Notes under the pieces: model-generated
The model's database searches: none
The model's input: the letters and a program-made list of their open reading frames with translations, nothing else
What the model was told of the DNA's origin: nothing
Position numbers and translations under genes: made by a program
Part shown: piece by piece, positions 1 to 34,335 of the stretch
How positions within the stretch are numbered: the first letter of the stretch is position 1
How the letters are laid out: every line of letters begins with the position of its first letter
Origin: Candidatus Aquicultor sp.
GTDB lineage: Bacteria; Actinomycetota; Aquicultoria; Aquicultorales; Aquicultoraceae
Assembly (NCBI GenBank): GCA_036504445.1
Contig: DASXVE010000004.1
Coordinates: 1 to 34,335, forward strand
Direction: 5' to 3'
DNA: 34,335 bases

Positions 1-91
1 CACGGCGAATTGCCTCCGGCGAATTCATCTCGGCAACCATCCGCACCGCTTTTTCACGAAACTCTTTCGGGTACTTGTTTGGTATCGGCAT
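1..91 (-). CDS. IS3-family transposase OrfA, N-terminal fragment
   Basis: Thirty codons are visible, starting MPIPNKYPKEFREKAVRMVA, the typical opening of the helix-turn-helix OrfA protein of IS3-family elements (short basic stretch, then FREKAVRMV). The ATG at 89-91 is preceded by AGGAGA at good spacing. The frame is open to the window edge. In this family OrfA binds the element's ends, and OrfB, made by a -1 frameshift, carries the DDE catalytic domain. OrfB is not in the window. I am confident of the family, less so of the subgroup. Confidence 0.8.
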   Translation of the reverse strand, partial: MPIPNKYPKEFREKAVRMVAEMNSPEAIRR

Positions 92-141
92 AACTCTCCT
101 TGTGGTAGCTTAGGTGCCTCCATTATACCCGGGGCGGTTCA
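1..141 (-). mobile_element. IS3-family insertion sequence, left end (IS6110-like), cut by window edge
   Basis: Read on the minus strand, the element begins at 141 with TGAACCGCCCCGG, the same 13 bases that open the terminal inverted repeat of IS6110 as I recall it. About 50 bases further in is a start codon for an OrfA-type transposase. The other end lies beyond position 1, so target duplication and completeness cannot be judged. The element sits inside the 3' part of a secreted-protein gene, and the TGA that opens the inverted repeat has become that gene's stop codon. Confidence 0.8.
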
Positions 142-576
142 CCCACTTTTGATGTCTTCCCCTACCTTGAATAACCCATCGGCGTTCTTATCACTGGTTA
201 TATAGCTGTTCCCGGTCCAGAACCTGACCCATTTTGCTCCACGGCCAGGCTTGATCCATACGTTAATTCGGCTATGGGTTGAAATGTTAAACGCGTCTGA
301 ATCAACGAGCTTGTAGCTTGCATAATTTTGGTTAGCGATATCACCGGCGTAAACTTTCACCGAATAGTTACCTTCGGCTCGGTCCCGGGATAAAGTAACT
401 GATACAGTCGGATTTCCTACCCCGTTAGTGCTGTCCATGACGTTACTTAGGGGTATATTCTGTTTTAAATTACTTCCGGTTTCGGTTCCCGTAGTAGTTT
501 GAGCCAAAGCACCACCAGGGAAAAACGAAATTGCGAGGGCCAAACATAAGATGATACATATACTTCTTCTAAACAC
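139..576 (-). pseudogene. Secreted protein gene, 3' end removed by the IS insertion
   Basis: The start is GTG at 574-576, set by AAGGAGG eight bases upstream. The longer frame reaching 687 lacks a site of this quality. The product is 145 residues. It has a clear signal peptide (FRRSICIILCLALAISFF, cleavage near ALAQ) and then a beta-rich extracytoplasmic segment with GNYSVKVYAG and INVWIKPG, reminiscent of a galactose-binding or lectin-like carbohydrate-binding fold. The last three residues before the stop run straight into the IS terminal repeat, whose first three bases supply the TGA. The original protein was therefore longer and its C-terminal part is gone from this place. The function is unknown; a surface or polysaccharide-binding role is only a guess. 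Confidence 0.7.
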
Positions 577-617
577 GATAAAACCTCCTTTTAAAAATAA
601 AGCATACTGAGATTTGT

Positions 618-658
618 AAGTGCTGGCTTGACTCTTGTTAGAGCTACTTTCAGCACCT
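618..658 (-). promoter_or_regulatory. Nested hairpin in the 5' leader of the truncated secreted gene
   Basis: On the minus strand AGGTGCTG (658-651) pairs with CAGCACTT (625-618). Inside it CTCT (643-640) pairs with AGAG (635-632) around an AACA loop. The structure lies 40 bases before the GTG start. It could be part of a structured leader RNA, but I do not recognise a riboswitch class, and a chance hairpin is possible. Confidence 0.35.
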
Positions 659-1116
659 CCTTCCCGCCAAATCTGAATCCCAGACAACTAATCAATTCAG
701 GAACTTTAGAGTGATAGGAACGAAGCTACTTGAGAAGGGGTGCAGTCATTATTGCCACAAAAGCCTGATCTTTGGGACGAGCCAATAAAGTACCTTGATA
801 TAACTGTTTAGTTTCCACTATTAACATGTAATACTGGAACCTAATACTCGCTTGCCTATCAATAGCTAACTTTATCCATTAATTAAGCAATAGGTTGTCA
901 TCCATTAGTATCATTTTCTGGCTTTGCGTGTCACCCTTTAGTACTTTTCTAGCAAATTGCCTGATAGCAGTGTTCCGCATCAACACATGAACAACAACGC
1001 ATATTTTTTGCTCCGGGTAACTTAAGGTGATACTTTGAACCAAGTGGTACTGTCTTGTGGATGCTGGTCGCATAGCTAAGGAAGAACTGGCCTACTACGC
1101 GCACGAGATACTATAG

Positions 1117-1151
1117 CTAAGTTAGCCATATCGTTTCGTATGCTATCTTAG
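1117..1151. repeat. Imperfect inverted repeat (hairpin)
   Basis: CTAAG-T-TAGC (1117-1126) pairs with GCTA-T-CTTAG (1142-1151), with one central T-T mismatch. Pairing extends inward (ATA with TAT, after one bulged base) and outward by three pairs. No T-tract follows on either strand, so it is not a standard terminator. Its role is unknown. Confidence 0.45.
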
Positions 1152-1385
1152 TTAGCGGTTGTTAGTCAATAGATCGCTTAAGATTTTACATATTGTTAAA
1201 TAATTCTCGGGGTTATCGTTGCCTTTAATAGTTATCCTTAGTGGCCATCAAAGTTGCATTGAACAATGTCGAGGCCTAATATTGGCGGTTCCCTATCAAA
1301 GCCTTGTTCAATTCCATATAATTAAGCGTATAGCTTACAAATTAGCGTCACATTAGCACCACATGTACCAGGGGAGGAAGTTTTC

Positions 1386-2810
1386 ATGAAGAATCGTTTT
1401 GTTGCATTACTATTAACCATCCTACTAGCTTTTACCGCCATACCGGCGCACGCATTTGCGCCGCCTGCTACGACAGCGCGTCATCTACCTCTTTTAGCGC
1501 TTTCGACGCCCGCCTACTTCGCTGCCACCGATACTTCTACGCCGGCTCCTTCAACTGACGAATTTGTAACGCTGGCGCAGAGGTTTGTTACTAAGTTTTC
1601 ATCAGGCGATTATGCCGGTGCCGAGGCAATGTTCGACGGCACGATGAAGGCGACGATACCGGAAAGCGCGCTCAAGTCGGCGTGGGATGAAATAGTCGCG
1701 CGCTATGGGGCATTTAAGAAGCAAATCGGTGCGAGCATTACAAAGGTGATGGGCTACGACTCGGTTCGTGTCAGATGCGAGTTTGCAAAAGGCTCCTTTG
1801 ACATGCTGCTCGTGTTCAGCAGCGACAAGCTTATCGCCGGGATGCAGTTCGTGCCGGTCCAAAGCCCGGTAGCCTACAAAGCCCCCTCCTATGCAAAGAC
1901 CAAATCATTTACAGAGAAAGCGGTTATTGTTGGCAAAGGCAAGTGGGCGTTGCACGGTACGCTGACGATGCCGAAAGGCAAAGGCCCGTTCCCGGCCGTC
2001 GTTCTCGTACACGGTTCGGGTGCGAACGACAGGGATGAGACCATCGGCCCCAACAAAGTATTCAAGGATGTAGCCTGGGGTTTGGCTTCACAAGGCATCG
2101 CAGTGCTCCGCTACGAGAAACGCAACAAAGAACATGCGGCAGAGTTCGCAAAGATAAGAAACTACTCGGTTAAGGCCGAGACCACGGACGATGCTGTGCT
2201 GGCTTTCAACGTGCTTCGCAGCGCGAAAGGCGTTAACAAAAAACGCGTCTTTATATTGGGGCACAGCCTCGGCGGGGTGCTTGCGCCAAGAATCGCCAAG
2301 GCAACACCGAAGTCCAAGGGCATGATTATCATGGCTGGGCCGACCCGTCCACTCGAGGATATTGTGCTCGACCAGTACAAGTACATGTTCTCGCTGACCG
2401 GCACGGAGACGGCGCAGCAGCAAGAGCAGCTCAATATCATCAAGCAGAGTATTGCACGAATCAAGAGCAAAACGCTTACCATCAAGACACCGGCAAGCGA
2501 GCTTTTGGGCTTGCCTGCAAGCTACTGGCTCGACCTCCGGGGATACAATGCGGCAAAACTGGCGGCACAGCTTCATAAGCCGATGCTAGTTCTGCAAGGC
2601 CAGAGAGATTACCAGGTCAGAATGGCCGATTTCAAGGGATGGCAGAAATACCTTTCGCGCGATAAACGAGTGACATTCAAAACATATCCGAAGCTAAATC
2701 ACCTGTTCATGGAAGGCGTTGGGGCGCCAAATCCGGACGAGTATATGAAGGAATCACATATCCCCGTCTATGTGATAAATGATATGGCTAGGTGGATTAA
2801 AAAGCATTAG
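1386..2810 (+). CDS. Secreted alpha/beta hydrolase with N-terminal DUF3887 domain
   Basis: The product is 474 residues; the ATG follows GGGGAGGAAG. A signal peptide covers roughly residues 1-24. Residues 55-155 resemble the DUF3887 domain, a small helical and sheet unit often found ahead of secreted esterases. From about residue 170 the protein is a serine hydrolase. It has an oxyanion-region HGSGANDRDE, the nucleophile elbow GHSLGG with Ser294, the acid Asp408 in QGQRDY, and His439 in NHLFMEG. It probably acts outside the membrane on acyl esters or small peptides; the substrate is unknown. It resembles the EstD-type esterases. It stands alone on the plus strand. A terminator with its T-tract on the other strand follows 40 bases later. 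A decayed copy of its 3' end lies at 4326-4363. Confidence 0.9.
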   Translation: MKNRFVALLLTILLAFTAIPAHAFAPPATTARHLPLLALSTPAYFAATDTSTPAPSTDEFVTLAQRFVTKFSSGDYAGAEAMFDGTMKATIPESALKSAWDEIVARYGAFKKQIGASITKVMGYDSVRVRCEFAKGSFDMLLVFSSDKLIAGMQFVPVQSPVAYKAPSYAKTKSFTEKAVIVGKGKWALHGTLTMPKGKGPFPAVVLVHGSGANDRDETIGPNKVFKDVAWGLASQGIAVLRYEKRNKEHAAEFAKIRNYSVKAETTDDAVLAFNVLRSAKGVNKKRVFILGHSLGGVLAPRIAKATPKSKGMIIMAGPTRPLEDIVLDQYKYMFSLTGTETAQQQEQLNIIKQSIARIKSKTLTIKTPASELLGLPASYWLDLRGYNAAKLAAQLHKPMLVLQGQRDYQVRMADFKGWQKYLSRDKRVTFKTYPKLNHLFMEGVGAPNPDEYMKESHIPVYVINDMARWIKKH

Positions 2811-2850
2811 GCGGTAGGGCTAACCGCAAATAGCATCAGCAATAATGCGC

Positions 2851-2883
2851 AAAAAACCCGGCACTGCTTTTGAGTAGTGCCGG
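2851..2883 (-). terminator. Rho-independent terminator of the polysaccharide deacetylase gene
   Basis: On the minus strand, CCGGCACT (2883-2876) pairs with AGTGCCGG (2865-2858). This is followed by a G and six T's (2856-2851). It stands 40 bases beyond the stop of the deacetylase gene. The hairpin may also slow readthrough from the plus-strand hydrolase. The same CCGGCACT core recurs in the hairpin at 4452-4483. Confidence 0.8.
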
Positions 2884-2922
2884 TAGTCTTCTTGGTGTAA
2901 TCGACGGTCATCTCATTTGAAG

Positions 2923-4224
2923 CTAATTCAGATAAAGCGCGAAATCATCCATAGTTACAGTACCGACCACGTTAAGCGACATTGCCGCACTAATCGCAAC
3001 CGCGCCGGACGGAACAGCCGGAGTGGTCCATTTCGCTTGAGTCCATCTTGATGAAGCCGGGAAGAGACTGCTTTGCGCCCACCACACCCATGCACCGCTG
3101 CTGTTTTTGTAGTAAACAACTAAACGTACCGGTTGATTCGACTTATACCAGCCGCTCACATCATAATTACGACCCGGGGTCGCGACCGGTGCGGAAACGT
3201 TGTTTTGTTGACTCGTTGCCAGCTTGCGATCACCATCTGTTAGTTTACTAATCGTGAGTTTTTCCGCCCAACTGCCGGTATGCGCATCATTAGTGCGAAC
3301 CCACTTGTAGGTGCTGGTGCCGTAGCCGCTGAGCTGCCAGCCGGTCGGGATGCTGTTGCCGGCGGCTTCCAATGAGGGATTCTGTATGAGATTCTGGGCT
3401 GGTGGAACCGGCGGGGTAGGAATACTGCCGGAGATAACGTCGGCCGCAGTTCTTACGATCGTGCCCTGGCTGCTTCGCGGCTGGAGCCAATCCAATAAGC
3501 TATTGAGCGTTTCGGGGGTAACGGTGTAGACATCCTTAGAGGTGTCGGCATTAACTCTGTGAAAGATAAGCTGAACCCAACCTCCCCCATTCTGCTCGGC
3601 GCTCGTGATGTAGCTTTTAATGGTATCCAGCGAAGTGGTTCTCGTAATAGATTCACAAGCCCGCGTGGCATATGGGTCGCGCGGTTTGATGGCCTCGGCA
3701 TAGGTGCTATTGTAGCTGCCAAGTCCGCTAACAGTTCTAGCGGATGTGTACCCGCTCTGTTGCACAATAGCTTTAGCGGTGTCGTTATAAGCGCCATAGG
3801 GATAGGAAAAGCTGGTCACATTAAAACCCATGGACTGCAAGACCTGCCGGTCATCGCTAATCTGATGCACCATCTCATCGTTGCTTAAACCGGTAAGATT
3901 CAGATGGTCAACCGTATGGCCGCCGATCTCGTGGCCTTTCGCCTGCATGTTGAGCAGATCATTCTTCGAGAAATATGCGCTCCAACCGATAGCGGCGCTA
4001 TTAATGTAGAAAGTGCCCTTCATATTGTGGGCGTCAAGAATGGGTGGTGCGGCGGATTGATTTAGCCCATCGTCGAACCCTAGAGTTACGATTGTTTGGC
4101 CCCCGGTATACGCCGATGATGCGCCCGCAAGTATCATCAATGACGCTGCAACAAGCAACGACAAATAATACGGTTTTCGTTGGTTGCGCGTATTTTTAAA
4201 GAGAGCTGAAAAACAATTCCTCAT
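2923..4224 (-). CDS. Secreted polysaccharide deacetylase (CE4/NodB) with C-terminal carbohydrate-binding domain
   Basis: The product is 433 residues. A basic N-terminus and a hydrophobic segment (about 19-38) form a signal peptide or anchor. The NodB domain spans about 44-265. It contains GFDDG with Asp51/Asp52 (metal and base), HTVDH with His103/His107 (metal), SYPYG at 140-144, and IFHR with His222. CE4 enzymes remove N- or O-acetyl groups from chitin-like, peptidoglycan or exopolysaccharide chains. A proline-rich linker (270-276) leads to a beta-sandwich (about 278-433) starting LIQNPSLEAAG and ending in a DDFALYLN strand, as in CBM4/9-like modules. The likely job is modifying cell-wall or extracellular polysaccharide. 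The gene is a single unit with its own terminator and a possible promoter. Confidence 0.9.
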   Translation of the reverse strand: MRNCFSALFKNTRNQRKPYYLSLLVAASLMILAGASSAYTGGQTIVTLGFDDGLNQSAAPPILDAHNMKGTFYINSAAIGWSAYFSKNDLLNMQAKGHEIGGHTVDHLNLTGLSNDEMVHQISDDRQVLQSMGFNVTSFSYPYGAYNDTAKAIVQQSGYTSARTVSGLGSYNSTYAEAIKPRDPYATRACESITRTTSLDTIKSYITSAEQNGGGWVQLIFHRVNADTSKDVYTVTPETLNSLLDWLQPRSSQGTIVRTAADVISGSIPTPPVPPAQNLIQNPSLEAAGNSIPTGWQLSGYGTSTYKWVRTNDAHTGSWAEKLTISKLTDGDRKLATSQQNNVSAPVATPGRNYDVSGWYKSNQPVRLVVYYKNSSGAWVWWAQSSLFPASSRWTQAKWTTPAVPSGAVAISAAMSLNVVGTVTMDDFALYLN

Positions 4225-4269
4225 TGGCTACCTTTTCCAATATATTGACCCAGCACTACTCTGAGACTG

Positions 4270-4299
4270 TTTATATCATAGCGGTATTGCAATAAGCAA
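4270..4299 (-). promoter_or_regulatory. Possible sigma-70 promoter of the polysaccharide deacetylase gene
   Basis: Read on the minus strand, TTGCTT (4299-4294) and TATAAA (4275-4270) are separated by 18 bases, about 45 bases before the start codon. The -35 match is only moderate. Confidence 0.4.
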
Positions 4300-4325
4300 C
4301 CGTCCGACAATTCTTGCTTCAGCTA

Positions 4326-4363
4326 ACTACGGTAAACGATATGGCTGGGTTAAGAAGCACTAG
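4326..4363 (+). pseudogene. Relic of the 3' end of a second DUF3887-type hydrolase gene
   Basis: The stretch matches the last 12 codons of the hydrolase gene ending at 2810. Shared blocks are GATATGGCT and AAGCAYTAGGC, with mostly transition differences and a four-base deletion. In the final frame both encode W-(I/V)-K-K-H-stop. Nothing upstream looks like the rest of the gene. As at 2858, a hairpin with the CCGGCACT core follows downstream. I read it as the remains of a tandem paralogue. The match is short, so a recombination scar is another possibility. Confidence 0.5.
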
Positions 4364-4451
4364 GCTTAGCAAGACAGCGGTTATAGTAAACGGTAATCAA
4401 CTTGAAATAGCATATTACAAAGCCAAGCATGCGCTGATAAACATATACAAC

Positions 4452-4483
4452 AAGAACCGGCACTATTTTTAGTGCCGGTTCTT
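4452..4483. terminator. Strong 13-bp hairpin, probable bidirectional terminator
   Basis: AAGAACCGGCACT (4452-4464) pairs perfectly with AGTGCCGGTTCTT (4471-4483) around a six-base loop. It lies about 70 bases past the stop of the minus-strand cyclophilin gene. Neither side has a long T-tract, so efficiency is uncertain. Confidence 0.6.
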
Positions 4484-4553
4484 AAATTTAGTATTCGCTA
4501 TTATCTACACTGCCCGTGATATCAAGCAATAACTCAGTTCAAGCGGCAACCGC

Positions 4554-5237
4554 CTACTTAGCTTTCTCGATGTAAACCTTGTTCATCACGTCGCCGACCT
4601 GAATACTGTTTACAACGTCCATGCCCTCGACTACCTGGCCGAATACGGTGTATTGCCCGTCAAGGTTAGGCTGTGGCCCCAGGCAGATATAGAACTGGCT
4701 GCCGGCGCTATCCGGGTCTTGTGACCGGGCCATTGCGACTGTGCCCGTAAGGTGTTGCAGGTCGTTGAACTCTGCCTTGATCGTGTATCCGGGGCCGCCC
4801 GTGCCGTCGTTTTGCGGCAGGCTGTCCTTGCTGAGCGGATCGCCGCCCTGGATAACGAAGCCCGGCTCGACACGGTGCCACTTGGTACCGTTGTAGAAGC
4901 CTTTGTTCGCCAACTTCACGAAATTTGCAACGGTCTCAGGCGCTTTGTCGGGGCGCATATCGAATACGATCTTGCCTTTGTTGGTCTCGATAACCACACG
5001 GGGGCCAGCTGCTTTGGCAGGCGTTACAGTAGTCGACGGTGTGGCCGCTTCTGTCGTCGGAACTTCCGTCGATGAGGTTGCATCTGCTTGGCTTGCAGTA
5101 TCGACCGTAGTATCTGAGCTGTTGCTGAAGCTATCTACCGCCGATGTTTCGACTTTGCCTGATGAACATCCGGCCAGAGAAACTGCACCGACAAGCGCGA
5201 CCGCCAAAACTACAAAGAGCACATAGTAACGTTTCAA
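4554..5237 (-). CDS. Lipoprotein peptidyl-prolyl cis-trans isomerase, cyclophilin type
   Basis: The product is 227 residues, starting at TTG (5235-5237) after AAAAGGAGA. A type II signal peptide ends in the lipobox LAGC with Cys24, so the protein is membrane-anchored and faces outward. A Ser/Thr-rich linker (about 27-80) precedes a complete cyclophilin domain (about 83-227). Its landmarks are KGFYNGTKWHRVEPGFVIQG, MARSQDPDSAGSQFYI and LDGQYTVFGQV. The catalytic arginine is in WHRVEPGF. The position of Trp121 of human CypA is occupied by a non-Trp residue, as in many bacterial cyclophilins. The role is folding of exported proteins by proline isomerisation. The gene is monocistronic, flanked by a hairpin downstream and the divergent glycosyltransferase gene upstream. 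Confidence 0.93.
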   Translation of the reverse strand: MKRYYVLFVVLAVALVGAVSLAGCSSGKVETSAVDSFSNSSDTTVDTASQADATSSTEVPTTEAATPSTTVTPAKAAGPRVVIETNKGKIVFDMRPDKAPETVANFVKLANKGFYNGTKWHRVEPGFVIQGGDPLSKDSLPQNDGTGGPGYTIKAEFNDLQHLTGTVAMARSQDPDSAGSQFYICLGPQPNLDGQYTVFGQVVEGMDVVNSIQVGDVMNKVYIEKAK

Positions 5238-5417
5238 AGCTATCTCCTTTTAAGTCCGTGCGTTTATGCAATCTAGCGACTATAGTAGCACAGACGCCCC
5301 GCTTGTGAGGAGACTAGGTTAATAATAACTACAACTTCTTTATTGGAATCTAAGTGTATGCATCTGCTATGATATTGGCATCAGGAAACAGTCGATATGC
5401 AGCAGGAGTAACACGGA

Positions 5418-7148
5418 ATGACTAAGAAAGCTGACAACCTAAAACGCGATACCCAATCTAAGGATAGCAGTTCGAAACGCAAGGCTCAGCCGCAACATAG
5501 CGCCTCAAAATATAGCGATCAGGTGGTGCACAAGCCGGTACAACGCCGCAACCCAAAAGCAAATGAACTAACAACCCATGTCGCCGCAATCTTGCAGAAC
5601 GAGACTTTTATCCTCGTGGGAATCCTGGTAGTCGCCCTCATTTTCCGCCTCTACCGGCTGCATGAGCCGTTTGGCGGTTTTCATGGTTTTAACGAGGCTT
5701 TTTACGCCAACTTAGCCCGAGATTACCTGAACAAACCGATTTTCGAGCTCTTTACGAAACCGGTCGATTTGAATAACCCGCCGCTGTTCACTTTCATGCT
5801 CGTGTTGATGTATAAGCTCATAGGTGTTTCGGAAGCGGTCTCTCGCATCATCCCGATAGCTGCCAGTATGGGAGCGATATTTTACTCCTATCTGTTGGCG
5901 TCTAGACTTTTTAGCCGAACAACCGGCCTAGTCACCGCCGCACTTTTGTCGGTAAGCCCGGCGTTTTCGATTCTCAGCAGAAACGTCCAGGCCGATATGG
6001 TTTTCGTCTGCTTCATACTGGCCGCATTCTACCACTACGAGCGGGGTCGAGACTCACAAGGCTTAGGGCACACGGTCGCGGCCGGTATCTTGTTCGGCCT
6101 GGCACTGCTCGCTAAACTCCCGGCTGTTTTAGGAATCGTCGCTCTTGTTATTTATGAGATATTCCGCAGCAAAGGCGCGGTTTTGAAGAGCCGCTCGTTC
6201 ATCGGTGTTATGGGCTTAACGGCTTTGGTTGCTGCCTTATGGTACGGCTACCAGCTGCTATTCAATGCGGGCGCGTTCCTGTCGAGCCAGGAATCGATTG
6301 CGGGCGTACTTCAACTGCCCGATTCCCGCTTCTGGTACGAACTATTCTTAAAAGAGCTTGTCTGGGCATTCAATCCGCTGATGTTCGTCCTGGCGATTAT
6401 CGGCATTGTTTATCTGGGCGTAAAAAGATCAGTTAGCGGAAGTATGCTGATCCTTAGCATTATCCTGGGTTTTACTTCATTTTATATCCTCTACCATTTC
6501 CATACCTATTACTTGTTGCCGCTTATGCCGTTCGGCATTATTGCCGCCGCGTATTTCCTGGAGTCTTTGTTCCAAGATAGGAAGCAGCTCGTTATAGCTA
6601 CTGTTGGGCTTTATATGGTCTCGGTATTTTTCACCGGAATCCTGATGCACAGCGTCAAGTTCGGATATACGGAATTCGCCGATATCAAGAACCTGACGGG
6701 TCAACCGATAAGCGAAAGCACTACCGTTTACGCGCAACAAATCGTCTTCGATAATTTTGGAACTCTTCTCTCTTTCTACTTTCCCAACAACCGAATCATA
6801 CCCTTGCCAAACGAAGCCCTCACCAAGAAAAGCGACTCTATAGCGGTAACGTTCGGACGATTTAAGGGGCAGGAGGACGCCAGACTTAACCAAATCGGCG
6901 TCTACCCTATAGCTAAGCATGATTACTATGTTGTACTGCTTGGAAAAGGCTTCCGTGAAGAACCCGGCAATATGCATCGCTTTGCCTTCGGAAACATTAC
7001 CGCCATCGATACGGGCTCGTCCCTCGACTTCGGCATTAAAGACGTTCCCCGCATATTCGGGTTTAACTTGCTCGACATGCGCCAACAACAGGCCTGGATG
7101 GACGAGGCTGCTAAAGCCGGGCTGGCCGGGCTGGGGGTTGTTAAATAA
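5418..7148 (+). CDS. GT39/ArnT-like membrane glycosyltransferase (PMT_2 type)
   Basis: The product is 576 residues; the ATG follows CAGGAGTAACACGGA. Residues 1-55 are a charged, low-complexity cytoplasmic tail. After that, about ten to twelve hydrophobic helices begin at residue 63. The first extracytoplasmic loop reads GFHGFNEAFYANLARDYL. This is the site where GT39 enzymes have an acidic DE pair; here it is Asn-Glu (92-93). NNPPL at 119-123 corresponds to the usual KPPL motif. The C-terminal 150 residues are a soluble extracytoplasmic domain. Such GT-C enzymes transfer a sugar from a polyprenyl phosphate donor to protein or lipid on the outer face. Donor and acceptor are not predictable. 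The gene stands alone, and a terminator follows at once. Confidence 0.85.
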   Translation: MTKKADNLKRDTQSKDSSSKRKAQPQHSASKYSDQVVHKPVQRRNPKANELTTHVAAILQNETFILVGILVVALIFRLYRLHEPFGGFHGFNEAFYANLARDYLNKPIFELFTKPVDLNNPPLFTFMLVLMYKLIGVSEAVSRIIPIAASMGAIFYSYLLASRLFSRTTGLVTAALLSVSPAFSILSRNVQADMVFVCFILAAFYHYERGRDSQGLGHTVAAGILFGLALLAKLPAVLGIVALVIYEIFRSKGAVLKSRSFIGVMGLTALVAALWYGYQLLFNAGAFLSSQESIAGVLQLPDSRFWYELFLKELVWAFNPLMFVLAIIGIVYLGVKRSVSGSMLILSIILGFTSFYILYHFHTYYLLPLMPFGIIAAAYFLESLFQDRKQLVIATVGLYMVSVFFTGILMHSVKFGYTEFADIKNLTGQPISESTTVYAQQIVFDNFGTLLSFYFPNNRIIPLPNEALTKKSDSIAVTFGRFKGQEDARLNQIGVYPIAKHDYYVVLLGKGFREEPGNMHRFAFGNITAIDTGSSLDFGIKDVPRIFGFNLLDMRQQQAWMDEAAKAGLAGLGVVK

Positions 7149-7149
7149 G

Positions 7150-7188
7150 AAGCGCCGATGCTATGTAACACCGGCGCTTTACTTTTAC
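7150..7188. terminator. Bidirectional terminator between the glycosyltransferase and hydrogenase operons
   Basis: AAGCGCCG (7150-7157) pairs with CGGCGCTT (7172-7179). TTTACTTTTA follows on the plus strand and CTTATTTAA on the minus strand. It lies between two genes that converge on it. Confidence 0.75.
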
Positions 7189-7214
7189 GAATTCAATTCA
7201 ATCGAGTGCGAAAA

Positions 7215-7703
7215 CTAACTTGCCTGCTCGCGCTCGATTTCTTTCAGGCTGTCGTTAATCTCCTTGAGGACAAACTCCTTGAGCTTATCCATCTTCGCCT
7301 CGACGGCGGGAGACAGCTCCTCGCCCCAGTCGATTCTTTCCGGCTCGATGCCGAAAATCATCGTCGGAGGCAATTTATCCAACGCTTCCGCCAGCCTGAT
7401 AAAGTCATAAATACCAAGGTCGTGGAACGATATCTTGTACTCACGCGGGATAACATCGACCTTGTCAGGCTCAAATCTGAAAATGCTGCCCGGCTCGGAG
7501 CCGGCTTTAATGCAATCGACAATGATGAGCTTTGCGACGTCGTCCATGTAGTCGAGTAATTCGAGCCCCTGCGTTCCGCCGTCTTCAATTTCGACATTGG
7601 CGGGCAGGTTCTCAGATTGGAGTCGGCGTACAAGATGTACGCCGACTCCCTCATCGCTAAGAATAAGATTTCCCACGCCTAAGACGAGGATCTTATCTTT
7701 CAT
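7215..7703 (-). CDS. hyaD: Hydrogenase maturation protease (peptidase family M52)
   Basis: The product is 162 residues from the ATG at 7701-7703. A further four in-frame codons from a TTG have no better site. The family signature is complete: GVGNLILSDEGVG with Glu18, IIVDC with Asp63, and SFHDLG with His94. These are the three nickel-sensing residues of HybD-type proteases. The enzyme clips the C-terminal tail of the large subunit once nickel is in place. Here the tail would be the 15 residues after His502 of the adjacent large subunit. The start overlaps the 3' end of the cytochrome gene by 11 bases, which suggests translational coupling. It is the last gene of the operon. Confidence 0.93.
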   Translation of the reverse strand: MKDKILVLGVGNLILSDEGVGVHLVRRLQSENLPANVEIEDGGTQGLELLDYMDDVAKLIIVDCIKAGSEPGSIFRFEPDKVDVIPREYKISFHDLGIYDFIRLAEALDKLPPTMIFGIEPERIDWGEELSPAVEAKMDKLKEFVLKEINDSLKEIEREQAS

Positions 7704-8283
7704 CAGCAACCCCAAAGAACATTAGTTTGATCTTGTCCCACTCTTCCGAAGCACCCATATAGAAATGGATGACCGTAAACATGATGAAGAACCACATCAA
7801 GAAGAGATGCAACTGGCGAACGGCTTGCAGCCCGCCAAGAATGTTCCCTACAAACGCGATGGAACCCGAAGCGTTGTAGAAAAGCGCAAGACCCGTAAGG
7901 ATCTGGACAATGTACAGAACAGCCAGGAACAAATAGGTCGTGTTCTGCAGAATTCGATCTTGCATGCCCTCGGGCCAGTGGTCATACATCAGATAGTGAC
8001 GGCCTGTTGCCTTGAGAACTTTGCCGTTAAACCATCTCTGTGCGATGTACTTCCTCCAGTCACCGCCTTTACCGAAGAACGCCCAGTACACACGAAGCAT
8101 GAAGTTCGTGGTAAATATCCACATGAAGATGAAGTGAGTCAGCCTCATGAAACCCATGCTGAACGTAGCGGTCATAAACGGGCTGTGAATGTACCAGCCT
8201 GATATTGAGAGCGCGATAATGCTTATGAAGTTGATCCAGTGATATATCCGCCTTGAGACGGAAATCTCGGAACTTTTAGCCAT
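7693..8283 (-). CDS. hyaC: [NiFe]-hydrogenase b-type cytochrome subunit
   Basis: The product is 196 residues with four hydrophobic spans at about 17-35, 45-68, 113-138 and 155-177. Candidate haem b ligands are His15, His50, His159 and His173, the last two in QLHLFLMWFF and VIHFY. This fits the HyaC/HupC family, which passes electrons from the periplasm-facing hydrogenase to the quinone pool. GGGGGTG precedes the start. The gene follows the large subunit by 13 bases and overlaps the protease gene, the usual order in group 1 uptake hydrogenase operons. Confidence 0.93.
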   Translation of the reverse strand: MAKSSEISVSRRIYHWINFISIIALSISGWYIHSPFMTATFSMGFMRLTHFIFMWIFTTNFMLRVYWAFFGKGGDWRKYIAQRWFNGKVLKATGRHYLMYDHWPEGMQDRILQNTTYLFLAVLYIVQILTGLALFYNASGSIAFVGNILGGLQAVRQLHLFLMWFFIMFTVIHFYMGASEEWDKIKLMFFGVADER

Positions 8284-8296
8284 TATTCACACCCCC

Positions 8297-9850
8297 TTAG
8301 CCGATTTGGAATTTCAAGATTTCGTTTGTCTTAGGTTCGATAATATGAACTGCACATGAAATACATGGATCGAACGAGCGAATGATACGAACAACGTTGT
8401 TCGGGTTCTTTGCATCCGGAACCGGTGCGCCGATAAGCGCTTGCTCCATCGGGCCCCTGACATTATTCTTATCACGCGGCGACATATTCCAGGTACCCGG
8501 AACGACGAGTTGGTAATTCTCGATCTTGCCGCCTTTGATGTTGATCCAGTGACCGAGCGCACCACGAGGTGCTTCGGTTAAGCCCTTACCCGTTGAGCTA
8601 TCCGGTACGTTCCACTTCGAGTCGTCGTGAATCTTGACATCGCCTTTGCCGACCATGCCGGTAAGCTCATCAAGCCACTTTGTAACGCCGTCGACGATGG
8701 TTAAGGTCTCGAGCGCGCGGGCTGCGTGACGTGCCACTGCGCCCGGCTTTACGCCCTTCTCGACAAGGCCCATGAGGGTCTCGTTCTGTGCTACGAGCAT
8801 ACGCGCGAGCGGGCCGACTTCCATCGCTTTGTCTTGATATCGAGGGGCTTTGATGAAGCTGTATGCTTTGTCCTTGTCGCGGTTTACTGCGGTCTCGCCC
8901 TGTGCGGGTTGGAGCGCGGCATCGCCGTCATACCAGGAGTAAGCAACATGCTCGGTGATTGCTTCCGGGTCGACTTTCTCGATACTTCCGAGATTGCCTA
9001 AGATAGCACCGGCCGGCAGCAACATATCGTCTTTGCTTGACGAGTTCTGGAAGCCGCCGTATGACAGGTAATTCAAACCGGAAACGCCGACATTTGAGGT
9101 AGCCAACTTAAGAAGCGGGCCGGTACCGAAGGTGACAACGTCTTTTACATAAACGTTCTTAACAAATGCGGCAACTTCAGCAAGAATACCGCGATATGCA
9201 TCGAGCGTCTGCATCGTCGGGTACATTGTGGTACCGCCGACAACGATTGATGCGTTATGCGGAATTTTACCGCCTAAGAGCGCCGCCATTCTCTTTGCCT
9301 TCGCTTGAATCTCGAGGCACTGGAGATAGTGCGCAACAGCGGTTGTAACAAGCTCTGGATCACTTACGTTCCACTCATCCGGCGCATAGCGAGGAGTGAG
9401 CGGAGCGGTATCGCCGGCTTGTACGAGTTTGACGATCTTACTCCGTACCGCCTTGAGGCCGGGATCGTTGCCTTTGTATTTAGCAACTGCCATCACATCG
9501 ATATAATCGAGTGCGGATAGATGATAGAAATGAAGCGGGTGGTCGTGAAGCCACATCGCACCTAGAATGAGGTTACGTACGAGTCTTCCGGCGTCCGGAA
9601 CATCCGCGCCAAACGCATCGTCGAGCGCGAGAGCCGATGCCCAGTTATGCGAACCCGAGCAAACACCGCAAACACGATCGGTTACATACGAGGCATCGCG
9701 AGGATCTCTCCCCTTCAGGAGTACCTCTAAGCCTCTAAACATATTGCCTTCCGACCAAGCGTCTTTAACTTTTCCGTTCTCGATCTCAACCGTAACGCCT
9801 AAGTGGCCTTCTATTCGAGTAACAGGATCAATTTTAATCTTTTGAGCCAT
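8297..9850 (-). CDS. hyaB: [NiFe]-hydrogenase large subunit, group 1 (membrane-bound uptake type)
   Basis: The product is 517 residues. Nickel ligands are intact: the L1 motif RVCGVC (Cys61, Cys64) near the N-terminus, and DPCISCAVH (Cys496, Cys499, His502) near the C-terminus. The 15 residues after His502 form the tail removed by the maturation protease encoded two genes later. The opening KIKIDPVTRIEGHLGV and the group 1 sequence around SFDPCISCAVH are typical. The subunit holds the Ni-Fe(CN)2CO site that splits H2 and has no signal peptide of its own; it should be exported with the Tat-tagged small subunit. GGGAGG lies ten bases before the ATG. The finer group 1 subclass is not decided here. 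Confidence 0.96.
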   Translation of the reverse strand: MAQKIKIDPVTRIEGHLGVTVEIENGKVKDAWSEGNMFRGLEVLLKGRDPRDASYVTDRVCGVCSGSHNWASALALDDAFGADVPDAGRLVRNLILGAMWLHDHPLHFYHLSALDYIDVMAVAKYKGNDPGLKAVRSKIVKLVQAGDTAPLTPRYAPDEWNVSDPELVTTAVAHYLQCLEIQAKAKRMAALLGGKIPHNASIVVGGTTMYPTMQTLDAYRGILAEVAAFVKNVYVKDVVTFGTGPLLKLATSNVGVSGLNYLSYGGFQNSSSKDDMLLPAGAILGNLGSIEKVDPEAITEHVAYSWYDGDAALQPAQGETAVNRDKDKAYSFIKAPRYQDKAMEVGPLARMLVAQNETLMGLVEKGVKPGAVARHAARALETLTIVDGVTKWLDELTGMVGKGDVKIHDDSKWNVPDSSTGKGLTEAPRGALGHWINIKGGKIENYQLVVPGTWNMSPRDKNNVRGPMEQALIGAPVPDAKNPNNVVRIIRSFDPCISCAVHIIEPKTNEILKFQIG

Positions 9851-9869
9851 TCTTTACCGTCCTCCCTTC

Positions 9870-10916
9870 CTACTTTTTGTCTTTATTGCCGAGAACAAGG
9901 CGACCGGCTCCGTGTACAACCGCACCAACGGCTGCGACACCGACAAGCGCCTTGCCTGCTGTATCGATATTGACACTCTTGCCGACACCATTGAAGATGT
10001 CTTGTTTGTCGTAGAGCGGTGAGAAGCCGCCGTAGAACTCAGGCTGCGAGCAGCCTGCACACGGTGCGCCGGCGCCGATACACCAGTTTGCGCCCTCGTT
10101 CCACCATACTTTGGCGCAATCGGTGTATGTCTTCGGACCTTTGCAGCCTTTCAACAGCAAGCAGTAATCACGCTGTGCCGGATCGTTCCAGTCCTGGAGA
10201 AAGTGACCGGCTTCAAATTGACCCCTGCGCGGGCAGTTGTCATGCAGAAGCTCGCCGTAGAACGCAAGCGGCCTGTTGAGTTTATCCATAGCCGGGGCCT
10301 TGCCTGATGCGAGATAGTACATGATTGTAGCAACCAGACGAGCCGGCTTAACCGGGCAAGTCGGCAGGTTGATGATCGGTTTGTCCTTAATGAAATATGC
10401 AACCCCTCTGCCCTTTGACGGGCTTGCCCCAGGGATGCCGCCGTTAAATGTCGCGCATGAACCGGCAGCGATAATGACGGCCGCATTCTTGGCTGTCTCG
10501 GTGAGAACTTCCTTAAATGACTTGCCACCGACCGTGCAGAACCTGTCGTCTGCCGCTGGGATTGAACCTTCTACTACGAGAACGTAGCCGCCCTCTTCCA
10601 TGGTCTTTAGGCGTGCTTCTTCTGCTACTGCACCCGCACCGGCCATGACGGTTTCGTGATAGCGGAGCGAGATTGTACCCAGCAACAACTCCGCCAACGA
10701 TGGATTGAGAGTAGCCAAGAATGACTCGCTGCAACCGGCGCAGTCTTGACCTTCGAGCCAGATTACAGCGGGTTTTTTCGTGGCTGCCTCAGCTGCAAAA
10801 GCAATGTCTTTTGCGAACGCTTTCGGCATTCCGAAAACGGCCGACACCGCGGCACAGAACTTAACGAAGTCCCTGCGCTCTATTTGCTTTGCAGCTAGCT
10901 CTTCCAATAACCCCAT
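9870..10916 (-). CDS. hyaA: [NiFe]-hydrogenase small subunit with Tat signal and membrane anchor
   Basis: The product is 348 residues; GGAGGTG precedes the ATG. The twin-arginine signal is ERRDFVKF (Arg14, Arg15) followed by a hydrophobic stretch to about residue 36. Cluster ligands are all recognisable. The proximal 4Fe-4S cluster uses Cys59, Cys62, Cys153 and Cys187. The distal cluster uses His225, Cys228, Cys252 and Cys258. The medial 3Fe-4S cluster uses Cys267, Cys286 and Cys289. There is one extra cysteine (Cys279) but no sign of the six-Cys proximal cluster of oxygen-tolerant enzymes, because only Cys59 and Cys62 occur near that site. A C-terminal hydrophobic segment (about 320-342) anchors the complex beside the cytochrome. 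Electrons from H2 pass through this chain to HyaC. Confidence 0.95.
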   Translation of the reverse strand: MGLLEELAAKQIERRDFVKFCAAVSAVFGMPKAFAKDIAFAAEAATKKPAVIWLEGQDCAGCSESFLATLNPSLAELLLGTISLRYHETVMAGAGAVAEEARLKTMEEGGYVLVVEGSIPAADDRFCTVGGKSFKEVLTETAKNAAVIIAAGSCATFNGGIPGASPSKGRGVAYFIKDKPIINLPTCPVKPARLVATIMYYLASGKAPAMDKLNRPLAFYGELLHDNCPRRGQFEAGHFLQDWNDPAQRDYCLLLKGCKGPKTYTDCAKVWWNEGANWCIGAGAPCAGCSQPEFYGGFSPLYDKQDIFNGVGKSVNIDTAGKALVGVAAVGAVVHGAGRLVLGNKDKK

Positions 10917-10950
10917 TTACTACACCTCCGTTTAATCTTTTTTAACGCTA

Positions 10951-11376
10951 TTAATTATTTATGAGGCATATATGACCCTCTTTGATGGTAAGAGGGAATG
11001 CTTCCAGGGTGCACTCGACTTGCTTATCTTTGTATATAATATAATGCTTTGTACCACAAGCACTGCAGTACAGAGCGTTCTCTTGCGGTAAGTGTATAAG
11101 CAAGAAACCGTCTGTGCCACAAAGCGCGGGAAAAGCGGTAAGATTTTTGCCTACCTCGCCGACTATAAAAATGGGAGGTTTGCTCGATGTGAGAAGCTTC
11201 GGCTCATTCCGATATTCGCTCACGGGGATAAGGGTTTGATAGAGCAACTTATGCGCCGTATTCCCCAAGGTTTGGAATGGTTCGACAAAGTTCTCTGCAG
11301 CTTCCGACGCCGCAGCGACTCCTCTACCAAAGATGTATTTAAAGAATTCTGCTCTGTCTATGGCTTTATCTTCCAT
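10951..11376 (-). CDS. Small Cys-containing protein heading the hydrogenase operon (Rieske-like remnant or metal-binding protein)
   Basis: The product is 141 residues from the ATG at 11374-11376; a TTG four codons upstream is the alternative. I do not recognise the family. The N-terminus (DRAEFFKYIFGRGVAAASEA) resembles the leading helix of exported redox proteins but has no twin arginine. Residues 65-141 look like a small beta domain with Cys86, then Cys104-x2-Cys107-x3-His111, and later Cys122 and Cys137. The layout (LCGTDG, then LYCSACGTKHYI) recalls the two ligand loops of a Rieske domain without the canonical C-x-H pairs. It could bind iron-sulfur, zinc, or nothing. It lies 34 bases upstream of hyaA and is the first gene after the promoter, so a role in electron transfer or assembly is likely but inferred. 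Confidence 0.7.
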   Translation of the reverse strand: MEDKAIDRAEFFKYIFGRGVAAASEAAENFVEPFQTLGNTAHKLLYQTLIPVSEYRNEPKLLTSSKPPIFIVGEVGKNLTAFPALCGTDGFLLIHLPQENALYCSACGTKHYIIYKDKQVECTLEAFPLTIKEGHICLINN

Positions 11377-11506
11377 ACCTACTCTCAACTCTTATCTTTT
11401 TACGCAACCGAGCGCTTAAGAGCCGATTTGGCGTTTACTTACGGACATTAAGGGATAATGCCGCCCCTGACCTGGTATTAGTACTACAATTGGAGCTGCA
11501 ATTATT

Positions 11507-11716
11507 GTTACATACTACCTCTTAAAAAAACGCATTACTTGACATAATGTAACAAAAACAACGAATAGTTAAGCAAATGCTAAAGGTAATAATAGCACAG
11601 CAGCCAAGCAATGTCACACATCACTCGTTTGGGTTACATATTAGCTAGAAGTAACTCTTTGTGCAGCTCAAAGCATATGGGATAGTATGGCGGCAATTAT
11701 GTTACAAATATGTAAA
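11507..11716. promoter_or_regulatory. Cluster of GTTACA motifs in the hydrogenase upstream region
   Basis: GTTACA occurs at 11507-11512, 11548-11553 (reverse), 11633-11638 and 11701-11706. The last is followed by a near-copy in reverse (TGTAAA, 11711-11716), giving GTTACA-N4-TGTAAA. About 0.2 copies are expected by chance in this 365-base gap. They bracket the predicted promoter and look like operator half-sites for an unidentified regulator. Another copy lies before hypF at 16526-16531. The 365-base gap between hypE and the small gene holds no other ORF of note. Confidence 0.5.
11589..11617 (-). promoter_or_regulatory. Probable sigma-70 promoter of the hydrogenase structural operon
   Basis: On the minus strand, GTGACA (11617-11612) and TATTAT (11594-11589) are spaced by 17 bases, and each matches consensus at five of six positions. 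This would give a leader of about 200 bases before the first gene. A GTTACA motif lies just upstream (11633-11638) and another downstream (11548-11553). Confidence 0.55.
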
Positions 11717-11741
11717 GAAGCGTTGTTCTAGGGTACTGGTA

Positions 11742-12740
11742 CTAGCAGATCCTGGGTAGGATCTCACCGCGCGGTGCGGGTAATATGCGTTTCGTTCCCC
11801 ATTCTGTCTCAACCCTGACAACGGCTTTGCCGCCCACGACTTCGCCGATGACAGCGGCGTCTTCGCCTGCCGGATGATCTTTCAGCAAGAGCAGCGCCTC
11901 GGGCGCCTTGTGCGGTGCTACGGCAAAAATCATTTTGCCTTCATTCGCCATATATATGGGATCAAGACCAAGAAGGGCGCAACCGCCCTTAACTTCCTTT
12001 TTGATGGGGATGAGGCTATCGAACACGAGAATTCCCCGGCCGCTTTGCTGCGCCCACTCGTTTACAACCATACCGAGACCGCCCCTGGTTGCATCGCGCA
12101 CAGCGCGTATACCATCGCCAAGAGGTGCAAGCAAGCCCACCAGCTCGTTCAACGGCCGGCAATCACTTATGACCGAGCTCTTGATATCGATGCCTTCGCG
12201 CAGCGCCATAATGCAATAACCGTGGTCGCCGATGCTGCCGCTCACGATAATTATGTCACCGTCTCGAATATTGCGGGGGTGGTAATCTATTCCCTCCGGG
12301 ATAACACCGATGCCGGACGTCGAGATAAAGACCTTATCGGCACTACCCTTGTCGACGACTTTGGTGTCGCCGCACACTACCGGGATGCCGGTTTCTTTTG
12401 AAATAGCGCCCATACTCTGGGCGATTTGTTTGAGGCCAGCGATATCGACGCCTTCCTCGATGATGAACGATGCGGAAAGCGCTACCGGGCACGCACCTGC
12501 GGCGGCCAGGTCGTTAACCGTACCGCAAAACGCCAGTTTGCCGATATCGCCGCCAGGGAAAAAGATCGGGCTGATTACAAACGCATCGGTGGTAAACGCC
12601 GTCTTGCCGGCCGGCAGGTCTATAACTGCAGAATCATTCGCATTTTTACCGTCGCTACCGAGAGCGGAGAAAAACACCTCCTCTATAAGACGCGCGGTCA
12701 TTTCACCGCCGCTGCCGTGAGCCAGGCGAATCTTATCCAT
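11742..12740 (-). CDS. hypE: Hydrogenase maturation factor HypE (thiocarboxamide-forming dehydratase)
   Basis: The product is 332 residues from the ATG at 12738-12740 (MDKIRLAHGSGG, the family's usual opening). A longer frame to 12779 lies inside hypD. The C-terminus is PRIC, whose terminal cysteine receives the carbamoyl group from HypF and is dehydrated with ATP to a thiocyanate, the source of the Fe cyanide ligands. The AIRS/PurM-type ATP-binding fold shows in VCGDTKVVDKG and DATRGGLG. The start overlaps the hypD stop by eight bases (ATGGATAA). It is the last gene of the hyp group and no clear terminator follows. Confidence 0.95.
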   Translation of the reverse strand: MDKIRLAHGSGGEMTARLIEEVFFSALGSDGKNANDSAVIDLPAGKTAFTTDAFVISPIFFPGGDIGKLAFCGTVNDLAAAGACPVALSASFIIEEGVDIAGLKQIAQSMGAISKETGIPVVCGDTKVVDKGSADKVFISTSGIGVIPEGIDYHPRNIRDGDIIIVSGSIGDHGYCIMALREGIDIKSSVISDCRPLNELVGLLAPLGDGIRAVRDATRGGLGMVVNEWAQQSGRGILVFDSLIPIKKEVKGGCALLGLDPIYMANEGKMIFAVAPHKAPEALLLLKDHPAGEDAAVIGEVVGGKAVVRVETEWGTKRILPAPRGEILPRIC

Positions 12741-13875
12741 CGAGATCATCGCTCCCCTGATAGAGGTAGTAAGCAGCACAGGTACCTTCGGATGACACCA
12801 TGCACGGGCCTACCGGGTTGTCGGGAGTGCAGCGCTTATCAAACAGCGGGCACTGGATCGGTTTAATCGTTCCCTTCAGGATATCGCCGCAGCGACACCC
12901 CGGGAAGAGTTTTACTGGTTGTTTTTCTACATTGAATTTCTTAACGGCGTCAAACGCGGCGAATTCGTTGCGAAATGCAAGGCCACTGCCGGGGATAACA
13001 CCAATACCCCGCCACTCGGCGTCACACGGCTCAAACGTATCGGCCAGGAGTTTCTGCGCCACCACGTTGCCTTCCGGGCGAACGGCGTGCCGGTACATAT
13101 TTGAGATGCTCGGCGTGCCGGCGTTGATATCTTTAACAAGACGCACCAGCGCCGCCATAATCTCCGGTGGCTCAAATCCGGCGATCGCACCCGAGATACC
13201 GTATTCTTCGGCGATAAACCTGTACGGTTTCTCACCGATGATAATGCTAACGTGACCAGGCAAGATGAAGCCGTCAATTTGGGCTGCTTCGTCATCCAGG
13301 AGCACTTTCAGCGCGCCCGGAACGGTCTTATGAAGATTAAAAACGCTGAAATTTGCCAAGCCCTCTTGAGCGGCTATTGTGATTGCTTGCGCTGTCGCGG
13401 GGGCCGTCGTTTCAAAACCGACGCCTAAAAACACGACTTCTTTGCCTTTAACGCTGCGGGCAAACTCAAGCGCCTCCAGGGCTGAATAGACAACCCGGAT
13501 GTCGGCGCCCTGCGCCTTAAGCTCGGCAAGACTGCCCTCGGTACCGGGCACACGAATCATATCACCGTAGGTCGCGAGCAGGATGTTTGGGTTACGCGCT
13601 AGACGCATAAATACGTCGATATCACTATCCGCGGTTACGCACACCGGGCAACCCGGCCCGGAAATGAGTTCGATCTGCGGCGGCAGTACGCTTCTGATCC
13701 CGCTTTTACCAATCGCCATGGTGTGCGTGCCGCATACCTCCATGAGTTTCACGGGGCGTTTCGCTATCTGCCACAACTTTTCGTTGAGTTTCTTAAAATA
13801 CTGGTCGAGGCCCTTATGTGCGTCTACAGTGTTCACACTGGGATTATCGGTTTTCATAGGGTTATCAGCTCTCAT
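12733..13875 (-). CDS. hypD: Hydrogenase maturation factor HypD
   Basis: The product is 380 residues. It shows every family landmark: MEVCGTHT (Cys48), SGPGCPVCV (Cys76, Cys79), GFETT, and near the end PGCRCGDILKG and GPCMVSSEGTCAAYY, which supply the 4Fe-4S cluster cysteines. HypD forms the scaffold with HypC on which Fe(CN)2CO is built. The ATG at 13873-13875 overlaps the hypC stop by 11 bases. A second ATG six codons on is possible. Direct coupling with hypC and hypE fits equal production of the three partners. Confidence 0.96.
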   Translation of the reverse strand: MRADNPMKTDNPSVNTVDAHKGLDQYFKKLNEKLWQIAKRPVKLMEVCGTHTMAIGKSGIRSVLPPQIELISGPGCPVCVTADSDIDVFMRLARNPNILLATYGDMIRVPGTEGSLAELKAQGADIRVVYSALEALEFARSVKGKEVVFLGVGFETTAPATAQAITIAAQEGLANFSVFNLHKTVPGALKVLLDDEAAQIDGFILPGHVSIIIGEKPYRFIAEEYGISGAIAGFEPPEIMAALVRLVKDINAGTPSISNMYRHAVRPEGNVVAQKLLADTFEPCDAEWRGIGVIPGSGLAFRNEFAAFDAVKKFNVEKQPVKLFPGCRCGDILKGTIKPIQCPLFDKRCTPDNPVGPCMVSSEGTCAAYYLYQGSDDLDG

Positions 13876-14092
13876 CGCCTAAGATTTCCTCCCATATGGC
13901 GATTGAGGTTTGCGCTTCCTCATCGGTGACAACGCTTATCGCCTGGCCGGCATGCACGAGTACCCACGAGCCGATTCCGGCATCCGGGGTAAGCAGCAAG
14001 CTAATCTTCTTTGTATTTCCTAGAACATCGACATCAGCGGTAAACATATTCTCATCGATTGAGACAACCTTCGCCGGCACTGCTAGACACAT
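13865..14092 (-). CDS. hypC: Hydrogenase assembly chaperone HypC
   Basis: The product is 75 residues beginning MCLAVPAKVV. Cys2, exposed after Met removal, binds the iron precursor and then the large subunit. AGGAGG six bases before the ATG fixes this start over a 24-codon longer frame. The C-terminal part (HAGQAISVVTDEEAQ) is standard. It shuttles the Fe(CN)2CO unit from HypD to HyaB. No second HypC or HybG is in the window. Confidence 0.95.
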   Translation of the reverse strand: MCLAVPAKVVSIDENMFTADVDVLGNTKKISLLLTPDAGIGSWVLVHAGQAISVVTDEEAQTSIAIWEEILGDES

Positions 14093-14169
14093 ATATAACC
14101 TCCTAGAAATCACATTATCACAATATCCGGGGTCAATAGCAAGTATCGCGTCACCATCCTGCAATGCTA

Positions 14170-16482
14170 TCAGGGCGCCATCCTACCGGCTAGAACAATC
14201 TGGCCGAGCGCTAAACCGCTGTCATTTGCAGGTACATTGCGGTGGAACAGCGGCTCGATACCGCTGTCGCGTAATTCTTTATCCAATCCCATGATAACAA
14301 AACGGTTCTGGAACGTTCCGCCCGAGAGCACGACTTTGTGGGTGCCATACCGCTTTGCTAATATTTCGACCATACGGCAAATCCCTGCGATTACGCTTTG
14401 ATGGAACCGCGCCGCCATAACTGCCGGCTCTACGCCACCAAGCTTGTCTTCCGCCATCTCACCGATAAAATCCCAGGCGAGCCTGAGCATTGCACCATCT
14501 TCAATGACATGCGTATCGTACGGTTTCTCGCCGGGCGAGCTGTGCGCGAGCGATTCCATCCGCATAGCGGCCTCACCTTCGTAGCTGATACGCCCGGTAA
14601 AACCACACAGCGCCGCCGCCGCATCAAACAACCTTCCGCAGCTCGACGAGGGGATACTGAGCCGTTCGCTTGCGCTTTGCGCTTTGGCAAACGGCATGAT
14701 CTCGTCTGCGTCAGGCAGCGTTTGCAGCGTTTGTTCTTCGTCGGCCCAAAGTACGTTTAAAATGACCGCCGCCATGTGCAGCGGGTATTTTTGAACGCTA
14801 TCACCGCGCGGCTGCGGGAACTGTGCGAGCGAGCCGACCCGCGTAACTTCATCGTAATCACCGTAGAAAAACTCACCGCCCCACACCGTGCCGTCATCGC
14901 CGTATCCGGTGCCGTCGCATACTACGCCGAGAGTCTTCTCATTCAGGCCATTGTCGGCCATGCATGACGCAAAGTGGGCTTTATGATGCTGGACGCTTAT
15001 AAGCGGTACGCTAAGCTTACTTGCATACTCTTCGGCGAATTCGGTACTGACGTAATCGGGGTGAAGGTCGCGCACAATAAGCTCGGGTTTAATATGTAAA
15101 AACTCGCTGAAAAACCGGATGCCGTCGCCGTAGGCATCGAGGTTTTTCAAGTTATCAAGATCGCCAAAATACTGGCTGACTATTGCTTTATCATCTTTAC
15201 CGTAGGCAAAAACGCTCTTCAAGTCGCCGCCGACCGCCAGAACCGGCTTGACGGCATGCGGCAGCTTCACGCCCTGCGGCACGTAACCGCGGGCGCGGCG
15301 CACGAAGTACGGTTGCCCGTTAAACTGCATAACCACGGAATCATCGGCCCGGTTGATAATCTCGCGCTTGTGGATGACAAAATAATCCGCGAGATCGCCC
15401 AGATGCTCGTAAGCGTCGTCCTCGGTAAGAATCAAAGGGTCGCCGCTGATATTTGCACTGGTCATAACCAGTATCGAAAGCCCTTCGTCAAACAACCCGC
15501 AATGAAGCGGCGTGTAAGGCAGCATTATACCGAGCGTGTCGAGCCCGGGCGCAATATCATCGCAAAGACCGCTCGTCGCCTTGCGCTTTAACAGCAGGAT
15601 AGGGCGGGCGGGCGATGTGAGCAGCCGCTCCTCTTCTTGCGAGAGCTCGCAATGGTGCCGCACAATATCAAGATCGCGGCACATCAGGGCGAACGGCTTC
15701 GACTGACGCCGTTTCCGCTCGCGCATACGCCGTACCGCATCTTGGCTTTCCGCATCGCATGCCAGGTGGTATCCGCCGATGCCCTTTACCGCCAGGAGGC
15801 TTCCTTGCTTGAGCAGCTTTCTTATGGCAGCTGCAGTTTCCCTACTTGTACCTGTTCTCACATCTATATCGGCAGGCTCACCGTCCGGTGTCGTCACGAC
15901 GATCTGAGGGCCGCATAGCGGGCACGCGTTCGGCTCGGCATGAAATCGCCTGTCGAGCGGATCGGTGTATTCACGCCCGCAATCGGGACACATTTCAAAG
16001 ACACGCATCGACGTGTTCTTGCGATCGTACGGGGCGGCCTTCGTTATCGAGAATCGCGGCCCGCAATTGGTGCAATTGGTGAACTCATAACCGTGCCTGC
16101 GGTCGCCCGGGTCTAGATATTCGCGCAAGCAATCCGGGCAGGTTCCAATATCCGGCGGGATTGAAACTAAAGTGTCCGGCATATGTCGGCTCTCATGGAT
16201 GAAAAAGGCGCTATAGCCTTCGGGGATCGCTTCACGCACAAAATATTTCTCGATACGCGCCAGCGGCGGCGGGCTCGTCTGAAGGTCATGAGTAAAGCGC
16301 TCGATAAGTTCGTTGGAACCCTCGATGCGGATGGTTACTCCGGCCGTCGTGTTAATAACCCAACCGTGCAAACCAAGGGATGTAGCTAATTTATATACAT
16401 GCGGGCGAAACCCGACACCCTGAACCGTGCCGGTGACCTGGATTTCAACTGCAGCGCTTTGCTTATGAAGTAATTGTGCCAC
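14170..16482 (-). CDS. hypF: Carbamoyltransferase HypF
   Basis: The product is 770 residues, the usual family length, from a GTG at 16480-16482 with a weak upstream site. Domains in order: acylphosphatase (about 12-97, with GTVQGVGFRPHVYKLA); two zinc fingers with Cys115, Cys118, Cys137, Cys140 and Cys165, Cys168, Cys187, Cys190; a YrdC-like adenylate-forming domain (about 212-395, KGIGGYHLACDA and RQSKPFALMCRD); and a Kae1-like carbamoyltransferase domain (about 415-770, with HHKAHFASC, GTGYGDDGTVWGGEF and LSGGTFQNRF). HypF converts carbamoyl phosphate to carbamoyl-AMP and passes the group to the C-terminal cysteine of HypE. It follows lepB by 56 bases, and a GTTACA motif lies in that gap. 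Confidence 0.96.
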   Translation of the reverse strand: MAQLLHKQSAAVEIQVTGTVQGVGFRPHVYKLATSLGLHGWVINTTAGVTIRIEGSNELIERFTHDLQTSPPPLARIEKYFVREAIPEGYSAFFIHESRHMPDTLVSIPPDIGTCPDCLREYLDPGDRRHGYEFTNCTNCGPRFSITKAAPYDRKNTSMRVFEMCPDCGREYTDPLDRRFHAEPNACPLCGPQIVVTTPDGEPADIDVRTGTSRETAAAIRKLLKQGSLLAVKGIGGYHLACDAESQDAVRRMRERKRRQSKPFALMCRDLDIVRHHCELSQEEERLLTSPARPILLLKRKATSGLCDDIAPGLDTLGIMLPYTPLHCGLFDEGLSILVMTSANISGDPLILTEDDAYEHLGDLADYFVIHKREIINRADDSVVMQFNGQPYFVRRARGYVPQGVKLPHAVKPVLAVGGDLKSVFAYGKDDKAIVSQYFGDLDNLKNLDAYGDGIRFFSEFLHIKPELIVRDLHPDYVSTEFAEEYASKLSVPLISVQHHKAHFASCMADNGLNEKTLGVVCDGTGYGDDGTVWGGEFFYGDYDEVTRVGSLAQFPQPRGDSVQKYPLHMAAVILNVLWADEEQTLQTLPDADEIMPFAKAQSASERLSIPSSSCGRLFDAAAALCGFTGRISYEGEAAMRMESLAHSSPGEKPYDTHVIEDGAMLRLAWDFIGEMAEDKLGGVEPAVMAARFHQSVIAGICRMVEILAKRYGTHKVVLSGGTFQNRFVIMGLDKELRDSGIEPLFHRNVPANDSGLALGQIVLAGRMAP

Positions 16483-16538
16483 GCACGCACTCGCTTCTTT
16501 CTAATTTATATTTATCTATTATGATTGTAACAACGAGG

Positions 16539-17099
16539 CTACTTCAAGACCTTCATGTGATCAAGAGGCCAGTACACGAACACGGCTTTCGCGATGACGT
16601 TTTTTTCGGGTACTTGTCCCCATTCGTGGCTGTCGTAGCTTTGGTTGCGGTTGTCTCCCAGGACAAAGAGTCTGCCCTCTTTGACAGTTACCGGACCGTA
16701 TGAGTATTGCGGTATGCGAGCGGTATCCACATTATATACCTGGCCGTTGACATAGACCTGGCCGTCCTTAATCTCTACGTTATCACCCGGTAGGCCGATA
16801 ACGCGCTTTACAAACGGGGGTGAATTCGGATCGACATGTGCCTGCTTCGGTACGTCGAAGACAACTATATCGCCGCGTGCCGGTTGCGTGAAATAGTAGA
16901 GTACCTTGACCGTGAAGATACGGTCGCCGGTTGCGATTGTCGGCTCCATCGAGCCTGACGGGACAAGCCTGCTCTCTGCCACCGCCGTTCTAATACCGAG
17001 CGCAAGAATAAACGCGATTACAATAAGAACTACAAATTCTTTTACCGCGCCCCAAAAACGACCTGTCATAGTCTCTTCATCTCCTGCATTTATCTGCAT
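16539..17099 (-). CDS. lepB: Signal peptidase I
   Basis: The product is 186 residues. The ATG at 17097-17099 follows GGAG; an ATG ten codons later is the alternative. It has a single N-terminal membrane span (about 22-40), then the catalytic serine Ser50 in VPSGSMEPT and the general base Lys98 in FVKRVIGLPGD. GDNRNQSYDSHEWG is the conserved box E region. It removes signal peptides from exported proteins at the outer face of the membrane. The gene lies between pdtaR (62-base gap) and hypF (56-base gap) on one strand, with no terminator seen on either side, so it may share their transcript. Confidence 0.95.
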   Translation of the reverse strand: MQINAGDEETMTGRFWGAVKEFVVLIVIAFILALGIRTAVAESRLVPSGSMEPTIATGDRIFTVKVLYYFTQPARGDIVVFDVPKQAHVDPNSPPFVKRVIGLPGDNVEIKDGQVYVNGQVYNVDTARIPQYSYGPVTVKEGRLFVLGDNRNQSYDSHEWGQVPEKNVIAKAVFVYWPLDHMKVLK

Positions 17100-17160
17100 C
17101 TATACTCCATTCTAACAGCGATCACCGGACGGTCCAGGGCAAACCGCGTTTCTTCATATA

Positions 17161-17733
17161 TTATTCACTAATTCCAAGTACTTCCTCAGCCACTTGCTTG
17201 AGGGATAACTGCTTGTCCATACTCCACTTTTGAATCTGACGAAATGCGTCGGCTTCCACCAGCCCGTGGTCTCGCATCAGGATTCCTTTCGCCCGCTCTA
17301 CGAGTTTGCGAATCTCGAGCCGCTCAGACAGGTCTTTTACCTGGTTTTCGAGCTCTCGCGCTTCCAGGTATCTGCTCCGGGCAACCTCGATTGCCGGCAT
17401 TAGATCCGATTTATCAAACGGTTTTACCAGATACGCCATAGCACCCGCTTTAATAGCCTCTTCAACCAGCGTTTTCTGGCTATACGCCGTAAGCATGATA
17501 ACCGGGCACAGGTTTTGCGCGCTGACCGACCGGGCAACATCTATGCCGTTCATGCCCGGCATCTTGATATCAAGAACCGCAAGATCGGGGTTGAGTTCTT
17601 GAACCAGGTCGAGGGCCCCCTCGCCGGTCCATGCCTCCCCGACCACTTCGTGGCCGAGCTCGACCAGCATTTCTTTTAAATCAAGCCGAATTATCGCTTC
17701 GTCTTCGGCGATGACAATTCGAAGTCGCTTCAT
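17161..17733 (-). CDS. pdtaR: ANTAR-domain response regulator, PdtaR-like
   Basis: The product is 190 residues. The receiver domain (about 4-118) has Asp11, the phospho-acceptor Asp55 (VLDIKMPG), Thr82 and Lys104. A short coiled-coil leads to the ANTAR domain (about 131-186, LVERAKGILMRDHGLVEADAF). ANTAR proteins bind paired hexaloop hairpins in mRNA and act as antiterminators or block translation; they do not bind DNA. It lies eight bases after the sensor kinase gene, so the two form a pair. I looked for an obvious twin hexaloop leader in front of hypF and the hydrogenase operon and found none by eye. Confidence 0.93.
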   Translation of the reverse strand: MKRLRIVIAEDEAIIRLDLKEMLVELGHEVVGEAWTGEGALDLVQELNPDLAVLDIKMPGMNGIDVARSVSAQNLCPVIMLTAYSQKTLVEEAIKAGAMAYLVKPFDKSDLMPAIEVARSRYLEARELENQVKDLSERLEIRKLVERAKGILMRDHGLVEADAFRQIQKWSMDKQLSLKQVAEEVLGISE

Positions 17734-17741
17734 AGCACCCC

Positions 17742-19175
17742 TTATTCAGCCTTTGTATCACTACTATAGTCGATAGGCACCTGAACCGTCACTTTTGTGC
17801 CACCGTTATCTCGCATATTCCACGTGCCGCCGAGCTCATCCGAGACCAGCGTGTGCACGATCTGCAACCCCAAATTGCTGCTTGTTGACGGACTAAAACC
17901 ATCGGGCAGGCCGATGCCGTCATCGCCCACCGTCATGGTGAGCATTTTACCGTGGCGTTCAAGCGATATAATAATCTTGCCCGTTTTTCTACCGCTAAAT
18001 GCATGTTCGACGGCATTTTGTACAAGTTCGGTTAAGATAAGTGCGAGCGATGTCGCCATCGGCGACGGGATTTGCCCCCCGACGCCCTTGGTTAGTATGG
18101 TGATCTTCTTATCCGGCCTGACGAGGCCGCTCTGTATCATCGTATTAATGTTAGTCGCGATCTCTTTAAAGTCAAGCGTGCCGCTACCGCTTTGCGAGAG
18201 TATCTCGTGCACGACCGCAATACTTGAAATTCTGCCGACGCTCTCTAGTAGCGCCATGCGTGCTTCCGGCAACGTCATGCGTCGCGACTGCAACCTGAGA
18301 AGGCTCGCGATGGTTTGCAGATTGTTCTTAACGCGGTGATGAATCTCGCGAATTGTCGCTTCTTTTATCTTGAGCTGCTGCTCGCGCGCACGCACATCGG
18401 TTACGTCACGGATAATCGCAACGACGCCCTTAGCCCGCCCGTTGTTGATGACGGGAATCGCCTTCTTGATTGCCGTGATGCCTTTTTCGGTAATGTCAAG
18501 CATCACAGCCTTGCGGTCTTCAAGCGCGCGCAAGATCGGCGTCTCGTCGAGGCCGATCTTTGAAACCGAATTGCCTGCAAGTTCGTCCTGAACACCAAGA
18601 CGGCGGTAAACGGTAACCGCGTTCGGGCTCGCGTAGGTGATAATGCCGTTGACATCTATCCTGAGCAAGCCATCGCCCGCCTCTTTTGAGGTGGGAAAAT
18701 CTATGCCGACATCGACGCCTTCCTCGATCATATTGATAAGGTCGTCGGCAGCGCCCATGTACATCTGCTCCATATCGCTGGTGCGCGCTTCATCGAGACT
18801 GCGGCGCTCGCTCGTCATCACCGCAACCACACGGCTGCCCTCTTTAACGGGCACCGCACGCACGCTGACCGGTGCGTCGTTAAACGTACCATATTCCTGC
18901 TTAAAGCGACGCCCCTCCGCAAATGCCCTCGTAATTGCGTCCGGTAGATCGGTAAACTTCTGCCCTACAACGAGCTCGGGCCGCACGGAGATCGATGTGT
19001 TGGGCTTTGCTGCGTCTACGGCGATAATGCCGCCGTTTGCGGTTTTACAGTAGATGATTATATCGGAGTAACTCAAATCTGCGATAAGCTGAATGTTTTT
19101 ACTTACCGCCGATATTCGCTTAGCTTGCTTATTGTTAAGATTCGCAATCTCGCGATACGCCTCTATCGATTGCAA
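17742..19175 (-). CDS. pdtaS: Sensor histidine kinase, PdtaS-like (HisKA_2 type)
   Basis: The product is 477 residues from a TTG at 19173-19175, preceded by GGGGGAG. There is no membrane span, so it is a cytosolic sensor. The N-terminal region (about 25-150) fits the GAF-like domain of PdtaS. A PAS domain follows (about 165-260, LRIDVNGIITYASPNAV and IIRDVTD). The HisKA_2 dimerisation helix has EIHHRVKNNLQ with the phospho-acceptor at His279 or His280. The ATPase domain has ELVQNAVEHAF, GDDGIGLP and NLGLQIVHTL. It phosphorylates the adjacent ANTAR regulator. The signal is unknown. An upstream ORF overlaps its start, and the choice of TTG is not certain. Confidence 0.92.
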   Translation of the reverse strand: MQSIEAYREIANLNNKQAKRISAVSKNIQLIADLSYSDIIIYCKTANGGIIAVDAAKPNTSISVRPELVVGQKFTDLPDAITRAFAEGRRFKQEYGTFNDAPVSVRAVPVKEGSRVVAVMTSERRSLDEARTSDMEQMYMGAADDLINMIEEGVDVGIDFPTSKEAGDGLLRIDVNGIITYASPNAVTVYRRLGVQDELAGNSVSKIGLDETPILRALEDRKAVMLDITEKGITAIKKAIPVINNGRAKGVVAIIRDVTDVRAREQQLKIKEATIREIHHRVKNNLQTIASLLRLQSRRMTLPEARMALLESVGRISSIAVVHEILSQSGSGTLDFKEIATNINTMIQSGLVRPDKKITILTKGVGGQIPSPMATSLALILTELVQNAVEHAFSGRKTGKIIISLERHGKMLTMTVGDDGIGLPDGFSPSTSSNLGLQIVHTLVSDELGGTWNMRDNGGTKVTVQVPIDYSSDTKAE

Positions 19176-19215
19176 ATACGCTCCCCCAATAAGGGTTTAT
19201 AACCCCGTTTAACAT
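19135..19215 (-). CDS. Short upstream ORF overlapping the pdtaS start
   Basis: An ATG at 19213-19215 is preceded by GGAGGTGAT at seven bases, a nearly perfect match to the 16S rRNA tail and better than the pdtaS site. It opens a frame of 26 codons that runs past the pdtaS TTG in another frame and stops at 19135. It may be a leader peptide that couples ribosome flow to kinase synthesis. Or the kinase may begin here and reach its frame by a shift or a sequencing indel. The peptide has no recognisable motif. Confidence 0.45.
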   Translation of the reverse strand: MLNGVINPYWGSVFAIDRGVSRDCES

Positions 19216-19318
19216 TGATTTTATCACCTCCGGGGCGTAATTGCATCAAGCTAAAAGCAACGTGTGAGCTTGACTGTGGATACAGCGAATTCACGGTCAA
19301 GCGCGCCCTTAGCCCGGC

Positions 19319-19347
19319 TAGACAGAATATCGGGTTATGTTTACAAT
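19319..19347 (+). promoter_or_regulatory. Promoter of tRNA-Leu
   Basis: TAGACA (19319-19324) and TACAAT (19342-19347) are separated by exactly 17 bases. The tRNA begins about 35 bases after the -10 box. Confidence 0.65.
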
Positions 19348-19382
19348 ATATGAGCGAGTAGAAATATTATCGCAGCTCACAT

Positions 19383-19466
19383 GCCGGAGTGGCGGAATAG
19401 GCAGACGCGCTGGTCTCAAAAACCAGTGAGGGTAACCTCATACCGGTTCGATCCCGGTCTTCGGCA
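19383..19466 (+). tRNA. tRNA-Leu, anticodon CAA
   Basis: The acceptor stem GCCGGAG pairs with CTTCGGC (one G-T pair). The D-arm contains GGCGGAATAGGCAGACGC. The anticodon stem CTGGT/ACCAG encloses the loop CTCAAAA, with anticodon CAA (codon UUG). A class II variable arm (TGAGGGTAACCTCA) and the T-arm CCGGTTCGATCCCGG follow. The discriminator is A at 19466. The next bases are CTA, so the CCA end is added after transcription. All arms are intact. Confidence 0.96.
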
Positions 19467-19471
19467 CTAAT

Positions 19472-19500
19472 AAAAAACCCTGTTTGCAAACGGGGTTTTT
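19472..19500. terminator. Bidirectional terminator of tRNA-Leu and the SpoIIE-type phosphatase gene
   Basis: AAAAACCCTGTTT (19473-19485) pairs with AAACGGGGTTTTT (19488-19500) with one G-T pair. Runs of A and T at the two ends make it work on both strands. It lies six bases after the tRNA and four before the converging stop codon at 19505. Confidence 0.85.
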
Positions 19501-19504
19501 GCAT

Positions 19505-22438
19505 TTACTCCGTAGTCTCAGCTGTTTCTTTCTTTGCGGCCTTTTTAGCCTTGGTCTTTTTCTTACCATTGCCGTTTGCCGGCTCACGTTCACCATTATG
19601 CGACTTGTTCTCGCGACCCGAACGACCGGCTGAACTGTCGAGGCGTAACGCGATAATCGCGACGTCGTCGTTCAGGGTGCCGTTCGCGAACACCTCCGCA
19701 GCATTGAGCAGCTTGCCCGGTATTTCTTCCACCGTACTGCCATTTGTGGCCAGAAGCGCTTCGCATACGCTCTCTTCCCCGAAGAAACCGCTTCCGTTGC
19801 GCGCTTCAATCAAACCGTCGGTGAATAGAAGCATCATCTCACCACCGGTAAGAGTATCGGTAAACGTTTCATAAACTGTATCCTCAAGAACACCGAGCGG
19901 AGCGGCGCCGATTCTTAGCTGGCGCATCGTCGACATCTCGTGGTTTATGATAAGCGGTGCCGGGTGACCGGCGCTTGCATATGAGAGTGCACCCGTCGCC
20001 GGATCGATAACGGCGTATGCCATAGTTATAAATTGGCCGACCGCCATCTGTGATGCTAGTACCGCATTTCCGTGCGCGAGCACGTCTGCCGGCGAAGAGT
20101 ATTCATAGGCAAAAGCACGTATCGTCATTTTGGCGAGCGCTGTTGCCGTTGCGGCTTCGAGACCCTTCCCAGAAACATCGCCGATGACGACGCCTATCTT
20201 ACCGTCGGTAAACTCTATGAAATCGTAGAAATCGCCGCCGACTTTCGAGTTATCCGTAGCCGAGCGGTACAGAAGCCCGACCTTGACACCCGGTAGTTCC
20301 TCGGGCATGGCGAGCAGGGCGTTTTGCAGCGTTTCGGCGACATTACGCTCGCGTTCGTACAGCTTTGCGTTTTCGATAGCTACCGCCGCCTGACTCGCAA
20401 CCGCTGTCAGCAGTGCAATGTCGTTATCGGTAAAGCGTTTTTCCCCTGTCATAGCCACCTGCAACACGCCAACCAGGCGACTTCCAACTAGAAGCGGCAC
20501 ACCCACCACAGCGCTTACCCCTAGCGCAAGGGTTTCCTTTGACGCCCGCGGGTCGTGGCCGTAATCATTAGTGTATACGGGTTCTTTAGTTCTCAGAACC
20601 ACTTCAATAAGCCCATAACCGGCGGTTTCGCGCGCATTAATTAGCGGCAAGTGCGGATTGGTCCGGCACTCGTACTCGATGCTATCCCGGTTCTTATCGT
20701 AGAGTCCGATTACGCCCATATCGGCGCTGACAAGGTCGATGCTGTTATGCACTACCTTGTCGAGCAGCTCATTTAGGTCAAGGCCTGATGATATTTCGAG
20801 CGCGAGCTTGTTGAGAATGTGCAAGTCGTCATTCGACGCCCTTAATTTATTAGCCGAATTTCGCGTCTCTTCATAGAGCCTGGCGTTCTCGATCGCTACT
20901 GAGGCTTGATTCGCAAGCGCCATGAGCAGACCCATTTCTTTTTCGGTTATACGATTTTGCCCGGTTAGCGGGGTGTAAAACTCGATTACTCCTAGCGCCC
21001 CACCGCCCGAGATCAACGGCAGCGTGATAAGCGAATCATAGCTATGCGTCAGCGCCAGACTTTTAAATACGGTGTCGGATTTGCGCAGGTCTTTTATTAC
21101 GTACGGTTTTCCGGTCATGAGCACCCTACCCGCAACGCCCTGGCCGGGTGTTTGCATCAAATCGGTCAGCTTTTCGCTTAGGTCATCGCCGTCTTCACTC
21201 CAGAAATGGTCGACTCTGATGGTTTTCTCCCGATCGTTATATAGAGCGATCCAGACGGCTTTGGCGTCGAAGGAACTGCGCAGCGCTCCGGTGACCGCTG
21301 TCTCAACAAACGGGATATTGAGCGCCATGTTCATTTTCTCTCCGACCTCGACCAGTCCGCTGAGCTCATTTACGTATTCCTTCAGATTGAGCCGCATTAC
21401 GTTGAAGCTCTCTGAAAGTTCTTCTATTTCGTCACCGGTTTCCGGCACTTCAACCTCTTCGTCAAAGCTGCCGTCAGCGATTGATTTCGCTTTTTCGGCC
21501 AACGTCGTTATCGGGTCGGCTATTTTACGACCCATCCAATATCCCAGGATTATCGCCGCGAGAATGACTGTTATCGCTGTGATTACGCTCGTAAAGAGGT
21601 CCATGCGGACGGTGCTCATAACTTCGTTGACGGGCACAAACGATCCGGCCGTCCAGCCGATGCTATGGATCGGGACCTGAGCGCCCATCCGACTTGTGTT
21701 GTCGGCCGGAAAGGTTAATCCGTATGATGTGAATTCCTTATCGGAAAGGGCCGAGCGCACAAAATCGTGAGAACTCCAATCACGTTGCGACAGCGGCATG
21801 TTTGGGCGCTGGGTCTGGAAGATGAGTATGCCGTTGTTGTCGGTGATATTATAGCCGCCGCCGGGAACATCGAAGTTCATTATTTCGTTTAGACGGCTCG
21901 AGTCGATATTTGCGACCATGATGCCGGCAAGCTTATTCTTGCGCCACACACCGCTTACGATATCAAAACCCGGCCGCCCGTTTGCTTGAGTAAGAAGCGG
22001 GGTTACGAGCCAACCCCGGTCGGGGGTAAGATTCTTGCGATAGTAATCGACATTGTATTTGCCCGTGGTTTCCCATGTTCCAACTTCGCTGGTGTCGGAT
22101 GAGGCAAAAATGTTGCCGTCTACCCTCATATAATCGAGACTAAATACTGGGTATTGGTTGGCTACTGAAGCAAGATAATCGCTCGCCTTGCTCCTCGTGT
22201 AGTCGTTCTGCAAGATCGCCAGACCGGTAGCCTGCTCGGCGATGAGTACTTCTTTGCTGAAATGGTCAAAGTTGGTGGCGACGTTCCGTGCGAACGCCAC
22301 ACGCGATTCAATGATTGCCTGTCTTTTATCCAGGAAATGGTTATAGTGTGTGTAAACTATAACCAGCAAAAGTGGGATTATAATCGCGAGATAACTAATA
22401 AATATTTTTTTCCGTATACCGCTTCCTAAGCGAAACAT
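19505..22438 (-). CDS. Membrane-bound PP2C (SpoIIE/RsbU-type) phosphatase with dCache, HAMP and two GAF domains
   Basis: The product is 977 residues. Span 1 (about 11-31) and span 2 (about 283-301) enclose an extracytoplasmic dCache-type sensor domain (about 40-275). HAMP follows (302-354), then GAF 1 (about 365-520), GAF 2 (about 545-695) and a PP2C-type phosphatase (about 718-930). The phosphatase has VGGDFYDF, VIGDVSGKGLEAA, TDGLIEARN and NDDVAIIALRL, which carry the metal-binding aspartates. A Lys/Ala-rich tail ends the protein. Relatives dephosphorylate anti-anti-sigma factors, so it likely links an external signal to a sigma-factor switch. No anti-sigma or STAS partner is in the window. 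GGAGAG precedes the ATG, and a promoter lies 44 bases further up. Confidence 0.92.
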   Translation of the reverse strand: MFRLGSGIRKKIFISYLAIIIPLLLVIVYTHYNHFLDKRQAIIESRVAFARNVATNFDHFSKEVLIAEQATGLAILQNDYTRSKASDYLASVANQYPVFSLDYMRVDGNIFASSDTSEVGTWETTGKYNVDYYRKNLTPDRGWLVTPLLTQANGRPGFDIVSGVWRKNKLAGIMVANIDSSRLNEIMNFDVPGGGYNITDNNGILIFQTQRPNMPLSQRDWSSHDFVRSALSDKEFTSYGLTFPADNTSRMGAQVPIHSIGWTAGSFVPVNEVMSTVRMDLFTSVITAITVILAAIILGYWMGRKIADPITTLAEKAKSIADGSFDEEVEVPETGDEIEELSESFNVMRLNLKEYVNELSGLVEVGEKMNMALNIPFVETAVTGALRSSFDAKAVWIALYNDREKTIRVDHFWSEDGDDLSEKLTDLMQTPGQGVAGRVLMTGKPYVIKDLRKSDTVFKSLALTHSYDSLITLPLISGGGALGVIEFYTPLTGQNRITEKEMGLLMALANQASVAIENARLYEETRNSANKLRASNDDLHILNKLALEISSGLDLNELLDKVVHNSIDLVSADMGVIGLYDKNRDSIEYECRTNPHLPLINARETAGYGLIEVVLRTKEPVYTNDYGHDPRASKETLALGVSAVVGVPLLVGSRLVGVLQVAMTGEKRFTDNDIALLTAVASQAAVAIENAKLYERERNVAETLQNALLAMPEELPGVKVGLLYRSATDNSKVGGDFYDFIEFTDGKIGVVIGDVSGKGLEAATATALAKMTIRAFAYEYSSPADVLAHGNAVLASQMAVGQFITMAYAVIDPATGALSYASAGHPAPLIINHEMSTMRQLRIGAAPLGVLEDTVYETFTDTLTGGEMMLLFTDGLIEARNGSGFFGEESVCEALLATNGSTVEEIPGKLLNAAEVFANGTLNDDVAIIALRLDSSAGRSGRENKSHNGEREPANGNGKKKTKAKKAAKKETAETTE

Positions 22439-22481
22439 GCTGCTCTCCGGCTAGAACCTACATATATGGTCGATCACGTTG

Positions 22482-22510
22482 ATTATCATACTGCGCGTTA
22501 GCTAAGTCAA
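22482..22510 (-). promoter_or_regulatory. Sigma-70 promoter of the SpoIIE-type phosphatase gene
   Basis: On the minus strand TTGACT (22510-22505) and GATAAT (22487-22482) are spaced by 17 bases, each a five-of-six match. The -10 box ends 44 bases upstream of the start codon. Confidence 0.65.
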
Positions 22511-22564
22511 AAGTTGCCGTGTATTTGGTACTCTAGTGCCTACGTGCTATGTGGTGTTTGCAAG

Positions 22565-23053
22565 CTATTTGGTTGTTGTAAGGCGGTTGAAGACGTATAT
22601 CGGAATCCAAAATATCGCCATCCAGCCAAAGAAATCCGCGATCCATGCATACGGATTATCCCAGGTAATAAAGGTTGCCCCGGCAACGAGTGTCCCCAGA
22701 TAATCCCGGCCAAGACCGTACAGCGGCAGAAAAAGTAGAAACGGTACAATCCAATTCTGATGATGACCGCGAATCCACCAGTACACGATAAGCACTACCG
22801 CGCCGTAGACGATGGCCGCCGTGATATATAGATCAAGGGGAAATCCTGCTACGAGATGCCCGATATCGTAATGCCATAGTTTAAGCGCGAAACCGGCAGC
22901 GTCGACTGCCATATTAACGACGCCAGCCAGCAGTCCTGCAAGCAGCGCACGCTGTTGAATAAAGCGCGGAACAAGCAAGTACCGGGAAAACAATATGAAT
23001 ATGGCAACCCCGATAAACGGGAACATAAACCGGGCAATAGTGAAAATATCCAT
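22565..23053 (-). CDS. Small multi-pass membrane protein of unknown function
   Basis: The product is 162 residues and almost wholly hydrophobic, with about five spans (roughly 5-22, 36-55, 70-92, 100-122 and 136-156). Visible features are ALKLWHYDIGHLVAGFPLDLYI between spans 2 and 3, and WDNPYAWIADFFGW before the last span. I do not recognise the family with certainty. The size and layout recall the CBO0543 group seen in spore-forming bacteria, but that is a guess. The ribosome binding site is poor (GGGAA). It has its own unit, following a strong terminator that belongs to the next gene upstream. Confidence 0.65.
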   Translation of the reverse strand: MDIFTIARFMFPFIGVAIFILFSRYLLVPRFIQQRALLAGLLAGVVNMAVDAAGFALKLWHYDIGHLVAGFPLDLYITAAIVYGAVVLIVYWWIRGHHQNWIVPFLLFLPLYGLGRDYLGTLVAGATFITWDNPYAWIADFFGWMAIFWIPIYVFNRLTTTK

Positions 23054-23102
23054 AGATGTATTATTTCCCGAAAAGTCGAGTACTCGAACAACAAAGCGGT
23101 CT

Positions 23103-23146
23103 GCAAATAAAGGAAGGCTGTATAATAACAGCCTTCCTTTATTTGC
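23103..23146 (-). terminator. Strong 19-bp hairpin terminator
   Basis: GCAAATAAAGGAAGGCTGT (23103-23121) pairs without mismatch with 23128-23146 around a six-base loop. It lies 30 bases past the stop at 23177. The A/T-rich ends provide T-runs in both directions. Confidence 0.8.
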
Positions 23147-23176
23147 TTGTTGGTTACTGCTCGGTCACAGGATTCG

Positions 23177-23914
23177 TTATTGCTGAGTGTTCTGGCCGGA
23201 ACCTTGGCCTACGGTCGGGTCGGCGGCGGCCCCGCTAGTTACGAGCGTTTCGTCTTCGATCAGCCATTTGTTACCCTTCTTCACGAAATCCCATTTGCAT
23301 ACGGCCGCGGAATCCGACGGGTAGACTTGCGATAGCTGGCGGCGCGATATAAAGTATTCAATTCTTCCCTTAACCGTCGCAGTGGTCGAGCCTATCTTGA
23401 TACTGTCCAGTTTAAAACCCGTTACCCTAAAATCCACAACCGCCTGGTTGTTGTCGGTATAATAATTTTGATACATCCACGGCTCTTGCCCGTTCTCTAT
23501 CTTGGTATCAAGAAACGCCGTTATGAGCCGTTGCTGTACGGTAAGCTCACCCTTATCATTGCTATAGTACTGGGGCAAAGTCATGCGATATTCATTTACT
23601 TTCTTTTGGTTCGCCTCCATGGTTGCCGTATATTTAACCGCCCAACCATTGACGGCTGTGTTTACGATGGTCTGTTCATCCTTAATTTCGGCTGGTGATT
23701 TGTATTTGGTGGCAGTTTGGGCTCCATACGCAATGCCGACTATCAGCACCACAGCAGCCCCAGCCAAAATGATTTTATTCCTTCGAGATTTAAGAATCCG
23801 GCGCAACCATATACGAAGTATGAGCAATTTGCTCGTAGACGTCTGTTTTCTCAGCGCAGGCGGAACGTCCGGAGCGCCGGTCGGTTCCGGCTGCGCGAAT
23901 GGTTTTAGTCTCAT
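23177..23914 (-). CDS. Single-span membrane protein with extracytoplasmic domain, unknown function
   Basis: The product is 245 residues; AAGGAGG lies seven bases before the ATG. Residues 1-46 are a basic, Pro-rich cytoplasmic tail. One membrane span follows (about 48-66). The outside domain (about 70-230) has a helix-then-sheet pattern ending GNKWLIEDETLV, much like NTF2-like or conjugation-type extracytoplasmic domains. The C-terminus is Gly/Gln-rich. No catalytic motif is visible. It may assist another membrane protein, but no partner is next to it apart from the two other unassigned genes. Confidence 0.7.
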   Translation of the reverse strand: MRLKPFAQPEPTGAPDVPPALRKQTSTSKLLILRIWLRRILKSRRNKIILAGAAVVLIVGIAYGAQTATKYKSPAEIKDEQTIVNTAVNGWAVKYTATMEANQKKVNEYRMTLPQYYSNDKGELTVQQRLITAFLDTKIENGQEPWMYQNYYTDNNQAVVDFRVTGFKLDSIKIGSTTATVKGRIEYFISRRQLSQVYPSDSAAVCKWDFVKKGNKWLIEDETLVTSGAAADPTVGQGSGQNTQQ

Positions 23915-23968
23915 ATTCCATCCTCCTTGAGTTATAAAACTGTTAGATTATTAATCTTCAGCTTTATA

Positions 23969-24415
23969 TCAATGGATGGAACGACCGTATTGTTGGTTGA
24001 AGAGATCAATATATTCGCGGTATAACGTGAGAAGGATATGTCGCGGCACAAGATGGCCTAGGCTAAAATATGCCTTATACTTTATGGATGAAGTATCTGT
24101 TAAGCGGTCCTTCAGTATGGCGAACCGCAATCGGGCGCTGGGGAGCCAATTGATAACGTAGTCTTCGTCAAAGTAGTCGGATTTTGCCTTGCGACTATCG
24201 CTGGTCATTAACCCGCGATTGCCCAGATTGGCGAGATTTATCATCTCTGGCATAATGACAGTACCGTCGATCTCAAAAAGGTGGTGGCTTTGAACCGCCC
24301 GTTCGAGGTCCTCAGGGTGATCGAGAACCTCGAGCAACCCCATCGTCATACTCAGCATGACGGCCAGCAAGATCACTATGCTCTTTTTCATACCGTCTGT
24401 TAGCGCAATGCTCAT
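23969..24415 (-). CDS. Small exported protein of unknown function
   Basis: The product is about 148 residues. The start is unclear: ATG at 24413-24415, a TTG one codon earlier, or ATG at 24389-24391 (MKKSIVILLAVMLSM), which would put the signal sequence at the very N-terminus. A hydrophobic segment (about 10-28) acts as a signal peptide or anchor. The remainder is charged, with LSMTMGLLEVLDHPEDLERAV-like helical content and no cysteines or known motif. It lies 54 bases upstream of the 23914 start and could share its transcript. Coding quality is fair but no family comes to mind. Confidence 0.55.
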   Translation of the reverse strand: MSIALTDGMKKSIVILLAVMLSMTMGLLEVLDHPEDLERAVQSHHLFEIDGTVIMPEMINLANLGNRGLMTSDSRKAKSDYFDEDYVINWLPSARLRFAILKDRLTDTSSIKYKAYFSLGHLVPRHILLTLYREYIDLFNQQYGRSIH

Positions 24416-24584
24416 CAATTCAATACCCGAAGCCTTATTTTTAAATAGCTCCCTTATATTTATTGGCTACCATTCGGCTACGTAACGGCCTACATAAATA
24501 ATAGCAATACGATAAACCGCAGGCAATAAGTACCGCGTAAAAGCATCGTAAAGAATCGTCGTGATTTTCCTCTATGGAAGGCTC

Positions 24585-25556
24585 TTATTCTACAACCGGC
24601 ACTTCGGCGTAAAAGCCGATATTTCTCAGGCGTTCATAACGCTGTGCGACGAGGGCGTCGCCTTTTATTAAGCTGAGATCACCAATCGATTGCACGATCT
24701 CGCGTTTTAGGCTGCGCACAACAAGGGCAGGTGCGTGATGTGCCCCACCCAGAGGCTCCTTGATAATCGTATCGACAATGCCGAGATCGAGAAGTTTATC
24801 TGCGGTAAGACAAAGTGGGGCTGCGGCTTTATCCGCTTGCCCTGCGTCTTCCCAGAGGATGCTGGCGCATGCTTCCGGCGTGCTGACCGAGTAGTAAGAG
24901 TTCTCGAGCATAATAATGCGATCGCCGAAACCGATGGCAAGTGCGCCGCCGCTGCCGCCTTCGCCGACATTTGCGACGATAACCGGAACGCTGAGCATGC
25001 TTATCGCTATTAAGTTCTCGGCGATTGCGACCGCTTGCCCGCGCTCTTCGGCCTCGATACCGGGGTGAGCGCCCTGCGTATCGACAAACGTTATAATCGG
25101 TAGTTTGAATTTTTCAGCAAGCTTCATGAGCCGAAGCGCTTTTCTATAGCCTTCCGGATGCGGGCAGCCAAAGTTGCGCATTACGTTTTCTTTGGTGTTA
25201 TGGCCCTTCTGATGCCCCATAACCATGACCTTTGTGCCGTCAAGCTTGGCGAACCCGCCGATAATTGCGAGATCGTCGGCGAACTTTCTATCGCCGTGCA
25301 GCTCAACAAACTCGGTGAACATGGCCTCGATGTAATCGCTGGTGTGCGGGCGTTCCGGGTGACGTGCAAGCTGCACTTTTTGCCACGGCGTAAGGTTGGA
25401 ATAGGTGCGAACCCGCAGCAGCTCGATCTGCTTTTCGAGGTAGCTTATCTCGGCTGCGATGTCCGCTTTTTCAGCCGATTCCAGGTGCTTTAAGTGTTCT
25501 AGTTTATCTTCTAATTCTACGAGCGGGCGCTCGAAATCATACGAGAATTTTCTCAC
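24585..25556 (-). CDS. accA: Acetyl-CoA carboxylase carboxyltransferase subunit alpha
   Basis: The product is 323 residues, full length, starting at a GTG that overlaps the accD stop (GTGA). The N-terminal helices (FERPLVELEDKLEHLK) are followed by the crotonase-type core. Conserved blocks are GHQKGHNTKENVMRNFGCPHPEGYRKALRLM, FVDTQGAHPGIEAEERGQ and NVGEGGSGGALAIGFGD. With AccD it moves the carboxyl group from biotin to acetyl-CoA to make malonyl-CoA for fatty acid synthesis. It is the last gene of the long trp-acc cluster. The biotin carrier and carboxylase genes are not in the window. Confidence 0.97.
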   Translation of the reverse strand: MRKFSYDFERPLVELEDKLEHLKHLESAEKADIAAEISYLEKQIELLRVRTYSNLTPWQKVQLARHPERPHTSDYIEAMFTEFVELHGDRKFADDLAIIGGFAKLDGTKVMVMGHQKGHNTKENVMRNFGCPHPEGYRKALRLMKLAEKFKLPIITFVDTQGAHPGIEAEERGQAVAIAENLIAISMLSVPVIVANVGEGGSGGALAIGFGDRIIMLENSYYSVSTPEACASILWEDAGQADKAAAPLCLTADKLLDLGIVDTIIKEPLGGAHHAPALVVRSLKREIVQSIGDLSLIKGDALVAQRYERLRNIGFYAEVPVVE

Positions 25557-26428
25557 CTGACGACACCGTTACCTTCGAAATAACCGAGCAGCTTCGAGAG
25601 CGTGCGTTTGAGCTCGATCCTGTTAACGATCATGTCGACCATGCCGTGTGCGAGATTCGACTCGGCTGTCTGAAAGCCTTTCGGCAGTTTCTGCCTGATG
25701 GTCTGCTCGATAACCCGCGGCCCGGTAAAGCCGATAAATGCTTCCGGCTCGGCAATGATCACATCGGCAAGCATCGCAAAGCTTGCGGTCACGCCGCCGG
25801 ATGTCGGGTTCGCGAGTACTGAGATATACGGCAAGCGGCGCTTGTTGTGATTGGCAAGCGCGGCGCTTGTTTTAGCCATTTGCATGAGCGAAACCATGCC
25901 CTCTTGCATGCGGGCGCCGCCCGAGCTGGCCACAATGATAACGGGTAACTTTTTCTTGGTTGCAAGCTCGATGGTGCGCGCTATTTTTTCTCCGGCCACT
26001 GAGCCCATGCTGCCGCCCATGAATCTGAAATCCATAACCGCAATGGCGACCTTGTAGCCGTCGAGATGACCGGTTCCGCAGACGACGGCATCGGTTAAAC
26101 CGGTCTTATTCCGCGCCTTTTCAAGTTTTCCGACGTATGATTTGCCCGCAGCTTCAAAGCTGAGAGGGTCGGCAGCAGCCAAATCGTGCCACTCCTCCTC
26201 AAACGTGCCGGGATCAATGAGATGGCTGATGCGCTCATGTGCCGAGAGCTGGAAATGATGTTCGCACTTCGGGCACACTTTCAGGTTTTTATCGAGCTCT
26301 TTTATAAAGAGGGGCTCATTACATGTATCGCACTTCTCCCATACCCCGTCGGGCACAGCCCGTTTGACCTCAATAGGATTTTCGGGAGGGCGTTTGTCTT
26401 GCTTCGCGAACCATTCTCCGATTGGCAT
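25553..26428 (-). CDS. accD: Acetyl-CoA carboxylase carboxyltransferase subunit beta
   Basis: The product is 291 residues. A four-cysteine zinc ribbon (Cys33, Cys36, Cys52, Cys55) near the N-terminus is the bacterial AccD hallmark. The core shows DFRFMGGSMGSVAGEKI, SSGGARMQEG and NPTSGGVTASFAMLAD. GGAGAA lies two bases before the ATG, a short spacing. It overlaps accA by four bases, which keeps the two subunits in balance. It follows trpA by 66 bases with no terminator, so it is probably the continuation of the trp operon. Confidence 0.97.
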   Translation of the reverse strand: MPIGEWFAKQDKRPPENPIEVKRAVPDGVWEKCDTCNEPLFIKELDKNLKVCPKCEHHFQLSAHERISHLIDPGTFEEEWHDLAAADPLSFEAAGKSYVGKLEKARNKTGLTDAVVCGTGHLDGYKVAIAVMDFRFMGGSMGSVAGEKIARTIELATKKKLPVIIVASSGGARMQEGMVSLMQMAKTSAALANHNKRRLPYISVLANPTSGGVTASFAMLADVIIAEPEAFIGFTGPRVIEQTIRQKLPKGFQTAESNLAHGMVDMIVNRIELKRTLSKLLGYFEGNGVVR

Positions 26429-26494
26429 ACTTCTCCATTTTTGCGTGGTGAATACTGCGACCCGAACTACTTGATAATAATAGCGTTTTGCAAC

Positions 26495-27298
26495 CTAGCT
26501 GTCCATCACAGCCCTTATTTCGGATATATAGGACACGGCGGTTTCCACACAGGTTTCGCCGGCGTTTCCGATCAAGCTGATAAGGGCGCTGCCGATGATA
26601 ACACCGTCAGCTATCCCGGCAATCTGCTTCGCTTGCTCCGGTTGGGAAATCCCAAAACCGACCGCAAGCGGCTTGTCGGTCACTTTTCTAATCCTTTTAA
26701 TAAAATCGGCTAAATTGGCAGGAAGATTAGCCCTTGCACCTGTCACACCGGTAAGTGATACGCAATAAATGAAGCCGCTCGACATACGCGCGATGTTCCT
26801 CAGGCGGTCCTCTCCGCTTGTCGGGGTAGCAAGCATGACGGTTGCGATGCCATAGGTCGCCGCGGTATGCCGCCACGGGTCCGCTTCTTCCGGTGGCAGA
26901 TCAGGGCAGATTACACCGTTTACTCCCGCTTCGCCGGCATTAATCGCAAAGCGTTTCATACCGTAGCGGTAGATGATGTTATAGTACGTCATGATGACGA
27001 TTGGTGTTGCGGTATGCTGCCTTGCTCTTCGTACCAGCTCGAACGCGGTATCGGTCGTAACGCCGTTTGCGAGCGCGCACTCGGCCGCAGCTTGTATTGT
27101 TGGGCCGTCCGCCAGTGGATCAGAGTACGGTATGCCGAGCTCGATTAGGTCGGCACCGGCTTCAGCAACGCCGGTGATGAGTTTAAGCGATGCTTCGATA
27201 TTCGGAAAACCGGCCATAAGATAAGGCATGAGCGCGGCCTTGTTGCCGGCACGCAGCTGCTCGAAAAGATCGTCGATTGCATTTGTTTTCATCAGCAT
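26495..27298 (-). CDS. trpA: Tryptophan synthase alpha subunit
   Basis: The product is 267 residues. Catalytic Glu53 is in LIELGIPYSDP and Asp64 in LADGPTIQ (Glu49 and Asp60 of the Salmonella enzyme). The phosphate-binding loop region GFGISQPEQ and GVIIGSAL are present. It cleaves indole-3-glycerol phosphate to indole, which passes through a tunnel to TrpB. The ATG follows the trpB stop immediately with no gap, so translation is coupled. A second ATG two codons on is equally possible. Confidence 0.97.
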   Translation of the reverse strand: MLMKTNAIDDLFEQLRAGNKAALMPYLMAGFPNIEASLKLITGVAEAGADLIELGIPYSDPLADGPTIQAAAECALANGVTTDTAFELVRRARQHTATPIVIMTYYNIIYRYGMKRFAINAGEAGVNGVICPDLPPEEADPWRHTAATYGIATVMLATPTSGEDRLRNIARMSSGFIYCVSLTGVTGARANLPANLADFIKRIRKVTDKPLAVGFGISQPEQAKQIAGIADGVIIGSALISLIGNAGETCVETAVSYISEIRAVMDS

Positions 27299-28495
27299 TT
27301 AAAGATCAACCCCTAACACACCGGCTACCACTTGAACATCTTTGTCGCCCCTGCCTGACAGATTAATCACTACAACATCGTCTTCAGAAAGCTCGGGCAT
27401 GAGCTTCTCCAGATACGCAACTGCGTGCGAGCTCTCAAGCGCGGGCAGAATGCCTTCCGTCGTGGCAAGCAGCTGAAACGCCGCAAGGGCTTCCGTATCG
27501 GTTACGGTGCCGTATTCCGCCAGACCGTTTTCCTTCAAGTAGCTGTGCTCGGGACCGATCCCTGGGTAATCAAGACCTGCCGAAATGGAATGCGCCGGTA
27601 GAATCTGCCCGTATTTGTCCTGCAAGAGATAACTTAAGCTGCCATGCAACACCCCTTTGTCACCCATCGTAAGCGACGCGCCGTGTTGGCCGGTTTCAAG
27701 CCCGCAGCCTGCCGGCTCGACACCGATTAGGCGAATGCCATCCCCTATAAACGGATAAAACATACCGATTGCATTGCTGCCGCCGCCCACACAGGCGATA
27801 ATTACATTCGGCATCCTTCCCTCAACCGATTGTATCTGTTTCTTGGTCTCTTCGCCGATAATGCTCTGAAAGTCGCGAACCATCATCGGATACGGGTGCG
27901 GGCCACCGACCGAGCCGAGCATGTAGTGCGTGGTCTCAACGTTGGTCACCCAATCGCGGATCGCCTCGTTCATGGCGTCTTTAAGCGTGCGCGTGCCGCT
28001 TAAGACCGGAATTACTTCAGTGCCGAGCAAGTTCATGCGAAATACGTTGAGCGATTGGCGTTTTGTATCCTCTTCACCCATGTAGACCTGGCATTCTAAA
28101 CCGAAAAGTGCTGCCGCAGTTGCGCTCGCCACGCCGTGCTGGCCGGCCCCGGTTTCAGCAATAATTCGTTTCTTGCCCATGCGTTTGGTTAAAAGCGCCT
28201 GGCCGATAGTATTGTTGATCTTGTGCGCACCGGTATGGCAGAGGTCTTCGCGTTTTAGATAGATCTTGGCTTTATCATAGTGCTCGGTCAACTTCTCGGC
28301 AAAATAAAGGTTTGTCGGCCGTCCTATATATTCACGCTGGTAGAAGGCAAGCTCTTCTTGAAATTCACGGTCACTTTTTACTTCCGCATAGGCTTCTTCC
28401 AGCTCGGACAGCGCGGTCATCAGCGTTTCCGGCACGAATTTGCCGCCAAATTCACCAAAATGGCCGCGTTCATCCGGTAATGTGTAGTGCATCAT
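27299..28495 (-). CDS. trpB: Tryptophan synthase beta subunit (TrpB1 type)
   Basis: The product is 398 residues, starting [20 protein letters not shown], the standard opening of the alpha-partnered TrpB1. The PLP lysine is Lys92 in TGAHKINNT; Glu114 in ETGAGQHG and the phosphate-binding [10 protein letters not shown] are in place. It condenses indole and serine to tryptophan in a complex with TrpA. Its start lies 26 bases inside the trpS reading frame. A second, TrpB2-type enzyme is encoded upstream in the same operon (30300-31634). Confidence 0.97.
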
Positions 28496-29477
28496 ATTTC
28501 AATCCCATCCGTTCTTTAACTTCACTCAGCGTTTGGGTGGCTATTGTGCGTGCCCTCACGCTGCCTTCAACAAGAACCCGCTGGACGTACTCGGGTCGAA
28601 CCGAAAGCTCGAGACGCCGGCCGCGTATCGGGCCCAGAGCGCTGATTATATCATCTGCGAGTTTTTCTTTCATATCCGAGTAGCGGATTTTCCCCTGCTT
28701 GTAGAGCGTCAAAAAGTGCTCGTACGTCTCACGCGACGAAAATGCGTGCATTAAATCAAACAGATTTCCGGTTCCCGGGCTCATTTCACCACCGGTAAGG
28801 CCGGTATCGGTAACCGCCCTCGCAAGCTTGCGCCTGATTTCGTCGGGAGGGTCCGCCAAAGCGATATAGTTTTGCGGCCCTAAGCTTTTACTCATCTTTC
28901 GCTCCGGTTCCGTAAGCGACATCACGCGGGCTCCAGGCCCGAGGTACTCTTGTGGTTCAGGGAACATATCGCCGTACCGTGCGTTAAATGCCCGAACGAT
29001 TTCCCGTGTGAGCTCCAGGTGGGGCAACTGATCTTCGCCGACCGGAACAATCGAGCTTTTGTACAGCATGATGTCGGCCGCCATTAACACCGGATAGCTC
29101 AAAAGCCCCATGTTAACGCTGATGTGAAGCTGCGCCGCCTTATCTTTATAGGTCGGAACGCGCTGCAGCCACGACGCCGGTGTAACCGTATTTAAGAGCC
29201 ACGCCATCTCGGTGTGCTCGGGAACGAGCGATTGGATCATCAATGTGCTCTTCGCCGGGTCAAGACCGGCGGCCAGGTAATCGAGCGCGGTATTAAACAC
29301 GCGCTGCCACATATCTGCGGGGTTATACGGCTCGGTTATTGCATGATAATCAACGATACCAAAAATGCCCTCGTACGTGTCTTGCAGCTCGATCCAACTC
29401 TTAATAGCGCCGAGATAGTTGCCTATATGCAGCTCCCCGGTAGGCTGGATGCCGCTAAAGAACCGTTGCCCATCCAT
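28470..29477 (-). CDS. trpS: Tryptophanyl-tRNA synthetase
   Basis: The product is 335 residues. It is a class I synthetase with HIGN (17-20) and KMSKS (194-198), and [18 protein letters not shown] is specific to TrpRS. It charges tRNA-Trp. The stop overlaps trpB by 26 bases, and the start follows the trpF stop by nine. Its place inside the trp operon is unusual. Under a tRNA-sensing T-box this would give feedback, since more synthetase raises charging and closes the operon. The ribosome binding site is weak (GAGGGA, 14 bases away), so it probably relies on coupling from trpF. Confidence 0.96.
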
Positions 29478-29486
29478 AACGATCGA

Positions 29487-30143
29487 TCATCCCTCGCATT
29501 CCTTGATGACCTTCATGAACTCGCGCATCCTATATCTATCCTTTTTGCCCGGCTTGATTTCTATGCCGCTGCTCACATCAACCGCGTAGGGTTTAACAAC
29601 CTTAACCGCGAGCGCCACATTTTTATGGTTGAGGCCGCCCGCCAAAATCAACGGTTTACGAGATTCGAGGTTGCGCACCAGCTCCCAATTGAGGTGAAGG
29701 CCCGTACCACCGTACTGACCGCGCGCGTAGGCATCAACGAGAAACGCCGCGACATTAGCGCTCGGGTCCAACAGCGTTTCCGCTTCGAATTCGTTTTCGT
29801 GGAATATCCACTCCTCGATCTCGGTATAGTTTTTCATCCGAAAAGCTTTGATGACTTTTTGTTTAAACAGGCGGCAGTAAGACGCGGTTTCTTCGCCGTG
29901 AAATTGCAGCACATCGAGCCCGCAATACTCGCCGATCGTCTTTACCTCGCCTGCCTGGTGATTTACAAACACACCGACGGTCGTCACAAACGGTGGCAGC
30001 TCCTTTATTATGCGTGCCGCCGCTTCAGGTTTAACTTGCCTTGGGCTCTCGGCAAAAACAAATCCGACAGCGTTGGCGCCCAAATCGACGGCCAGAAGCG
30101 CATCTTCGGTATTTGTGATACCGCATATCTTTACCCTTGTCAC
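29487..30143 (-). CDS. trpF: Phosphoribosylanthranilate isomerase
   Basis: The product is 218 residues from a GTG at 30141-30143 with GGAGG eight bases upstream; a GTG eight codons earlier lacks such a site. General base Cys7 is in VKICGIT and general acid Asp137 in FLVDAYA. VLQFHGEE and LILAGGLNHKNV are conserved. It turns N-(5'-phosphoribosyl)anthranilate into CdRP for TrpC. It is separated from the upstream trpB2 gene by 156 bases containing a large inverted repeat. Confidence 0.95.
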   Translation of the reverse strand: MTRVKICGITNTEDALLAVDLGANAVGFVFAESPRQVKPEAAARIIKELPPFVTTVGVFVNHQAGEVKTIGEYCGLDVLQFHGEETASYCRLFKQKVIKAFRMKNYTEIEEWIFHENEFEAETLLDPSANVAAFLVDAYARGQYGGTGLHLNWELVRNLESRKPLILAGGLNHKNVALAVKVVKPYAVDVSSGIEIKPGKKDRYRMREFMKVIKECEG

Positions 30144-30198
30144 GTTTTCATCCTCCAGCTGAAACACGAAATAAAATACCTAGCGGCTGTCCCTCCCG

Positions 30199-30263
30199 TA
30201 GCGGTTGGGCATATGCCTGCTATCAAATGCTCTAACGCAATGCATACCATTATCCAACCGCTA
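30199..30263. repeat. Inverted repeat in the trpB2-trpF spacer
   Basis: TAGCGGTTGG (30199-30208) pairs perfectly with CCAACCGCTA (30254-30263) around a 45-base loop. The loop opens with part of the palindrome GGCATATGCC (30207-30216). Further TAGCGG copies flank it at 30181 and 30301. No T-tract follows, so it looks like an mRNA processing or stabilising structure and not a terminator. Confidence 0.5.
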
Positions 30264-30299
30264 GGCGCATCTATCCCGTCTAGCTAGAATGCACGTACT

Positions 30300-31634
30300 C
30301 TAGCGGTTATCTTCACTGCAAGCAGCCATCGAGAAGTTATAGTCCTTCAGCTCATGCTTAAGATAACTATCATAGGCCGTCATGTCGAAGTAGCCGTTAC
30401 CGCTTAGGCAGAAGAGAATTGATTTCTCTTCGCCGGCTTCCTTCGCTTTGAGCGCCTCGTCGATAGCACCGCGAATAGCGTGCGAACTCTCAGGCGCCGG
30501 GATGATACCCTCGGCTTTAGCAAACAGGACGGCTGCGTCAAATACATTGTTCTGGTTATATGCCGCTGCTTCAATTATACCCTTGTCATAGAGCAAGCTC
30601 ACGATCGGCGAATCGCCGTGATACCTCAAGCCACCGGCATGTATGCCTGCCGGTACGAATTCATGGCCGAGAGTGTACATCTTAACAAGCGGTGTCATAC
30701 CCGCTTCATCAGCTAGGTCATACCTGAACTCACCTTGGGTAAGCGTCGGGCACGCAGACGGCTCAACTGCCACGATTCGCGTGTTCTTTCCAGCGAATTT
30801 ATCCTGGATGAACGGGAAGCTTATGCCACCAAAATTGCTTCCGCCGCCACAGCATCCGACAACAACGTCCGGATAATCTCCCGCCATTTCCATTTGTTTC
30901 TTTGCTTCAAGGCCGATAATCGTCTGGTGCAAGAGCACATGATTAAGAACGCTGCCCAGACAATAATGTGTGTCATCGCGCTTAACGGCCTCTTCGACCG
31001 CCTCACTGATCGCGACACCGAGGCTACCCACCGTATCCGGATACTCAGCGAGAATGCGGCGCCCTGCGTCCGTGGTATCGCTCGGGCTCGCAAAGACCTT
31101 CGAGCCGTAAATCTCCATAAGCGAGCGACGATACGGTTTTTGCTCGTAACTCACCTTTACCATGTACACAACAAGCTCAAGGCCAAAGAAATTCGTCGCC
31201 ATCGCCATAGCACTGCCCCACTGGCCTGCGCCGGTTTCGGTCGTTATTCTCTTTATACCTTCCTTCATGTTGTAGTATGCCTGCGGGATAGCCGTGTTTG
31301 GTTTGTGACTTCCCGTCGCGTTGACGCCCTCATACTTATAGTAGATCTTTGCCGGTGTATCGAGAACTTTCTCGAGTCTGCGCGCTCTATAAAGCGGCAC
31401 CGGACGGTAGAGCTTGTAGATCTCCTGCACTTCTTCAGGGATCTCGATATAGCGCTCTGTGCTTACCTCCTGCTTGATGAGCTCTTGGGCGAACAGCGGT
31501 GCCAAATCGCCCGGCTCAACCGGCCGGTTAAGTGCCGGATGCATGTACGGCTCCATCTCGTACGGCATGTCCGCCAGTATGTTATACCAGGCTGTCGGCA
31601 TCTCCTTTTCGGTTAATAGAATTTTGCTGTCCAT
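30300..31634 (-). CDS. trpB2: TrpB2-type tryptophan synthase beta chain
   Basis: The product is 444 residues from the ATG at 31632-31634, with AGGAG seven bases upstream; a frame 12 codons longer is possible. The PLP lysine is Lys111 in [18 protein letters not shown] and the phosphate-binding [10 protein letters not shown] are present. The longer N-terminus and HKPNT (instead of HKINNT) mark the TrpB2 branch, which does not pair with TrpA and is thought to use free indole. It may salvage indole or work with serine on another acceptor. Its place between trpC and trpF, with the TrpA-partnered TrpB1 further down, suggests both serve tryptophan supply. Confidence 0.95.
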
Positions 31635-31685
31635 AATAATACTCCTCTCTGTGCTTCTGGTAGTTTTCACTACGAATTTACATGT

Positions 31686-32471
31686 TTACCTTGCAGCTTT
31701 TATTAAATCTCCCAACTTTTGTTCCGGGTTACCGCTTTTTAGAAGCGACTCTCCAATTAAAAATCCTTGTGCACCGGCCGATATTAGCTGTCGTATATCA
31801 GCCGAAGTTTTAATACCACTTTCGCTGATTACAACACGATCTTCCGGCACTAGCCCAAGCAGTTCAAATGACGTGTCGAGATCGGTTGCAAGCGTATCGA
31901 GATTGCGATTATTAATCCCAAGCAATTTTGCGCCGCTTGCAATTGAGCGCTCAAGCTCGCTTTTCGTGTGCGACTCGAGCAGTACTTCAATACCTAAATC
32001 GTGCGCCAACCTCATAAACCGTGCGATCCGCTCGTCATCGAGAATCGCAGCGATGAGAAGGACTGCATCTGCTTGATGCGCCGCCGCCTCATAGATCTGG
32101 TACTCATCGACGATAAACTCTTTGCATAGCACCGGAACTGTTGTGTGCTTCCTTACTTCTATCATATCGGCGGGCGTACCGCCAAAGTATTTTGTATCGG
32201 TCAATACCGAGATGCCTGCCGCGCCCGCGCGTTCGTACATGGCCGCGAGCTCGGTTAGCGTATATTCGCATTTCATCTCGCCACCCGACGGCGAGCGCCG
32301 CTTGGTCTCAGAGATTATCGCCGGCTTGCGCCGCTTGGCTACCCTTAGGACAGACTCAATGAGACTCCTTCGCGTTGCACGGGCATCTATCTGCAATGAG
32401 TCGATAGGGCGCTCGTCTCGCGCCCGCGCTATGTATGCTTTTTTATCCGCGACAATCCGATCCAGTATCAA
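31686..32471 (-). CDS. trpC: Indole-3-glycerol phosphate synthase
   Basis: The product is 261 residues from a TTG at 32469-32471, preceded by GAGG. It is a TIM barrel with Glu55 and Lys57 in SETKRRSPSGG, the general acid Lys117 in LCKEFIVDEYQ, and GINNRNLDT and ISESGIKT near the phosphate site. It closes the indole ring of IGP from CdRP. It lies 26 bases after trpD and 51 before trpB2. It is monofunctional, not fused to TrpF. Confidence 0.96.
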   Translation of the reverse strand: MILDRIVADKKAYIARARDERPIDSLQIDARATRRSLIESVLRVAKRRKPAIISETKRRSPSGGEMKCEYTLTELAAMYERAGAAGISVLTDTKYFGGTPADMIEVRKHTTVPVLCKEFIVDEYQIYEAAAHQADAVLLIAAILDDERIARFMRLAHDLGIEVLLESHTKSELERSIASGAKLLGINNRNLDTLATDLDTSFELLGLVPEDRVVISESGIKTSADIRQLISAGAQGFLIGESLLKSGNPEQKLGDLIKAAR

Positions 32472-32497
32472 TCTCGTTCCTCTCAGCGATATCGTTT

Positions 32498-33517
32498 TTA
32501 AGCCTGCGTCCTCGCATTATATTCCTTAAGTGCCTCGAGCTTCTCGAATGCGTGCCCGCTGTCGATTGACTCCGCCGCCAGCAATATTCCATCGGCGAAG
32601 CAGGAAACCTTATCTGCCGCGAGCAGAGCGGCGGCGGCATTCATAATAACAATGTCGCGCTTCGGACCGTGCACACCTTTTAAGATATCGAGCGTAATCG
32701 CCGCGTTATCCAGTGCGTTGCCGCCCCGCAGGTCACTGCTGGCCGCACGCCTTAACCCGAATTCCTCGGGAGTAATCGTATAGGTGGAGACTTTGCCGAC
32801 CTTAACTTCTGAAATAATGCTTTCGGCGGTATTGGTTATCTCGTCAAGACCATCGCTTCCATGAACGACGAGAGCGTGTTTTACGCCCAGGTTATTAAGC
32901 ACTCTGGCCATGATTTCGGTTAGGGCCGGGTCGTAAACGCCGAGAACCTGAGCGGTAGCCCCGGCCGGATTCGCAAGCGGCCCGAGAATGTTGAATACCG
33001 TGCGAATACCGATCTCGCGGCGCGGACCGATCGCATACTTCATAGCTCCGTGAAAGGTAGGGGCAAACATAAAGCCGATACCGATTTCTTCGATGCTATC
33101 CTCTACCTGCTCCGGTGTTACATCAATTCGTATACCGAGCGCTTCAAGCACGTCGGCGCTACCGCTTTTGCTCGAAACCGACCGGTTACCATGCTTCGCA
33201 ACCGGAACACCGGCGCCGGCAACGACAAACGCGACGGTTGTTGAGATATTAAACGTAAATGCCTGGTCACCTCCAGTGCCGCACGTATCGACAATCTCTA
33301 CGACGTTCGGGTGTATCCTGCATGCGTTGTCGCGCATGCTTTTTGCAAACCCGGAGATCTCATCGACCGTCTCGCCCTTCATCCGCATTGCCGTTAAAAG
33401 CGACGCAATCTGAGCGGGTGTAGCTTCTCCGCCCATGATTTCGTTCATAACCTTCTCGGCCTGGTCTTTTGTTAGATGTCTGTTGTCAGATACCGCTTTG
33501 ATCGCTTCAACCAACAT
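32498..33517 (-). CDS. trpD: Anthranilate phosphoribosyltransferase
   Basis: The product is 339 residues; AGGAGG precedes the ATG. The PRPP-binding glycine loop DTCGTGGD (77-84) and [15 protein letters not shown] (108-122) are complete. [21 protein letters not shown] also matches the family. It attaches phosphoribose to anthranilate. It is a stand-alone enzyme, 16 bases downstream of trpG and not fused to it. Confidence 0.97.
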
Positions 33518-33533
33518 CTTGCCCCTCCTTAAC

Positions 33534-34124
33534 CTATCCGACCGCCAACATGCCCGAGCGAGTTCTGCTCAGGAAATTACGAAGAATCGTCTTGCCATCA
33601 CTGGTAAGAATCGACTCTGGATGAAATTGCACGCCTTCAACCGCAAACTCGCGATGCCGTACCGCCATAATGAGCCCGTCATGCGTTTCAGCGGATACTT
33701 CAAGGCAACCGGGAAGCGTATCCCGCTCAATGACAAGCGAGTGATATCGCGTCGCAACAAATGGGTTGGGCACGCCGGCAAATATAGTCGCTTCGTCATG
33801 GCAGACTTGCGATGTTTTGCCGTGCACGAGAACGCCCGCATGCACTACGTTTGCCCCGAACGCCTCACCGATGGCCTGGTGACCTAAACACACCCCAAGC
33901 ACGGGAATCCGGCCTGCGGCCGCCTGAATCAGCGCAACTGAAATGCCGGCGGCCGCAGGCCGGCCCGGCCCGGGAGAGATCACGATGTTATCAGGCTGCA
34001 TAGCGAGAACCTGATCGACCGATACCTCGTCATTCCGAAATACGATTAACTCCTCGCCCATTTCGGCAAGATATTGTACCAGGTTAAACGTGAATGAATC
34101 GTAGTTGTCGATCATCACAATCAT
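33534..34124 (-). CDS. trpG: Anthranilate synthase glutamine amidotransferase subunit
   Basis: The product is 196 residues from the ATG at 34122-34124 (GGAG seven bases upstream; the longer frame runs back into the T-box leader). It is a class I amidotransferase with catalytic Cys79 in [11 protein letters not shown], and His168 and Glu170 in [15 protein letters not shown] is typical of TrpG/PabA. It supplies ammonia to TrpE, and in some bacteria also to PabB. It is the first gene after the T-box. trpE would have to lie upstream of the window or elsewhere. Confidence 0.95.
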
Positions 34125-34194
34125 CGTAAAACTCCAATCGGTAAAGCGTAACTCACGCGCGATTTTAAGAATCGTTCCGTCAAAAATATCCCGG

Positions 34195-34335
34195 AAATAC
34201 AAAAAACCCTCAATCCCATATGGGACGAGGGTTAAATTTCTCGTGGTGCCACCCAATTTCACAGGCTCCTTGTGCCGGCTCTGCCGGTAAAAAGATGTGC
34301 CTGCCTCATTGTTCGAGGTACACGCAACATACTGA
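34195..34335 (-). promoter_or_regulatory. T-box leader (tRNA-Trp sensing, transcriptional) of the trp operon, 3' part
   Basis: On the minus strand the T-box sequence TTGGGTGGCACCACGAG spans about 34257-34241. Its bulge TGGC (34249-34246 region) would pair with an uncharged tRNA ending GCCA, that is with discriminator G as in tRNA-Trp. Upstream is the small stem III (CCGGC-AGA-GCCGG, 34287-34275). Downstream a terminator (AACCCTC...GAGGGTT, then six T's at 34206-34201) competes with pairing of GGGT to ACCC. Stem I and the specifier codon lie beyond the window edge. Uncharged tRNA-Trp should allow readthrough into trpG and the genes after it. Confidence 0.93.

Follow-up and report, generated by a model that had tools for sequence, protein, structure and literature searches.

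The 141-residue protein encoded immediately upstream of the [NiFe]-hydrogenase small subunit gene hyaA in Candidatus Aquicultor sp. is a member of a new protein family, associated with hydrogenases, that has the Rieske fold but an altered set of ligands. The gene was analyzed in a window of 34,335 nucleotides, the whole stretch of DNA under study, and compared with homologues from other genomes. No description of this family, referred to below as the accessory family, was found in a literature search that covered few subscription journals.

Gene context and occurrence of the accessory gene

In the window, the accessory gene stands between hypF-hypC-hypD-hypE and hyaA-hyaB-hyaC-hyaD (Table 1). 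Its stop codon ends at position 10951 and hyaA starts at 10916; the 34 nt between them include a good ribosome-binding site (ggaggtg). The earlier note on this DNA had placed a 141-residue protein 34 bases upstream of hyaA, which the ORF coordinates and the homologues bear out. On its further claim that this is the first gene of the operon the sequence speaks only in part: the gene follows hypE on the same strand after 365 nt in which no terminator-like site was seen, and the single promoter-like site was no better than expected by chance.

Table 1. Positions of the accessory gene, its sequence motifs and the neighbouring hydrogenase genes in the window
Feature	Position	Strand	Evidence
Rieske-fold hydrogenase accessory protein, 141 aa	10951..11376 including stop (coding 10954-11376)	-	homologues and fold
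N-terminal D7-R8-A9-E10-F11-F12, Tat-like motif with second Arg replaced	11341..11358	-	R8 and F11 in 14/14
First ligand-type loop C86-G-T-D89-G-F-L (C-x2-[DE])	11101..11121	-	C86 and acidic 89 in 14/14
Second ligand-type loop C104-S-A-C107-G-T-K-H111 (C-x2-C)	11044..11067	-	C104 and C107 in 14/14; aligns with Rieske C-P-C-H
hyaA, [NiFe]-hydrogenase small subunit with Tat signal	9870..10916	-	TIGR00391 4.9e-93; TIGR01409 at cut-off
hyaB, [NiFe]-hydrogenase large subunit	8297..9850	-	NF033181 7.6e-227, above cut-off
hyaC, cytochrome b subunit	7693..8283	-	PF01292 1.8e-21
hyaD, maturation protease	7215..7715	-	TIGR00072 8.5e-43
hypE, next upstream gene	11742..12779	-	AIRS domains

The ORF is more than a chance reading frame, because full-length homologues were found in other genera and in Bacillota, each upstream of hyaA. 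Identity to the window protein is 41-51% in other genera, including 51 and 47% in two genera of the same taxonomic family, both with the gene directly before hyaA, and 16-27% in Bacillota, among them Thermincola, Carboxydocella and further genomes known as MAGs. The set of 14 distinct sequences was assembled from the same-family matches, from Bacillota loci found by a HyaA search, from searches with a six-member profile, and from genome G411, again by way of its HyaA. A scan of the genome contigs with the single 141-residue sequence gave no match; the Bacillota loci were reached through the neighbouring HyaA, and in all of these that retain an unbroken upstream side a diverged relative stands before hyaA. 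All 14 genes lie upstream of hyaA, 13 of them immediately (gap -13 to 115 nt), and in Thermincola a hypC-like gene lies in between. The order hypE, accessory gene, hyaA recurs in G009 (on one contig) and G675, and in G008 the contig with hypFCDE also bears the start of the accessory gene. No relative away from hyaA was detected among about 800 sampled genomes, in which the profile otherwise retrieved only ordinary Rieske proteins. Weak matches in G189 and G002 were rejected: one was an unrelated protein with one C-x2-C on a phage-like contig, another a frame antisense to a sensor kinase, and the third a broken frame antisense to other genes; a match of 36 residues in L052 (3565-4401) was likewise discarded.

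The distribution of the gene was followed over a HyaA tree of 52 rows and a second tree with an outgroup, leaving L077 (G398, contig edge) and L079 (G400, broken hyaA) unscored for gene presence. The accessory gene is confined to one HyaA clade (support 99 SH-aLRT; 96/93 with the outgroup), in which 15 rows have the gene, 12 are without it and one is unknown. The earlier proposal of a protein specific to this hydrogenase lineage is thereby upheld, as all 14 homologues stand upstream of a group-1-type hyaA of this single clade. Four to five changes are required to explain this pattern, the simplest history being a single gain with three or more losses. There are three sub-lineages without the gene, and members read from two of them have an intact hyaABCD. 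Since these branches keep hyaABCD and G573 has the gene with hyaAB but no hyaC, the accessory gene travels with the core of the hydrogenase, not with its cytochrome. Only two HyaA columns track gene presence, both weakly and confounded by descent.

Several neighbouring loci are worth recording. In G573 (L101, 3008-9752), formate dehydrogenase subunit genes, the accessory gene, hyaA and hyaB form one run without hyaC, possibly an exported formate-hydrogen complex. Two same-family genomes (G004 and G002; L043, L055) have a different hyaAB at the hypFCDE locus, without the accessory gene; compared with the window, the hydrogenase has been swapped at a fixed maturation locus. The G004 enzyme at this locus has no cytochrome b, and its large subunit reads DP-U-x2-C and is therefore a selenocysteine enzyme. 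A second hydrogenase in the genome of the window (L060, G000 contig C24, 143000-153000) likewise has DP-U-x2-C with an in-frame TGA and is an [NiFeSe] enzyme. Relatives from the same class or phylum without the accessory gene (L045, L047, L048, L049, L054, L058) carry a tatC-like gene directly before hyaA, often preceded by a tatA-like gene; the slot before hyaA seems to attract export-related genes.

Rieske fold and ligand loops

Searches with the single 141-residue sequence gave no Pfam match above the cut-off and none in NCBIfam or the PDB, and PF00355 matched only weakly in four of 13 members (best E 2.9e-5) and not in the window protein. Profiles were more sensitive: one of six members found Rieske proteins in the PDB at E=1.4e-7, and one of thirteen members at E=2.2e-11, nearly all its other matches also being Rieske proteins. 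The AlphaFold2 model from six sequences has a mean pLDDT of 78; most blocks within residues 51-140 average about 90-96, and its N-terminal helix is of low confidence (pLDDT < 50, residues 18-41). Foldseek and VIA-align placed Rieske domains at every top rank, the best structural match being 9rk4 (Z 10.8, rmsd 2.4 over 88 residues), with 8hn2 at Z 10.0 (residues 44-141). Because profile match, model and structural ranks agree, we assign the beta domain to the Rieske fold, in keeping with the Rieske comparison that the earlier note drew from the placing of the Cys and His residues. Neither of the outcomes which that note named as refuting its idea, homologues lying mostly away from hydrogenases or a predicted fold unrelated to small beta-barrel redox domains, was observed. 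Residues 44-141 thus share their fold with the proteins of PF00355, including those of cytochrome b6f/bc1 type, AioB and the Rieske ferredoxins.

None of the profiles for HypA, HyaE/HyaF or the rubredoxin HoxR (Pfam, NCBIfam) matched above the cut-off, in line with the earlier statement that no standard hydrogenase accessory protein fits. The profile of the nitrite reductase subunit NirD (TIGR02378) reached E 0.032 at best, in two members. Zinc-ribbon membership was rejected, the matches at C-x2-C being unspecific and far under the cut-off.

The window protein contains Cys at 86, 104, 107, 122 and 137 and His at 42, 95, 111 and 135. Cys86 and C104-x2-C107-x3-H111 lie where the earlier note had put them, and the profile alignments agree with its view that the cysteines are placed like the Rieske ligand loops but without the C-x-H pairs: the two Cys ligands of Rieske proteins are matched by Cys86 and Cys104, the first His ligand by residue 88 and the second by Cys107. 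The spacing C-x17-C between the loops is also common to Rieske proteins and the accessory family, two members of which have C-x16-C. The ligands themselves differ. The accessory family has C-x2-C in place of C-x2-H in all members, so that C-x2-H occurs in 0/14, and a residue other than His in C-x-H in 12/14; residue 88 is T, K, A, E, Q, D or R, and His only in Carboxydocella and G629. The window protein has neither C-x-H nor C-x2-H, and with C-x-H...C-x2-H complete in none of the 14 members, the defining Rieske motif is absent. The family motif is instead C-x2-[DE]-x13,14-C-x2-C. Of the residues singled out earlier, Cys86, Cys104 and Cys107 are invariant (14/14); His111, found in 4/14, is a lineage feature and was dropped as a family ligand, and an acidic residue at 89 completes the invariant set. 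Residue 89 may be the fourth ligand; an acidic residue at the equivalent position also occurs in some soluble Rieske proteins. The natural series C-x-H, C-x-E, C-x-Q and C-x-T, each with C-x2-C, offers a way to learn which metal centre a Rieske fold holds without histidines.

The N-terminal motif

The N-terminal motif of the family is R-[A/G/K]-x-F-[F/L], residue 9 being A in 12 members, G in one and K in one, but never R. When the accessory-family profile was run over Actinomycetota it retrieved ordinary exported Rieske proteins; in several of them the match starts at the twin-arginine motif, which thereby aligns with the Tat-like motif of the family, RR standing over R8-A9. Membrane-anchored Rieske proteins of bc1/b6f type differ in that all 14 members of the accessory family, with R-[AGK], are without the twin Arg and have a charged helix in place of the hydrophobic membrane segment: the 25 residues after the motif contain 4-9 charged residues, compared with 0-2 in the anchors of canonical Rieske proteins. 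Of 14 genomes with the accessory gene, 13 encode TatC. The absence of the second Arg and the charged helix, despite the presence of TatC, point to a cytosolic location, in the compartment of HyaAB maturation. On the simplest reading of these sequences, the family would be Rieske proteins that remain in the cytosol after loss of the export signal. They may derive from an exported Rieske protein, as a short alignment suggests.

Proposed role, rival explanations and known systems

Our preferred reading, which we put at a probability of about 0.48, is that the accessory protein is a cytosolic assembly or maturation factor for one exported [NiFe]-hydrogenase lineage and serves mainly HyaA, its presumed client. 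The ancestor would have been a Tat-exported Rieske protein which then lost export and in which Cys107 and a variable residue took the place of the two His ligands, and the three Cys and acidic residue 89 would form a putative metal site for [2Fe-2S] or Zn. The protein may use the N-terminal helix, with its R-A-x-F-F motif, to bind HyaA ahead of Tat export, and could there deliver or protect iron-sulfur clusters, keep cysteines reduced, or hold the precursor until the clusters are in place. A sharper form of this proposal, in which a Rieske fold re-ligated to Cys3-Asp/Glu and with a disabled twin-arginine motif acts as a dedicated cluster-delivery or Tat-proofreading partner of the small subunit in the cytosol, appears rather unlikely to be right in all its parts. 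Against an assembly role counts the loss of the gene in three sub-lineages, so that it must be dispensable for some relatives.

An electron-transfer subunit, with which the same observations would also agree, is a possible but doubtful alternative. The protein would cross the membrane on the Tat signal of HyaA, as the large subunit does, and a [2Fe-2S] cluster on three Cys and one other ligand would relay electrons between HyaA and a partner. The Rieske fold with its conserved metal-type site would suit this, as would the position among structural genes, above all in G573, where the gene lies between that of the formate dehydrogenase iron-sulfur subunit and hyaA, without hyaC. HucE and HhyE have moreover been proposed as electron acceptors (PMC6883350). 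Most of these operons, however, contain hyaC, and gene-less relatives keep hyaABCD, which disfavours an obligatory link in electron flow from HyaA to HyaC. In known enzymes of the HyaABC type, electrons go straight from HyaA to HyaC. The accessory protein also lacks an export signal of its own and the His ligands that set the Rieske potential. An assembly factor fits better than an electron carrier because the exported enzyme already has a cytochrome b.

A non-redox domain in which three Cys and a fourth ligand hold Zn, with the Rieske fold as a protein-interaction module in a structural or chaperone role, is quite unlikely. It would account for the weak zinc-ribbon matches at C-x2-C, but these are unspecific and the whole domain matches Rieske proteins. 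Some support for this explanation comes from a Rieske protein reported to have been crystallised in a form containing Zn (PMC10492824). NirD provides another precedent, with a Rieske fold that has lost the canonical ligands, as here, and its structures are among the structural matches. The fold of NirD is functional without a cluster; the accessory family differs from this cluster-less protein in keeping three invariant Cys and a hydrogenase context. It is very improbable that the protein is a regulator sensing redox or metal status for the hydrogenase operon, or a decaying remnant: the loss of the gene in three sub-lineages would agree with either, but there is no DNA-binding part, and five positions are strictly conserved over 14 divergent proteins.

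The nearest functional precedent is HucE/HhyE of Mycobacterium smegmatis. Both are encoded in hydrogenase structural operons and required for H2 oxidation; hydrogenase activity depends on them even when the acceptor is artificial, and the authors of that study leave both electron transfer and assembly open (PMC6883350). The C-terminal motif is CxH..CxxC in HucE, and HhyE has two CxxC (PMC6883350). Like HucE, and putatively HhyE, the accessory family combines a Rieske-type domain containing C-x2-C with a place in a hydrogenase operon. HucE and HhyE differ in carrying a NifU-like domain, whereas the window protein is a single chain of 141 residues with no NifU match, in lying downstream of group 2a and 1h structural genes rather than upstream of hyaA, and in serving hydrogenases without cytochrome b, whereas the window operon has hyaC and its HyaB matches NF033181 and Desulfovibrio-type enzymes. 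Five actinobacterial proteins (L120, L122, L126, L129, L134) combine a NifU-like part with a Rieske-like end (CPPGS..CPWH; CPGC..CPGC in L129) and are probably HucE/HhyE relatives.

HoxR/HupI, HoxO/HupG and HoxQ/HupH are cytosolic, hydrogenase-specific assembly factors of the exported small subunit. Their role resembles that proposed here, but their folds and sequences are different, and the rubredoxin HoxR has two C-x2-C pairs where the accessory protein has one. For the small subunit of [NiFe]-hydrogenases, less is understood of cluster insertion, and of how export is delayed until then, than of NiFe-site assembly. The accessory protein is an easily tested candidate for this step in HyaA, and the family occurs in the cultured anaerobes Carboxydocella and Thermincola.

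The closest solved homologue of the window HyaA is the D. vulgaris small subunit. HyaA has Cys279 in place of the medial-cluster Pro of D. vulgaris Miyazaki (NWC vs NWP), as in [NiFeSe] enzymes, and three [4Fe-4S] clusters are therefore expected; the extra Cys of oxygen-tolerant enzymes are absent from it. Elsewhere in the window, a trp cluster (26495-34262) contains two tryptophan synthase beta genes (27299-28495 and 30300-31670) and, at 28470-29477, a tryptophanyl-tRNA synthetase-like gene.
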